Below, one piece after another: positions 1 to 64,000 of a stretch of 64,000 nucleotides of DNA. The number at the start of each line of letters is the position of its first letter. Position 1 is the first letter of the stretch. Below the pieces are notes generated by a model. The model was not told the DNA's origin. It made no database searches and saw only the letters and a list, made by a program, of their open reading frames with translations. Both the position numbers and the translations under genes were made by a program. Source of the stretch: Gemmatimonadota bacterium (GTDB taxonomy: Bacteria > Gemmatimonadota > Gemmatimonadetes > Gemmatimonadales > Gemmatimonadaceae); contig VHBQ01000003.1 of the NCBI GenBank assembly GCA_016871855.1, positions 28,484 through 92,483 of the forward strand, read 5' to 3'.

Positions 1-1214
1 AGCACGACACCGCGCGCGGTGGCGAGCGACCGCGCGTTGATGAGGTTGAGGCGCTCATGCTCCACCACACCCTCGAGCATGCCCGCGGCGGCGGCGGCGA
101 GCAGGGCGCCCGCGCTCGCCGTCAGGTCGTCGCCGGTCTTGAGCGTCAGGGCGTCGATGGCCGTCGCCCCACGCGCGGCGAGCAGCGCCCTGGCCACGGT
201 CGCCGCCCGCTGCGTCAGCAAGAGGGCCGGGCCGAGCGTGGCTGCGTCCTCGCCGGTCAGCGCGCCGTTCAGCGAGCGCGAGAGGTCGCCGTCGAGGAGC
301 GCGTCGCGCACCGCCGCGCACGCGTCCACCGCCACGTTGCGCTGGGCCTCGGCGGAGGACGCGCCGATATGGGGAAGCAGCACGACATTGGCATAGCGAC
401 GGAAGGGATGGTCGCCCGTGAGCGGCTCCTGCAGGTACACGTCGAGCACGGCCCCGGCGACGTGCCCGCGGTCGATGGCCGCGCGCAGCGCGTCGTCGTC
501 CACGATGCCGCCGCGCGCCATGTTCACCACCACGGCCCCGGGGCGCAGGCGCGCGAGCGCGGTGGCGCCGATCATCCCCGTCGTCTCCTCGGTGAGCGGG
601 ACGTGCACCGTGAGCAGCTGCGCGGCGTCGAGCAGCGCGTCCAGCGAGGCGGCGCGCCGCACGCGCAGTGCAGCGAAGCGCTCGTCGCCGACGTACGGGT
701 CGTATGCGTGCACGTCCATGCCGAAGGCGTGCGCGCGATGGGCCACCTCGCCGCCGATACGGCCGAGGCCGACGATGCCGAGCGTCTTGCCCTTGAGCTC
801 GGTGCCGAGCAGGTCGGCGCGCTCCCATCGTCCCTCGTGCATCGAGGAGTCGGCGCGGGTCAGGTGCCGGAGCAGCGACAGGACGCCGCCGAAGAACAGC
901 TCGGCCACCGCGACGGTGTTCCCCGCGGGAGCGTTGATGACCGCGATGCCGAGTTCGGTCGCGACATCCATGGCGATGTTGTCCACGCCGACGCCGGCGC
1001 GCCCCACGACCTTAAGCCGCGACGCGCGGCGCAGCAGCTCGGCGGTGACCTTGCTGGCGCTGCGACCCACCATTGCATCGTACGCGCCGATGCGCTCCAG
1101 CAGCAGGGACGCGGGGAGCGTGGGCTGCTCGTCCACCTCGAACGTCGGCACCGCACGCAGCAGCGCGACGCCCTCGGGGTCGATGTCGTCGGTGACCAGA
1201 ATCTTCAGGGGCAC
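1..1214 (-). CDS. serA: D-3-phosphoglycerate dehydrogenase (3' end beyond window; GTG start at 1214 or 1226)
   Basis: Minus-strand reading VPLKILVTDDIDPEGVALLRAVPTFEVDEQ...VVGRAGVGVDNIAMDVATELGIAVINAPAGNTVAVAELFFG...LKGKTLGIVGLGRIGGEVA; NAD-binding GxGxxG and SerA motifs; open to the window edge. Confidence 0.9.
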   Translation of the reverse strand, partial: MPLKILVTDDIDPEGVALLRAVPTFEVDEQPTLPASLLLERIGAYDAMVGRSASKVTAELLRRASRLKVVGRAGVGVDNIAMDVATELGIAVINAPAGNTVAVAELFFGGVLSLLRHLTRADSSMHEGRWERADLLGTELKGKTLGIVGLGRIGGEVAHRAHAFGMDVHAYDPYVGDERFAALRVRRAASLDALLDAAQLLTVHVPLTEETTGMIGATALARLRPGAVVVNMARGGIVDDDALRAAIDRGHVAGAVLDVYLQEPLTGDHPFRRYANVVLLPHIGASSAEAQRNVAVDACAAVRDALLDGDLSRSLNGALTGEDAATLGPALLLTQRAATVARALLAARGATAIDALTLKTGDDLTASAGALLAAAAAGMLEGVVEHERLNLINARSLATARGVV

Positions 1215-1315
1215 GGGAACGGGCACGGTGGAGGGCGAGGGAACGGGAGCGGTCTCGACCCGCGTAATTTGCCCGCGCGGTTGCATTGCCGCGACTCCCA
1301 CGAGAGGATTCCCGC

Positions 1316-1846
1316 ATGGCAACGCTCCCGGAAGGCTGTGCTCTGCGTCGCGCCACCGCGACGGACTACGCGGCGTACGCCGCGCTCTGCCGCGCGACCT
1401 TCGTCAGCACCTTTGCGCCGTTTCACGACGAGGCCGAGATGGCGCGCCACCTCGCGGCGGCGTTCCCGGACGAGCGTCTGCGCGCCGAGTTGACTGCCGA
1501 GGACGAAGTGGTGCTCGTGGTCTCCGCAGGCGAGGCGCTGGTGGCGTATGCGCGCCTGACGCGCAATTCTTCGCCGTCGTGCGTGATCGGGTCACGCCCA
1601 ATGGAGATCGCGCGGTTCTACGTCGCATCCGCGTGGCACGGCCGCGGCGTGGCCGCGCCGCTCATGGCGGCGGTGGTCGACGAGGCGCGTGGCGCCAACT
1701 GCGATGTGGCGTGGCTCGGCGTTTGGGAACACAATTCACGGGCGCTGGGGTTCTACCTGCGTCAGGGCTTCGTCACCGTGGGTCGCCAGGTGTATCCGTT
1801 CGACGGTCAGCCGGAAAACGATCTTGTCATGGCGCTCGCGCTGTAG
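1316..1846 (+). CDS. GNAT family N-acetyltransferase
   Basis: MATLPEGCALRRATATDYAAYAALCRATF...MEIARFYVASAWHGRGVAAPLMAAVVDEARGANCDVAWLGVWEHNSRALGFYLRQGF; GNAT acetyl-CoA binding pattern. Confidence 0.9.
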   Translation: MATLPEGCALRRATATDYAAYAALCRATFVSTFAPFHDEAEMARHLAAAFPDERLRAELTAEDEVVLVVSAGEALVAYARLTRNSSPSCVIGSRPMEIARFYVASAWHGRGVAAPLMAAVVDEARGANCDVAWLGVWEHNSRALGFYLRQGFVTVGRQVYPFDGQPENDLVMALAL

Positions 1847-1895
1847 CGGGCGCCACATCCTTCCCCCCAATCGTGCCACCAGCCAGGAGTCGTCC

Positions 1896-2459
1896 ATGTC
1901 CCGTCGTGCCCTTCTCGCCCTTGCCCTGCTCACCCCCTCCGTCGTGTCGGCTCAGGCGCCGCTGAAGGCTGCCCTGAGCGGTCGGGCGACCGCCGAGGCG
2001 ACGCTTAACCCGCCCCGCGTCCAGGGTCAGCCCGCGCCGAAGCCGTTCTCGATCAAGATCGACTACGGCCAGCCACACGCCCGCGGCCGCGAGGTGCCCA
2101 CCGAGCTGTCGAAGCCCGGCACCGTGTGGCGCACCGGCGCGAACACCTCCACCACGCTGACGACCGACGTGGATCTCGACATCGGCGGGAAGTCGGTGCC
2201 GAAGGGTGCCTACTCGCTCTTCTCCATTCGCACGGACAACGGCTACGAGCTGATCATCAACTCCAACACCGGGCAGTGGGGGACGCAGTATGACGCCAGC
2301 AAGGACTTCGTCCGCGTGCCGCTGACCGCACGGACCTTGGCTGAGACCCGCGAATCGCTGCAGATCGCGCTGGTCGCCGCTGCGGACCAAGCGCCAAAGG
2401 GGATGCTGACCATCACCTGGGGCAAGCTGGAACTCTCCACAAGCTGGGCAGCGAAGTAA
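1896..2459 (+). CDS. DUF2911-type secreted protein
   Basis: Signal peptide, then SIKIDYGQPHARGREV...VWRTGANTSTTLTTDVDLDIGGKSVPKGAYSLFSI...NSNTGQWGTQYD, typical of DUF2911. Confidence 0.8.
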   Translation: MSRRALLALALLTPSVVSAQAPLKAALSGRATAEATLNPPRVQGQPAPKPFSIKIDYGQPHARGREVPTELSKPGTVWRTGANTSTTLTTDVDLDIGGKSVPKGAYSLFSIRTDNGYELIINSNTGQWGTQYDASKDFVRVPLTARTLAETRESLQIALVAAADQAPKGMLTITWGKLELSTSWAAK

Positions 2460-2465
2460 GTTTGA

Positions 2466-2497
2466 GGGGGCGGCCGATGGCCGCCCCCTTTCTCTTG
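2466..2497 (+). terminator. Rho-independent terminator downstream of the DUF2911 gene
   Basis: GGGGGCGGCCGATGGCCGCCCCC hairpin followed by TTTCTCTT. Confidence 0.8.
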
Positions 2498-2517
2498 TCC
2501 ACCCCTCCGCCTTCCCA

Positions 2518-3660
2518 ATGCCCGCCCCACGCCTTCAGGCCCTGCACGACGCCGGACAGTCGCTCTGGCTGGACTACATTGACCGCCCGATGCTCCACAA
2601 TGGGGAGCTGGATCGTCGCATCGGCGACGATGTGCTCACCGGGATGACCTCCAACCCGGCGATCTTCGAGAAGGCGCTCGCGCAGGGGACGGCGTACGAC
2701 GCGCAGGTGGCCTCGCTCACCGGCGAGTTCACGGCCTGGCAGCTCTTTGAGACGCTCGCGGCGACCGACGTTCGCGATGCGTGCGATCGCTTCCGCAAGG
2801 TCTTCGACCGCACGGGCGGCGTGGACGGATACGTGTCGCTCGAGGTCTCGCCGAACGTCGCGAACGACGCCGAGGGGACCGTGCGCGAGGCGCGGCACCT
2901 GTGGAAGCTGGTGGATCGGCCGAACGTGATGATCAAGGTGCCAGGCACCAGCGCGGGCTGCGCCGCCCTGCGGCAACTCATCGCCGACGGCATCAACGTG
3001 AACGTGACGCTGCTTTTCGCCGTCGAGGCGTACGCGGCCGTTGTCGAGGCGTATCTCGAGGGACTCGAGGCCCGGGCGGCTGCCGGCGCGCCCCTCGGCG
3101 CCGCGGCCAGCGTGGCGTCGTTCTTTGTGAGTCGCGTGGACACGGAGATCGACAAGCGCCTGGATGCCCGCGTGGCGGCAGGGACGCTCGACGCCGCCGC
3201 GGCGAACGGGCTCAAGGGCAAAGCGGCCGTGGCCAACGCGAAGCTGGCGTACCGGCTCTTCACCGAGCGCTTCAGTGGCGCACGCTGGGCGGCGCTCGAG
3301 GCGCGCGGCGCGCGCGTGCAGCGTCCGCTTTGGGCGAGCACATCCACCAAGAACCCCGCGTACCGCGATGTCATCTACGTCGAGGAACTGGTCGGCCCGC
3401 AGACGGTGAACACGCTGCCGCCGGCGACGCTTGAGGCCTTCCGCGACCACGGCGAGACGCGGCGCACCATCGACGTCGGCATCGCGGAAGCGGAGCGCGC
3501 CCTCGCCGCCGTGGAGACGGCGGGCATCTCCGTGCACGCGGTGACCAACCAACTGCTCGCCGAAGGGCTGGCTGCCTTCCAGAAGTCGTTCGACACGCTG
3601 CTGGCGGGGCTCGAGGCCAAGGCGGCGACGCTTGGCCGCGCCGTCGCGGCGTCGCGCTGA
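2518..3660 (+). CDS. tal: Transaldolase
   Basis: LHDAGQSLWLDYIDRPMLHNGELDRRIGDDVLTGMTSNPAIFEKAL...VMIKVPGTSAGCAALRQLIADGINVNVTLLFAVEAY. Confidence 0.93.
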   Translation: MPAPRLQALHDAGQSLWLDYIDRPMLHNGELDRRIGDDVLTGMTSNPAIFEKALAQGTAYDAQVASLTGEFTAWQLFETLAATDVRDACDRFRKVFDRTGGVDGYVSLEVSPNVANDAEGTVREARHLWKLVDRPNVMIKVPGTSAGCAALRQLIADGINVNVTLLFAVEAYAAVVEAYLEGLEARAAAGAPLGAAASVASFFVSRVDTEIDKRLDARVAAGTLDAAAANGLKGKAAVANAKLAYRLFTERFSGARWAALEARGARVQRPLWASTSTKNPAYRDVIYVEELVGPQTVNTLPPATLEAFRDHGETRRTIDVGIAEAERALAAVETAGISVHAVTNQLLAEGLAAFQKSFDTLLAGLEAKAATLGRAVAASR

Positions 3661-3670
3661 GGGAACGGCA

Positions 3671-5077
3671 ATGCCCATCGGACGCAAGCGCACCAAGGTC
3701 GTCTGCACCATCGGTCCGGCCTCCACCGATCCCGCCGTGCTGCGGTCGCTGATGGACGCCGGACTCAACGTCGCGCGCATCAACTTCTCGCACGGCACGC
3801 ACGAACAGCATGCCGCGCGCATCGCGGACATCCGGCGCATCGCGCAGGAGCTGAACAAGCCGGTCGCCATCCTTGGCGACCTGCAGGGGCCGCGCATCCG
3901 TGTCGGCAAGCTGGAGCAGCCGCTCACGCTCACCGAGGGGAGCGAAGTCACGCTGGTCCACGAGAGCGTCGCGGGGGCGTCGCACATCCCCGTGACCTAC
4001 GACGGCCTCGCGCGCGACGTGCGTTCAGGCGCGCGCATCCTGCTCGATGACGGCCTGCTTGCGCTCGACGTGCTCGCCGTAGAGGGCGAGTTCGTGCGGT
4101 GCGTCGTCGTCTACGGCGGCCTGCTCAAGTCGAACAAGGGGATGAACCTCCCCGGGGTGCAGGTCTCCGCGCCAACGCTCACCGACAAGGATCGCGCAGA
4201 CATTGCCTTCGCTGTCGAGCACGAGCTTGACTACCTCGCGCTCTCGTTCGTCCGCCAGCCGTCCGACCTCGCCACGCTGCGCGCGCTGGTGCCCAAGGGG
4301 ATGCTCCTCGTCGCCAAGATCGAGAAGGACTCCGCGCTCGCGGACATCGAGGAGATCCTGAAGGCGTCGGACGCGGTGATGGTGGCGCGCGGCGACCTCG
4401 GCGTGGAGCTTCCGTTCGAGCAGGTGCCGATCGCGCAGAAGCGCATCATCGCGCTCGCCAACCGCTTCGGCCGCCCGGTGATCACCGCGACGCAGATGCT
4501 CGAGTCTATGATCACCAACCCGCGCCCCACACGCGCCGAGGCGAGCGACGTGGCCAACGCCATCTTCGACGGCACTGACGCGGTGATGCTGTCGGCCGAG
4601 ACGGCCACCGGGGCGCATCCGCCGCTCGCCGTCGACGCCATGGTGCGCATCGCGCAGGAGGCCGAGCGGCATCCCGTGCCGCGCGGTGTGGGCGCAGACC
4701 GCGTGGAGCCCGGACAGGCAAGCGTGGAAGAGACCATCGCCGGTGCCACGGTCACGGCGGTCCGCATGGTCGGTGCCGCGGCTGTGGTGGTCTTCACGAA
4801 GTCCGGTTTCGCCGCGCGCATCGTGGCGTCGCGGCGCCCCGGCGTCCCCATCCTCGCGTTCACCGACCAGCCGCGCACCTATCGCCAGCTCGCGCTCGTC
4901 TGGGGCGTCACGCCCGTGCTCATGCCGCACTCCAAGACCTATGAACAGATGGCGTGGGCGGCGCGCGGCGTCGTGCTCGAGCAAGGCGTCGCGAAGTCGG
5001 GCGATCGCTTGGTGATCACGTCCGGGCTCCCGGACGTGCCCGGCACCACCAACACGCTGAAGGTGGAGACGGTGTGA
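3671..5077 (+). CDS. pyk: Pyruvate kinase
   Basis: MPIGRKRTKVVCTIGPASTDPAVLRSLMDAGLNVARINFSHG...VMVARGDLGVELPFEQVPIAQKRII...ITATQMLESMITNPRPTRAEASDVANAIFDGTDAVMLSAETATG. Confidence 0.97.
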   Translation: MPIGRKRTKVVCTIGPASTDPAVLRSLMDAGLNVARINFSHGTHEQHAARIADIRRIAQELNKPVAILGDLQGPRIRVGKLEQPLTLTEGSEVTLVHESVAGASHIPVTYDGLARDVRSGARILLDDGLLALDVLAVEGEFVRCVVVYGGLLKSNKGMNLPGVQVSAPTLTDKDRADIAFAVEHELDYLALSFVRQPSDLATLRALVPKGMLLVAKIEKDSALADIEEILKASDAVMVARGDLGVELPFEQVPIAQKRIIALANRFGRPVITATQMLESMITNPRPTRAEASDVANAIFDGTDAVMLSAETATGAHPPLAVDAMVRIAQEAERHPVPRGVGADRVEPGQASVEETIAGATVTAVRMVGAAAVVVFTKSGFAARIVASRRPGVPILAFTDQPRTYRQLALVWGVTPVLMPHSKTYEQMAWAARGVVLEQGVAKSGDRLVITSGLPDVPGTTNTLKVETV

Positions 5078-5847
5078 AGCTCACGTTCCTCGGCACCGGC
5101 ACGAGCTTCGGCGTCCCTGTCGTGGGGTGCCACTGCGCCGTGTGCCGCTCCACCGATCCGCGCGACAAGCGAACGCGCGTCGGCGCGGTGGTGGAGGTGG
5201 GACACACGCGTTTATTGCTGGATACGCCGCCCGAGCTGCGCCTGCAACTCATCGCCGCCGGCATCGACGACGTGGACGCCGTGCTGTTCACGCACGACCA
5301 CGCGGACCACACCAATGGCCTCGACGACATCCGCGCCATCTCGGTGCGCCGCGAGGGGGCGCTCCCGGTCTACGGTCCCGCCGAGACGCTGAAGGCGCTG
5401 CGCCACAAGTTCCCGTACATCTTCGACGACGCCATCCGCCCCCAGCCGGGGACGCACAAGCCCGAAGGCACAGCGATGGCGCTGGAGCCGGGTGTGACGG
5501 TGCGCATCGGCGACGCCGATGTCACGCCCATCGAGGTTCCGCACGGTCGCTGGCGCGTCTTCGGCTACCGCATCGGCGCGCTGGCCTACGTCACCGACGC
5601 GAAGAGCATTCCCGACGCCGCGTTCGCGCTGATGGCGGGGGCGGATGTGTTCGTCATCAACGCCCTGTTCCGCACGCCGCATCCCACGCACCTGAGTCTG
5701 GGCGAGGCCATCGCGGCGGCACGGCGCGTCGGGGCGCGGCAGACCTGGCTGACGCACCTGACGCACGACAACGCGCACGCCGCGCTTGCGGCCGAGCTTC
5801 CTCCCGACATCCAGCCGGCCTATGACGGGCTGGTGGTGGAGTGCTGA
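5074..5847 (+). CDS. MBL-fold metallohydrolase (PhnP-like)
   Basis: GTG start overlapping the pyk stop; VKLTFLGTGTSFGVPVVGCHCAVCRS...LFTHDHADHTNGLDDIR metal-binding motif. Confidence 0.87.
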   Translation: MKLTFLGTGTSFGVPVVGCHCAVCRSTDPRDKRTRVGAVVEVGHTRLLLDTPPELRLQLIAAGIDDVDAVLFTHDHADHTNGLDDIRAISVRREGALPVYGPAETLKALRHKFPYIFDDAIRPQPGTHKPEGTAMALEPGVTVRIGDADVTPIEVPHGRWRVFGYRIGALAYVTDAKSIPDAAFALMAGADVFVINALFRTPHPTHLSLGEAIAAARRVGARQTWLTHLTHDNAHAALAAELPPDIQPAYDGLVVEC

Positions 5848-7238
5848 TGTCCTTCTCGCTCGATGTGACCTCGATGACGGAGCCGGTGGTGCCGGCCGGT
5901 GTGCGCGACGACGACTGGCCCGGGCTCGCGGATCGGTTTCGCGAGGCGCACCGCGAAGTCGCGGCGATCGCCGCGACCGGGGTGTACGGGTATCGCGAAC
6001 TCGAGCTTCAGGTGACTGAGCGCGCGCGCGTTCTCGCCTTCGCGCAGTCGGTGCGGGGGCGCTACGACGATGTGGTGGTGCTCGGCATCGGCGGCTCGTC
6101 ACTGGGCGCCATCGCCCTGCGCACCGCGCTGTTGCCGCCGGCGTGGAACGCGCGCAGCGCCGCCGAGCGCGGCGGCCGGCCGCGCCTGCACGTGCTCGAC
6201 AACGTCGATCCGCGCACCATCGCCGGCGTGCTCGGCATGATTGCCCTGCCGCGCACGATCTTCGTCGTGATCTCGAAGTCCGGCGGCACCATCGAGACGC
6301 TGGCGCAGTACCTCGTCGTGCGCGAGCGCGTCGAGCACGCAGGTCTTCCCGCCGCGCAGCACTTCGCCTTCGTCACCGACCCGGCCAGGGGGGCCCTGCG
6401 CGTCATCGCGAAGCGCGACGGCATCCCCGTCTTTGACGTGCCGCCGAACGTCGGCGGCCGGTTCAGCGTGCTGTCGCCCGTCGGGACGCTGCCCGCGGCG
6501 CTCTGCGGCATGGACATCGAGGCGCTCTGCGCCGGCGCCGCCGCGATGCGCGACGCCACGATCGGCGACGCGCTGATGTCGAACGCCGCCGGCCTCTTCG
6601 CGACCCTGCAGTGGCGCGCGCACGCGCAGGCCGGGCAGGGAATGCACGTGCTGATGCCCTACAGCGACGCCCTGCGCGATCTCGCGCCGTGGTTCGTGCA
6701 ACTGTGGGCGGAGTCGCTCGGCAAGGTGGACGCGGATGGCCGGCATGTCGGCCCGACCCCAATCGCGAGCGTCGGTCCCACCGACCAGCACAGCCAGGTC
6801 CAGCTGTTCATGGAAGGCCCGGCGGACAAGACGGTGACCTTCCTGCGCCTCGAGCCGGGCGGCGACAACGTCACGATCCCGCCAATGGAGCCCGGTGAGA
6901 AGGCGCTCGCCTTCCTCGGCGGCCATTCGCTCGGCGAACTGCTCGACGTGGAGTGCCGTGCCACGGCGGGAGCGCTCGCCCGCGCGGGACGGCCCTCAAT
7001 GACCATGACCGTCACTGCCGCCGACGCCTGGCACCTCGGCGGCCTGATGATGTGGCTGATGCAGGCCACCGTCTTCGCGGGGGCGCTGTACCGGGTGAAC
7101 CCGCTCGACCAGCCCGGGGTGGAGCTGGGTAAGCGCTTGGCCAACGGGGAGTTGGGGCATCCGGATATCGCCGGGACCGAGCCTTCCGGCTCCGCGAGCA
7201 GCACGGCGCCCGCGTCGCGCGTCCTGCGCGTCGGCTAG
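5847..7238 (+). CDS. pgi: Glucose-6-phosphate isomerase
   Basis: VVVLGIGGSSLGAIALRTALL...FVVISKSGGTIETLAQYLVVRE...VGGRFSVLSPVGTLPAALCGMDIEALCAGA. Confidence 0.92.
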   Translation: MSFSLDVTSMTEPVVPAGVRDDDWPGLADRFREAHREVAAIAATGVYGYRELELQVTERARVLAFAQSVRGRYDDVVVLGIGGSSLGAIALRTALLPPAWNARSAAERGGRPRLHVLDNVDPRTIAGVLGMIALPRTIFVVISKSGGTIETLAQYLVVRERVEHAGLPAAQHFAFVTDPARGALRVIAKRDGIPVFDVPPNVGGRFSVLSPVGTLPAALCGMDIEALCAGAAAMRDATIGDALMSNAAGLFATLQWRAHAQAGQGMHVLMPYSDALRDLAPWFVQLWAESLGKVDADGRHVGPTPIASVGPTDQHSQVQLFMEGPADKTVTFLRLEPGGDNVTIPPMEPGEKALAFLGGHSLGELLDVECRATAGALARAGRPSMTMTVTAADAWHLGGLMMWLMQATVFAGALYRVNPLDQPGVELGKRLANGELGHPDIAGTEPSGSASSTAPASRVLRVG

Positions 7239-7414
7239 GTTCGCTCCGCTACGCCGCAGCGTCGCAACTCGGGGCCTTTCGTGGGCTAACGCAGCCGTGC
7301 GCGCAAGTGCCACAAAGCGTTGCCCTAGATGGCGTTTCGCGCCAAATTCATCAGGTTGGCGCCCCCCAACCACCGGCGCGTGGTTCGCGCCTTCCACAAA
7401 CAAGTATTTCCGAC

Positions 7415-8836
7415 ATGTCGAATACGCTGGACACCCTGCATCGAATCCTCGGGCCGGCCGCCGCGATTGAAGACCATCGCGTGGTGGTGAAGGACGCCGC
7501 CGCCCTCGCCTCGCCGCGCATGGACGAACTCGTGCGGCTTGCCGTCTTCGGCAGCGCCGACGAGAAGGACTGGGCCCGCTGGGTCATCCACGAACTGGGC
7601 CAGGCCGTCGGCGTGCGCTCGGCCTCCATTCACGACCTGTACATGGCGCGTGGCCGCGGCGAGATCAGCGGCTTCACCGTGCCGGCGATCAACGTGCGCG
7701 GCGCCTCGTATGACACGGCGCGCGCCATTTTCCGCACGGCGCTCAAGCAGAACGCCGGTGCGTTCCTCCTCGAGATTGCCCGCAGCGAGATCGCGTACAC
7801 CGACCAGCGTCCGTCGGAATACGTCACGGTGATGATCGCCGCCGCGCTCCGCGAAGGATATCGCGCCCCGGTCTTCATTCAGGGCGACCACTTCCAGGTG
7901 AACGCCAAGAAGTTCGCCGTCGATCCGGTTGCCGAGGTCGCCGCCGTCAAGGCGCTGGCCACCGAGGCGATTGCCGCCGGCTTCTACAACATCGACCTCG
8001 ACACCTCCACGCTCGTGGACCTGTCGAAGCCGACGCTGGCCGAGCAGCAGCGGCTGAACTACGAAATCGGCGTGGAGCTCACCAAGCACGTGCGCGGGCT
8101 CGAGCCCAAGGGCGTGACGATCTCGCTGGGTGGTGAGATCGGCGAGGTGGGGACGGCCAACTCGACCGTCGAGGAACTGCGCGCGTTCATGGATGGCTAC
8201 AACGCGACGCTGAAGAAGGAAGCGCCGGCGATGGTCGGGCTGTCGAAGATCTCGGTGCAGTCGGGGACGTCGCACGGCGGCGTGGTGCTCGCCGACGGCT
8301 CGATCGCTGACGTGAAGCTCGATTTCAAGACGCTCGAGGACCTGGGGAAGGCCGCGCGCGCCGAGTACGGGCTGTCGGGGGCGGTGCAGCACGGCGCCTC
8401 GACGCTCCCGGACAGCCTGTTCAACAACTTCCCGAAGGCGGAGACGGCGGAGATTCACCTCGCCACCGGCTTCCAGACGATGCTGTACGACCTGATGCCC
8501 GACGCGCTGCGCGCCGAGATGTACGAGTGGCTGCGCGTGAACGCGAAGGACGAGCGGAAGCCGAGCGACACGGACGAACAGTTCTTCTACAAGGCGCGCA
8601 AGAAGGCGCTGGGGCCGTTCAAGGCCAAGCTCTGGGCGCTGCCCGAGGCGGCCAAGGCCGCGCTGGCGCGCGCGTACGACGCGAAGTTCGAGTTCCTGTT
8701 CACCCAGCTGGCGGTCGGTGGCACCTTGCCGCACGTCCAGCGGTATACCAAGGCACCGGAACAGCGCCGGCCCGCGCCGTCGCACGCCGGTCCAGCGGTC
8801 GAGGCGGCCCCCGACGACGCCGAGGCCGGCGAGTAG
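7415..8836 (+). CDS. Class II fructose-bisphosphate aldolase-like protein (divergent, ~473 aa)
   Basis: FTVPAINVRGASYDTARAIFR...APVFIQGDHFQVNAKKF...LGGEIGEVGTANS...SVQSGTSHGGVV...GAVQHGASTLPDSLFNNFPKAETAEIHLATGFQ. Confidence 0.75.
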   Translation: MSNTLDTLHRILGPAAAIEDHRVVVKDAAALASPRMDELVRLAVFGSADEKDWARWVIHELGQAVGVRSASIHDLYMARGRGEISGFTVPAINVRGASYDTARAIFRTALKQNAGAFLLEIARSEIAYTDQRPSEYVTVMIAAALREGYRAPVFIQGDHFQVNAKKFAVDPVAEVAAVKALATEAIAAGFYNIDLDTSTLVDLSKPTLAEQQRLNYEIGVELTKHVRGLEPKGVTISLGGEIGEVGTANSTVEELRAFMDGYNATLKKEAPAMVGLSKISVQSGTSHGGVVLADGSIADVKLDFKTLEDLGKAARAEYGLSGAVQHGASTLPDSLFNNFPKAETAEIHLATGFQTMLYDLMPDALRAEMYEWLRVNAKDERKPSDTDEQFFYKARKKALGPFKAKLWALPEAAKAALARAYDAKFEFLFTQLAVGGTLPHVQRYTKAPEQRRPAPSHAGPAVEAAPDDAEAGE

Positions 8837-8851
8837 TGCCACAGTGCGGCG

Positions 8852-8878
8852 AGCCCGCGGGGGCGGGCTCGCCGACCA
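8852..8878 (+). terminator. Hairpin, possible terminator or processing site
   Basis: CGGCGAGCCCGC-GGG-GGCGGGCTCGCCG perfect stem; no clear T tract. Confidence 0.4.
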
Positions 8879-8892
8879 CCAACGGAGAGACC

Positions 8893-9789
8893 ATGCGCAA
8901 GACAGTCCTGATGGCCTTCGCCGCCGTGCTCGCCCTCTCGGCGTGCGTGACGAAGGACAAGTACGAGAAGGAGCTGGAGCAGGTGAAGATGCTGAGCGCG
9001 GAGAAGGACTCCCTGCTCAAGGACGTGATGGCGACGACGCAGTTCATCGCCGACGTGAACACCGAGATCGCCAAGGTGCGCGACGCGAAGGCGGGCAAGC
9101 CCGTCGTCGGCGCCGCCGGCGAGCTTCCCAGCGCGTCGCCGGCCGAGCAGCGCGCCCAGATGGTCGAGAAGGTCAAGGCGCTGGCCGAGCGCGTGAACGA
9201 GGCCGAGTCGCGCCTGGCGGCGAGCCGTCAGCGCGTGGCCGCGCTGACGGGCGACGCCACGACGCTCAAGGCCCAGCTGGCCCAGTACGACTCGACGATC
9301 ACCGCCTTCAAGTCCATCGTCGAAAACCAGAAGGCCGAAATCGCCTCGCTGACCGCGCAGGTGGCCACGCTGACCGGCGAGAACGTGACGCTCAAGGGCG
9401 AGAAGGCCCAGCTCACGACGGAGAAGGAGACGCTCACGCAGGAGAAGGCGGCGCTCACGACCGAGCGCAACACCGTCTACTACGTGATCGGCACCAAGGA
9501 TGAGCTCCGCAAGAAGGGGATCATCGTGAAGAAGGGCGGCATCCTCGGCATCGCCGCCACGGATATCCCGGCGACGACGCTCAACCCGGCCGACTTCACG
9601 GCGGTCGACAAGACGAAGACCTCGTCGATCGAGCTGCCCAAGGCCGACAAGAGCTACCGCATCGTGTCGCGGCAGGACCTCACCGCCACGGCCCAGCCGG
9701 CCAAGGGCGGCTACAAGGGGACGATCGCGATCACGAACGCCGAGCAGTTCTGGGCGGCGTCGAAGTTCCTGATCGTCGTCCAGGACTGA
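8893..9789 (+). CDS. Coiled-coil lipoprotein of unknown function
   Basis: MRKTVLMAFAAVLALSACVTKDKYEKELEQ: lipobox LSAC followed by long heptad-type region. Confidence 0.7.
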   Translation: MRKTVLMAFAAVLALSACVTKDKYEKELEQVKMLSAEKDSLLKDVMATTQFIADVNTEIAKVRDAKAGKPVVGAAGELPSASPAEQRAQMVEKVKALAERVNEAESRLAASRQRVAALTGDATTLKAQLAQYDSTITAFKSIVENQKAEIASLTAQVATLTGENVTLKGEKAQLTTEKETLTQEKAALTTERNTVYYVIGTKDELRKKGIIVKKGGILGIAATDIPATTLNPADFTAVDKTKTSSIELPKADKSYRIVSRQDLTATAQPAKGGYKGTIAITNAEQFWAASKFLIVVQD

Positions 9790-9808
9790 TGCCGAGCGTG
9801 TTCTGCGG

Positions 9809-10720
9809 ATGAGCGCGTCGCCGCCATGGGGGGCGGCGCGCCTCCGCGACACCGTGTGGGACTACGCCCGCCGTGTCTGGAAGAAGGGGGGCGAAGATGA
9901 CCTGTTCTTTCTCGCCGGCGGGGTGGCGTACAACATCCTCCTCGCCGGCGTGCCGTTCTTCCTGCTCCTGATCGCCGGCATCGGCTACGTGCTGAACAAG
10001 CCCGAGGCGGACAGCACGCGCGACGTGGTGGAGTTCCTCGGTCGCCTCCTGCCGGTGGGCAACGGCGACGGCACCTCGTTCCTCGACCCCATCCTGCGCG
10101 ACGTCGTGCGCACCCGCGGGCAGGTGGGCCTGCTCTCCGCGGCGGCCTTCGTCTGGTTCTCCACCCGGCTCTTTGGGACGCTGCGCAGCGTGCTTCAGCG
10201 CGTCTTCAACTTGGGGCAAGGGCGCGGCATCGTCGTCGGAAAGGTCTACGACATCGGGTACACGCTCGTGTCGTCGGCGCTGCTGGTGGCCTATCTCGTC
10301 CTCTCCGCGTACCTCGCCATCATGGGTGAGCGCGGCACGGCCGTCCTGCGCGAGATCGGCGTGGACGCCGCAACGTTGAGCGGGCTCGAGTACTTCCTCG
10401 GCCGCCTGCTCGCCTTCGGCGTGGTGGTCACGATCTTCTACAGCGTGTACAAGTTCATTCCGGCCGGGCACGTGCCATGGCGTCAGGCGTTCGTCGCGGC
10501 GATGACGACGGGTGTGCTCTTCGAGGCGGCGCGCAACGTCTTCGTCATCGTCGTGCAGCAGTTCGACCCGGCGTCGCTGTACACCGGGACGCTCGGGGCG
10601 CTCGTCATTGTCGTGTTCTGGGCGTACTACTCGGCGCTCTTGTTCGTGATCGGCGGCGAAGTGGCGCACGTCTACGGCGTCCGACGGCGCTGGCGCCGCC
10701 ACGAGGCGATGGAGGGATAG
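9809..10720 (+). CDS. YihY/BrkB family inner-membrane protein
   Basis: [30 protein letters not shown]...[28 protein letters not shown]...[31 protein letters not shown]. Confidence 0.85.
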
Positions 10721-11739
10721 TGATCGACCTGCGCAGTGACACCGTGACCAAGCCCACCGCGGCAATGCGCCGCGCGATGGCCGAGGCCGAAGTGGGCGAC
10801 GACGTGCTTGATGGGGACCCCACGGTCCTCGCCTTGCAGGAGCGGGTGGCCGCGCTGCTCGGCAAGGAGCGCGCGCTCTTCGTGCCCACCGGGACGATGG
10901 GCAACGCCTGTGGCCTCTGGGTGCACGGGCGCCACGGCACTGAGGCGTACGCGCACCACGACTCGCACATCGTGAACTGGGAAATCGCCGGCCTCTCCGG
11001 GCTGCGCGGCCTGCAGCCGCGGATGGTGCAGGGGGCGCCGGTGATGACGCTCGACACGCTGAAGGCCGCGGTGCGCGCGCCGAGCAAGCACGCGCCGACG
11101 GCCAGCGTGGTCTGCGTGGAGAACACGCACAACGGGGCCGGTGGAATGGTGACGCCACTCGCCGAGCTGCGCGCCATCACCGAGTTCGCGCGCGGCACGC
11201 TCCAGCTGCCCGTGCACCTGGACGGGGCGCGCCTCTGGAACGCGCACGTCGCCACCGGAACGCCGCTCGCTGATTTCGCCGCCTGCGCCGACACCGTGAT
11301 GGTGTCGTTCTCCAAGGGACTTGGCGCGCCGCTCGGCGGGTGCGTGGCCGGCTCGACGGCGCACATCGCCGAGGCGTTCATGGCCCGCAAGCGCCTTGGC
11401 GGCGGGATGCGGCAGAGCGGCATCGTCGCCGCCGCGGCGTTGCACGGCCTTGAGCACCATCTCGGCCGCCTGCACGAGGATCACGCCAACGCCAAGCGGC
11501 TGGCGACGATCATCGCCGACGGCGTGTCCGACGCGCAGGTGGTGCCGCCGGACACGAACATCGTGATGATCGATTTGCCGGCGCGGCTCGACGCCGACAC
11601 GGTGACGGCCCGGGCGAAGGCGCTGGGGGTGCTGATCTCGGCGTGGAACGCGCGGCGCATCCGTGTGGTGACGCATCTCGATGCGAGCCCGGAGCAGGTG
11701 GAGCAGGCGGCGCGCATGATGGTGAAGGCCCTCGCCTAG
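10720..11739 (+). CDS. ltaE: Low-specificity L-threonine aldolase (GTG start)
   Basis: [36 protein letters not shown]...[15 protein letters not shown]...[19 protein letters not shown]. Confidence 0.92.
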
Positions 11740-11845
11740 GAAGGGAGGCGGGCACGGGGGGGAACAGGAACGGGTGGCGGTATGCGGCGCTCGCTGGATG
11801 GGGCGCCGCGCACTACTTTGGGGCCAGCCCTCACCGGACCCGCCC

Positions 11846-12991
11846 ATGCCTGTCTCCCGCCGCCACTTCGTGTCCGCCCTCGGCCTGGGGGGCGCCGGCT
11901 TGCTGGCGCCGCCCGCGCTTGGCGGACGCGGCCTCGAAGCGCGCCTCGAATCGTGGATCGCGGCGACGCCAAGCCCGCTGCAGAAGACCGGGCTGATTCG
12001 CCTCGACAGCAACGAGAACCCCAACGGCCCGGGCGCGAAGGCGTTCGAGGCAATCCGGGCGATGTTCGGCGAGGCCAATCGCTATCCCGATGCGCCAGAG
12101 GGTCCGCTGATTGCGGCCATCGCCAAGGAGCACGGCGTCGCCGAGGAGAACGTCGTCCTGGGTTGCGGGTCGGGCGAGATCCTGCGGCTCTGCGTGGAGG
12201 CGTTCGTCAGCACGGCCCAGCACCTCGTGACGGCGTCGCCGACGTTCGAGCTGCCGGGCAACTTCGCCCGCACGATGGGGCGTCCCGTGGTCTCCGTGCC
12301 CGTGGACGACAAGCTGCGTCTCGACCTTGGGGCGATGGCGAGCAAGGCCGGCGGGGCGGGGCTGCTGTTCTTCTGCAACCCGAACAACCCCACGGCGACG
12401 GTGCACGGGGACGCCGCGGTGCGCGAGTTCATCGCGCGCGTGCGGCGCGACTCGCCGGCGACGTTCATCCTCGTGGACGAGGCGTACCACGAGTACGTGG
12501 ATGACGCGTCGTACAAGTCGGCCGTTCCACTGGCCCTCGCCGATCCCAACGTGATCGTGTCGCGCACCTTCTCCAAGGTGTTCGGCATGGCCGGGCTGCG
12601 CGTCGGCTACGCCATCGCCCACCGCGACACGGCCAATCGCATGCAGCGGTGGCGGCTGGGGTCGGGCGTGAACGTGCTGGCGCTTGGCGCCGCCACGGCG
12701 ATGGTGAGCGACCGGGAGCACGTGGCGCTCGAGCAGCGCCGCAACCGCGAGACCAAGGCCTTCACGCGCGCCTTCTTCGAGAAGGCGGGCTACGAGGTGG
12801 GGCCCAGCGAGACCAACTTCCTGATGATCAACCTGCGCCGCGACATGCGTCCCGTGCGGGAGGCGTGCGGCAAGGAGGGGATCGCCGTCGGACGGCCGTT
12901 CCCGCCGCTCACCAACTGGCTGCGCGTGTCCATCGGGACGATGGACGAGATGCAGCGGGCGACGGAAGTGTTTCGCAAGGTGCTTGGATAG
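11846..12991 (+). CDS. Histidinol-phosphate aminotransferase-like PLP enzyme with Tat-type leader
   Basis: MPVSRRHFVSALGLGGAGLLAPPALGGRG Tat-like signal; IRLDSNENPNGPGAKAFEAIR...VDEAYHEYVDD...RTFSKVFGMAGLRVGYAIA. Confidence 0.85.
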   Translation: MPVSRRHFVSALGLGGAGLLAPPALGGRGLEARLESWIAATPSPLQKTGLIRLDSNENPNGPGAKAFEAIRAMFGEANRYPDAPEGPLIAAIAKEHGVAEENVVLGCGSGEILRLCVEAFVSTAQHLVTASPTFELPGNFARTMGRPVVSVPVDDKLRLDLGAMASKAGGAGLLFFCNPNNPTATVHGDAAVREFIARVRRDSPATFILVDEAYHEYVDDASYKSAVPLALADPNVIVSRTFSKVFGMAGLRVGYAIAHRDTANRMQRWRLGSGVNVLALGAATAMVSDREHVALEQRRNRETKAFTRAFFEKAGYEVGPSETNFLMINLRRDMRPVREACGKEGIAVGRPFPPLTNWLRVSIGTMDEMQRATEVFRKVLG

Positions 12992-13064
12992 GCGCGTGAA
13001 GCGCGCCGGACCGTTGGCGCACGTGCGCTGAGAAACCCGCGGGCCCCCGACGCGTAGAGCCAGT

Positions 13065-14855
13065 ATGCTCTCCCCCGAATTTGTCCGTCTCCAGCGCGCC
13101 GTCGCCGGCCGCTATAGTCTCGTCGAGGAACTCGGACGCGGCGGGATGGGCGTGGTCTTTGCCGCGCGCGACGTGGCGCTCGACCGGCCGGTCGCCATCA
13201 AGCTGCTGCCGCCCGCGATGGGCGACAGCGAGGACTTCCGGCGTCGCTTCCTGCGCGAGGCGCAAACCGCGGCGTCGCTGTCCCATCCGAACGTCGTTCC
13301 GATCCACGCCGTCGAGGAGCGCGACGGGCTGGTCTTCTTCGTCATGACGCTCGTGGATGGCGAATCGCTTGGCGAGCGCATTCGCCGCCAGGGACCGTTG
13401 CCGGCACGCGACGGGCTGCGGATGGTGCAAGAGGTCGCGTGGGCGCTCGCGCACGCGCACGCGCGCGGCATCGTGCACCGTGATGTGAAGCCGGACAACA
13501 TCCTGTTGGAGCGTGATGGCGATCGGGCGCTGGTCACCGATTTTGGCATCGCGCATGCCGTGGGGCGCCACACGCCAATCGATGGCGTGACACTCGGAAC
13601 GCCAGCGTACATGAGTCCGGAACAAGGCCGCGGCGAGGAACCGGATGCCCGGTCCGATCTCTACGCGCTCGGCGTCACGGCTTGGATGACCTTCACGGGT
13701 CATGGGCCGTTTCCCGGACCGACCGCCACCGCGTACCTGATGCAGCACGCGTCGGCTCCCGTTCCACGTCTTGCGGACGCGGCGCCAAGGCTGCCGAAGC
13801 GGGTCGCGGAGGCGATTGACCGCTGCCTCGCCAAGGAGCCCGCCGGCAGGTGGCCGAGCGCCGAGGCGCTCGCGCAGGCACTGTCGGAGCAGCGGGAGCG
13901 CCTGCCGGTTGTGGCGGCCCCCTTGCGCGCGTTCCTCCGCGATTGGGATCGCGTTGGCGCAGAGTTCGCCACGGTGGGAACCGGCGCCTTGGTGAGTCTC
14001 ATCCTCAGCGCGGCGCTCAGTGTCGTGGCGTGGTTGTACACCGGGTGGGATTCTTTCTCCATCAGCATCCTGCGCGACATCTACCTGTGGGCGGCGGGAC
14101 TCATGGGCGGACTGGCCGTCGAGCGCCTCGTGCGGTTGGGCCAGCCCGCGCGGACACTGTTGCGCGCCGGATACGGCGCGGAGAGTCTCTCGGTCGCGGT
14201 GGAACGCGAGCGAGCGGAGGAAAAGCCGGCCGCCGACGCGGGCGTTGACCGAACGGCGGCGGTAACCGGCACCGTGGCGACCGCAGTGGGTGCCGCGGCG
14301 GTCTACGGCTTGATTGAGACTTCCAGTGACGCGTTGATGATCACACTGGCCGCGCTGTCGGTGGTCGCTCCGACGCTGGCGGTGCGCTCGTGGTGGAAGG
14401 TCCTGATGCGTCGCAGCGCCGACGGACTCTGGAACCGCTTGGCGGCGGGTTGGCTGGGACGCTCGCTTCTCCGCGTCGCCGCCGTCGGGCTCGAGCCGGT
14501 GAGCCGCGCCCGGGTCGAGGACGGGGAACCCACGGTCGTGGCCCTGGGCGCCCGCGCGCGCGGGGCCTACGCGGCACTCCCTGCGGCGCAACGCGAGCTC
14601 TTCAAGGACGTGCCGATGCTGCTCGACCGCCTCGAGTCGGAAGCGATGGCCCTGCGCGCCGACTCGGCGTCGCAGCGGGCCGACGCGCGGTTCGTCGAGG
14701 CGACGTCGGCGATGGAGCTCCTTCGGCTCGAACTCATGAAACTCGGAACGGAACCGACCGCCCCCGGCGAGTTGACCGACGCCATCGAACGGGTGCGGGA
14801 GATCGGGCGGCACGTGGATGCGATGGCGGAGGTGCGCGACCTGTCAGACGATTGA
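13065..14855 (+). CDS. Ser/Thr protein kinase with membrane segments and conserved C-terminal region
   Basis: GRYSLVEELGRGGMGVVFAARDVALDRPVAIKLL...HRDVKPDNILLERDG...DFGIAHAVG...GTPAYMSPEQ; C-terminal hydrophobic segments and ALPAAQRELFKDVPMLLDRLESEAMALR. Confidence 0.92.
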   Translation: MLSPEFVRLQRAVAGRYSLVEELGRGGMGVVFAARDVALDRPVAIKLLPPAMGDSEDFRRRFLREAQTAASLSHPNVVPIHAVEERDGLVFFVMTLVDGESLGERIRRQGPLPARDGLRMVQEVAWALAHAHARGIVHRDVKPDNILLERDGDRALVTDFGIAHAVGRHTPIDGVTLGTPAYMSPEQGRGEEPDARSDLYALGVTAWMTFTGHGPFPGPTATAYLMQHASAPVPRLADAAPRLPKRVAEAIDRCLAKEPAGRWPSAEALAQALSEQRERLPVVAAPLRAFLRDWDRVGAEFATVGTGALVSLILSAALSVVAWLYTGWDSFSISILRDIYLWAAGLMGGLAVERLVRLGQPARTLLRAGYGAESLSVAVERERAEEKPAADAGVDRTAAVTGTVATAVGAAAVYGLIETSSDALMITLAALSVVAPTLAVRSWWKVLMRRSADGLWNRLAAGWLGRSLLRVAAVGLEPVSRARVEDGEPTVVALGARARGAYAALPAAQRELFKDVPMLLDRLESEAMALRADSASQRADARFVEATSAMELLRLELMKLGTEPTAPGELTDAIERVREIGRHVDAMAEVRDLSDD

Positions 14856-14927
14856 GACGACGGATCCGGGGGAACCCAAGCCCCAGCCGCGGTTGTGCCA
14901 CGGTGTCTCCGCCGGGTACATTGCATG

Positions 14928-15026
14928 TGCTTCAGGCCCCGATGGTCGCGGGCCCGCCAACTCCGCCAGGGCCGAAAGGCAGCAACGGTACGTGGTGTCC
15001 CACTTCGCATCGTCAGGCCTGAAGCA
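14928..15026 (+). ncRNA. ffs: Small bacterial signal recognition particle RNA (4.5S-type)
   Basis: Terminal helix TGCTTCAGGCC / GGCCTGAAGCA encloses GCCAGGGCCGAAAGGCAGCAACGG, matching the SRP helix-8 CAGG...GNRA...AGCA pattern; directly upstream of dnaX. Confidence 0.88.
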
Positions 15027-15028
15027 CT

Positions 15029-15064
15029 CTCGCGGGGGCAGCCGGAATCGGCGGCCCCCGCGAG
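15029..15064 (+). terminator. Hairpin downstream of SRP RNA, possible terminator
   Basis: CTCGCGGGGGC...GCCCCCGCGAG 11-bp perfect stem immediately after the SRP RNA; no strong T tract. Confidence 0.5.
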
Positions 15065-15138
15065 TCATTGACGGTCCGGCCGGACCGGTGCCCGCTGGAA
15101 GCCGGGGCTCCGCCGGAGACCGGCGCATCCCGTCTTCT

Positions 15139-15167
15139 CCACCGTCTACCGTCCACCGTCCACCGTC
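15139..15167. repeat. GTCCACC (GGTGGAC) heptad array upstream of dnaX
   Basis: ccaccgtctaccgtccaccgtccaccgtc. Confidence 0.85.
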
Positions 15168-15181
15168 TGCAGTTTTCACCC

Positions 15182-16918
15182 ATGTCCCTCGCCCTCGCCC
15201 GCAAGTACCGCCCCAAGTCGTTCGCGGCGGTTGCCGTGCAGTCGCACGTGGCGGGCACGCTCAAGGGGGCCATCGCCCGCGGGCGCGTGGCGCACGGCTA
15301 TCTGCTCTGCGGCCCGCGGGGCACCGGGAAGACGACGCTCGCCCGCGTGCTCGCGATGGCGCTCAACTGCGAGCGCAAGCGGGAAGACGGCGAGCCGTGC
15401 GGCGAGTGCCCGTCGTGCACGCGCATCTGGAGCGGCAGCGCCTCACTGGACGTGGTGGAGATTGACGCCGCGTCAAACCGCGGCGTGGACGACGCCCGCG
15501 ATCTTCGCGAACGCGCGCAGTACGCCCCGTCGGGTGAGGACCGGTACAAGGTCTACATCGTGGACGAGGCGCACATGCTCACACGCGAGGCGTGGAATGC
15601 GCTCCTGAAGGTGCTCGAGGAGCCGCCGCCGCGCGTGGTCTTCGTCTTCGCCACCACCGAGCCGCAGAAGATCGCCCAGGCGGCCGCGCCGGTGCTCAGC
15701 CGCCTCCAGCGCTTCGACCTCAAGCGCATCGGTCCCGCCGACGTGCGCGAGCGGCTCGCCGCCGTGCTCGCCGAGGAGGGCGTGGCCGCGGAGCCCGACG
15801 CGCTGGCCATGCTGGCCCGCGCCGCCGACGGCTCAATGCGCGACGCGCTCTCGCTGACCGACCAGGCGCTGGCCTGGGGCGACGGCACGCTGACCCCGCA
15901 GCGTGTGCGCGACGCGCTGGGGCTCGTGCCGGAGGACGAGACGCTCGCCCTGTTCGACCTGGTGCTCGACCGCCGGGCCGGTGACGTGTTCGCGGCCGTG
16001 GGGCGTCTCGCCGACCACGGCGTCGATTTCAACGTGCTCCTCGCCGACTTCAGCGACCTCCTGCGCGCGCAGCTCGCGATGGCCCTCGGCGGCGCGACGC
16101 CGGAGATCAGCGACCGGCTTCGTCAGGAGCTCCAGCATCGCGCGCCGCGCGCGCACGCCGCCGATCTAGTGCGCATGCTGACGATGCTCGTTGAGCTGGA
16201 GCCGCATTTCCGGCGTTCGACGCAGCAGCAGCTGCTGTTCGAGACGCTGCTTGTGCGTTTCGCCCTGCTCGACCGCACGGTCGATCTTGAGGCGGTGCTC
16301 AAGGGCGTGCTGGCAGATCCGGGCGGCGCTTCTCGCGGTGGAGGCGGAGCTTCATCGGCTGGCTCGCCGTCATCGCGCGGGGCCGTGCGCGAGGAGCCAT
16401 CGCGACCGGCGTCAGGGCGAGAGCCCCCGCCGCGTTTGCGCGACAGCGCGCCGGCTACGCCGCCGGCCGCCGCGCCGCGCGCCGCTGCTGAACCCCGCGC
16501 CGTCGCGGCGCCCGCCGATCTCGCCGCGCCCGCGCCCGTGATTGCCGTCGAGATCAATCGGCTCGCCGAGTTCTGGGATGACGTGGTCGATACGGTGCGC
16601 CGGAGCGGACGCGGGACGCTGGCCTCCATTCTCGATCACGCGACACCGCAGGCCGTTTCCGGCGCCGGCGTCGTCACCATCGCGGTGGACACCGACGTGC
16701 ACGCCGACGTGCTGACGCAGGGGGCCGAGCACGTGCTCGCCGCGCTGCGCGCACGCTTCACCGGCGTGACGCGCGTCGCGGTACAAGCGCAGCAGGCTGC
16801 GCCGCGCGAGCGGCTGACTGAGGAGAATGTGCTTGCCCGTCGCGTTGAGCAGCTGCGCAAGCGCGATCCTGTGCTCGACGCCGCCATTGACGCCCTCGAT
16901 CTCCGACTGCTTCCCTAA
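15182..16918 (+). CDS. dnaX: DNA polymerase III subunit gamma/tau
   Basis: MSLALARKYRPKSFAAVAVQSHVAGTLKGAIARGRVAHGYLLCGPRGTGKTTLARVLA...CGECPSC...VVEIDAASNRGVDDARDLRE. Confidence 0.96.
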   Translation: MSLALARKYRPKSFAAVAVQSHVAGTLKGAIARGRVAHGYLLCGPRGTGKTTLARVLAMALNCERKREDGEPCGECPSCTRIWSGSASLDVVEIDAASNRGVDDARDLRERAQYAPSGEDRYKVYIVDEAHMLTREAWNALLKVLEEPPPRVVFVFATTEPQKIAQAAAPVLSRLQRFDLKRIGPADVRERLAAVLAEEGVAAEPDALAMLARAADGSMRDALSLTDQALAWGDGTLTPQRVRDALGLVPEDETLALFDLVLDRRAGDVFAAVGRLADHGVDFNVLLADFSDLLRAQLAMALGGATPEISDRLRQELQHRAPRAHAADLVRMLTMLVELEPHFRRSTQQQLLFETLLVRFALLDRTVDLEAVLKGVLADPGGASRGGGGASSAGSPSSRGAVREEPSRPASGREPPPRLRDSAPATPPAAAPRAAAEPRAVAAPADLAAPAPVIAVEINRLAEFWDDVVDTVRRSGRGTLASILDHATPQAVSGAGVVTIAVDTDVHADVLTQGAEHVLAALRARFTGVTRVAVQAQQAAPRERLTEENVLARRVEQLRKRDPVLDAAIDALDLRLLP

Positions 16919-16924
16919 CGATCC

Positions 16925-17239
16925 ATGGACCTGAAGAACCTGATGGCCCAGGCCCAGCAGATGCAGCAGCGGGCCCAGCAGGTGGAGGCCGCGCTGCTCA
17001 GGCTCTCCGTTACCGGCTCCGCTGGCGGCGGCATGGTCACCGTCGAAGCCGACGGCAAGGGCAACGTCAAGAAGGTGCGCCTCGATCCCACGGTCGTGAA
17101 TCCCGCGGACGTGGAGATGCTCGAGGACCTCATCACCGTGGCAACCGCGGACGCGCAGAAGAAGGCGGCGGAGGCGGCGCAGACGGAGATGCGCGCACTG
17201 ATGGGCGGCCTCAACCTGCCGTTCTCGCTTCCGTTCTGA
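16925..17239 (+). CDS. ybaB: YbaB/EbfC family nucleoid-associated protein
   Basis: MDLKNLMAQAQQMQQRAQQVEAAL...GGGMVTVEADGKGNVKKVRLDPTVVNPADVEMLEDLI; dnaX-ybaB-recR order. Confidence 0.92.
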   Translation: MDLKNLMAQAQQMQQRAQQVEAALLRLSVTGSAGGGMVTVEADGKGNVKKVRLDPTVVNPADVEMLEDLITVATADAQKKAAEAAQTEMRALMGGLNLPFSLPF

Positions 17240-17240
17240 C

Positions 17241-17828
17241 GTGTCGGCCATCGACGATCTCGTCGCCGAACTTTCTCGCCTGCCGACCATCGGGCGGAAG
17301 TCCGCGCTTCGCCTGACGTATCACCTGCTCAAGCAGCCGGCCGAGCAGTCGCGCCGTCTGGCCGAGGCGCTGGTGACGCTGGCCGAGAAGGTCCATCCCT
17401 GTGCCCGGTGCTTCAACCTCACCGAGGCGGATCTCTGCGCCATCTGCGCCGACCCGCGGCGTGACGCGGGACTGATCTGCGTGGTCGAGGAGGCGTCGGA
17501 TATCGGCGCGATCGAGCGTTCGGGCGAGTACCGGGGCACATACCATGTGCTCGGCGGGCGCCTGGCGCCCATTGACGGCATCGGGCCCGACGACTTGGCC
17601 ATCGCTCCGCTGGTCGAACGTGTGGGCGCGGGCGGCGTGCGGGAGGTCATCCTGGCCACCAACGCGAAGCTCGAGGGCGAGGCGACGGCCCTGTACCTCC
17701 AGCAACAGCTCGCGCCGACCGGGGTGGCGATGAGCCGGATTGCCCGCGGGCTGCCGGTGGGCGGGGATCTGGAGTACGCGGACGGGGTGACGATCGCGCA
17801 GGCGATAACGGCGAGACGGCAGCTTTAG
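17241..17828 (+). CDS. recR: Recombination protein RecR
   Basis: VSAIDDLVAELSRLPTIGRKSALRLTYHLL...CARCFNLTEADLCAIC...ICVVEEASDIGAIERSGEYRGTYHVLGGRLAPIDGIGPDDL. Confidence 0.96.
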   Translation: MSAIDDLVAELSRLPTIGRKSALRLTYHLLKQPAEQSRRLAEALVTLAEKVHPCARCFNLTEADLCAICADPRRDAGLICVVEEASDIGAIERSGEYRGTYHVLGGRLAPIDGIGPDDLAIAPLVERVGAGGVREVILATNAKLEGEATALYLQQQLAPTGVAMSRIARGLPVGGDLEYADGVTIAQAITARRQL

Positions 17829-17829
17829 C

Positions 17830-17951
17830 GGAACGGGGAGGAGGTAGCGGCCACGGGACGAGGGCTGGGAGCCGGAACGGGGGACGAGTCGACTCTTCCC
17901 CCGTTCCAACCCTCGTCCCCCGTCCCGTCGCCTCTACCCCCTCCTCGTTCC
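17830..17951. repeat. ~122-bp palindromic repeat (GGAACGGGG family)
   Basis: Left GGAACGGGGAGGAGGTAG...ACGGGACGAGGG...GGAACGGGGGACGAGTC; right arm is its approximate reverse complement, centred on GAGTCGACTC. Confidence 0.85.
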
Positions 17952-18026
17952 ACCACAATTGCCGGCATCCCCCTGTCCTCCCCCCCGTCTGTTAGCCATC
18001 TTTTAGGCTTACTCCAGCCCTCCGCC

Positions 18027-18515
18027 ATGCCTGTTGGTGCCGCCAGCTGGTCATTCACAGAAGATGACTTCGGGGCGATCACGACGACGCTCCACAAGTT
18101 CCTCGCGGACAGCAATGCCCGGTGCGCCCTGCTTGTGGACCGCACGGGGCAGTTGGTCGCGACGGTCGGCGAGCAGCCGAACTTCGACCCGACGGCGTTT
18201 GCCACGCTCACGGCGGCGGATTTCAGCGCCAACGACCAGTTGGCCCGGCTCATCGGCGAAACCGACTTCAACTCGCTCTTCCATCAAGGGGAGAAGGAGT
18301 CGATGTACCTGGCGGACGTGGCTCGGCGGGTCATTCTGGTGACACTGTTCGACAATCGCACGACGCTTGGCCTCGTGCGACTCAAGATGAAGGACACCGT
18401 GGGTGAACTGACGCGACTTTTTGAGGCGGTCTTCTCGCGCGGTGCCAGCGGAGCCGCCCAGCAACCAGGGCTTCTCGCCGGCGCGGACGACGAGATCGAC
18501 CAGCTGTTCAGCTAG
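18027..18515 (+). CDS. mglB: Roadblock/LC7 domain protein (MglB-like GAP)
   Basis: TLHKFLADSNARCALLVDRTGQLVATVGEQPNFDPTAFATLTAADFSANDQLARLIGE; immediately precedes MglA-like GTPase. Confidence 0.82.
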   Translation: MPVGAASWSFTEDDFGAITTTLHKFLADSNARCALLVDRTGQLVATVGEQPNFDPTAFATLTAADFSANDQLARLIGETDFNSLFHQGEKESMYLADVARRVILVTLFDNRTTLGLVRLKMKDTVGELTRLFEAVFSRGASGAAQQPGLLAGADDEIDQLFS

Positions 18516-18527
18516 GAGAGAACGGTC

Positions 18528-19205
18528 ATGTCGATGATCAACTACGCCTCGCGCGAGATCAACTGCAAAATCGTCTATTACGGCCCGGGACTTGGCGGAA
18601 AGACGTCGAATCTCGAGCATGTCTACGGCAAGGTGAAGCCCGATACTCGCGGCAAGCTGATCTCGCTTGCCACGGAGACCGAGCGCACCCTGTTCTTTGA
18701 CTTCCTCCCGGTGGACCTCGGCACGATCCGCGGTTTCAAGACGCGCTTCCACCTGTACACCGTGCCGGGCCAGGTCTACTACAACGCCTCGCGCAAGCTG
18801 ATCCTCAAGGGCGTCGACGGCATTGTCTTCGTCGCCGACTCGCAGCTTGAGCGCATGGAGGCGAACCAGGAGGCCATGCAGAACCTGTACGACAACATGG
18901 CCGAGTATGGGTACGACCTGACGAAGATGCCGTTCGTCGTCCAGTACAACAAACGCGACCTTCCCAACGCCGCGCCGCTCGCCGACCTGCAGGCGTCCAT
19001 CAATCCCGGCTGGGAAGTCGCTGACCCGGCCAGGCAGCGAGTGACGCCCGATCCGTTCCATCCGAACGAGAACCTGATCGAGCAGCTGCCCACCGGCGAA
19101 TGGGTCGAGCGTGCCACGTACTTCGAGGCGGTGGCCGTCACCGGCGACGGCGTCTTCGACACGCTCAAGGCCGTCTCCAAGCTCGTCCTCAAGGCGCTCG
19201 CCTGA
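18528..19205 (+). CDS. mglA: MglA-like small GTPase
   Basis: [93 protein letters not shown]. Confidence 0.92.
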
Positions 19206-19221
19206 GCGCCAGCGCGGGGCT

Positions 19222-19893
19222 GTGAACCTCCCGAACTGGATCACCGTCGGCCGCATCGCGCTGACGCCACTGGTCGCGTGGCTGCCGTTCGTGCACTCGG
19301 CCACACTGCGCGGGCTGGCCTTCGTGCTCTTCCTCGTGGTCGCGATCTCCGACCACTACGACGGCAAACTGGCGCGCTCGCGCGGCGAGATCACCGACCT
19401 CGGCCGGCTGCTGGATCCGCTCGCCGACAAGATCTTCCTGCTGGCGACGTTCATCCCGATGTACCTGCTGCAGGCCCCGAGCGGCGAGTGGCTCGTGCGC
19501 CTCCTGCCCAAGGCGGCCGAGGTCTCCAGCTATCCGTTCGTCACCTGGGCGGGTGTGACGGTCCCCTTCCCGTGGTGGGTGCTGTTCATCGTGCTCGGGC
19601 GCGAGGCGGCGATGACCTGGTTCCGCCAGGCCGCGAACGCCAGGGGTGTGGTGATCGCGGCCATCGGGCCGGGCAAGGCCAAGGCGACGTTCCAGTTCAT
19701 CTGGGTGGGTGCGGCCTACTTCTGGTTTGGGCTGAGCACGTGGCTGCTCGAGCACGGCTTCACGGATCGGGCGTGGGATCAGGTGGCGCTCTTTGTCGGG
19801 TCGGTGGGAGCGATCTCGATGGCCATCGCTGTTGTGCTGACGGTGTGGAGTTTTGTGGTCTATGTGAGGCGGTATTGGAGTGTGCTCAGGTAG
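19222..19893 (+). CDS. pgsA: CDP-diacylglycerol-glycerol-3-phosphate 3-phosphatidyltransferase (GTG start)
   Basis: VNLPNWITVGRIALTPLVAWLPF...SDHYDGKLARSRGEITDLGRLLDPLADKIFL: CDP-alcohol phosphatidyltransferase motif. Confidence 0.9.
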   Translation: MNLPNWITVGRIALTPLVAWLPFVHSATLRGLAFVLFLVVAISDHYDGKLARSRGEITDLGRLLDPLADKIFLLATFIPMYLLQAPSGEWLVRLLPKAAEVSSYPFVTWAGVTVPFPWWVLFIVLGREAAMTWFRQAANARGVVIAAIGPGKAKATFQFIWVGAAYFWFGLSTWLLEHGFTDRAWDQVALFVGSVGAISMAIAVVLTVWSFVVYVRRYWSVLR

Positions 19894-19919
19894 ACGGTGG
19901 ACGGTGGACGGTGGACGGG
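19893..19919. repeat. GGTGGAC heptad array filling the pgsA-cinA spacer
   Basis: tagacggtggacggtggacggtggacggg directly followed by ATG. Confidence 0.9.
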
Positions 19920-21182
19920 ATGATGCACATTGAACTCGTGACAATCGGCGATGAGCTGCTGCTCGGGTTCACCATCGACACCAACGGCGCGTGGCTCGCG
20001 CGCGAACTGGCCCAGCACGGCATCACTATCGCGCGGCGCACGTCGGTGGGGGACGGCGCGGGCGAGATCGCGGACGGCGTGCGCGGCGCGCTGGAGCGCA
20101 CCGGCGCGGTGATCACGACCGGCGGCTTGGGTCCGACCAGCGACGACCTGACGAAGCCCGCCATCGCCCAGTTGTTCGGACGCGCGATGCGCGAGGATCC
20201 CGACGTCGTGGAATCGCTCCACCAGCGGTGGAAGTCGCTGGGGCGCACCGGGGAGATTCCGAGGAGCAACCTGCAGCAGGCGCAGATTCCCGAGGGGGCC
20301 GGCATCCTCGCCAACAATCACGGCACGGCGCCGGGCATCTGGCTGGAGGACGACCGCGGACGGTGGGTCGCGATGCTGCCGGGCGTACCGCGCGAGATGC
20401 GCGGGATGTTCACCGAAGCGCTGCTGCCGCGCATCCTCGCGCGACGGGTCGGGGAGCCGACGGTGGTGCGTTCGCACACCATTCGGACGACTGGCATCGC
20501 CGAGTCCGCGCTCTCCGATCGCATTCGCAACGTCGCGGGGCTCGACCTCGAGGGGCTCGCGCTGGCTTACCTGCCGGGCTGGGAAGGGGTAGACCTGCGC
20601 CTCACATCGCGCGGCACGTCGGACGAGGACGCGGTGACGCGGCTGGCGCGCGTGGCCGACCGTCTGCGTCCGGCCGCCGGCGCGTACGCGTACGGCGACG
20701 GCAACACCGACCTTGCCGCCGCAGTGCTCGCCGCGCTGCGCGGCGCAGGCAAGCGCATTGCCGTCGCGGAGAGCTGCACGGGTGGAATGCTCGGCGCGCG
20801 CCTGACCGCCATCCCGGGGTCGAGTGACGTGCTGCTCGGCGGCATCATCGCGTACCACAACGACGTGAAGGTGGCCGCCCTCGGGGTGCGACCGGAGACG
20901 CTTGCGGCGCATGGCGCCGTGAGCGAGGAGACGGCGCGCGAGATGGCCGCCGGGGCGCGGCGGGCCCTGGGCGCCGAGGTCGGCGTGTCCATCACCGGGA
21001 TCGCCGGCCCCGATGGCGGCACGCCGGAGAAGCCCGTGGGGACGGTCTGCATTGCCGCCGACGTGGACGGGGTCGTGAAGAGCTTCCGCGCCATTATGAT
21101 CGGCGACCGGCAGGAAGTGCGGCAGCGCAGCGCCCAGTCGGCGCTGAGTCTCGTGCGACGGGTGCTGAACGGCACGGCGTAG
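19920..21182 (+). CDS. cinA: CinA family protein / nicotinamide-nucleotide amidohydrolase
   Basis: MMHIELVTIGDELLLGFTIDTNGAWLARELAQHGI...GGLGPTSDDLTKPAIA...VAESCTGGMLGARLTAIPGSSDVLLGGIIAYHN. Confidence 0.94.
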   Translation: MMHIELVTIGDELLLGFTIDTNGAWLARELAQHGITIARRTSVGDGAGEIADGVRGALERTGAVITTGGLGPTSDDLTKPAIAQLFGRAMREDPDVVESLHQRWKSLGRTGEIPRSNLQQAQIPEGAGILANNHGTAPGIWLEDDRGRWVAMLPGVPREMRGMFTEALLPRILARRVGEPTVVRSHTIRTTGIAESALSDRIRNVAGLDLEGLALAYLPGWEGVDLRLTSRGTSDEDAVTRLARVADRLRPAAGAYAYGDGNTDLAAAVLAALRGAGKRIAVAESCTGGMLGARLTAIPGSSDVLLGGIIAYHNDVKVAALGVRPETLAAHGAVSEETAREMAAGARRALGAEVGVSITGIAGPDGGTPEKPVGTVCIAADVDGVVKSFRAIMIGDRQEVRQRSAQSALSLVRRVLNGTA

Positions 21183-21293
21183 GGCGAAACGACCGGCCGG
21201 CCTGCGCCGTAGGGCCACGTACCCGCCTTTTCGACAGTAAAACTCTGGAACGCTGGTTGCACGACAGGTCGGCAACCCGTGAAATTGACTCCC

Positions 21294-21887
21294 ATGACCG
21301 ACCCCACCAGCACCTCAGACGTCGAGCGAGAGCTTCCGGTCCCCGATTCCAACGCGGAAGCGGCGGCCGAAGCGGTCGAGGACGCGCCTTCGGCGACGAA
21401 CGGCGACTTGCCCATCGACGAGGCGACGGCCGCGCTGCAGCGGGCCGAGCGGCTGCTCGCCGAGCAGAAGGACAAGTACGTTCGGCTGTTCGCGGAGTTC
21501 GAGAACTTCCGGCGGCGCAGCGCGCGCGAGCGGTTGGAGGCGGAGCAGCGCGGTATGGGGACGCTCATCACCGATCTCCTCGACTCGCTCGACGACCTCG
21601 GTCGCGTGGCGCACTTCGACCCGTCGACCACGCCGGCGCAGGCCATCGCCGAGGGCATCCTGCTGGTCGAGAAGAAGGTGCTGAAGTCGCTCGCCGGGCA
21701 CGGGCTCACCGTCGTGAACCCGGTGGGGGAGCGGTTCGATCCCGCCGTGCACGAGGCGCTGACCGCGGTCCCCGCGGCAGCCGCGGAAGAAGATGAGACG
21801 GTCGCGCAGGTCTATCAGGTCGGCTACACCCTCAACGGCCAGTTGCTGCGCCCCGCGCGCGTGGTCGTGAAGCAGTGGAACGGCTGA
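21294..21887 (+). CDS. grpE: Nucleotide exchange factor GrpE
   Basis: DKYVRLFAEFENFRRRSARERLEAEQRGMGTLITDLLDSLDDLGR...GERFDPAVHEALTAV; followed by dnaJ; start could be 21279. Confidence 0.9.
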   Translation: MTDPTSTSDVERELPVPDSNAEAAAEAVEDAPSATNGDLPIDEATAALQRAERLLAEQKDKYVRLFAEFENFRRRSARERLEAEQRGMGTLITDLLDSLDDLGRVAHFDPSTTPAQAIAEGILLVEKKVLKSLAGHGLTVVNPVGERFDPAVHEALTAVPAAAAEEDETVAQVYQVGYTLNGQLLRPARVVVKQWNG

Positions 21888-21894
21888 GCCGCTG

Positions 21895-23040
21895 ATGGCG
21901 CACAGCAAGGACTTCTACGCCACGCTCGGCGTCTCCGAAAAGGCGACGGCCGACGAGATCAAGAAGGCGTACCGCCGTCTGGCCAAGCAGCATCACCCCG
22001 ATGCGAACAAGGGGGACGCTCGGTCGGCGGAGCGCTTCAAGGAGATCTCCGAGGCGTACAACGTCCTGGGCGACGCGAAGAAGCGCCAGCAGTATGACGA
22101 GATGCGGCGCCTCGGCGCGTTCGGCGATTTCGTGCGCCGTCCGGGCGGCGGGGCAACCGGTGGATTCCGCGGCGCCGGTGCGCGTCCTGGGGCGCGGCCC
22201 GGCGCGGGCACGCCGCCGAAGTTCGAGGACTTCGATGTCGGCGGCTTCGGCGGACTGGGCGACCTGTTCAGCTCGATGTTTGGCGGCGGATCGCAGCAGC
22301 GCAAGGCGACGGAGCCGGAGAAGGGGCAGAGCATCGAGACGACGCTCGAGATTCCGTTCCGCGTGGCCGCGGCCGGCGGCAAGGTGCCGGTCGAACTGGA
22401 GGTCAACGAGGAGTGCTCCGCCTGCAGCGGGAGTGGCGCGGCGAAGGGCGCAAAGGTCTCCTCGTGTCCGGAATGCGGCGGTCGCGGATCGATCTCGTTC
22501 GGGCAGGGCGGCTTCGCCGTGAACCGCCCGTGCCCGATGTGCATCGGTAAAGGGACGGTGGCGAGCGAGAAGTGCGCCACGTGCGCGGGGCAGGGGGAGA
22601 AGCGTGATCGCAAGAAGGTGGTGATCACGGTGCCGCCCGGCACGGACAGCGATGCGAAGATCCGGCTGAAGGGACAGGGAGGGCGCGGCGTTCGCGGCGG
22701 GCCCGCCGGCGACCTCGTGATCACGTTCAAGGTGCTGCCCGACAAGGACTACCAGCGCGACGGACTCGACGTGATCGTCCACAAGGCGGTGAACATCGCC
22801 GAGGCAACGCTCGGGTCGAAGGTCAGCGTGATGACGCTCGACGAGAAGCGGGTGACGATTGCCATTCCGCCGGGCACACCGTCGTGCAAGCGGTTCCGCG
22901 TGCGCGGGCAAGGGATCGAGAAGGACGGCAAACGCGGCGACCTGCTGGTCGAAGTGCGCGTGAACCCGCCCACGGAACTCAGTCACGTGGCTCGGCGGGC
23001 GTTCGAGGAGTTTGCGGAACGAGCGGGGTTGAAATACTAG
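21895..23040 (+). CDS. dnaJ: Molecular chaperone DnaJ
   Basis: KDFYATLGVSEKATADEIKKAYRRLAKQHHPDANKG; G/F-rich linker; four CxxC zinc repeats; client-binding C-terminal domain. Confidence 0.95.
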   Translation: MAHSKDFYATLGVSEKATADEIKKAYRRLAKQHHPDANKGDARSAERFKEISEAYNVLGDAKKRQQYDEMRRLGAFGDFVRRPGGGATGGFRGAGARPGARPGAGTPPKFEDFDVGGFGGLGDLFSSMFGGGSQQRKATEPEKGQSIETTLEIPFRVAAAGGKVPVELEVNEECSACSGSGAAKGAKVSSCPECGGRGSISFGQGGFAVNRPCPMCIGKGTVASEKCATCAGQGEKRDRKKVVITVPPGTDSDAKIRLKGQGGRGVRGGPAGDLVITFKVLPDKDYQRDGLDVIVHKAVNIAEATLGSKVSVMTLDEKRVTIAIPPGTPSCKRFRVRGQGIEKDGKRGDLLVEVRVNPPTELSHVARRAFEEFAERAGLKY

Positions 23041-23078
23041 CTCGCGCGGCTTCGTTCGCGTTTGCTTCGGGAGGCGTC

Positions 23079-23381
23079 GTGCAGCGTGCGCCAGGACTGG
23101 TGGAGCACCTCTTCAACTTGGCGTTCTTCCTCGGGATGAACGCCTTGCTGCTCGGCGCCGCGTGGCGCCGGGGGCGCCGGGCGCGCGGGCTGTTTCGCTG
23201 GCTCTACTATGTCCCGGTCGCGCCCCTCGTCATGATGGTGGCGTCGCTGTCCTGGCAGTGGCTGTTCGACGTCACTGCGGCGAATCTCTGGCCGTTGGGC
23301 ATGATGCTGCTGGCCGTGCCGTGCTGGCTGGCCCGGCTGTTGGTCCAGTGGTTTGAGCGACGGAGTGCGGCGCGCGAGTGA
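23079..23381 (+). CDS. Small predicted membrane protein, unknown function (GTG start)
   Basis: VQRAPGLVEHLFNLAFFLGMNALLLGAAW...VPVAPLVMMVASLSWQWLFDVTAANLWPLGMMLLAVPCWLARLLVQWF: hydrophobic segments. Confidence 0.5.
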   Translation: MQRAPGLVEHLFNLAFFLGMNALLLGAAWRRGRRARGLFRWLYYVPVAPLVMMVASLSWQWLFDVTAANLWPLGMMLLAVPCWLARLLVQWFERRSAARE

Positions 23382-23384
23382 CGC

Positions 23385-24452
23385 TCAGTCGATGAAGCCG
23401 CCGCCGAGCACCCGCGGCCCGTCGTAGAGCACCGCGCTCTGCCCCGGTGAGATCGCCGAGACCGGGGTCTCGAACGCCACGCGCACCGCACGCGCCGTGA
23501 CCGCCTCAACCTTGGCATTCGCCAGCGGCGCGCGGTGCCGCACCCGCACCTGCACGGTGTCGCCGACCCTCGGGGGCGTGTCTACGAGCCAGTTCACTTC
23601 GCTCGCGGACAACTGGCTGCCGAGCAGCGCGTCGCGCGGCCCGACGACCACCTCGCGCGTTTCGGGACGCAGCGCGACGACGTAGAGGGGATCGGCCGAA
23701 CCGCCGGGGAGACCGCGCCGCTGGCCGATGGTGTAGCGCGCGAAACCGTCGTGCTCGCCAACCACGTCTCCGTTGGCGGTGACGATGTTGCCGCGCGAGA
23801 GTGACGGCGCTTCTTCGCCCAGCTCACGACGCAGGATCTGCACGTAGTCGCCGTCGGGGACAAAGCAGATCTCCTGGCTCTCCGGCTTGTCGGCGACACG
23901 CGGCAACCGCAGCTCTCGGGCGAGCGCGCGGGTCTCGTCCTTGGTCATCTCACCGACGGGGAGGAGCAGCCGCTTCACCACGTCGCGGCGAATACCCCAG
24001 AGGAAGTAGGTCTGGTCCTTGTTGTCGTCGGCGCCTCGGTGCAACTCGCCGCCGAGGGCGCGGGCGTAATGCCCCGTCGCCACGAACGCGGCGCCTATGC
24101 CGTCGGCCTTGGCGACGAGATCGCTGAACTTCGTGAAGGTGTTGCAGCGCACACAGGGAATCGGCGTGCGTCCGCGCGCGTACTCGGCCACGAAGTCGGC
24201 GATGACGTCGCGCCCGAAGTGGTCCACCATGTTCAGCACGTAGTGCGGGATGCCGAGTTGCTCGGCGACGCGTCGCGCGTCGCTCGTGGCGTCGAGCGAA
24301 CAGCACGGGCGGTCGGGAAGCGCGGCGCCGTCCTCGAACAGCTTCATCGTCACGCCAACGACGTCATACCCCTGGCGCACGAGCAGGGCCGCGGCGACGG
24401 AGCTATCCACCCCGCCCGACATGGCGACTAGGACACGCGGTTTCGCCGTCAT
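23385..24452 (-). CDS. mnmA: tRNA-specific 2-thiouridylase
   Basis: PRVLVAMSGGVDSSVAAALLVRQGYDVVGVTMKLF...FVPDGDYVQIL...YTIGQRRGLPGG. Confidence 0.95.
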   Translation of the reverse strand: MTAKPRVLVAMSGGVDSSVAAALLVRQGYDVVGVTMKLFEDGAALPDRPCCSLDATSDARRVAEQLGIPHYVLNMVDHFGRDVIADFVAEYARGRTPIPCVRCNTFTKFSDLVAKADGIGAAFVATGHYARALGGELHRGADDNKDQTYFLWGIRRDVVKRLLLPVGEMTKDETRALARELRLPRVADKPESQEICFVPDGDYVQILRRELGEEAPSLSRGNIVTANGDVVGEHDGFARYTIGQRRGLPGGSADPLYVVALRPETREVVVGPRDALLGSQLSASEVNWLVDTPPRVGDTVQVRVRHRAPLANAKVEAVTARAVRVAFETPVSAISPGQSAVLYDGPRVLGGGFID

Positions 24453-24456
24453 CCGG

Positions 24457-24483
24457 CGTCCACCGTCCACCGCCCACCGTCAC
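24457..24483. repeat. GGTGGAC heptad array between cysteine desulfurase and mnmA
   Basis: gcgtccaccgtccaccgcccaccgtcac (minus strand gtgacggtgggcggtggacggtggacgc). Confidence 0.88.
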
Positions 24484-24494
24484 TCGCTGTCACG

Positions 24495-25658
24495 CTAGAA
24501 CTTCCCCGCCATCGCCCTCGCCCCCCTCACCACGTCCGGAAAGAGCGCGATCACGCGGTCGATCTGTTCTGCCGCTGTCAGCTTGCCGACGCTGAAGCGC
24601 ACCGCCGAGGCGCCGACGTCGGCGGGCAGGCCCATCGCGGTGAGGACATGCGACGGCGTGACGCTCCCGCTCTGGCAGGCGGAGCCGCTCGAGGCCGCCA
24701 CGCCCTTGAGGTCGAGCGACATCAGCAGGGATTCGCTATCTGTCCCGGGGACCGAGCAGTGCAGGATGTGCGGCACGCGCGGCGCGACGTGGCCATGCAC
24801 GACGAGATCGGGCTGGGCCGCGCGCAGGCCCGCCTCGAGTCGGTCGCGCAAGGAACGAAGGCGTGCCACCTCGACATCACGCTCGCTGAGCGCGAGTTCC
24901 ATTGCGGTGGCGAGCGCGACGGCCATTGGCGTGTTCTCGGTGCCCGGTCGGCGGCCGCGATCCTGCGAGCCGCCGAAGAAGAGCGGGGCGAGCGCTGTCC
25001 CGCGGCGCACGTAGACCGCGCCGATGCTCTTCGGCGCGCCGAACTTGTGGCCGCTGACGGAGAGGAAGTCGCAAGGGAGCGATCGCACGTCCACGTCCAG
25101 CTTGCCGAACGCCTGCACGGCGTCGGTGTGGAAGATCGCTCCCGCCGCCTTGGCCATCTCGGCAAGTTCGGCCACGGGCTGGATGACGCCTGTCTCGTTG
25201 TTGACCCACATCACGCTGACCAGCGCGACGTCTTGGCGAATGTGCGCGCGCGCTGCGTCGAGATTGACGAGTCCGGTTGGGTCGATGGCGAGGAGGCGTT
25301 CGTCGCCGCCCTCGCGAGCCGCCTGGTGCACTGCCTCGAGCACGGCCTTGTGCTCAATGGGTGTGCTGACGATGCCGGGACGCCCGTTCCCCTGTTGCAC
25401 ACGCCAGCCGCCGAGGACGGCGAGGTTGTCGGCCTCGGTGCCGCCGGAGGTCAGGCAGATCTCGTCGGGCTGGGCGCCGAGGCAAGCAGCGATCCGCTCC
25501 CGCGCGGCGTCGGTAGCCGCGCGCGCCTCGCGCCCCCACCGGTGCGCGCTCGACGCGTTGCCGAACTTCGCATCGAAGTACGGCAGCATCGCCTCAAGGA
25601 CCTCGGGACGCACCGGCGTGGTGGCGGCGTGGTCGAGGTAGATAGGGGGAGCGGGCAT
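24495..25658 (-). CDS. Cysteine desulfurase (NifS/IscS family)
   Basis: IYLDHAATTPVRPEVLEAMLPYF...FHTDAVQAFGKLDVDV...SVSGHKFGAPKSIGAVYVRRG...GSACQSGSVTPSHVL. Confidence 0.93.
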   Translation of the reverse strand: MPAPPIYLDHAATTPVRPEVLEAMLPYFDAKFGNASSAHRWGREARAATDAARERIAACLGAQPDEICLTSGGTEADNLAVLGGWRVQQGNGRPGIVSTPIEHKAVLEAVHQAAREGGDERLLAIDPTGLVNLDAARAHIRQDVALVSVMWVNNETGVIQPVAELAEMAKAAGAIFHTDAVQAFGKLDVDVRSLPCDFLSVSGHKFGAPKSIGAVYVRRGTALAPLFFGGSQDRGRRPGTENTPMAVALATAMELALSERDVEVARLRSLRDRLEAGLRAAQPDLVVHGHVAPRVPHILHCSVPGTDSESLLMSLDLKGVAASSGSACQSGSVTPSHVLTAMGLPADVGASAVRFSVGKLTAAEQIDRVIALFPDVVRGARAMAGKF

Positions 25659-25727
25659 CCCGAATTATAGCGCGGCGGGTGACGCGATCCGCTGCTGGGA
25701 GGGCGTGTGAGAGATCTCTGGCTTGCG

Positions 25728-26189
25728 CTACGGTGCCCGCGACAGCGGCATCTCGACGGCGAGCGCCTCCTCACCGTCCGGCGTGATGTTGAACATCCGC
25801 AGGACGCAGGTGCCGTCGGCGACCGCCTCGAGCGCGAGTCGCCACCCCCAGTCTGGGCCGGGCGGCGCGGCGTAGGAGCCGCGCACTGAGGTGCTGTCCC
25901 CCGTTGACGTGCCGACGCAGTGCATCAGCTGGCGGGCGTAGTGCCATGAGTCCGTCCACGCCGCGGTCACCGCGTCGGTGGCGGCGTCGCCGACGAGCAG
26001 CAGGAGGCCTGACTGCGGGGCATCGCCGTCCGCCCACGCGTAACGCACGCAAAGCGCCTGTCCCTCCGCCTCGGCCGTGATGTGTGCGCGGGCGCTCGAA
26101 CGGCGCGCCTCGGCGCCGGGATGGAGCCAGAGCGCGCTTTCGCCAACCCAGTGGCCGGCGAGGGAGAGCAACTTCTCGGGAGTTGGCAT
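25728..26189 (-). CDS. DUF1579-like hypothetical protein
   Basis: LLSLAGHWVGESALWLHPGAEARRSSARAHITAEAEGQALCVRYAWADG; weak family call from reading. Confidence 0.6.
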   Translation of the reverse strand: MPTPEKLLSLAGHWVGESALWLHPGAEARRSSARAHITAEAEGQALCVRYAWADGDAPQSGLLLLVGDAATDAVTAAWTDSWHYARQLMHCVGTSTGDSTSVRGSYAAPPGPDWGWRLALEAVADGTCVLRMFNITPDGEEALAVEMPLSRAP

Positions 26190-26191
26190 GG

Positions 26192-26869
26192 TCACTTGAA
26201 GGTGGCGATGGACGAGAGCGGCTTGCGGGTGAGGTCGGGCACGCGGGCATCCGGCGCTGGGTATCCCGCGACAATGAGCATCACGGGTCGCTCGTTCTTC
26301 GGGCGGCCGAGCACCTGACTCAAGAAACCCATCGGGTTGGGGGTGTGCGTGAGCGTCGCCAGGCCGGCGTGATGCAGCGCGGCGATCAGGAATCCGCACG
26401 CGATGCCTACGGACTCCTGCACATAGTAGTGCGTGTGCCGCGCGCCATCGGCGTCCACGCCGTAGCGCGCGGCGAAGACCGCGATCAGGTACGGCGCCGT
26501 CTCGAGATAGGGCTTGTGCTCATCCGTGCCGAGCGGCGCGAGCGCACTGAGCCATTCCTCGGGCGCGGTCGCGTAGAACTCAGTCTCCGCGTCCTCGGCG
26601 GCGCCGCGGATCCTCCGCTTGAGTTCAGGGTCGCTGATGGCCACGAAGTGCCACGGTTGCTGATGCGCGCCGCTGGGCGCTGAACCCGCGGCCAGCAGGC
26701 ACTGCTCAATGACTTCCTGCGCCACCGGACGGTCGCTGAACTGGCGGACGGTCCGCCGTCGCTGCAATTCCGCATTGAAGTCGCGCGCGCGGCGGAGCAT
26801 CTCGTCAGCGGGATACTCGCGATACGACGTGAGGGGAACGGATGCTTCGGGGGTAGACGCGTCGGACAT
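26192..26869 (-). CDS. Nitroreductase family protein
   Basis: [52 protein letters not shown]...[30 protein letters not shown]. Confidence 0.9.
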
Positions 26870-26975
26870 AGGGCGAGGGAGAAGAGGAAAGGGAAGGTGC
26901 ACGGCGAGGCGAAGCGGGGCAACTGGGTCGCCGGGCTGGAGCGCGGTGTGAGGGCGCCGTACATTGCGGTGCACG

Positions 26976-27680
26976 ATGAGCGAACGCCGATTCAACGACG
27001 AGGAAGTGGCGGAGATCTTCCGTCGAGCGGCCGAGGTGCCACAGTCCGCTGCGGACGCGCTCTCGCCCTCCTCGGGCCTGACGCTCGCCGAAGTGCAGGA
27101 CATTGGGCGGCAGGTCGGCCTTGCCCCCGACGCGCTGGCCGACGCGGCGCGCTCGCTTGAGCGACAGGAGCCGCGGTTTCGCGCCAAGCTGCTCGGGCTC
27201 ACCGTCGGCGTCGGGCGCACGGTGCCGCTGGGACGGCGCGTTTCGGACGAAGAGTGGGAACGGCTCGTGGTGCTCCTGCGCGAGACCTTCGACGCGCGCG
27301 GGCGCCATCGCGTGGACGGCTCGCTGCGCGAATGGACCAACGGCAACCTGCAGATTCTCATCGAACCGACCGCGGAGGGCGACCGCCTGCGCATGCGCAC
27401 GGTCAACGCGGCGGCACGGGCCATGCTCTCGACCGGGGTCCTGATGCTCAGCGCCAGCGCGGCCCTTGCGGCGGTTGCGCTTGTCGCTGGACCAGAGCGC
27501 GCGAGCGGACTGCTGGAGCCGCTGCTTCCGCTCGTGGGCGGCGGTACGGCTATGCTCGCGTTCGGCGCGCGCCGCGTCTACGGCTGGGCACGCACGCGGC
27601 TGGCGCAGATGGATGACATCGCGCGGCGCGTGACGTCCGGCGGCGAGGCGAGCGACGCTACGCCTCCCCCATCACCTTGA
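26976..27680 (+). CDS. Hypothetical protein, N-terminal helical domain plus two transmembrane segments
   Basis: [18 protein letters not shown]...[28 protein letters not shown] then [28 protein letters not shown]. Confidence 0.7.
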
Positions 27681-28080
27681 TGATCACACGCTTCTTCCGC
27701 TGGCCGTCCCACTCGCCGTAGAAGACGCGCTGCCAGGGGCCGAGGTCGAGGCGCCCGGCGGTGATCGGGACGATCACCTCGTGTCCGATGGTCAGCGACC
27801 GCAGGTGGGCCGCGGCGTTCTCTTCGCCGGTGTCGTTGTGGCGGTAGCGCGGCGGGTCCCACGGCGCGATGGTGTGCTCGAGCCAGTGCAGGATATCGTG
27901 CCAGAGCCCCGACTCGTGATCGTTGACGAACACTGACGCGGAGATGTGCATCGCGGAGACGAGCACGAATCCCTCGCGAATGCCGCTCTGCTGCACCTGC
28001 TCGGCGACCTCGTCGGTGATGTCGATGATCTCCTGCGCGCGCTTGGTGTGGAACCAGAGGTAGTGGGTGTGGGTGGTCAT
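27658..28080 (-). CDS. YjbQ family protein (secondary thiamine-phosphate synthase-like)
   Basis: EIIDITDEVAEQVQQSGIREGFVLVSAMHISASVFVNDHESGLWHDILHWLE...[58 protein letters not shown]. Confidence 0.93.
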   Translation of the reverse strand: MTTHTHYLWFHTKRAQEIIDITDEVAEQVQQSGIREGFVLVSAMHISASVFVNDHESGLWHDILHWLEHTIAPWDPPRYRHNDTGEENAAAHLRSLTIGHEVIVPITAGRLDLGPWQRVFYGEWDGQRKKRVIIKVMGEA

Positions 28081-28144
28081 AGGCCTAACCTGCGCGATAC
28101 CCGCTGGCTGGTCAATTCGCGCCCATGGTGTGAGAATACCTCGC

Positions 28145-30004
28145 ATGCCGCCCACCTCGCGCGTCGATCCGCTGTTCGTCGAGTTTCAGCTGGCCGTGGC
28201 TGGGCGCTACTCGCTGGACCGCGAGTTGGGGCGCGGCGGCATGGGCATTGTCTACCTCGCGCGCGACGTGCAACTGGATCGGCACGTCGCCATCAAGGTG
28301 CTGCCGCCGGAGCGCGGCCTCGACGGGGACGTTCGCGATCGGTTCCTGCGCGAGGCGCGCCTCGCCGCCAAGCTGTCGCACCCGAATATCGTGCCGATCC
28401 ACGCCGTGGACGAAGCGGCGCAGTTTGTCTTCTACGTGATGGCGTATGTGGACGGCGAGACCCTCGCCGAGCGCGTGCGGACCCGCGGCCCGATGGCCGC
28501 CGCCGAAGCCACGAAGGTCCTGCGGGAGGTCGCGTGGGCGCTGGGGCACGCCCACGCCCAGGGCGTCGTCCACCGCGACGTGAAGCCCGAGAACATCCTG
28601 CTCGAGCGCGGCACGGGGCGGGCGTTGGTCACCGATTTCGGCATCGCGGCCGCCGCCGGCACGGAGGACGCGGGGGCGGTGGCGGGAACGCCGGAGTACA
28701 TGAGCCCTGAGCAGGCACTGGGCCACGCGGCGGATGCCCGCTCCGACATCTACGAACTCGGCGCGACCGCCTTCTTTGTGTGCACGGGCCGTCCGCCATT
28801 CACGGGCGCCGGCGCGGTGGACGTGCTGGCCAAGCAGGTGGCCGCCCCCACGCCTGCCCTCACGGTTCCGGGGACGAGCATCCCGCGCGGGCTGGCGCAC
28901 CTCATTGAGAAGTGCCTGGTGAAGGAGCCGGCCGGACGGCCACAGAGCGCGCTCGCGCTGGCCGAGCAGCTTGGCGCGGTGGTCGAGGAGCGGCGAGAGA
29001 TTCCGGCGGCACTGCGCGCGTTCGTGAAGCGCGACGGGCGCATACTCAGCACGGCGGGCGTCCTCGTGGTCGGGTACATCGGCCTGACGGCGCTCGTCGC
29101 GATCGGGATGACTGCCGGCCTCTGGGCCGTCGCGCTGGTCGGAGCGGGGGTACTCATCGCGCCGCTGGTTGCTATGGTGTCGGCCGCGCGCAAGCTGTTA
29201 CGGCGCGGCTTCGAGTTGCCCGACCTCCGGCTGGCGTTCGATCACGAGATCCAGCAGCTACGCGAGGAGTTCCACGCCGCGGGGCTACAGGAGCGACTCG
29301 GCCTTGAGGCGGCGGCGACGGGTGTGGCGCTGGTGAGCGGCGCGTTGGCAATCACACTGAATGTGCTCCAGGTCTTCTTCGACTCCGGCCGCATGGCGAT
29401 GCTCGGCACGCCGCTGCTGATGTTCGGCGTGGTTGGCGGCCTGGTCGTGCGTTCGATGCTCCGCAATCGTCGCCCGTACGCTGCGGTGCAGGGTTGGGCC
29501 AAGGTGTGGCTCGGGCGGCTCGGCCGCGCGGTGTTTGCCGTTGCGCGCCGGTTGGGCGGCCGACCCCAAAACGGCGCGGCGACCACGCACCGCGCTACGG
29601 AGCTTGCCATCGGACTTGCCGCCAACGAGCTCTTCTCCTCGCTGCCGCGCGACACGCGCAAGCGCCTCGGCGACGTGCCGGGAATCGTCGACTCGCTGCA
29701 GCGCGATGCGGAGACGCTCCGCGGACACCACCAGCGGTTGCAGGACGCCTTGGCCGACGCGGGCGAGTCCGCGACCGGCGACGAGTACGCCACGGTGCGG
29801 CGCATGCGCGATGAGCTCCGCGACCGCCACCGTGAGGTCGTCTCGACGCTTGAGCGGATGCGGCTCGACCTCCTGCGCCTGCACGCCGGCGCGGTATCGG
29901 TGGACGGCGTGACCACGCAGGTGGGGCTCGCCGGCGACGTGGCGCAGGAAGTGCGCCGATTGCTCGAGGCGCGCGGCGAGCTTGAGCGGTTCCTCGCGCG
30001 TTAG
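28145..30004 (+). CDS. Ser/Thr protein kinase, paralogous to 13065..14855
   Basis: GRYSLDRELGRGGMGIVYLARDVQLDRHVAIKVL...HRDVKPENILLERGTG...DFGIAAAAG...GTPEYMSPEQ; C-terminal SSLPRDTRKRLGDVPGIVDSLQRDAETLR. Confidence 0.93.
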   Translation: MPPTSRVDPLFVEFQLAVAGRYSLDRELGRGGMGIVYLARDVQLDRHVAIKVLPPERGLDGDVRDRFLREARLAAKLSHPNIVPIHAVDEAAQFVFYVMAYVDGETLAERVRTRGPMAAAEATKVLREVAWALGHAHAQGVVHRDVKPENILLERGTGRALVTDFGIAAAAGTEDAGAVAGTPEYMSPEQALGHAADARSDIYELGATAFFVCTGRPPFTGAGAVDVLAKQVAAPTPALTVPGTSIPRGLAHLIEKCLVKEPAGRPQSALALAEQLGAVVEERREIPAALRAFVKRDGRILSTAGVLVVGYIGLTALVAIGMTAGLWAVALVGAGVLIAPLVAMVSAARKLLRRGFELPDLRLAFDHEIQQLREEFHAAGLQERLGLEAAATGVALVSGALAITLNVLQVFFDSGRMAMLGTPLLMFGVVGGLVVRSMLRNRRPYAAVQGWAKVWLGRLGRAVFAVARRLGGRPQNGAATTHRATELAIGLAANELFSSLPRDTRKRLGDVPGIVDSLQRDAETLRGHHQRLQDALADAGESATGDEYATVRRMRDELRDRHREVVSTLERMRLDLLRLHAGAVSVDGVTTQVGLAGDVAQEVRRLLEARGELERFLAR

Positions 30005-30016
30005 AGGTCGCGGAGC

Positions 30017-31714
30017 TTGGGAAACCGCCGTGACCTCCTGCGCCGCGCGGCGGCGGCCACGCCGTTGCTGCTGGGCGCGTGCCGCCTCCCGAGGGGCGTC
30101 GCCCTCGGTCGCGAGTCGGCGCAACGCGGCGGACGTGAACGGAGCGCCGACCTCGTCATCATCGGCGGTGGCCTGGGCGGCTGTGCCGCCGCGCTCGCCG
30201 CTGCCCGCCGCGGCCGTCGCGTGGTCCTCACTGAGGAGAGCTCGTGGATCGGCGGACAGATCACCGCGCAGGCGGTGCCGCCGGACGAGAATCGCTGGAT
30301 TGAGACCATCGGTGGCACGCGCAGCTACCTCGCGCTCCGTGAGGGGATCCGTGCCTCGTATCGCGCGCGACGGCCACTGACGGAGCGCGCGCGGGCGAAC
30401 GCGCGGCTGAACCCCGGCAACGGCTGGGTGTCGCGCCTCTGCTGCGAACCGCGCGTCGCACTCGCGGTGCTGCACGAAATGCTCGCGCCGTTCGTCGCGA
30501 ACGGGCAGGTGTCCCTTCTGCTGCGGCACCGCGCTGTGCGCGCCGAGGTGGATGGTGACCGGGTGCGGGCGGTCCACGTGCGCGATGCGGACTCCGGCGA
30601 AGAGGTGACGCTGCAGGCGCCCTTCTTCCTTGACGCCACCGAGCTGGGCGACCTGTTTCCGCTCACCGGCACCGAGTACGTCACGGGCGCGGAGTCGCAG
30701 GCGCAAACCGGGGAGCCCCACGCCAAGGCGGTCGCGGAGCCGGACAACGTGCAGGGGTTCACCGCCTGCTTCGCCGTGGAGTACCTGCCCGGCGAGGACC
30801 ACGTCATCGCGCGCCCCGCGGAGTACGCGTCGTGGCGCAACGTGATGATGACCGCCGCCGATGGCACGCGGCACCGGCTGGTCAGCTTCGACGACGCCGA
30901 CTCGAAGCGCCTCGGGTTCGACCCGGTGAAGCGCACGGGGCTGTGGACCTACCGCCGCATCCTCGACCGCGACCTGTTCACGCCGGGCACCTATCCTGGC
31001 GACATCTCGATCATCAACTGGGCGCAGAACGACTATTCGTTCGGGTCGCTGCTCGACGTATCGGCGGCGGATGCGGCGCGGCACGTCGCGCGCGCCAAGG
31101 CGCTCAGCCTCGCGCTGCTCCACTGGTTGCAGACGGAAGCGCCACGCCCGGACGGCGGCGCTGGCTGGCCCGGCCTGCGCCTCCGACCAGACATCGTCGG
31201 CACCGCGGACGGTCTCGCCATGTACCCCTACATCCGCGAGAGCCGCCGTCTGCTCGCCGAGTTCACGGTGCTCGAGCAGCACGTCACCGAGGAGGCGCGC
31301 CTGCGCGAGACGGGGCTGGGCCGCGACGAGGTGACGGCGGCGCCGTTCGCCGACAGCGTGGGCATCGGGCACTACAGCATGGACCTGCACGTGACCACGC
31401 GCGGCGATCGCGGGCGGTACGGCGCCACGCTGCCGTTCCAGATCCCCCTGGGATCGCTCATCCCCAGGCGCGTTGAGAACCTGCTCCCCGCGTGCAAGAA
31501 CCTCGGCGTCACTCACTTGACCAACGGGTGCTATCGCCTGCATCCCATCGAATGGAACGTCGGGGAGAGTGCTGGCGCGCTCGCCGCGTTCTGCGTCGCG
31601 CGCCGGGCGCGACCTCGCGTCGTGCGGCAAGACGCGGCGCTGCTCGCGGAGTTCCAGCGCGAACTGCGCGACGACGGGGTGCCTCTCTCGTGGCCGCGGC
31701 CCTTGCCCGCCTGA
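30017..31714 (+). CDS. FAD-dependent oxidoreductase, predicted Tat/lipoprotein (TTG start)
   Basis: RRDLLRRAAAATPLLLGAC leader; ADLVIIGGGLGGCAAALAAARRGRRVVLTEESSWIGGQIT. Confidence 0.85.
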   Translation: MGNRRDLLRRAAAATPLLLGACRLPRGVALGRESAQRGGRERSADLVIIGGGLGGCAAALAAARRGRRVVLTEESSWIGGQITAQAVPPDENRWIETIGGTRSYLALREGIRASYRARRPLTERARANARLNPGNGWVSRLCCEPRVALAVLHEMLAPFVANGQVSLLLRHRAVRAEVDGDRVRAVHVRDADSGEEVTLQAPFFLDATELGDLFPLTGTEYVTGAESQAQTGEPHAKAVAEPDNVQGFTACFAVEYLPGEDHVIARPAEYASWRNVMMTAADGTRHRLVSFDDADSKRLGFDPVKRTGLWTYRRILDRDLFTPGTYPGDISIINWAQNDYSFGSLLDVSAADAARHVARAKALSLALLHWLQTEAPRPDGGAGWPGLRLRPDIVGTADGLAMYPYIRESRRLLAEFTVLEQHVTEEARLRETGLGRDEVTAAPFADSVGIGHYSMDLHVTTRGDRGRYGATLPFQIPLGSLIPRRVENLLPACKNLGVTHLTNGCYRLHPIEWNVGESAGALAAFCVARRARPRVVRQDAALLAEFQRELRDDGVPLSWPRPLPA

Positions 31715-31721
31715 CACGCGA

Positions 31722-31748
31722 CAGCGCCCGGTTCATCACCGGGCGCTG
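31722..31748. terminator. Bidirectional terminator-like hairpin between convergent genes
   Basis: CAGCGCCCGG-ttcatca-CCGGGCGCTG. Confidence 0.6.
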
Positions 31749-31770
31749 CGAACGGCGACGGGCGGCGAGG

Positions 31771-32316
31771 CTACTTCTTCAACGCCCCAATCACGGAGTC
31801 CACCGCGGCGAGATACGCGCTCACCAGCGGGCGGCGGGCCGTGAACATGATCTCGGCGCCGCTGTTGGTGAAGAACTTCACCTCGACGTTCTCCGTCGCC
31901 TTCCGCAGCGCGTCGTCAGGGACGCGCGCGCCGACCGTCGACGTCGGGGCGCAACGGTTGTTGAGGCAGTTCTGGTCGTCGCGCTGGCTGCTCACGGGGA
32001 GGGGACGGTTCAGTCCCTGCGCCTTCGCGACGTCGGTGATCGCGGGATAGCCGCTGGTCACCCAGAGCCGATGATACCGGTCCGGCGAGCCGTTGCGCTT
32101 GACGAAGGTCCGCAGGCCAAACTGCGGCTCCGTCGCGTTCCACGCGACGATCTCGACGATGGAGGCCTTCTCGAAGTCGCGGATCTGGATGACGGCGCCG
32201 CCCTGCGGCGGCTCGTGGCCCGCGCTCGAACGCGCGGCGGCCGTGACGACGCCCGCCGCGGCGATCACCGCGAGCGCGCGGAGCACAATACGGGAGGTGG
32301 AACGAGTCATGATCAC
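31771..32316 (-). CDS. Secreted hypothetical protein
   Basis: Signal peptide SRIVLRALAVIAAAGVVTAAARSSAG; coding-like composition; start could be 32310. Confidence 0.65.
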   Translation of the reverse strand: MIMTRSTSRIVLRALAVIAAAGVVTAAARSSAGHEPPQGGAVIQIRDFEKASIVEIVAWNATEPQFGLRTFVKRNGSPDRYHRLWVTSGYPAITDVAKAQGLNRPLPVSSQRDDQNCLNNRCAPTSTVGARVPDDALRKATENVEVKFFTNSGAEIMFTARRPLVSAYLAAVDSVIGALKK

Positions 32317-32960
32317 TGGTCCGTGGAAAGGTGACGCAGCACCGCCCGCACCGGGGCGGCATCAAGCCCGCCGAGCTTCATCGGGGCGGCCATCAGATGG
32401 TACCCCCCGGCGGCGGGAATGGAAAGGTTCAGGTTCTCCAGGTTGAACGCGCCCCCATCGAAGAGGGCGTGATGCACCGCCAGCGCTTTCGACTCCTTCA
32501 GGTCCACGCTGGGGCAGTCCACGCCCAGCAGTCGCAGCCCTTCGGCGACGAGCGAGGCGGCGCACGCGGCGCTGAGCGCCGGCCACGACGCCGGAAACGC
32601 GCCGCTGGCAATGGAGCGACCGGTCTTGAGTAGCAGGCGCTGGGGCGACTCGGTCAGCCCGGCGCGCCGCAAATCGTCGCGAGTCAGCTCGCCCTCGGCG
32701 CTCGAGACGTCCAGCACCACCGCCGGTCCGATGAAGGCATCCAACGGCAGCGCATCGCTCGCCGCCGCGCCGTCGCGCACGTGCAGCGGCGCGTCGGCGT
32801 GCGTCCCCACGTGCGGGCTCGTGTGGATGGCTGAGAGATTCACGCTTTCGCCGTCGCTGATGCGCCACGTCCACCCGCACGAGAACGGCGTGTCCCCCGG
32901 CCACTCGGGAGTGCCCGGCGCCACCGTCACGGAGATGTCGATGAATGCCTGCGGCTTCAC
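32313..32960 (-). CDS. Cyclase family / KynB-type arylformamidase (GTG start)
   Basis: IDISVTVAPGTPEWPGDTPFSCGW...SAIHTSPHVGTHADAPLHVRDG...PAVVLDVSS. Confidence 0.85.
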   Translation of the reverse strand: MKPQAFIDISVTVAPGTPEWPGDTPFSCGWTWRISDGESVNLSAIHTSPHVGTHADAPLHVRDGAAASDALPLDAFIGPAVVLDVSSAEGELTRDDLRRAGLTESPQRLLLKTGRSIASGAFPASWPALSAACAASLVAEGLRLLGVDCPSVDLKESKALAVHHALFDGGAFNLENLNLSIPAAGGYHLMAAPMKLGGLDAAPVRAVLRHLSTDQ

Positions 32961-33038
32961 GTCTGTTGTTTCTCTGTTGTTTCTGTTGTTTCTGTCGTTT
33001 CTGTTGTTTCTCTGTTGTCTCTCTGTTGTTTCTCTGCG
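32961..33038. repeat. AGAAACAAC / AGAGAAACAAC tandem repeat filling the bshB1-kynB spacer
   Basis: Minus strand: cgcagagaaacaacagagagacaacagagaaacaacagaaacgacagaaacaacagaaacaacagagaaacaacagac. Confidence 0.9.
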
Positions 33039-33758
33039 CTAGAAGCTCTCAGCTTCCAGCGCCATCACATCGTCCACGCGCATCGTTTCCTGCGTCCAGA
33101 ACGGCTCGCCGTACCGCACGCGGATGAGCGAGCCGTAGTGCGCCGACTGGTGCCGGATGATGTCGGCCAGCGGTTCTCCGTTGGGATACACCTCACCGGC
33201 CTGGATCACGCCCTCGAACTGCGACGCGTAGCAGGCGACCGCGCGGAGCTTCGTCTCAAAGTCGGCGGAAATGTCCACCACGAACGTCGGCTTCACGTGG
33301 TCTTCGCGATACGCGATCGCGTGCAGGAGCTTGCGCGGGCGGTGCGGCTCGCTCTCCGGGTCGGTCTTCCGGACGCCGGCGAGGAAACAGCCGTCGCGGA
33401 TCATCTGCGCCGCGATCCGATGGTCCGGGTGCCGTCCCTTGGGCGCGGGGGCGATGACCACCTGCGGGCGCAGGCGTCGAATCACCTTGGCAATCAGCAC
33501 GCGGTTGGCGGGGGTGTTCTCCAGTCCCGAGTCGGGGAGGCCAAGGTTCTCGCGATGCGCGAGGCCGAGCACCTGCGCCGCCTGCGCCGCCTCGGCGGCC
33601 CGGAGCTCCACCGACCCCCGCGTCCCCATCTCACCGCGCGTCAGGTCCACGATGGCGGTGCGCCGTCCCTCGCGCGCAACCTTGGCCAGCGTGCCGCCGC
33701 AGAGCAGCTCGGCGTCGTCGGGATGCGGGGCGAAGGCGAGGAGATGTATGTCGGGCAT
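33039..33758 (-). CDS. bshB1: Bacillithiol biosynthesis deacetylase BshB1-like
   Basis: MPDIHLLAFAPHPDDAELLCGGTLAKVAREGRRTAIVDLTRGEMGTRGSVELRAAEAAQAAQVLGLAHRENLGLPDS...APAPKGRHPDHRIAAQMI. Confidence 0.9.
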   Translation of the reverse strand: MPDIHLLAFAPHPDDAELLCGGTLAKVAREGRRTAIVDLTRGEMGTRGSVELRAAEAAQAAQVLGLAHRENLGLPDSGLENTPANRVLIAKVIRRLRPQVVIAPAPKGRHPDHRIAAQMIRDGCFLAGVRKTDPESEPHRPRKLLHAIAYREDHVKPTFVVDISADFETKLRAVACYASQFEGVIQAGEVYPNGEPLADIIRHQSAHYGSLIRVRYGEPFWTQETMRVDDVMALEAESF

Positions 33759-33776
33759 GGATCTGAGATGGGCGGA

Positions 33777-33909
33777 GTGACGGCGGACGGTGGACGGTGG
33801 ACGGTGGATGTGGCAAGCGGCACCGGTCCCGTGATTGTAATAAGCTACAGTTGCAAGCCAGACCGCGTCATCCACCGTCTACCGTCCACCGTCCACCGTC
33901 GACCGTCTA
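33777..33909. repeat. Inverted pair of GGTGGAC heptad arrays (palindromic element) between divergent bshB1 and ridA-like gene
   Basis: gtgacggcggacggtggacggtggacggtggatg ... catccaccgtctaccgtccaccgtccaccgtcgaccgtc. Confidence 0.9.
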
Positions 33910-33921
33910 TCCTCACCCCAC

Positions 33922-34317
33922 ATGCTTGCCATCACCACCCCCTCCGCCCCCCTCCCCGCCGGCCACTACTCCCAGGCCATCGTGCACGACGGCTGCGTTT
34001 ACGTCGCCGGTCAGCTTCCCATCGTCCCCGGTCAGAAGGAGCACCGCGTCGGGACCATCGAGGAGCAGACCGCGCAGGTCTTCGCCAACGTCCGGGCCGT
34101 GCTTCAGGCCGCCGGCAGCGACCTGAACCGGATGCTACAGGTGACGGTCTACATCTCCGATATGGAGCTGTGGGGACGGTTCAATGCGGCGTACATCGCG
34201 CTGATGGGTGACCACAAGCCGGCGCGCGCCGTGGTGCCGGTCAACGCGCTGCACTACGGCTATCAGGTGGAGGTGCAGGTGATCGCGGCGCTCAACGAGG
34301 CGAGCGGGGGCGCGTGA
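33922..34317 (+). CDS. Rid family deaminase-like protein
   Basis: PLPAGHYSQAIVHDGCVYVAGQLPIVPG...QVFANVRAVLQAAGSDLNRMLQVTVYISDM...ARAVVPVNALHYGYQVEVQVIA. Confidence 0.92.
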   Translation: MLAITTPSAPLPAGHYSQAIVHDGCVYVAGQLPIVPGQKEHRVGTIEEQTAQVFANVRAVLQAAGSDLNRMLQVTVYISDMELWGRFNAAYIALMGDHKPARAVVPVNALHYGYQVEVQVIAALNEASGGA

Positions 34318-34434
34318 GCGGGGAGCTCGCGATGACGTCGAAGGCCCGCTTCGAGATGTGGCTCACGATGCGCTTTCCGTCGCTCGCGGAACGGAGGGCG
34401 GTGAAGCGGGGACGCCAATCCACAGTGCAGGGAA

Positions 34435-34459
34435 CAGGGAGCAGAGTGGGGTGCAGGGG
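34435..34459. repeat. CAGGGAGCAGAGTGKGGTGCAGGGG dispersed repeat, copy 1
   Basis: 24 of 25 nt identical to 42517..42541. Confidence 0.85.
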
Positions 34460-34462
34460 AGG

Positions 34463-34503
34463 GGGGAAAAGGAAAGCGGGCCACGGAGGATCCGTGGCCC
34501 GCT
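34463..34503 (-). terminator. Rho-independent terminator for the LTXXQ-type gene
   Basis: Minus strand AGCGGGCCACGGATCCTCCGTGGCCCGCT then TTCCTTTTCC. Confidence 0.82.
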
Positions 34504-34523
34504 CTGCGTTGACGCACAGCTGG

Positions 34524-34904
34524 CTAGCGCGGTGGGCGCTGGCCGGGGCGGGGCATGTTCTCGAGGTTCTTCGTGAACTGCTCCTGCTGCTCGGGAGTCA
34601 GCACGGCCTTGATGGCGTCGTTCCGCTTGGTCGTGACGGCCATCATCTTGGCGCGCATTTCGTCGGTCGGCGGGCCGCCGGCAGCCTGCGCTTCCTGGCG
34701 CATCTTCATGCTCTCCTCACGGGCCGCTGCGACGATCGAATCCACCTTTGCCTTCTGCGCATCGGTGAGCGTGATGCCCTGCATCATCATCTCCATCGCC
34801 CGCTGGGCGCCGCCCTGCCCACCGCCCGGCGGTCCGCCCTGCGCCATTGTCGTGGATGCCGTCAGCACGATCGCGGCAGCGGCCAGAAACCGAATCAGCT
34901 TCAT
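34524..34904 (-). CDS. Small periplasmic LTXXQ/Spy-like protein
   Basis: Signal peptide; GITLTDAQKAKVDSIVAAAREES...KAVLTPEQQEQFTKNLENM. Confidence 0.75.
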   Translation of the reverse strand: MKLIRFLAAAAIVLTASTTMAQGGPPGGGQGGAQRAMEMMMQGITLTDAQKAKVDSIVAAAREESMKMRQEAQAAGGPPTDEMRAKMMAVTTKRNDAIKAVLTPEQQEQFTKNLENMPRPGQRPPR

Positions 34905-35104
34905 CCTTCCTCCGAATGGTGTGCTCCCGGCGCCGATCGCCGGGGGGTCGCCCAACAGTACGCGCGGCGGGCCGCGGGCGTTAGGCGTCCCCTGCGGCGG
35001 GGCGAAACCGGGGTCCGATTCCGGTGGTAATATTCACGAGGAGCCGCCGCGGTGAACCGCCGGGCGGCCGTTGCAGCGTCCCACTCACTTCTGCCCACGA
35101 CCAC

Positions 35105-36778
35105 ATGCGTTTGCTCGCCACGGCCGCCGCGGCCCTCGCCCTCTCTGTCAGCGCCGCCTCCGCCCAGCATCTGCCGATCAAACGCCAGGCCAAGCCCACG
35201 CAGCCGGCCATCACCGCCGAGGATTTGATGTCGCGGCTGTACGCCTACGCCGACGACTCGCTCGCCGGCCGAGCCACCGGCACCGTGCAGCACGACAAGG
35301 CGACGGAGATCATCGCCGCATGGGCTCGGCAGGCCGGTCTCAAGCCGATGGGGGACAGCGGCACGTATTTCCAGGCGGTTCCGCTCGTTCGCCGGGCCTG
35401 GGTGACGTCGCCCGTGGCCGCGGGGGGCAGGACGTTCGAGTACCTGAAGGACTACGGGGTCTTCGCCCAGTGGGGAACCAAGCCGTTCGACAGCGCCGAC
35501 GTGGTGTTCGGCGGGCTCATCGGCGACACGGCGGTCAAGCTCACCGCCGAGCAGACCCGCGGCCGCGTTGTCGTCTTCGGGTACACCCCCGAGATGGCGT
35601 CCAAGGGCGTGCAGATTCAGCTCACGGCCGCGCTGACCAAGCCGGTCGGCAGCGCGGCGGCGGTGCTGCTGCCCATGTTGGACGACGCGCCCTCGGGGCT
35701 CCGCGGGTACTTCATGCAGCCGGAGACGGTGACGCCGCCAACGAGCGGTCCCACCATGGTCATGCCGCCGGTCATCGTGGCGTCGAAGGCCATGGCCGAA
35801 GCGCTGGTCGGTAGCCCGCTCGTGTCGGCCAAGTGGGGTACGATGACCGGCCGCTACACCGGCAAGGTCGAGCTTCGGGACACACCGACCAGTGGTCGCA
35901 ACGTCGTGGCGGTGCTCGACGGCGCCGACCCGGTGCTGCGGCACCAATACGTGGCCATCGGGGCACACAGCGACCACGTGGGCACCTCCGTCGGCGCGGT
36001 GGACCACGACTCGTTGCGCGCGTTCAACCTGCAGGTCGAACGCCTGAAAGCGACGCTGGCTCCCGGCAAGGAGCCCACGCCGGCGCAGCTCGCGGCGATT
36101 CGCGTGAACGTGGATTCGCTCCGCGTCATCCGCCGTCCGCGCGCCGACTCAATCTCCAACGGCGCGGATGATGACGGATCGGGCACCGTGGCCGTGATGG
36201 AAGTGGCCGAAGCATTGGCGGGCGCGAAAGTGAAGCCGCGCCGTTCGGTGCTCTTCGTCTGGCACATGGGCGAGGAGGTCGGCCTTGTCGGCTCGAACTG
36301 GTTCACCAAGCATCCCACGGTGGACCGCGATTCCATCGTCGCGCAACTCAACCTCGATATGGTCGGCCGTGGATCAGCGGGCGATCTGCCGGGCGGCGGG
36401 CCGACGTACCTGCAGCTCGTCGGCACTCGCCGTCTGTCCACGGAACTCGGTGACCTGATCGAGACGGTGAACAAGATGCGGCAGTCGCCGTTCAGCTTCG
36501 ACTACACCTTCGACGCGCCCGGGCATCCGGAGAACATCTACTGCCGCTCGGACCACTGGAGCTACGCGCGCTACGGCATTCCGGTGGCGTTCTTCACCAC
36601 CGGGTTGCACGCCGACTACCACCAGGTGACCGACGAGTCGCAGTACATCGACTATCCGCACATGGCGTCGGTGACGCAGCTCGTGCACGACGTGGCGCTC
36701 GCCGTGGCCAACGCCGACAAGCGCCCCGTGGTGGACAAGCCCAAGCCGTCATCCCCCAACGCCGCCTGTCGCCAATAG
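35105..36778 (+). CDS. M28-family metallopeptidase (secreted)
   Basis: QYVAIGAHSDHVG...SISNGADDDGSGTVAVMEVAEAL...LFVWHMGEEVGLVGSNWFTKHP...QLNLDMVGRG...SDHWSYARYGIPVAFFTTGLHADYH. Confidence 0.92.
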   Translation: MRLLATAAAALALSVSAASAQHLPIKRQAKPTQPAITAEDLMSRLYAYADDSLAGRATGTVQHDKATEIIAAWARQAGLKPMGDSGTYFQAVPLVRRAWVTSPVAAGGRTFEYLKDYGVFAQWGTKPFDSADVVFGGLIGDTAVKLTAEQTRGRVVVFGYTPEMASKGVQIQLTAALTKPVGSAAAVLLPMLDDAPSGLRGYFMQPETVTPPTSGPTMVMPPVIVASKAMAEALVGSPLVSAKWGTMTGRYTGKVELRDTPTSGRNVVAVLDGADPVLRHQYVAIGAHSDHVGTSVGAVDHDSLRAFNLQVERLKATLAPGKEPTPAQLAAIRVNVDSLRVIRRPRADSISNGADDDGSGTVAVMEVAEALAGAKVKPRRSVLFVWHMGEEVGLVGSNWFTKHPTVDRDSIVAQLNLDMVGRGSAGDLPGGGPTYLQLVGTRRLSTELGDLIETVNKMRQSPFSFDYTFDAPGHPENIYCRSDHWSYARYGIPVAFFTTGLHADYHQVTDESQYIDYPHMASVTQLVHDVALAVANADKRPVVDKPKPSSPNAACRQ

Positions 36779-36794
36779 CCTGGCAATACAGGTC

Positions 36795-36828
36795 AACCGT
36801 CCACCGTCCACCGTCCACCGTCCACCAT
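36795..36828. repeat. GTCCACC heptad array
   Basis: aaccgtccaccgtccaccgtccaccgtccaccatc. Confidence 0.88.
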
Positions 36829-36837
36829 CTGCACTTA

Positions 36838-37227
36838 ATGCGTCTCCTCATCCTCGCCCTCGCCCTCGCCGCCTGCGGCGCCCAAGGCACCGAGCCCGCA
36901 CTCGGTGAGAGCATCGAACTTCGCATCGGAGCGGCGGTCACCATCCCGGGTGACTCCGTGCGGGTGCGTTTCACGGACGTCACGTCGGATTCCCGTTGTC
37001 CGTCCAATGTCCAGTGCGTGTGGGCTGGCGAGGCGGTCACGGTCTTCACCATCGGCGCCACCGAGCAGGTGACGCTGACCCTTGGCGCCGACGCGAAGAA
37101 GGCCACCGTCATCGCGCGTGGACGCCAGATAACGCTCGTGGCGCTGAAGCCGTACCCCATTTCCACGGCGACGACCGCCAAGAGCGACTACATCGCGACG
37201 ATTCGCATCACGAGTGCTGCGGACTAG
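36838..37227 (+). CDS. Small lipoprotein of unknown function
   Basis: MRLLILALALAACGAQGTEPALG lipobox; SDSRCPSNVQCVWAGEAVTVF. Confidence 0.7.
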   Translation: MRLLILALALAACGAQGTEPALGESIELRIGAAVTIPGDSVRVRFTDVTSDSRCPSNVQCVWAGEAVTVFTIGATEQVTLTLGADAKKATVIARGRQITLVALKPYPISTATTAKSDYIATIRITSAAD

Positions 37228-37237
37228 CTAGTCCTGT

Positions 37238-37414
37238 AACGGCAACTTCTACCACGAAGTACGAAGGGCACGAAGGGGCACGAAGGGGCACGAAGAAACC
37301 CTGGGGTAACGACAGCGCGCCACGCAATGTTCCGCGTGGCGCGCCGTCGTTCCCCCAAGTCGTCCTTCGTGAACCTTCGTGCCCTTCGCACTTCGTGGTA
37401 TCAGTTGCCGTTGC
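37238..37414. repeat. ~177-bp palindromic element (GGGCACGAAG family)
   Basis: Left arm taacggcaact..taccacgaagtacgaagggcacgaaggggcacgaag...gtaacgacagcgcgccacgc; right arm is its approximate reverse complement; 8-nt loop aatgttcc. Confidence 0.92.
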
Positions 37415-37416
37415 CG

Positions 37417-38676
37417 CTACTCGTACCTCAACGCCTCGATCGGATCGAGCCGCGCCGCGCGGCGGGCGGGGAGCACGCCGAAGATGAGCCCGATCCCCAC
37501 CGACACCGCGACCGCGATGAGGGTGAGCCCCCACGGCGGCGAGGCCTGGATGTTCAGCAGCCGCGTGACCGCGCTTCCCGCGACGAGGCCGAGGACGATG
37601 CCGACCACGCCGCCCATCCCGGTGAGCGTGGCTGCCTCGATGAGGAACTGGGTCTGGATGTCGCCGCGTGTGGCGCCGAGCGCCTTGCGCACGCCAATCT
37701 CGCGGGTCCGGTCGGTCACCGAGACCATCATGATGGCCATCACGCCGATCCCGCCGACGAGGAGTGCCACCGACGCGAGCACGATCATCACCACAAAGAA
37801 GACGCCGGTGATGCTGTTGAACGTGTCGAGAATCTGGTCCTGCGTGATGAAGTCGAACGTGTCGCCGTCCGCCGGACGCAGCTTCCGCCGCTCCCGCAGC
37901 TCGACGCGCGCGGCGCCCTGCGCGTCGGCTACCGAGATGCCCGGCCGCGGCTTCACGCAGATGAACAGCATGTTCGTCTTGTCCACGTTGTACGCGTGGA
38001 TGGCGAACCGATACGGCACCACCGCCCCCGTCTCGGCGCCCGGCGGCGTGAAGATGTTGGCCGGCGGCTCGTACAAGCCGATCACCTCCACCGGCTTGCC
38101 GCCGATCAGCAACGTCTTGCCCAGCGGATCGAGCCGGCCGAAAAGCCGGCGCGCGTGCGACTCGAGAATCACCGCTACGGGTGTGCCGGCGCGCTCCTCC
38201 GCCGGCGTGAACCACCGTCCGGCGAGCAGCTGACCACCCTGCACCATCGAGAAGCCGGCGTCGGCGCCGTACACCGACGTCACCTGCGTTCGCTGGCCCT
38301 GGTAATCCAGCCGCCCCATCACCTGCGCCCAGATCGCCGCGTATTGGATCTGCGGCAGCCGATCGATGGCCTGCGCCTCGGCCTCGGTGAGGTCGGGGCG
38401 GATGCGCACCCACTTGGGGAGCGCTTCCGGGTTCAGCGGCTGCTGGCTGAACACCTTCATCACGTAGAAGGTGGTCGGCCCGGCGACCTCAAGGGTGTGC
38501 AGGATCTGCTCGCGCACCCCCCGCACGATGCTCGCCATCGTCATCACCGTGGCCACGCCAATGACCACTCCCAGCATCGTCAATCCGGAGCGCAGCTTGT
38601 TGGCGCGCAGGTTGTCGAACGCGATCTGCACGTTCTCGTCGAACGTGGTGTGGCGGAGGAGGCGGTCGAGGAACAT
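37417..38676 (-). CDS. MacB-like ABC transporter permease, subtype A (ends EALRYE)
   Basis: IAFDNLRANKLRSGLTMLGVVIGVATVM...VGGIGVMAIMMVSVTDRTREIGVRKALGATRGDIQTQFLIEA...RRAARLDPIEALRYE. Confidence 0.93.
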   Translation of the reverse strand: MFLDRLLRHTTFDENVQIAFDNLRANKLRSGLTMLGVVIGVATVMTMASIVRGVREQILHTLEVAGPTTFYVMKVFSQQPLNPEALPKWVRIRPDLTEAEAQAIDRLPQIQYAAIWAQVMGRLDYQGQRTQVTSVYGADAGFSMVQGGQLLAGRWFTPAEERAGTPVAVILESHARRLFGRLDPLGKTLLIGGKPVEVIGLYEPPANIFTPPGAETGAVVPYRFAIHAYNVDKTNMLFICVKPRPGISVADAQGAARVELRERRKLRPADGDTFDFITQDQILDTFNSITGVFFVVMIVLASVALLVGGIGVMAIMMVSVTDRTREIGVRKALGATRGDIQTQFLIEAATLTGMGGVVGIVLGLVAGSAVTRLLNIQASPPWGLTLIAVAVSVGIGLIFGVLPARRAARLDPIEALRYE

Positions 38677-38679
38677 GCG

Positions 38680-39930
<1,251 letters not shown>

Positions 39931-39933
39931 CGG

Positions 39934-41124
39934 CTACTCCCGCACCGCCCGGCGGACGGCGACGAAGCTGGCGGCGAGCAGCACCGCGCCCGTCCAGTAC
40001 GGCGCCGTGTACGCTACGTGATCGAAAACGGCGCCGGCGTACGCCGGGCCGAGGATCGCCGTCAGGCTCGTGATCGCGCCATTGGCGCCGAAGAACATCC
40101 CTTGCTCTTCAGCGGATCCGGCGCTCGAGACAAGGCTCTGAATGGTGGGCGTGGCCAGCCCCGAGCCGAACGCCAGCACGCAGATGGCGGGGGAGAGCAT
40201 CCACCCCGCGGGGACAGCGGCCACCGATGCCATCCCGACCACCATGATGGCCAGTCCGGTCAGCAGCAGTTGCCGGTCCGAATAGCGCGTGGTCAGGCGG
40301 CGGATCAGAAACCCCTGCACGAAGGTCGCCGTGGCGCCGAGCACCGAGAAGACGACGGCATTCTGCGCCGGCGAGTACTTGAACCGGTCAAGGGTGTAGA
40401 CGGCGAAGTTGGTCTGCAGCCCCATCATCGCGAAGCGCGTGAGGAAGATGCTCGCGAACAGGGCCTTCAGGCGCGGCGTCTGCAGGGCCCGCGCCAGCAG
40501 GCCAAAGGGGTTGAAGTCGCCCAGGTGCACCGGATGCGGGCGGCGCCGCTCGGGCGCGAGCGACTCCGGGAGCACGAACCAGCCGAAGACCGCCGTAGTC
40601 AGCGCCACGCCCCCGGCCACCCACGCCGGGGCGTTCAGGCTGATCTTTGCCAGCGCGCCGCCGACGGACGGGCCCACAATGAAGCCGATGCCGAAGGCCG
40701 CTCCAACGAGGCCGAAGTTCTTGGCCCGGTCCTCGGGCCCGGAGACGTCCGCGATGTACGCCTGCGCCGCCGTCAGGCTGCCGCCGGTGAAGCCGGCGAC
40801 GATGCGCGACACGAAGAACATCCAGAGCGCGCCGCCGACGCCGAAGAGCGCATAGCCCAGCGCGGCGCCAAACATGCTGATGACGAGCACGGGACGCCGC
40901 CCGTGGCGGTCGGAGACGGCGCCGAGGAGCGGCGACGCGAAGAACTGCGCGACGGAGAACGCCACCGACAGCATGCCGATGGTCAGCGCGTCGGCGCTGT
41001 ACGGGCGCACGATATAGGGGACGACCGGCATCATCACCCCCGCCCCCATCACGTCCAAGAGGATCGTGATGAAGATGAACGTCAGCGCGCGTCGGCTGGT
41101 CGGGGGAGCGGCGGGGGTGCCCAT
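39934..41124 (-). CDS. MFS transporter (TetA/TCR-like drug efflux family)
   Basis: FIFITILLDVMGAGVMMPVVPYIVRPY...ASPLLGAVSDRHGRRPVLVISMFGAALGYALFG...GFTGGSLTAAQAYIADVSGPEDRAKNFGLVGAAFGIGFIVGPSVGG. Confidence 0.92.
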   Translation of the reverse strand: MGTPAAPPTSRRALTFIFITILLDVMGAGVMMPVVPYIVRPYSADALTIGMLSVAFSVAQFFASPLLGAVSDRHGRRPVLVISMFGAALGYALFGVGGALWMFFVSRIVAGFTGGSLTAAQAYIADVSGPEDRAKNFGLVGAAFGIGFIVGPSVGGALAKISLNAPAWVAGGVALTTAVFGWFVLPESLAPERRRPHPVHLGDFNPFGLLARALQTPRLKALFASIFLTRFAMMGLQTNFAVYTLDRFKYSPAQNAVVFSVLGATATFVQGFLIRRLTTRYSDRQLLLTGLAIMVVGMASVAAVPAGWMLSPAICVLAFGSGLATPTIQSLVSSAGSAEEQGMFFGANGAITSLTAILGPAYAGAVFDHVAYTAPYWTGAVLLAASFVAVRRAVRE

Positions 41125-41194
41125 CCTTACAAACTATCGAGGGGCGTACCGAACGACACTGGTTCACGGTCGGCCCGGTGGCTCCCCGGTTCGA

Positions 41195-41226
41195 TCAACC
41201 GTCCACCGTCGACTGTCCACCGTCTA
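41195..41226. repeat. GGTGGAC heptad array abutting the stop of permease A2
   Basis: caaccgtccaccgtcgactgtccaccgtcta; minus strand reads TAGACGGTGGACAGTCGACGGTGGACGG. Confidence 0.85.
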
Positions 41227-42489
41227 CTCGTACCTCAGCGCCTCCACCGGATCCAGCTTCGCCGCCCGCATCGCCGGGAGCATCCCAAACCCGATGCCCG
41301 TGAGAATCGCCACCACGAGCGCCGCGACGACGCTGGCGAACGGCACCTCGGCGGGAATGGACGGGAAGTTCGCCTTGATGACCGCGGCCACCGCGGCGCC
41401 GATAACGAGGCCGAAGCCCGCCCCCAGGCTCGTCAGCGTGGACGCCTCCACCAGGAACTGCCACAGGATCGTCCCACGCGTCGCGCCGAGTGCCTTGCGC
41501 ACGCCAATCTCCCGCGTGCGCTCCGTCACCGAGATCATCATGATGGCCACCACGCCGACGCCGCCGACCAGGAGTCCCACGGCCGACAGCGCCAGACCCA
41601 CGACGAAGATCGCGCCGAACAGCTGGTTGAACACCTCGAGCATCCGCTCCATGCCGACGAGGTGGAAGTTGTTCGGCTGCGTGGGGTGCAGGCCGCGGCG
41701 CGCGCGCATCGTGGCGGTGACGGCGTCCATCGCCTCCTCGCGCGTCACCTCGGGACGTGGGCGCACCATGATCAGCATGCTGCGCCAGACCGGCATGCGC
41801 CGCCACGCCGTCATCATCGGCACCACGGCGCGCGGGCGGTCCGGGCCGCGTCCGTCCATGGCCTTCAGGAAGCCGGCCTTCGTCTGGTACACGCCGATCA
41901 CGGTCATCTGCAGCGGGCCCACCATGATCTGCTTCCCGATGGGGTCGCTGTCGCCGAAGAGCTGGCTCTTCAGCGAGTCGTTGATCACGATGACCGGCGC
42001 AGCCGCGTCGTGCTCGGATTCCGAGAACGACCGTCCCGGCGACACATCGGCGATGTCGGTCTTGATCCAGTCGGCGCTCTGCGCGTCGAAGCCGACGTTC
42101 CGCACCGTCCGGTTGCGGTACGTCATGTCGCCTTGGCCGAACATCCACGCCATCGCGGTCCCGACTTCGGGGAGGCGGCGCAACGCCTCCCAGTCTGCGA
42201 TCGTGATGCGGGGGTTGCGGCGGTCGGGGCAGTTCTCGTCGGTGCCGTCGCAGCCGCTCATGCCCACGCCGCGGCGGCGAACCTGGAACGTGTTGGCGCC
42301 GAACTCCTCGAGGTCCGACTGGAAGCTCTGGCGGACGCCGTGGATGGTCGCCCCCATCGCCACCACCACGAACACGCCGACCGCCACGCCGGAGATGGTC
42401 AGCGTGGCGCGCACCTTGTTCGCGCGGATCGCGTCAAAGGCGATCCCGACGCCCTCGAACGACATCTTGACCTGGTCCCAGAGCCGCAT
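41224..42489 (-). CDS. MacB-like ABC transporter permease, subtype A (ends EALRYE)
   Basis: IAFDAIRANKVRATLTISGVAVGVFVVVAMGATIHGVRQSF...ISVTERTREIGVRKALGATRGTILWQFLVEASTLT...RAAKLDPVEALRYE. Confidence 0.93.
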   Translation of the reverse strand: MRLWDQVKMSFEGVGIAFDAIRANKVRATLTISGVAVGVFVVVAMGATIHGVRQSFQSDLEEFGANTFQVRRRGVGMSGCDGTDENCPDRRNPRITIADWEALRRLPEVGTAMAWMFGQGDMTYRNRTVRNVGFDAQSADWIKTDIADVSPGRSFSESEHDAAAPVIVINDSLKSQLFGDSDPIGKQIMVGPLQMTVIGVYQTKAGFLKAMDGRGPDRPRAVVPMMTAWRRMPVWRSMLIMVRPRPEVTREEAMDAVTATMRARRGLHPTQPNNFHLVGMERMLEVFNQLFGAIFVVGLALSAVGLLVGGVGVVAIMMISVTERTREIGVRKALGATRGTILWQFLVEASTLTSLGAGFGLVIGAAVAAVIKANFPSIPAEVPFASVVAALVVAILTGIGFGMLPAMRAAKLDPVEALRYE

Positions 42490-42516
42490 GTTAGTCCGAC
42501 CTCGCGGTGCAGTGAT

Positions 42517-42541
42517 CAGGGAGCAGAGTGTGGTGCAGGGG
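42517..42541. repeat. CAGGGAGCAGAGTGKGGTGCAGGGG dispersed repeat, copy 2
   Basis: 24 of 25 nt identical to 34435..34459. Confidence 0.85.
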
Positions 42542-42550
42542 CATCGGGGG

Positions 42551-43789
42551 TCACTCCTGCCTCAGGGCGGCGATGGGGTCGAGCCGGGCGGCGCGGCTTG
42601 CCGGATAGACGCCGGCGACGATGCCGACGCCCGCCCCCAACCCGAGCGCCGCGAAGACCGACCAGAGCGCCACCGCCGCGGGCAGCGGCGTCGTCGCCTG
42701 CACAAGCTCGGCGAGTCCAATCCCGCCGCCGATGCCGATGGCCGCGCCGATCACCGAGAGCGTCGCCGCCTCGATGAGGAACTGCGAGAGGATGTTGCCG
42801 CGCGTCGCGCCGAGCGCCTTCCGGATGCCGATCTCGCGCGTCCGCTCGGCGACCGCCACGAGCATGATGTTCATGATCACCAGCGCGCCGACGATGAGGC
42901 CGATGGCCGGCAGCGCCGTGCCGAAGACGACCATCTTGGACTTCAGCCCGCGGAAGAACTCCATCGCCGAGTCCTGCGTCTCAAGCGCGAAGTTGTCGGC
43001 CTTGCCCGGCGGCAGGTGGCGCACGCTGCGCATCGCTTCGCGCGCCGCTTCGATCCCTTCCGCCACCAGCTCCAGCGACGGGGCCTGAATGAGCAGCGTC
43101 TCGGGATCGCCCCGCGGCCGCAGTGCGCGATAGAGCGGGGTGGTCCACGGCGCGACGGCCAGCCGGTCCATCGAGAAGCCGAAAACGGTGCCCTGCTCCT
43201 CGATGAGGCCGATGATCTCGTACGGGGTCCCCGCCACGCGCAGCTCGCGTCCGATCGGGTCGAGTCCGGGGAAGAAGTGCGCCGCGACCTCGGTGCCGAT
43301 CACCAGGACGCGGGCGCTGGCCTGCACCTCTTGCTGGGTGAAGGCGCGCCCCGACGTGATGCCGAACTTCTTGATGAGGAAGTAGTCCGCTTCGGTGGCA
43401 ACGGCCTGCACCTGGCGCGGGCGCCCCTGCCCGCCGATGGCATAGAGGAAGTTCTCGTTGACAACGGCGGCGCGCGCGCCCGGCGGAATCGTCCCGCGCA
43501 CCAGTTCCACCTCGGCTTCGGTCAGCCGCGGGCGGCGCATGTACTCCCGCCACTGGTCCTCGCTCTCATTCGGCGTGAACTCCGGGCGACGGCGCAGGTT
43601 GTACGTGTTCACGCCGATGATCTTGCCGGCGAAGTCGTTCTCCACGTACTGGGACATCCCCTCGACGATGGAGATGACGGCGATGAGGAACATCACGCCA
43701 ATCATCACGCCCAGAAGCGTGAAGAAACTCTTCAGCTTCTGGACCCGAATCGTGTCGAGGGCCAGGCGGACGGCTTCGAGGAGAGGCAC
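42551..43789 (-). CDS. MacB-like ABC transporter permease, subtype B (ends AALRQE)
   Basis: LALDTIRVQKLKSFFTLLGVMIGVMFLIAVISIVEGMSQYVENDFAGKIIGVNTYNLRRRPEF...AVAERTREIGIRKALGATRGNILSQFLIEAATLS. Confidence 0.93.
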   Translation of the reverse strand: MPLLEAVRLALDTIRVQKLKSFFTLLGVMIGVMFLIAVISIVEGMSQYVENDFAGKIIGVNTYNLRRRPEFTPNESEDQWREYMRRPRLTEAEVELVRGTIPPGARAAVVNENFLYAIGGQGRPRQVQAVATEADYFLIKKFGITSGRAFTQQEVQASARVLVIGTEVAAHFFPGLDPIGRELRVAGTPYEIIGLIEEQGTVFGFSMDRLAVAPWTTPLYRALRPRGDPETLLIQAPSLELVAEGIEAAREAMRSVRHLPPGKADNFALETQDSAMEFFRGLKSKMVVFGTALPAIGLIVGALVIMNIMLVAVAERTREIGIRKALGATRGNILSQFLIEAATLSVIGAAIGIGGGIGLAELVQATTPLPAAVALWSVFAALGLGAGVGIVAGVYPASRAARLDPIAALRQE

Positions 43790-43824
43790 GGGGACCTTAC
43801 GGGGGGAGATCGGTGGGGGTTTCG

Positions 43825-43934
43825 GAGTGACGGTGGACGGTGGACAGTGGACGATCGATCTCAGGAAGGGTCCGCCGCAAATGCGTCAGGCGCGCCTGAT
43901 CCACCGTCCACCGTCCGCCGTCCACCGTCACTGT
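43825..43934. repeat. ~110-bp palindromic element of inverted GGTGGAC heptad arrays
   Basis: agtgacggtggacggtggacagtggacgatcgatc ... gatccaccgtccaccgtccgccgtccaccgtcact. Confidence 0.9.
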
Positions 43935-43949
43935 CCCCACGCCAATCCC

Positions 43950-45206
43950 TCACTCGTATCTCAGCGCATCCACCGGATCGAGCCGCGCCGCGCGAGCCGC
44001 CGGGAGCATCCCGAACAGCACGCCGGTCACCGCGCTCGCGCCCAGCGCGGCCACCACGGCCAGCGGCGGCACCGAGGCGGCAATGGGGCTGTACTCGCGC
44101 ACGATCACCGCCACGCCCCAGCCAATGAACAGCCCGACGGCGCCGCCAATGCCGGTGAGCGTCACGGCCTCGATCAGGAACTGCAGCAGGATGTTCGCCC
44201 GCGTCGCCCCCAGCGCCTTCCGCACGCCGATCTCGCGGGTCCGCTCGGTGACCGAGATCATCATGATGGCCACCACACCCACGCCGCCCACGATCAGCCC
44301 CACCGCCGACAACGCGATCATCACCAGGAAGAACATCCCGAAGATCTTGTTGTAGGTGTCCATGATCTTGTCTTGCGTGATGATCGCGAAGTTCGACTCG
44401 CGGCCCGGACGCAGCCCCCGCATCCCGCGCAGGGTAGCGGTTACGTCGTCGACCAGCTCGTCGGGGCGGTAGCCGACCCGCGGTTTCACGGCGAGCCCCA
44501 TGTCGCGGATCTGCACGTTCAAGTGGCGGCCAAGCGATTGAATGGGCATCACGACCTTCGCGCGGTCGCCGCCGCCGGAGAGAAACGAAGCGTTGTCGCG
44601 GTACACGCCGATCACCGTGAACGGCGTGCCGTTCACCATGATCTCCTTGCCGATCGGATCGCTGTCGCCGAAGAGACGATCGCGGGTGACGGTCGTGAGC
44701 ACCACGACGCGAGCCGCGCTCCGGGCCTCCTGGTCGGTGAACGCGCGCCCGTCCATCATCTCCGGCGCGCCGAGCTCGGACCAATTCCCCGTGTAGGACT
44801 CGATGGATGCCGAGGGCAGGTACCGGTCGCGGTAACGCACCGACCCGCCCCAGAACATCGCGGCGCCCACGGTCGCCGCCCCGTCGAGTCGTTGCAGCGC
44901 CTCCATCTCGGCGAACCGGATGGGTGGGTTGGACAGCCACTTGCAGGTGTCCCCCGTGCCGTCGCACGCCTCGAACGTGATCGGGTAGCGCTGGACGTAG
45001 AACGTGGTCGGCCCCGTGGACTCGAGGTCCTTCGCGACGCTGAGGTTGATGCCGTGCACGGCGGCCGAGATGACCACCACGACGAAAACGCCGACCGCGA
45101 TGCCCAGGATGGTCAGGCCGGCCCGAACGCGATTGGCCTTCAGTGCGTCGAGGGCGATTCGCATCCCCTCGAGGATCTGTGAGGCGCGCGCAGCGATCCA
45201 AGTCAT
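43950..45206 (-). CDS. MacB-like ABC transporter permease, subtype A (ends DALRYE)
   Basis: IALDALKANRVRAGLTILGIAVGVFVVVVISAAVHGINLSVAKDLESTGPTTFYVQRYPITFEACDGTGDTC...ISVTERTREIGVRKALGATRANILLQFLIEAVTLT. Confidence 0.93.
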   Translation of the reverse strand: MTWIAARASQILEGMRIALDALKANRVRAGLTILGIAVGVFVVVVISAAVHGINLSVAKDLESTGPTTFYVQRYPITFEACDGTGDTCKWLSNPPIRFAEMEALQRLDGAATVGAAMFWGGSVRYRDRYLPSASIESYTGNWSELGAPEMMDGRAFTDQEARSAARVVVLTTVTRDRLFGDSDPIGKEIMVNGTPFTVIGVYRDNASFLSGGGDRAKVVMPIQSLGRHLNVQIRDMGLAVKPRVGYRPDELVDDVTATLRGMRGLRPGRESNFAIITQDKIMDTYNKIFGMFFLVMIALSAVGLIVGGVGVVAIMMISVTERTREIGVRKALGATRANILLQFLIEAVTLTGIGGAVGLFIGWGVAVIVREYSPIAASVPPLAVVAALGASAVTGVLFGMLPAARAARLDPVDALRYE

Positions 45207-45212
45207 GGGCGG

Positions 45213-46460
45213 CTACTCCTGGCGCAGGGCTGCAATGGGGTCGAGCAGGGAGGCGCGGCTGGCCGGATAGACGCCGCTGATGATCCCCACGCCCGCGCCA
45301 AGGCCGACGCCGACCACCACCGACCAAGGCGCGACGCTGGCCGGGAGCGGGGTCAGCGCGGCGATGACCTCGGCCATCCCCACGCCCAGCGCGATCCCGA
45401 CGGCGGCGCCGACGGTGCTGAGCGTGGCCGATTCGACCAGGAACTGGCTCAGGATGTCCACGCGGCGCGCGCCCAGCGCCTTCCGGATGCCGATTTCGCG
45501 GGTGCGCTCGGCCACCGCCACCAGCATGATGTTCATGATCACGATCGCGCCGACGACCAGCCCGATGGCGGGCAACGCGATGCCGGCCAGCACGAGGTAG
45601 CGCTTGAGCTTGTTCCAGAATTCGAGCGCGCTCTCAGACGTCTGCAGCGAGAAGTTGTCCGGCTGGCCGGGGCGGAGCTTGTGCCTTGTGCGCATCACCT
45701 GCCGCACGCGCTCCTGCGCCTCGGTCATCTGCGACGCCGAGGGCACCTGCACGATGATCGCGTCGACGATGGTCGGCACGCGGTTGAGGAGGCGATGGAC
45801 CGGCGCCTGCCACGGGGCAAAGACCTGGTTGTCGAAGGAGAGGCCGAACGCGCTTCCCTGTGTTTCGAGCACGCCGACGACGGTGTAGGGGAGGCCGCCC
45901 ATGCGCAGCTCGCGGCCGATCGGGTTCAGCCCCGGGAAGAGGCGCTTCTCGATGTCCGGGCCGATGATGACCACCGGCGTCCCCATCTCCAGTTCCTGCG
46001 GGGTGAACTCGCGCCCCTCGGCAACGACGAACTTCCGGATGGCGAAGAAGTCGCCTTCGATGGCGCTGATCTGGGCGTTGCGCGGTCCGCCGGAATAGCG
46101 CGAGGAGACGGGGAGGTTGTTGTCGCTGACCACCGCCCAGCGCGTGTCGGCGGGGAGCGCCTCGACCACCGGGGCCACGTCATCGTGGTACAGGCGCGGC
46201 CGGCGACGGTACGACTCCCAGACCGAAGGATCCACGTCGCCCATGTTGATGTTCGGGCGGTGGCGCAGCTCGAACGAATTCACTCCGATCAACTTGCCGA
46301 TCAGATCCTGCTCCATGTACCGCCCCATCCCCTCGACAATGGAGACCACGGCGATAAGGAACATGACGCCGATGCAGACGCCGAGAAGCGTGAAGAAGCT
46401 CTTGAGCTTCTGGGCGCGAATGGTGTTCAGCGCGAGGCGGATGGACTCGAAGAAAAGCAT
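45213..46460 (-). CDS. MacB-like ABC transporter permease, subtype B (ends AALRQE)
   Basis: MLFFESIRLALNTIRAQKLKSFFTLLGVCIGVMFLIAVVSIVEGMGRYMEQDLIGKLIGVNSFELRHRP...AVAERTREIGIRKALGARRVDILSQFLVESATLS. Confidence 0.93.
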   Translation of the reverse strand: MLFFESIRLALNTIRAQKLKSFFTLLGVCIGVMFLIAVVSIVEGMGRYMEQDLIGKLIGVNSFELRHRPNINMGDVDPSVWESYRRRPRLYHDDVAPVVEALPADTRWAVVSDNNLPVSSRYSGGPRNAQISAIEGDFFAIRKFVVAEGREFTPQELEMGTPVVIIGPDIEKRLFPGLNPIGRELRMGGLPYTVVGVLETQGSAFGLSFDNQVFAPWQAPVHRLLNRVPTIVDAIIVQVPSASQMTEAQERVRQVMRTRHKLRPGQPDNFSLQTSESALEFWNKLKRYLVLAGIALPAIGLVVGAIVIMNIMLVAVAERTREIGIRKALGARRVDILSQFLVESATLSTVGAAVGIALGVGMAEVIAALTPLPASVAPWSVVVGVGLGAGVGIISGVYPASRASLLDPIAALRQE

Positions 46461-46500
46461 ACAGTCCTTACGGTAGGCGCCGGGGGGGAGTTTCTGGGGC

Positions 46501-46670
46501 GATCGAGGACTTGGACCGAGGATTTCGATAGAGGACCACGACCAAGGAACGGGATTGGCGATTGGTGCGGCCCGGGCAAGCAAAGCGGCCCCGTCGGGGG
46601 GCCGCTCTGCCATCGAAAGTCGGAATCCGAAGTCGACGTCCTCGATCGGAATCCGGGCTCCACGTCCTCA
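46501..46670. repeat. ~170-bp imperfect palindromic element (GAGGAC...GGATTYCGAT family)
   Basis: Left gatcgaggacttggaccgaggatttcgatagaggaccacgac; right gtcgacgtcctcgatcggaatccgggctccacgtcctc is its approximate reverse complement. Confidence 0.75.
46575..46606 (-). terminator. Terminator-like hairpin downstream of the ABC ATPase
   Basis: Minus strand AGCGGCCCC-CCGAC-GGGGCCGCT then TTGCTTG. Confidence 0.6.
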
Positions 46671-46671
46671 A

Positions 46672-47490
46672 TCAGCCCTTCTTCGCCTCGATGATATGCG
46701 AGTTGTCGTTGACAAACCGCTCGCGGCGCGTGTCGCTCGAGACCTGGCCGTCGTGCAGCGCCACGACGCGACGGGCGTGCGCGGCGATGTCGGCCTCGTG
46801 CGTCACCATGATGACCGTCTGCCCCTGCTCGGCGAGCTCCTCGAACACCTTCATGATCTCGGACGACGTCGTCGAGTCGAGGTTGCCGGTGGGTTCGTCG
46901 GCGAGGAGGATGGACGGGTTGTTCACCAGCGCCCGCGCGATGGCCACGCGCTGGCGCTGGCCGCCGGACAGCTCATTCGGCTTGTGGTGCATGCGGCTGG
47001 TCAGCTGCACGCGCTCAAGCGCGTACGCCGCCGTCTCGCGGCGCTGCTTGGCCGACATGCCGGCGTACACGAGCGGCAGTTCGACGTTGTGCAGCGCCGT
47101 CGCGCGCGGCAGGAGGTTGAACGTCTGGAAGACGAAGCCGATCTCCTTGTTCCGGATGCGCGCCAGTTCGTCGTCCTTCATGGACGAGACCAGCGTGCCG
47201 TTCAGCCAGTACTCGCCGTCGGTGGGCGTGTCGAGGCAGCCGACGATGTTCATCAGCGTCGACTTGCCGGAGCCTGACGGGCCCATGATGGCCACGTACT
47301 CGTTGCGCCGGATGGCGACGTCCACGCCGCGCAGGGCGCGGACGATTTCGCCGCCCATATCGTACTCGCGCTTGATGCCGCGCGTCACGATGACCCAGTC
47401 GCGGCTGGGGGTCACCCCGGCCTGCGAGGTGACCGCCTGACGTTCCGCCGTGGTGCTGAGCGGCGCTTCTGCGTGCGTGGTGTCGCTCAC
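46672..47490 (-). CDS. ABC transporter ATP-binding protein (MacB/LolD type)
   Basis: [34 protein letters not shown]...[61 protein letters not shown]. Confidence 0.97.
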
Positions 47491-48761
47491 GACTTCTTCT
47501 CCCCGGGCTTCTGCTCCGACTGCTTGGCTTCGCGCACGATGGTGCCGTCCTTGAGTTCGCGGATGGCCTGGTAAGTGCCCCCCACGATGCGCTCCCCGTC
47601 CTTCACGCCGGAGAGGACCTCGAAGTACTTCTCGCCGGCGATCCCTACCTTAACGGGCCGGAAGGTCACTTTGTTGGTCCCGTCCACCACGAAGACTCCT
47701 TCCACGTCCTTCTTGCCAACCTGCTTCACCGGCGCCTTGGCGTTCGGGACGGAGTCGGTGCTCTTGAGCTCCTCGTTCTCCCGGACCGTCAGCGCGATGA
47801 TCGGGATCGCCATCACCTGCGTGCGGGTGTCGGTGATGACCTTCGCGGTCGCCGAGAAGTCCTGGCGGGTGTCGGTGGGCGGATTGATGAGGCGGATCTT
47901 CACCTCGTAGTCGATGGCCTGATCGCCGGTCGCGGTCGTCGCGCCGCGCACGGAGCTCTGCGAGATCTCGGCCACCCGCCCGATGAAGGTCGTGTCCGGG
48001 AACGCGTCGATCTGCACCACGGCCGAGTCCCCCAGCGAGATGCGCGACACGTCGGTCTCGTCCACCTTCACCTTGGTCTCCAGCACGCTCATGTCGGCGA
48101 TGGTCATCAGCGTCGCCGCGTCCTTGTTGAACGTCCCCTGCACGGCCGTTTCGCCGTTCTCGACGTTGAGCCGCGTGACGCGCCCCGACATCGGGGCATA
48201 GATGTTCGTGCGCGAGAGCTGCCACCGCGCGTCCTTGAGCGAGGCCTCGGCCTGCTTCACCGATTCCTGCGCGGCCTCGAAGAGGGCCTGATTGACTTCG
48301 ACGGTGGTGCGCAGCTGCTCCAGCTGTTCGTCGGAGATGAGCGTCGGGTTGGTCTTCTTGATCTCCGCGGAGCGCTCGTACGTCCGGGTGTTCTGGGTCA
48401 GGTTGGCCCGCGCCTGCGCGAGCCCCGCGCGCGCGTTGGCCAGCGCCGCCTCAGCGCGCTGCACCTGGCTCTCGAACTGCTGCGGGTCGATCTGCAGCAG
48501 CAGCTGCCCCTTGGTCACCATATCGCCCATCTTGACGTTCAGGGCGACGATCTTGCCGGTGATGTCGGCGGACAGGTCCACCTTGGTGCGCGGCGTAACC
48601 TGCCCGCTGGCCGTGACCGAGGCCACGAGATCGCGCTTCTGCACGGCCTCGATGCGGACTTCGGTGCCCTTCTTCTTGGCCTTCTGCATCTGCAGGAAGC
48701 CGAGGCCGCCTACGGCGACGACGCCGACGCCGATGAGAATCCACTTGGTACGCTTGGTCAT
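47487..48761 (-). CDS. Periplasmic adaptor subunit (HlyD/MacA-like)
   Basis: [80 protein letters not shown]...[18 protein letters not shown]. Confidence 0.95.
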
Positions 48762-48773
48762 GGTCTGTCTCTC

Positions 48774-50240
48774 TTAGCGGAGGGGACGGCCCACCGCGTT
48801 CTCGAGCGCGGCCCAGGCACGGTGATAGTCGTAGATGGCGGCGATCCGGTCGGTGGAGGCGCGCTCGTAGTCATTGCGGGCCTGCACCAGCTCGACGAAC
48901 GAGCTGACACCCACGCGGTAGCGCGCCTGCGCCAGCGTGAGGGCTTCCTGCGCGGCCGCCGCGTTCTGCTCCTGCAGGCCGACCGTGCGATAGGCCGCCT
49001 GCAGCGAAGTCCAGGTGGCCGTCACGTCGGCGGCGAGCTGGAGCTCCTGCCGCCGCACGTCGTAGCGCGCGTTGTCACGCGCGATCTGCGCTTCCTGCAG
49101 TCGCTGCTCGCGCCCGAACTTGTCGAACAGCGGGAGCGAGACGGTCAGCGCCAAGTTGTACGGGCTCGATGTGAAGTCGAACGGGAACGTCTTGTTGGCG
49201 TCGCGCACTGCCTGCGCCGCCGCCGGGGTCCAGGTCATCGCGTTGCACTTGGCGCCGATCGAGCTCAGCCCGGCGCCACGCCGAAGGGAATCGGTGGTGA
49301 AGCAGCTCGCCTGGCTCGACAGCATCTGGCCCTGCGCCTGCGCCACCAGGAAGTCGGCGTTCTTGTACTGCGTGGTGTAGCCGCCGAGCTGCGCGCCCAG
49401 CGACACCGTCGGCGTGTACGCGCCCCGCGCCGACTGCACGAGGTGCGCGGCCGCCGTCTGGCGCGACTGGAAGCCCTGCAGCGTGGGGTTGCTCTTGCGC
49501 GCGATGTCGAGCAGCTGGTTCAGCTCAAACGACGGCGACGTGACGGTGGTCAGCGGCACGAGTTCAACCGGGCCGGGGCGCGCCACGCCCAACTGCTGGA
49601 ACAGCTTGAGCTGGTCCACCTCGGCGGTGTTGCGCGCGCGGAGCGCGATCACCTGCTGCTGGCCGATGGCCACTTCGGCGCGCTTCACGTCGAGTGAGGT
49701 GCCCGACCCGACCTCCACCCGCGCCTTGGCGAGATCGAGATCCAGCCGCACCTTGGTCAGGAGCGAGTCCTGCAGCGCCGCGTTGGCCTGGCTCTGCAGC
49801 GCGGAGAGGAACTGCGTCACGACCCCGGCGCGGAGCCCGACTTCGGCGGCGGCGACATCGGCCTCTGCCGCGTCCACGTTGGCGCGGGCGCGCCGCAGCT
49901 CCGTGACGGTGGAGGCCGACATCCGCGCGTTGAAGTTGAGTCCCCAGTTGCTCGAGATGATGTCCGAGGTCGCACCGAAGGCCACGCCGCCGAAGAACTC
50001 CTGCTTGCCCTGGCGATAGCCCGTCCCGAAGGACGCGTCAGCCCCCGGCATGAAGGCACCGTACGCCGAGCGGAGTGCCAGCGTCGCGCGCGTTCGGCCG
50101 CTCAGCTGCTGCTGGTAGACCGGGTTGTTCTTCTTGGCGATGCCGATGGCGTCGTCGAGGGTCAGCGTCGCGGGCGCCGCCTGCGCGGCGGCCGAGGCGG
50201 CGACTCCGGAGACGACCAGGGCGGTCAGTAGATTTCGCAT
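48774..50240 (-). CDS. TolC family outer-membrane efflux protein
   Basis: Signal peptide; TLTLDDAIGIAKKNNPVYQQQ...LALTVSLPLFDKFGREQRLQEAQIARDNARYDVRRQELQLAADVTATWTSLQAAYRTVGLQEQNAAAAQEALTLAQARYRVGVSSFVELVQARNDYERA. Confidence 0.95.
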   Translation of the reverse strand: MRNLLTALVVSGVAASAAAQAAPATLTLDDAIGIAKKNNPVYQQQLSGRTRATLALRSAYGAFMPGADASFGTGYRQGKQEFFGGVAFGATSDIISSNWGLNFNARMSASTVTELRRARANVDAAEADVAAAEVGLRAGVVTQFLSALQSQANAALQDSLLTKVRLDLDLAKARVEVGSGTSLDVKRAEVAIGQQQVIALRARNTAEVDQLKLFQQLGVARPGPVELVPLTTVTSPSFELNQLLDIARKSNPTLQGFQSRQTAAAHLVQSARGAYTPTVSLGAQLGGYTTQYKNADFLVAQAQGQMLSSQASCFTTDSLRRGAGLSSIGAKCNAMTWTPAAAQAVRDANKTFPFDFTSSPYNLALTVSLPLFDKFGREQRLQEAQIARDNARYDVRRQELQLAADVTATWTSLQAAYRTVGLQEQNAAAAQEALTLAQARYRVGVSSFVELVQARNDYERASTDRIAAIYDYHRAWAALENAVGRPLR

Positions 50241-50373
50241 GTCCGAGGCATCCAATCGTTAGGTCCGAGGCTTCGTACGGCGCCCCGGGCAGTAAGTTTC
50301 AATCCGACACGAGTGATCATCGGCCCGCTTAGGCGCCTGCGGTGTGGCAGCCGGCACGGCGGCCCGTCGAGGC

Positions 50374-51069
50374 CTACCGCGCGACCGTCCGCGGCGCCTC
50401 ATCCCGGACCGCGACGAGGGCGTCCGATACCATCGCGACCTTCAGAACCCGTCCCTCGCGATCCACCCAGACTTGCCGCTCCGTCCCACTCGCATCCTCG
50501 CGGACGGCATACCGGCGCGCTTCGATTGCCACCAGGGCGATCGAGACGCGATCCTCGCCCAGGTCCTCCACGGTAAGGCCCACCACCAGCCCGCGGCTTG
50601 GCACCACCGCCATCACCCGACCTGGGCCTCGGGCGACCACGAACTGGAGAGGGTGCAGCACGCCGTCATCGACGATCAACGCGTCCGGTGGGAGCATCAG
50701 TTCCCGTGCCGACTCGCCGACCTGCCGGCGGGCCCGCGCGCTGTAGCGACGGCCGGTGATCTCCGCGCGGTAGCTCTCGCCGGCCCGGCCATCGTCCGTG
50801 AAGCTGGACTGGAACCGCACGGGCCGGCCGAGCGAATCCGCGTTGAGATCCACGGTGGTCCGGCGCGCGCCAGCGACGACCACGCCGCGCGTCAGCGTCT
50901 CGTAGGCGCCCGGCGTCGTCGGCACGTGGCGAATGGAGAAGTCCTCACGGCCGACCCGGGTGCCCGCGCGGGTGATCGTGAAGCTTCCCTCGTCGACGAC
51001 GGTGACCTGCGCGGGTACCGCGGGGGCCCAGAGGACGAGAAGGGAGAGCGAAAGGAGGGTGTGGCGCAT
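50374..51069 (-). CDS. Secreted hypothetical protein
   Basis: Signal peptide MRHTLLSLSLLVLWAPAVPAQ; VVDEGSFTITRAGTRVGREDFSIR...GRPVRFQSSFTDDGRAGESYRAEITGRR. Confidence 0.7.
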   Translation of the reverse strand: MRHTLLSLSLLVLWAPAVPAQVTVVDEGSFTITRAGTRVGREDFSIRHVPTTPGAYETLTRGVVVAGARRTTVDLNADSLGRPVRFQSSFTDDGRAGESYRAEITGRRYSARARRQVGESARELMLPPDALIVDDGVLHPLQFVVARGPGRVMAVVPSRGLVVGLTVEDLGEDRVSIALVAIEARRYAVREDASGTERQVWVDREGRVLKVAMVSDALVAVRDEAPRTVAR

Positions 51070-51168
51070 GAGAGACCATTAATGATAGGCCCTCAGCGCA
51101 TACCCTGCACGTCCCGCGGTGTGCCGCGTCGTCGCCACAGCGCCCGCTGTGGGGTATTTTCTCCGCGA

Positions 51169-54100
51169 GTGACAATCCTCGACCCGTCGCCGCCCACGGT
51201 TCGCCGAACCGGGCCCGTCCTGCCCCCGTCGGCGTGGATGCCGTCGGCGGCCGCCATTGTCCTGACGGCGGCCGCGTGGATTCGCACGCAGCAGCCGCTC
51301 TGGCTCTGGCTGTGTGCGTTCGCTTCGCTCGTGGCCATCGCCGCGCTGGGACGTCGCCGCCGCACGGGGCGCGAGACGGTCTTCCTGGCCCTCGCCGTCC
51401 TCTTCATCGCCGACGGCACCTGGACGCGCGCGGAGCGGGTGCGGCGCGAATCGGACTGGCCCACGTGGAGCCGGCAGGCGGCGGCGCGCGGCACGGAGGC
51501 GTTCGCCCGCCGCATCGAGACGACGGCGGCCGACCTGCTGGACGCGGTGCAGCGCGCGGCGTCCGACGGTGTCTCGGGGGCGGAGGCGTGGGATGCGATG
51601 GAACGCGTGGTGCGGTCGCATCCCGAACGGGCGATCCTGCGGAGTCGCGCCGGACAGCCGGAGGTGTGGGCGGGCCGACTGCACGTCCCCGTGGACTCGC
51701 TTCCGGCCACGCACGGCGTGATGGCCACGCCCTTCTATCTGGCGCTCTACGTTGCCGCGACGCGAGGGGAGGTGACGGTCGCGGCCACCGCGGTGCTGCA
51801 CGCCGAGCCTCCGGCGGATGAACTGGTGCCGGCGCTCGACGCACGCGCGTCGCGTCCGGCCGGGATCGCCGGCTTTTCGTTCGCACCGGCCGACGCGCCC
51901 GGTGATTCCCTGCGGCGCGTCGTCGTGAACGGCGATGCGGTCCTCGCGGTGCGAGCGGTCGTCGCCCCGCCTGAGGTGGTGGCGCTGGAGGCGCTGGAGC
52001 GGTCGCGCTGGCGCGGTGGCGTGGCGCTCGCCGCGCTGGCGCTGCTCTTCATTGCGACGGCGTGGCGTCGTGAGCATCACCTGCGCACGCGGCTGGTCGC
52101 GCTGCTCACAGTGACCGCGTCCGTGGCGGTGCTGCCGCTCGGGTCGTTCTCGAACCTCTCGCGCTGGTTTGACGCGGGCCTCTACTTCACACCGACGCTG
52201 GGCCCGCTGAGTGCCAACGTCGCGGCACTGATCACGGTCAGCGCGCTCACGCTAATGGCGCTCTTCGCCGTGCTGCGCCACCGCCCGGGGAGCCAGGCCC
52301 GGTGGGTGTGGGGCGCCGTCCTCGTGGTCGTCGCGTCCGTCACGCCGTTCCTGCTTCGCGACCTGGCGCGCGGCATCCGACTGCCGCTTGACGGCACGCC
52401 GGCATCGCTGTGGCTGGCGTGGGAGGTTTCGATCTTCCTCGCGGCGTTTGCCGTGCTGCTGCTGGGAGTGACCGCGGGGCAGGCGGTGGTGGGCGCGCGG
52501 CGGGGCCTGCCCGGCTGGCCGGCGCCGTTGCTGGCCGGGCTCTCCGCGCTCATGGCGCCGATGCTGCTCGAGGCGCCGGGGCGGCTCCCCGGGTGGTATC
52601 CGGTGCTCTGGATCGCCGCCATCGCGGCGCTCGCGACGGCGCGCCGCGCCCGGCGCGCGCTGCTGCGCACCGCGTTCGTGGCGGCCTGTGGCGCCGTGAC
52701 CCTCGTCTGGTCGGCGTCGGTTCGGCAGCGCGTCCAACTCGCGCAGGCTGACGTGGTCGGGCTGGGCGCCGTGGATCCGGATGCCGCGTCGCTTCTCCAG
52801 CGGTTGGCGTCAGAGCTCGCGCTCGCGGCCGCGCCGACGAACCGCACGGCGCTGCTCGGCCGCTATGCAGCGAGTGAACTGGGGGCCGCCGGGTTCCCGG
52901 CGGAACTGACCGCGTGGGACTCGCTGGGACGGCCCGTGGCCGACCTGCGCGTCGCGATGGCGCCGGGAACGACCGAGGGACTCGCCGATTTCGCCGCCGA
53001 GGCGCGCCGGCTGGCTCGGCCCGTGCTGCGCGAGACCATCCCGGCTCCGCTCGCCCAACTGGTGCTGGCGGTGCCGCATCGCGGCGGCGATGTCACCACG
53101 GTCGTGGTCTCGCCGCGCACGAGACTGGTTCCAGCGGATCCGTTCATCGCGCTCGTGGGTCTCGGCCAGTCGCCCAACGCCGAGCCGCCGTACAGCCTGC
53201 AAGTGGGCGACGCGCGTGAGGTCTCGGCGCGTGCGGCGCGCTGGTCACGTCGCGCGAATGAGTTGCATGGCGACTGGGTGGTCCCCGTGGGCGACGCCGG
53301 GGCCGCGCGTGTGCACGCCCGCGTGGACTTGCGCGGACTCGAGGCGCTGGTACCGCGTGGCGCGCTGCTCGTGATGCTGAATGTGCTGCTCGTCTCGCTG
53401 CTGTGGGGCCTGCTCTTCGCCGCCGAGGGCACCGGCGTTCGCTGGCTGCGGGTGCAGGTGCGCGGCTGGCCGCGCAGCTACCGGTTGCGACTCTCGCTGG
53501 CCCTGTTTGCGTTCTTCGTGCTTCCTGCGGGAGGATTTGCGGCGTGGAGCTACCGCCGCCTGCAGGCGGATGATCGGCAGAGTCGCGACCTCCTCGTGCG
53601 CGAGACCCTGCGCGGCGTAGCGACCTCGTCCGACAGCGTGCAGTTGAGCGAGGCGGCCGCGCGCTTCGACACGCCGCTGCTGCTCTTCGCGGACGGGCTC
53701 CTCATCGGGACCAGCGATCCGCTGATCGATGCGCTCGCGCCTGTGGGCCGGCTCCTTCCCCCGGCTGTGGTGCGCGCGCTCGGCGACAACGATGAACTGC
53801 TCGCCGGAATGGACGAACGCGTCGGGCGCGGCCGTGTGCGGTTCGGCTACCTGACCATCGAGCCAGGTGGCGCGCGGCTCGTGCTCTCGGCGCCGGCGCG
53901 GAGCGACGAGCGGGCGCTCGACCGCCGCCGTCGCGACGTCGCCGTGCTGGTGCTGGTCGTCACGGCGCTGGGCGCGCTCGCCGCGTTCTGGCTCAGCGGC
54001 ATCGCCGCGCGCACGTTTGCGCGCCCCATCGACACCCTGCGGCGCGGTGCGCTTGCCGTGGCGGGGGGCGCGCGCGAACCGTTGCCTGGCGGTCAGCCGC

Positions 54101-55179
54101 CGGTGGAGTTCGAACCGGTCTTCGATGCCTTCCGCCGGATGGCCGCCGACTTGGGGGCGAGCCGTGATGCGCTGGAAGCGGCCGAGCGTCGGCTCGCGGC
54201 GGTGCTGCGCGATGTGGCGAGTGGCGTGGTGGCCGTTGATGCGGAGGGACGCATCACGCTCATCAACCCGCGGGCGGTGGCGCTGCTCCCCGACGGCTCG
54301 CTTCCCGGCGCCACGGCGGATGCGGTGCTCGACGCCCCGCTCGTCGAGCGGCTGCAGCGGTTCCTTGCCGGCGCGGCGGACCAGGAGGAGTTCGACATCG
54401 AGCGCCCAGGCGGCGTGCAACTGCACGTGCGGCTGACGCGGCTCGTGCGCGGCGCGCGCGGCGCCGTGATCACGCTCGATGACCTGAGCGAACTCGCGCG
54501 CGCTCAGCGCGTGCTGGCCTGGGGCGAGATGGCGCGGCAGGTGGCCCACGAGATCAAGAACCCGCTCACACCGATGCGCCTCGGCATGCAGCATCTCAGT
54601 CGTGCCCGGCGTGATCCGCGCGTGGATTTCGATGACGTGCTCGACGAAAACGTCGCGCGCATGCTTGCCGAGATCGACCGGCTGGATGAGATCGCCCGCG
54701 CCTTCAGCCGCTACGGCATGATCCCCGCCGAGCAGGCGCCGCCCGAGCCGGTGGATGTCGCGGCCGTGGTCGCCGACGTGGTGCGGCTGGAGCAGATCGG
54801 CGCCGGTGACGTCGAGTGGCAGCTCAGCGGCGGCGGCTCCGCGCTGATGGCGATGGCGCGCGAGACTGAACTGCGCGAGGTGCTGCTCAACATCCTCGAG
54901 AACGCGCGGCACTCCGGCGCGCGGCAGGTGCGCATTGCGCTCGGCAAGGGCGAGGGGGCGGTGCGCGTGGTGGTGCATGACGACGGGCACGGCATTCCGC
55001 CCAGCGTGCTGCCGAAGATCTTCGAGCCGCACTTCTCGACGCGCACCAGCGGCAGCGGACTCGGGCTCGCCATCAGCCGTCGCTTGATCGAGGGGTGGGG
55101 CGGCACCATCGAGGTCGCCAGCATCCCGAATCAGGGGACGACCGTCACCGTTCGTCTGGTCGGCCGCGGCGCCGCCTGA
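51169..55179 (+). CDS. Very large NtrY-like sensor histidine kinase (~1336 aa, GTG start)
   Basis: Multiple TM segments; HAMP-like RTFARPIDTLRRGALAVAGG; MARQVAHEIKNPLTPMRLGMQHL H-box; LLNILENARHSG N-box; VVHDDGHGIPPSVLPKIFEPHFSTRTSGSGLGLAISRRL. Confidence 0.9.
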   Translation: MTILDPSPPTVRRTGPVLPPSAWMPSAAAIVLTAAAWIRTQQPLWLWLCAFASLVAIAALGRRRRTGRETVFLALAVLFIADGTWTRAERVRRESDWPTWSRQAAARGTEAFARRIETTAADLLDAVQRAASDGVSGAEAWDAMERVVRSHPERAILRSRAGQPEVWAGRLHVPVDSLPATHGVMATPFYLALYVAATRGEVTVAATAVLHAEPPADELVPALDARASRPAGIAGFSFAPADAPGDSLRRVVVNGDAVLAVRAVVAPPEVVALEALERSRWRGGVALAALALLFIATAWRREHHLRTRLVALLTVTASVAVLPLGSFSNLSRWFDAGLYFTPTLGPLSANVAALITVSALTLMALFAVLRHRPGSQARWVWGAVLVVVASVTPFLLRDLARGIRLPLDGTPASLWLAWEVSIFLAAFAVLLLGVTAGQAVVGARRGLPGWPAPLLAGLSALMAPMLLEAPGRLPGWYPVLWIAAIAALATARRARRALLRTAFVAACGAVTLVWSASVRQRVQLAQADVVGLGAVDPDAASLLQRLASELALAAAPTNRTALLGRYAASELGAAGFPAELTAWDSLGRPVADLRVAMAPGTTEGLADFAAEARRLARPVLRETIPAPLAQLVLAVPHRGGDVTTVVVSPRTRLVPADPFIALVGLGQSPNAEPPYSLQVGDAREVSARAARWSRRANELHGDWVVPVGDAGAARVHARVDLRGLEALVPRGALLVMLNVLLVSLLWGLLFAAEGTGVRWLRVQVRGWPRSYRLRLSLALFAFFVLPAGGFAAWSYRRLQADDRQSRDLLVRETLRGVATSSDSVQLSEAAARFDTPLLLFADGLLIGTSDPLIDALAPVGRLLPPAVVRALGDNDELLAGMDERVGRGRVRFGYLTIEPGGARLVLSAPARSDERALDRRRRDVAVLVLVVTALGALAAFWLSGIAARTFARPIDTLRRGALAVAGGAREPLPGGQPPVEFEPVFDAFRRMAADLGASRDALEAAERRLAAVLRDVASGVVAVDAEGRITLINPRAVALLPDGSLPGATADAVLDAPLVERLQRFLAGAADQEEFDIERPGGVQLHVRLTRLVRGARGAVITLDDLSELARAQRVLAWGEMARQVAHEIKNPLTPMRLGMQHLSRARRDPRVDFDDVLDENVARMLAEIDRLDEIARAFSRYGMIPAEQAPPEPVDVAAVVADVVRLEQIGAGDVEWQLSGGGSALMAMARETELREVLLNILENARHSGARQVRIALGKGEGAVRVVVHDDGHGIPPSVLPKIFEPHFSTRTSGSGLGLAISRRLIEGWGGTIEVASIPNQGTTVTVRLVGRGAA

Positions 55180-55196
55180 CAGATTTACAGATTCCC

Positions 55197-56957
55197 ATGA
55201 GCCCCGCCGTTCCCATCGCGCCGCATACACGCTCCACCGGCATCCCGCCGCACCTCGACCGGTGGGAGCTTCCTCCCGGCTGGCGGTGGGGCGAGGAGGG
55301 CGTCTATACCGCGCACCGGCACGCCATGCAGTTGGTGGACGCGTTCGGGCGCGCGCTCGCTCTGGTGACGGCGCCGGATCCGGCGCACGAGAAGTGGCTG
55401 TTCGCGGAGGCGCGGCAACTCGCGCATCGCAACCACCCAAACATCCCGACCACGTACCACTTCTGGCGGCGGTACCGCGAGAGCCCGCGCGGGCCGGGAT
55501 ACCTGCGGCGCTGGGTGGCGGGCGAAACGGTTGGCGCGCGCCTGCGCCGCATCGGCACCGAGACGGTGCCGTACATGCTGCGCGTCCTGCGCGCCACGGG
55601 CTCGGCGCTCGCCTATCTGCACGACGCCGGCGCTACGCACGGTGCCGTTTCGCCTGACAACATCTACACCACGCCGGCCGGTCGGCTGTATCTGCTCGGC
55701 TGGCAATGGGCCGTTCCCGCGCAAGACGTTCCGGCCGGGCTGCGCCCGGATCCGGCCTTCGTGCCGCTCCCCAATGAACTCCTGACGGGCGCGTGGCGAC
55801 CGACGCCGGCAAGCGATCAGTGGCAGCTGGGGGCGGTCTGCTTCGCCATTCTCACGGGCGAGTTGCCCCCGCGTGATGAGGTGCCGCCGGTTCGCGTTGT
55901 GCGGCCGGAAGTGCCGGCCAGCGTCGCCGAGTTGGTGGATCGCGCCCTTGCCCCGTCGCCGGACGATCGGTTTTTCAATCTGTCCGGCCTGCTGCGCCAG
56001 ATCGAGCGCATCTCCGGCACCGGCACGCCGCTGCTCGTCGGCGTTGACCAGAGCTCAGGCGAATACCGGGCCGTCTCGGAGGAGGACCGCCTGCGCTGGG
56101 CGACGGGCGACGACTACGAAGTGCTCGCGTCGCTCGGCACGGGGCAGTTCGGTTCGGTCTGGCGCGTGCGCGACCTCTCGCTCGAGCGCGAGGTGGCGCT
56201 GAAGATGCTCCACCCGAACATCGCGCGGAACGAGGACGCCGTGGCGCGCTTCCGCCGCGAGGCGCGGCTCGCGGCGCAGCTCAATCATCCGGCAATCGTC
56301 CCGATCTACGCGTGGGACGCCAAGGGCGACGTCTCCTGGTACACGATGGAAGTGCAGGAGGAGGGTTCCGTCGCCGACCTCGTCGCGCGCAACGGCCCGC
56401 GCAGCATCGCCGAGATCGCGCCGCAGGTGGACGCGGTGCTCGACGGGCTTGGGCAGGCGCACACGAACGGGATCATTCACCGCGACATCAAGCCCGAGAA
56501 CATCCTCATCGACCGCTATCGCCGGTGGCGGCTGTCGGACTTCGGCATCGCGAACGCGCTGGGCGACGACCGTGTGGGCGCCTCGGGCACGCCCGCCTTT
56601 GCCGCGCCCGAGCAACTGCTCGGCGAAGCGCAGGGCGTGGCGGCCGATCTCTTCGCGGTGGCCGGGATCGTCGTCTTCGCGCTGACCGGGAAGCTGCCGT
56701 TCGGCGGCGGCGACGCGCGCGCGATTCTCGCGCAGCAGCTCGCCGGCAACGTGGACCTCGAGCAGTTCCCGCCAGAGCTGGCCGACTGGCTGCGCACGGC
56801 GCTGTCGGCCGATCCGGAACAGCGATTCCGCGACGCGGCGTCGATGCAGCGCGAATGGCGCGCGCTCACGCGCGAGCTCGCCCGCCAGGAACGGCATGCG
56901 ACGCGCTGGACGCGCTGGTGGAACGCGACGCGGCGCTTTTTCCTGAAGCCGCGATAG
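55197..56957 (+). CDS. Pseudokinase plus Ser/Thr protein kinase tandem protein
   Basis: N-terminal kinase-like lobe with HGAVSPDN and LLGW in place of HRD/DFG; C-terminal canonical kinase LGTGQFGSVWRVRDLSLEREVALKML...HRDIKPENILID...DFGIANALG. Confidence 0.9.
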   Translation: MSPAVPIAPHTRSTGIPPHLDRWELPPGWRWGEEGVYTAHRHAMQLVDAFGRALALVTAPDPAHEKWLFAEARQLAHRNHPNIPTTYHFWRRYRESPRGPGYLRRWVAGETVGARLRRIGTETVPYMLRVLRATGSALAYLHDAGATHGAVSPDNIYTTPAGRLYLLGWQWAVPAQDVPAGLRPDPAFVPLPNELLTGAWRPTPASDQWQLGAVCFAILTGELPPRDEVPPVRVVRPEVPASVAELVDRALAPSPDDRFFNLSGLLRQIERISGTGTPLLVGVDQSSGEYRAVSEEDRLRWATGDDYEVLASLGTGQFGSVWRVRDLSLEREVALKMLHPNIARNEDAVARFRREARLAAQLNHPAIVPIYAWDAKGDVSWYTMEVQEEGSVADLVARNGPRSIAEIAPQVDAVLDGLGQAHTNGIIHRDIKPENILIDRYRRWRLSDFGIANALGDDRVGASGTPAFAAPEQLLGEAQGVAADLFAVAGIVVFALTGKLPFGGGDARAILAQQLAGNVDLEQFPPELADWLRTALSADPEQRFRDAASMQREWRALTRELARQERHATRWTRWWNATRRFFLKPR

Positions 56958-56964
56958 CGCGCCG

Positions 56965-58335
56965 CTACGGCGCGCCGCGCACCGTCTTCACGTTCACGAA
57001 CGAGCGGAGCCCCTCGCGGGCGAGCTCACGCCCGATCCCGCTCGCCTTCACGCCGCCGAACGGAAACCGGGGATCGCTCGCCATCATCGCGTTGATGAAG
57101 ACGGAGCCGGCCTCAATGTCCCGTCCGAAACGCTCGGCCTCCGCGGCGTCGCGCGTCCACACGGCGGCGCCGAGTCCGAAGGGCGTGTCGTTGGCGAGGG
57201 CCAGCGCCTCGTCGGCCGACGCCACGCGGAAGAGCGGCGCCACGGGCCCGAACACCTCCTCGCGCGAGGCGGCAGCGTTGTGCGGCACGTCGGCGAGGAC
57301 CGTGGGCGGATAGAAGTGTCCCGCGCCGGGCGGGACTTCTCCTCCACAGAGCACCCGCGCCCCCGCCGCGACCGACCGGACCACCTGATCGTGCACCTCG
57401 TCGCGGATCGCCGCCGTGGCCAGCGGGCCGACGTCCGTGTCGTCGCGCAACGGGTCGCCGATGCGGAGCGCGCGCATCGCCGCGACGAATCGCTCGGCGA
57501 AGGCGTCGTATACGTCGGTGTGGACGATGAACCGCTTGGCGGCAATGCACGACTGCCCATTGTTGATGCACCGGGCGCGGGCGGCGGTGTCGGCCGCCGC
57601 GACGAAGTCGGCGCTGGGCAGCACGACGAAGGGGTCGCTCCCGCCCAACTCGAGCACGCACGGCTTGATGGCGCGCCCCGCGCGGGCGCCGACATCTCGT
57701 CCTGCCGCTTCCGAACCCGTGAGGGTCACAGCGGCGATGCGCGCGTCGTCAATTAGCGCGCCGGCGCGGGCGCCGCTGATCAGCAGAGTGCCGAAGACGC
57801 CGACGGGCGCGCCCGCCTCGCGGAAGAGCCGTTCGATGGCCAGCGCGCACTGCGGCACGTTGGAGGCGTGCTTGAGCAGGACGACGTTCCCCGCGGCGAC
57901 GGCGGGCGCCGCGGCGCGCATCGCCTGCCAATACGGGAAATTCCACGGCATGATGGCCAGCAGCACGCCGAGTGGCAGGAAATGCACCGCGCCGTCCTCG
58001 CGTCCGTCGCGCACGACGCGCTCCGGCGCCAGCATGGCCGCGGCCTCGTCGGCGTAGTAGCGGCAGGCGAGGGCGCACTTGGCGACCTCCTGCCGCGCCG
58101 CTTCGACCGTCTTCCCCATCTCCAGCGTGGCGAGCCGGGCCAGGCCCTCGCGCTCGGCGTCCAAGCGGTCCGCGACGCGTCGCAGCACCTCGGTGCGCTC
58201 GCGCAGCGGCGTCTCGCGCCACGTCGCGGCGGTGGTCGCGGCCTGAGCGACGCGGAGTTCGCATTCCGACTCGCTATGGTCGGCAATCACGGCGAGCACG
58301 TCGCCGGTGGCGGGATTCACGCTGTGCTGGGGCAT
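56965..58335 (-). CDS. NAD(P)-dependent aldehyde dehydrogenase (succinate-semialdehyde dehydrogenase-like)
   Basis: LAIMPWNFPYWQAMRAAAPAVAAGNVVLLKHASNVPQCAL...VTLTGSEAAGRDVG...CVLELGGSDPFVVL...NNGQSCIAAKRFIV...EEVFGPVAPLFRV. Confidence 0.94.
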   Translation of the reverse strand: MPQHSVNPATGDVLAVIADHSESECELRVAQAATTAATWRETPLRERTEVLRRVADRLDAEREGLARLATLEMGKTVEAARQEVAKCALACRYYADEAAAMLAPERVVRDGREDGAVHFLPLGVLLAIMPWNFPYWQAMRAAAPAVAAGNVVLLKHASNVPQCALAIERLFREAGAPVGVFGTLLISGARAGALIDDARIAAVTLTGSEAAGRDVGARAGRAIKPCVLELGGSDPFVVLPSADFVAAADTAARARCINNGQSCIAAKRFIVHTDVYDAFAERFVAAMRALRIGDPLRDDTDVGPLATAAIRDEVHDQVVRSVAAGARVLCGGEVPPGAGHFYPPTVLADVPHNAAASREEVFGPVAPLFRVASADEALALANDTPFGLGAAVWTRDAAEAERFGRDIEAGSVFINAMMASDPRFPFGGVKASGIGRELAREGLRSFVNVKTVRGAP

Positions 58336-58440
58336 ATCGCACGATGCATTCCGCGCGACGCCGACGCCAGATCCGCCGTGCGCCCCGCTTGAGCGGCCGC
58401 TGGCGGCGGTTACCTTGCACCATCCTTCGACCGCCCCTTC

Positions 58441-58962
58441 ATGCCGCCTCGTCCTTCCGCCGCCGTCGCACCCTTGAGGATTCGCCGCTCCGCCATCGCC
58501 GGACGCGGGGCGTTCGCCACGCGCGACATCCGGAGGGGGGAGCGGCTCATCGAGTACCTCGGCCAGCGCATCTCGCACGCGATCGCCGACGCGCGATACG
58601 ACGACGCGACGATGACCAACCACCACACGTTTCTCTTTTCCGTGTCGCGGCAGACGGTGATTGACGCGTCGGTGAACGGCAACGATGCCCGGTTCATCAA
58701 TCACTCGTGCGATCCGAACTGCGAAGCGGTGATCACGCGCAGCCGCGTGTTCATCATCGCCATCAAGCCGATCGCGCAGGGCGATGAGCTCTTCTACGAC
58801 TACGCGTACGAGCGCGACGGCTCAGAGACGGCGGAGGACGAGCGGCACTACGCCTGCCGGTGCGGGGCGAAGAAGTGCCGCGGGACGATCCTTGCGCCGA
58901 CGAAACCGAAGAAGCTCAAGCCGCACCATGCGGCGGCGCGGCATACCGACAGGCACGTGTAG
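58441..58962 (+). CDS. SET-domain protein lysine methyltransferase-like, with post-SET cysteine motif
   Basis: IAGRGAFATRDIRRGERLIEYLGQRIS...NDARFINHSCDPNCEAVI...GDELFYDYAYE...YACRCGAKKCRGTI. Confidence 0.93.
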   Translation: MPPRPSAAVAPLRIRRSAIAGRGAFATRDIRRGERLIEYLGQRISHAIADARYDDATMTNHHTFLFSVSRQTVIDASVNGNDARFINHSCDPNCEAVITRSRVFIIAIKPIAQGDELFYDYAYERDGSETAEDERHYACRCGAKKCRGTILAPTKPKKLKPHHAAARHTDRHV

Positions 58963-58998
58963 GACGGACGGTGGACGGTAGACGGTTGACGGTGGACC
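58963..58998. repeat. GGTGGAC heptad array between convergent genes
   Basis: gacggacggtggacggtagacggttgacggtggacc. Confidence 0.88.
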
Positions 58999-59007
58999 GG
59001 CGGCCCT

Positions 59008-60582
59008 CTACTTACGGCGGGTGAACTCCAGGGACGCGGCGTCGTCGAAGCGGACGGCGGCCACGCTTCCCGCGGCATCAAGACGGAAGGCGAAGTAGGT
59101 CCAGCCGTCACGGCCATCGCCGAGTCGCGCGCGGAACGTGTCGTAGTTCCAGTGCTCCAGGCGCCCGGCGCGCTCGGCGGACGGACCGAAGCGCGCGGTC
59201 AGCGAGCCGTCAGCGAACTCGAACTTGAGGTCGCCGTACACTGGGTGATCGTAGGTGCCCGCGTAGGCGGCGAGCGCGAGGCTTGGCGACGTGCCGGCCA
59301 CTCGCTTGGCTTCGCGCTCGGCGCGCGCCTTCTCCGCCTTCGCCTTGCGGTCGCCGTACAGCGTGAGAAACTCCGCGCTCCAGTCGCGGGGCGGGGCGCC
59401 GGTATAGCGGTCAATCACGCGCCACATCAACGCGTGCCGGAACTCGGCGTGGTCGGTGTTGCCGAAGATGTAGACGCCCAGCCGGTCCTCGGGGACGAGC
59501 GCAATGATCGCCGTCCGCCCGTCAATCGAGCCGGTGTGCATCGCGACGAACTTCCCGCGGTAGTCCTGCTGGAACCACCCCAAGCTGTAGGTCATCCAGT
59601 GCGGGCGGGTGAGTTCGGCGGTGGGGTAGAACTGCGCCGCGCTGACGAAGGCCTGCGGCTTGAGGAGTTCGCGATAGTTGGCCTCCGAGACGAGGCGGCG
59701 GCCGCCAACGCGTCCGGAGTCGAGCAGGAAGCGCATCCACTTGGCCACCTCGTCGGCTGACGACCAGGCCGAGCCGGCGGCGGGGACCGGATCCACCGGA
59801 GACTCGTCGATGACGCGCGTCACACCGTCGATCTCGTAGTGCGCCGCCGACACGTTCGCGTCGCCGGCGGCGCGCAGGGCGGCGAGCGTTGGCTGCGAGC
59901 GGGTCATCCCGATCGGATCCATGATGCGTGTCTTCACGAAGCGCTCCCACGGCATTCCGGACGCCGCAGCGACCACTTCGCCGGCCACCTGGTACATCAC
60001 GTTCTGGTAGATGAACCCGTCGCGCATCGAGTAGGCCATCGGCAGCTTGCGCGTGCGCTCGAGGATGTCGCGCGTGGACAGATCGCCGCGCACCCAGAGC
60101 AGGTCGGCGTTGCCGAGTCCGGCGTTGTGCCGCAGGAGGTCGCGCACCGTCACGTGGCGCGTGACGTACGGGTCGGAAAGCTGGAACCACGGCAGGTGCT
60201 TGGTCACCGGATCGTCCCACGCCACCTTGCCGCTGTCCACGAGCATCGCCACGGCGAGCGCGGTCATCGCCTTGGTAGTGGACATCATGCCGAAGAGCGT
60301 CTGTGGGTCCACCAGCGTGGCGTCGCCGAGCTTGCGGACGCCGAAGCCCTTGGCGTAAACGACCGAGTCGTTCTTGATGACGGCGATCGAGAGACCCGGA
60401 ATCTTCCAGTCCTGCAGGCCCTTGGCGATGTAGGCGTCGAGGTCGGCGTCGGGGGCGCGCTTGGACGGCTTCTGCGCGGCGACGGCGGCGGGGAGCAGCA
60501 GCGCGAGGGAGAGCAGGGTGGCCGCGGCGCAGGCGGCGCCGGCGCGCACGACGCGGGCGAGGGAACTCCGGATGGTTTCCAT
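59008..60582 (-). CDS. Serine hydrolase (class C beta-lactamase-like) with C-terminal DUF3471-like domain
   Basis: GLSIAVIKNDSVVYAKGFGVRKLG...TLFGMMSTTKAMTALAVAMLVDSGKVAWDDPVTKHLPWFQL...VTVRDLLRHNAGLG...YAGTYDHPVYGDLKFEFADG. Confidence 0.92.
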   Translation of the reverse strand: METIRSSLARVVRAGAACAAATLLSLALLLPAAVAAQKPSKRAPDADLDAYIAKGLQDWKIPGLSIAVIKNDSVVYAKGFGVRKLGDATLVDPQTLFGMMSTTKAMTALAVAMLVDSGKVAWDDPVTKHLPWFQLSDPYVTRHVTVRDLLRHNAGLGNADLLWVRGDLSTRDILERTRKLPMAYSMRDGFIYQNVMYQVAGEVVAAASGMPWERFVKTRIMDPIGMTRSQPTLAALRAAGDANVSAAHYEIDGVTRVIDESPVDPVPAAGSAWSSADEVAKWMRFLLDSGRVGGRRLVSEANYRELLKPQAFVSAAQFYPTAELTRPHWMTYSLGWFQQDYRGKFVAMHTGSIDGRTAIIALVPEDRLGVYIFGNTDHAEFRHALMWRVIDRYTGAPPRDWSAEFLTLYGDRKAKAEKARAEREAKRVAGTSPSLALAAYAGTYDHPVYGDLKFEFADGSLTARFGPSAERAGRLEHWNYDTFRARLGDGRDGWTYFAFRLDAAGSVAAVRFDDAASLEFTRRK

Positions 60583-60652
60583 GGGAGCTAACTTATGACA
60601 CCCACGCCCCCTCTGCCTCCGTATTGAGGCGGGTTCCTTCAGGAGAGTTGTG

Positions 60653-63016
60653 ATGTCGTTGCCGATCCTCGCCGCCTTGGTCTCCGCTGTCGCCCTGATC
60701 GCGCCACCTGACGATCCGCCGCGCGTCTATCACGGCCGGCGCGGAGACGTCGCCGTGGCCCCGCCACGGGTGGAGGCCGCGATCACGGTGGACGGCGCGC
60801 TCGATGAGCCGGTCTGGCGGTCGGCCGCGGTGCTCACGGGCTTCTCGCAGTTCGCGCCCAAGGACGGCATTCCCTCCGCCGACAGCACCGAAGTGCTCGT
60901 CTGGTATTCGCCGACGGCGATGCACTTCGGCATCCGCGCCTACGAGCCGCACGGCGAAGTGCGGGCCACGCTGTCCGAGCGCGACAAGATCGGCGCCGAC
61001 GACTACGTGCAACTGCTGCTCGGCACCTTCAACGACGGGCGCCAGGCCACGGTGTTCATGGTCAACCCGCTCGGCGTGCAAGCTGACGGGGTGCTGAAGG
61101 AGAGCGGGCAGATCGCCAACGTGAGCTTCATGGGTTCGGTGCAGTCGCGCGAGAGCGCGGATCTCCGCCCCGACTTCGTTTTTCAATCGAAGGGGCGGGT
61201 GACGCCGTGGGGGTACGAGGTCGAGGTGCGGATCCCGTTCAAGTCGCTGCGCTTCCAGTCGGCGGCGTCGCAGACGTGGGGGCTCAACATCACGCGCCGC
61301 GTGCAGCACTCCGGCTACGAGGACAGCTGGACGCCGGCCCAGCGCGCCAACTCGTCGTTCCTGGCGCAGTCGGGGACGCTCGCGGGACTCACAGGCATGC
61401 GGCGCGGGCTCGTGCTCGACCTGACGCCAGAGGTAACCGACCGCGCCGATGGCGAGCCCGGCAACGACGGCCGGTGGGCCTATCGCACATCGGCGCCGGA
61501 GGTGGGGGCGAACATCCGCTGGGGGATCACCAACAACCTGACCCTCAACTCCGCGGTGAATCCCGACTTCTCCCAGGTGGAGGCCGACGCCGGTCAGTTC
61601 TCGTTCGATCCGCGGCAAGCGCTGTCGTTCCCCGAGAAGCGGCCGTTCTTCCTCGACGGCGTGGAGCAGTTCCTGTCACCGAACGGCCTGGTGTACACGC
61701 GGCGGATGGTGCAGCCGATCGCGGCGGCCAAGATCTCGGGCAAGCTCGGCGCGACGAATATCGGGTTTCTCTCGGCGGTGGACGACCGCGTGGCGAGCAC
61801 AACGCGACGCGACCGCCCCGTGTTCAACATTCTGCGCGTCGTGCGGGACCTGGGCGCGCAGGGGCGGGCGGGGGTGCTGTACACCGACCGCGTGGACGGC
61901 GCGAACAGCAACCGGGTGCTGAGCTTCGACACGCGGCTGGTGCGCGACCGCATCTACACGGCGGCGCTTCAGGTGGCCGGGTCGCGCACCACGCGTGGCG
62001 GGCGCACGTTCAGCGGGCCGCTGTGGGACCTGCGTCTGGCGCGCAACGGGCGCGCCTTCGGTGTCTCCACCCTGCTCAACGGCATAGACCCCGACTTCCG
62101 CACGGAGAGCGGCTTCATTTCGCGTGGCGGCCAGGTGCACGCGCTCATCGCGCCGCGCTACACGTTCTTCATGCCGCAGGGATCGCGCATCGAGAGCCTG
62201 ACGCCGAACCTCGCGATCGACGGACTCTGGTTCTACGACCGGTTCATGAAGCGCGGCGACGCCCGCGACAAGAAGCTCCACTTCAACCTCGACGCCAACC
62301 TGCGCGGCGGGTGGAACGGCACGCTGGCGTTGCTGGTGGAGACGTTCGGCTACGACCCGGCGTACTACGGCTCGCTCTACCGCATCGCCGCGCCGCGCCC
62401 GGGAGGCGGCGTGGACACGCTGCCGTTCACCGGAACGCCGCGCTTGCCCAACCGCGACTACGTGATTCGCGTGGCTTCGCCGCAGTTCCGCTGGTTCTCG
62501 GCGAGCGGGATGTACCTCTGGGGGCAGGACGAGAACTTCTACGAGTGGGCCTCGGCTGACATCATCTACTTCCAACTCGAAGTCGGCCTCAAACCCAGCG
62601 AGCGCTTCCGGGTGAGCGCCTCGTACCAGATGCAGGAGTACGACCGCAAGCACGGCGGCGGCACGGTGGGGCTGCTGCGCAACCCGCGGCTGAAGCTCGA
62701 GTATCAGGCGACGCGGGCGCTCTCCGCACGCCTGATTGGGGAGTACTTCACGGAATCCGTGCTCGATCTGCGCGACGAAGGGCGCACCGGATATCCGCTG
62801 CTGCGGCGCAGCGGCGCCGGCTGGGTGCCGGCCGCGGCCTACCGCGACAACTCCTTCCGCGCCGATTGGCTGGTGATGTACCAACCCCAGCCCGGCACGG
62901 TGTTCTACGTCGGATACGGCGCCCGCATGACTGAGCCCGAGCCGATGAAGTTCCGGGATCTCGTGCGGCGGGACGATGCCTTTTTCGTGAAGGCCAGCTA
63001 CCTGTTCCGGAGGTGA
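60653..63016 (+). CDS. DUF5916 / CBM9-like outer-membrane protein
   Basis: ITVDGALDEPVWRSAAVLTGFSQFAPKDGIPSADSTEVLVWYSPTAMHFGIRAYE...LNSAVNPDFSQVEADAGQFSFDPRQALSFPEKRPFFLDGVEQF. Confidence 0.9.
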   Translation: MSLPILAALVSAVALIAPPDDPPRVYHGRRGDVAVAPPRVEAAITVDGALDEPVWRSAAVLTGFSQFAPKDGIPSADSTEVLVWYSPTAMHFGIRAYEPHGEVRATLSERDKIGADDYVQLLLGTFNDGRQATVFMVNPLGVQADGVLKESGQIANVSFMGSVQSRESADLRPDFVFQSKGRVTPWGYEVEVRIPFKSLRFQSAASQTWGLNITRRVQHSGYEDSWTPAQRANSSFLAQSGTLAGLTGMRRGLVLDLTPEVTDRADGEPGNDGRWAYRTSAPEVGANIRWGITNNLTLNSAVNPDFSQVEADAGQFSFDPRQALSFPEKRPFFLDGVEQFLSPNGLVYTRRMVQPIAAAKISGKLGATNIGFLSAVDDRVASTTRRDRPVFNILRVVRDLGAQGRAGVLYTDRVDGANSNRVLSFDTRLVRDRIYTAALQVAGSRTTRGGRTFSGPLWDLRLARNGRAFGVSTLLNGIDPDFRTESGFISRGGQVHALIAPRYTFFMPQGSRIESLTPNLAIDGLWFYDRFMKRGDARDKKLHFNLDANLRGGWNGTLALLVETFGYDPAYYGSLYRIAAPRPGGGVDTLPFTGTPRLPNRDYVIRVASPQFRWFSASGMYLWGQDENFYEWASADIIYFQLEVGLKPSERFRVSASYQMQEYDRKHGGGTVGLLRNPRLKLEYQATRALSARLIGEYFTESVLDLRDEGRTGYPLLRRSGAGWVPAAAYRDNSFRADWLVMYQPQPGTVFYVGYGARMTEPEPMKFRDLVRRDDAFFVKASYLFRR

Positions 63017-63021
63017 GTGCG

Positions 63022-64000
63022 ATGACGTGGGATGGAAAGTCCCTGCGCCGTGCGGGCTTCCTGCGGCACGCGACTGCGGCCCTGGCGGCGTTGGGAGCAC
63101 TCGCTGCCCTTCCCGAGCCCGTCCAGCCCCAAAGTGCCTCTTCTGCCGTTCGGGCTCCCGCAGTTCGCGCCAGCAAGGCCCCCGCCGTGGACGGGGTTGT
63201 GAAGGACGACGAGTGGAAGGGGGCGCCGGTCCTCGGCGACTTCGTCCAGTTCCAACCCGAGCGCGGCGCCCGATCGAAGCACCGCACCGAAGTGCGGGTG
63301 CTCTACGACTCCACCACGCTCTACGTGGCGGTGCGGGCGTCGGACGCGGAGCCGGTGATCGCACAGCTCACGCGCCGGGACGCGTCACTGGATCAAGACG
63401 ACGCCTTCGCCGTCCTGCTCGACACCTACGGTGATCGCCAGTCGGCCTACTTTTTCGCCGTCAACGCGCTGGGAACGCAGGCGGACCTGCGCATCGTGAA
63501 CGACGGCCGCACGCAGGACGCATCCTGGGATGCGCCGTGGACGGTGCGCGCGCGGCAGACGCCCGAGGGCTGGGAGGCGGAACTTGCCATTCCGTTTTCG
63601 TCCGTGCGGTTTGAGCCGGGGCGCGATCGCACGTGGCGCGTGAATTTCGTGAGGAGTCGGCGGCGCACGTTCGAACTCTCCCACTGGTCCGGGCCCGTGA
63701 ACGAGCCGTATCAGGTCTCCACGGCCGGGGAGCTCCGCGGTCTCAACCTTGCGCGCCCGCCGCGGCGCCTCGAGGGAATCGCGTACGGCCTCTCCCGCTC
63801 CCAGGAAGGCATGGAGCCGTTCTGGGATGCAGGGCTGGACTTGCGGTGGGCGCTCACCCCCGGGATCTCGCTGGTGGGGACGGTGAATCCGGATTTCGCG
63901 ACTATCGAGTCTGATCGGGAGACGGTCAACCTCACTCGATTCGAGCTCAGCCTCCCCGAGAAGCGGCCCTTCTTCCTCGAAGGAGCCGAGCTCTTCCGCC
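63022..64000 (+). CDS. Second DUF5916 / CBM9-like outer-membrane protein (runs off the window)
   Basis: APAVDGVVKDDEWKGAPVLGDFVQFQPERGARSKHRTEVRVLYDSTTLYVAVRASD...VGTVNPDFATIESDRETVNLTRFELSLPEKRPFFLEGAELF. Confidence 0.9.
   Translation, partial: MTWDGKSLRRAGFLRHATAALAALGALAALPEPVQPQSASSAVRAPAVRASKAPAVDGVVKDDEWKGAPVLGDFVQFQPERGARSKHRTEVRVLYDSTTLYVAVRASDAEPVIAQLTRRDASLDQDDAFAVLLDTYGDRQSAYFFAVNALGTQADLRIVNDGRTQDASWDAPWTVRARQTPEGWEAELAIPFSSVRFEPGRDRTWRVNFVRSRRRTFELSHWSGPVNEPYQVSTAGELRGLNLARPPRRLEGIAYGLSRSQEGMEPFWDAGLDLRWALTPGISLVGTVNPDFATIESDRETVNLTRFELSLPEKRPFFLEGAELFR

Follow-up and report, generated by a model that had tools for sequence, protein, structure and literature searches.

A stand-alone pseudokinase-kinase tandem protein conserved across an order of Gemmatimonadota

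Introduction

An inactive kinase-like domain placed before an active kinase in one chain is a feature of several described systems. The JAK family consists of tyrosine kinases with the layout FERM-SH2-JH2-JH1, in which the JH2 pseudokinase is followed by the JH1 kinase. In Gcn2 of eukaryotes, the YKD pseudokinase precedes a Ser/Thr (eIF2alpha) kinase, and it contacts this adjoining kinase and activates it (PMC4014428). Among bacterial proteins, PglW of type-2 BREX and a subset of DndF carry a pseudokinase and then a kinase in one polypeptide (PMC12839542). Bacterial pseudokinases with a Hanks-type fold and lost motifs have been described as ActPs1-3, GLW, DLHK, CP1 and DYD, and a 2025 review presents such proteins as families of unknown function, with no tandem with an active kinase mentioned (PMC12599244). 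The cis regulation of bacterial Hanks-type kinases and the roles of bacterial pseudokinases form a largely open field.

In this study, we analyzed a tandem protein from a window of 64,000 nucleotides (the whole stretch of DNA under analysis, to which all unprefixed positions refer) of a Gemmatimonadota genome. This tandem bears on both topics, with a putative regulator and its likely target united in one 586-residue protein whose conservation extends over an order and includes complete genomes. Whether and how a dead kinase controls a live one, the question posed by JAK2 and Gcn2, could thus be approached in a simple single-chain bacterial protein. An earlier note on the sequence had called its layout JAK-like, which holds for the order of the domains and not for kinship. 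As in JAK/TYK2, a pseudokinase is followed by a catalytic C-terminal kinase, but the tandem has 586 aa made up of kinase domains only, without FERM, SH2 or receptor, is closest to the Ser/Thr kinase PknB rather than to Tyr kinases, and gives no evidence of common descent with the JAKs. Gcn2 has the same domain order, but it is eukaryotic and has further regulatory domains, for example a HisRS-related one, which are missing from the tandem. Among solved structures, PknB and PknA of Mycobacterium tuberculosis are nearest to both halves in sequence and in predicted fold; these possess a single kinase domain, to which PknB adds a membrane helix and PASTA repeats that are missing here.

Domain organization of the tandem protein

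The tandem is encoded on the + strand at 55197..56957, in a single frame of 586 codons from the ATG at 55197 to the stop at 56955-56957, as given by ORF call and Pfam. The start codon fits the ortholog alignment, and all the sequence strings quoted in the earlier note were found in this ORF. The pseudokinase domain (residues ~15-281; 55239..56039, + strand) was delimited by homology, ortholog alignment and predicted fold. A linker (residues ~282-304; 56040..56108, +), with E296, R298 and R300 conserved in the ortholog alignment, runs into a GDDYE stretch that is common to the type-B tandem described below. It is followed by the catalytic Hanks-type Ser/Thr kinase domain (residues ~305-560; 56109..56876, +), assigned by Pfam and alignment. 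The C-terminal basic/aromatic tail (56877..56954, +), delimited by ortholog alignment and AlphaFold2, reads TRWTRWWNATRRFFLKPR in the window and is PWWRR-like in many orthologs; a peripheral membrane or partner contact is a possible role for it. No membrane helix is evident in the 586 residues. The protein is probably a cytosolic PknB-like Ser/Thr kinase with a built-in pseudokinase. An assembly or frameshift error as the source of the fusion was ruled out, as well over 100 genomes carry it in one intact ORF.

The C-terminal half scores 142 bits against Pfam PF00069, has all kinase motifs and finds PknB as its closest solved structure. In the alignment of 48 type-A proteins, which come from the family of the window genome and include two divergent paralogs, K336, E355, H428-R429-D430, N435, D448-F449-G450 and P471-E472 are invariant (48/48), and every protein displays the Gly loop, Lys, alpha-C Glu, HRDxKxxN, DFG and APE of a Hanks-type kinase. 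The catalytic residues are likewise present in 31-32 of 32 type-B proteins. The complete C-terminal kinase (VALKML, HRDIKPEN, DFG) that had been read from the sequence is therefore confirmed.

The N-terminal half is more degenerate, and its score against the Pfam Pkinase model (PF00069) is 25.5 bits with an E value of 1e-5, under the curated cut-off of 31.7 bits. Its residues 59-259, however, match M. tuberculosis PknA with an E value of 7.7e-15. AlphaFold2 models, built from a shallow six-row alignment, display the complete order of kinase strands and helices for the N-half alone (pLDDT 66, pTM 0.65), with modest confidence in the N-lobe and good confidence in the C-lobe, and the order of kinase elements in both halves of the full-length protein (mean pLDDT 73.6, pTM 0.56). 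PknB and PknA were the top PDB matches of the N-half model in Foldseek (E value 2.6e-14, TM ~0.6, 20-25% identity). We conclude that the N-half is a genuine kinase homologue with a predicted kinase fold. The earlier note had called this half kinase-like and proposed structure prediction as the check; both the PknA match and the predicted fold bear it out. The full-length model was set aside as evidence for contact between the domains because of its pTM of only 0.56.

All three catalytic motifs, namely the Lys, the HRD Asp and the DFG Asp, are gone from the N-half in 48/48 type-A proteins. The beta-3 Lys is replaced by Val in 44 and by Ile in 4 (V57 in the window protein), the HRD Asp by Ala in 44/48 and otherwise by Gly, Cys or Ser (H148-G149-A150 in the window), and DFG by LLGW, with L167-G168-W169 in the window and the Trp at position 169 in 48/48. 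The loss of the HRD Asp and DFG noted earlier is thus fixed in these 48 proteins, and two further losses in the type-A N-half, of the beta-3 Lys and of the Gly-rich loop, can be added to it. By contrast, the alpha-C Glu71, His148, the APE-like Glu194 and the alpha-F Asp207 are invariant (48/48). A W/P-rich lead-in is also conserved, with P17, H19, W23, L25, P26, W29 and W31. Losses fixed in all 48 proteins beside invariant structural residues denote a pattern that is not due to chance. Judged from these residues, the N-half is predicted to be incapable of conventional phosphoryl transfer, the ATP site having apparently been dismantled.

Distribution and phylogenetic analysis

A total of 395 Gemmatimonadota genomes were surveyed with the N-half as query. 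The type-A fusion was found, normally in one copy, in 128 of the 140 sampled genomes of the window's family, f1 (N-half E value <=1e-40); genus g13 of this family is without it in 4/4 sampled genomes. A type-B clade of the same fusion (loci L003-L005 and L156-L185) is present in 61/69 of the genomes sampled from the sister families f2 and f3, which belong to the same order (E value <=1e-33). These counts answer the search for the same architecture in other genomes that the earlier note had proposed. The remaining families of the phylum gave no comparable N-half match. Thirty genomes of other phyla returned only a generic continuum of kinases for the N-half profile, with a best score of 137 bits and no ortholog seen; such a profile would miss unrelated tandems of the same layout. 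Among 115 other long kinase ORFs, the only ones with two kinase domains were a type-B protein and PglW.

Type-B N-halves display a different set of substitutions. The beta-3 Lys is Arg in 31/32, HRD has become [V/L/M]-R-R (VRR) with Asp replaced by Arg in 30/32, and DFG has become DLR with the DFG Asp retained in 32/32. The APE motif and the alpha-F Asp are retained in these 32 proteins.

A phylogenetic analysis was performed together with 119 other bacterial kinase domains, including those of the window genome. The N-halves of types A and B form one clade (support 0.986) and the C-halves form another (0.998), and the linker RLR[RW]A..GDDYE is common to both types. As each half is one clade, a single fusion probably took place before the families split, and the simplest reading is that types A and B afterwards decayed by different routes. 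The long branches of the N-halves call for caution on this grouping; with the pseudokinase of PglW included, this sequence joined the N-halves on very long branches and the support decreased to 0.74.

PglW resembles the tandem in that its active kinase is immediately preceded by an inactive kinase-like domain. A full-length PglW with a degenerate and then an intact kinase domain (L206, genome G167) was the only one among 200 genomes of the phylum; its pseudokinase reads HRGLSPAS and RDWHTA, which is reminiscent of the decay in type A. PglW differs, however, in its 1400-1600 aa, its NERD, DNA-binding and iSTAND domains and its location in a defence cluster, whereas the tandem has 586 aa and none of these domains; a Pfam scan found no NERD or C-terminal sensory domains in it. 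The PglW kinase also falls outside the clade of the tandem C-halves. Membership of the tandem in PglW or MADS6 was rejected, since its NCBIfam matches are far under the cut-off (108 bits against 990 for PglW NF033442) and its PADLOC matches are spread over many kinase models, which is a generic signal. The published motifs of ActPs1-3, GLW, DLHK, CP1 and DYD, such as GLW in place of HRD, are unlike HGA/LLGW or VRR of the tandem, as far as the descriptions in PMC12599244 allow comparison. In the openly accessible papers searched, we found no stand-alone bacterial pseudokinase-kinase protein. The earlier remark that the layout is unusual in bacteria therefore applies to its stand-alone, single-copy and order-wide form, while the domain order itself is shared by PglW and some DndF.

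Gene neighbourhood

A sensor histidine kinase gene with HisKA and HATPase_c domains at the C-terminus by Pfam (51160..55179, + strand, start approximate) ends with its stop at 55179, 17 bp upstream of the tandem in the window. In type-A loci of 20 kb, the histidine kinase is directly upstream and co-oriented in 15/19; in three, the tandem is inverted with an aldehyde dehydrogenase gene between the two, and one locus lacks the histidine kinase. The conserved type-A neighbours are the histidine kinase, an efflux operon, the aldehyde dehydrogenase and a SET protein, not defence genes. No histidine kinase was found beside the tandem in two type-B loci tested. The large adjacent histidine kinase pointed out earlier is thus a feature of the window and of most type-A loci, and a partnership fixed for the whole order is not supported. 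In nine of the type-B loci tested, including 7/7 of genus g34, a queE-like radical-SAM gene and an HD-domain gene are found directly upstream, preceded by queC where longer loci show it. The architecture is constant and the neighbours are variable, so only in type A is the histidine kinase a candidate partner. As a separate observation, queE-like radical-SAM and HD_4 genes, preceded by queC, lie directly upstream of the tandem and in the same direction in a part of the type-B genomes (L204:6451-8395, L205, L003, L005 and L156-L162).

Putative role of the pseudokinase half

The tandem is real, not an artefact, and widely conserved, and from its sequence we infer a regulatory mechanism. We consider it fairly probable that the pseudokinase serves the C-terminal kinase in cis, either allosterically or as a docking module. 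The C-terminal domain would carry out phosphorylation, with the N-terminal fold, kept by selection, as its partner; for example, the pseudokinase might stand in for one of the two protomers that pair back to back through their N-lobes in the dimer proposed to activate PknB-type kinases. Gcn2, another Ser/Thr kinase, provides a reported precedent for a pseudokinase that acts on the adjoining kinase (PMC4014428). The back-to-back PknB dimer has been proposed (cited in PMC6333020) to have an allosteric role in autophosphorylation, and the bacterial pseudokinase MviN (ActPs3) forms a PknB-like back-to-back dimer (PMC12599244). A more specific form, in which the tandem is a vertically inherited housekeeping protein of single origin outside phage defence and its pseudokinase permanently replaces one protomer of a PknB-type dimer, is proposed only tentatively.

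PknB mutants place Leu33 of PknB in the dimer interface, and the residues at the matching position of the tandem are compatible with an internal hetero-dimer of the two halves. This position is Leu in the C-halves of 48/48 type-A and 32/32 type-B proteins, and in the N-halves it is Leu or Ile in 31/32 of type B and Leu or Phe in type A. Leu is common there in bacterial kinases, which makes this a weak indication. If the regulatory reading is true, the decay to HGA/LLGW in one type and to VRR/DLR in the other amounts to a natural experiment that could tell which kinase elements non-catalytic regulation requires.

A decaying, functionless duplicate could also account for an N-half with a Pfam score under the cut-off and slightly faster evolution, its mean pairwise identity being 59% against 66% for the C-half in the 48 type-A proteins. 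This is scarcely credible, as dN/dS in 13 pairs is far below 1 in the N-half (0.03-0.24) as in the C-half (0.02-0.20), a total of 47 N-half positions are near-invariant in the 48 proteins, and the tandem is retained order-wide. Purifying selection acts on both halves, and the similar ranges indicate that the dead half is almost as constrained as the live one. A fusion kept once per genome across nearly the whole order almost certainly means that the dead half does a job. That some genomes split the tandem was ruled out, since nearly all of the short ORFs that were re-fetched end at a contig edge; the exceptions are G137, where the tandem is interrupted within the N-half, and G262, where the match starts at the contig start.

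That job could be to recruit substrates or upstream proteins, such as the adjacent histidine kinase, as a scaffold or sensor, leaving the catalytic state unchanged. EssB and MviN are pseudokinases that serve as scaffolds (PMC12599244), and the PPHLxxWxLPPxWxWG lead-in, RGPGYLRRW and SDQWQL are found only in type A, which also has the histidine kinase neighbour. However, type B has other neighbours and an identical architecture, so one fixed partner cannot explain the fusion, and we regard this role as unlikely. Still more improbable is use of the old active-site pocket for nucleotide or ligand binding or for a different chemistry, as in SelO and SidJ. The DFG Asp (32/32) and the beta-3 Arg (31/32) of type B would make nucleotide or metal binding conceivable there, but none of the 48 type-A proteins retains the beta-3 Lys, the Gly loop, the HRD Asp or DFG, and the pockets of the two types share little beyond the alpha-C Glu and structural residues.

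Variant loci and other genes in the window

A second, divergent tandem copy lies beside the normal one in two genomes of genus g12 (L111 and L112; G040 and G090), with 42-46% identity to the window N-half and an open frame of ~700 codons. In L001:7941-11699, L151, L153, L155 and L091 (G307, G259, G027 and G169, genus g9), the tandem ORF reads into a TonB-dependent receptor, which is a separate gene near the tandem in other genomes; the same read-through is found in L152 (G249, genus g2). These frames have ~1250-1310 codons, with a signal-peptide-like stretch between the two parts and no stop, and the receptor part of L001 contains Plug and beta-barrel domains by Pfam. They encode either a polyprotein or a receptor with its own start codon inside the frame; ATG/GTG codons that could serve as such a start precede the hydrophobic stretch.

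SET domains are best known from eukaryotic methyltransferases. In the window, a SET-domain protein (PF00856, 90 bits) is encoded at 58441-58962 (+), and it is found near the tandem in several relatives. Two more Ser/Thr kinase domains are located in the window, at ~13113-13877 and 28208-28960 (+), and the genome holds ~20 Ser/Thr kinase domains.
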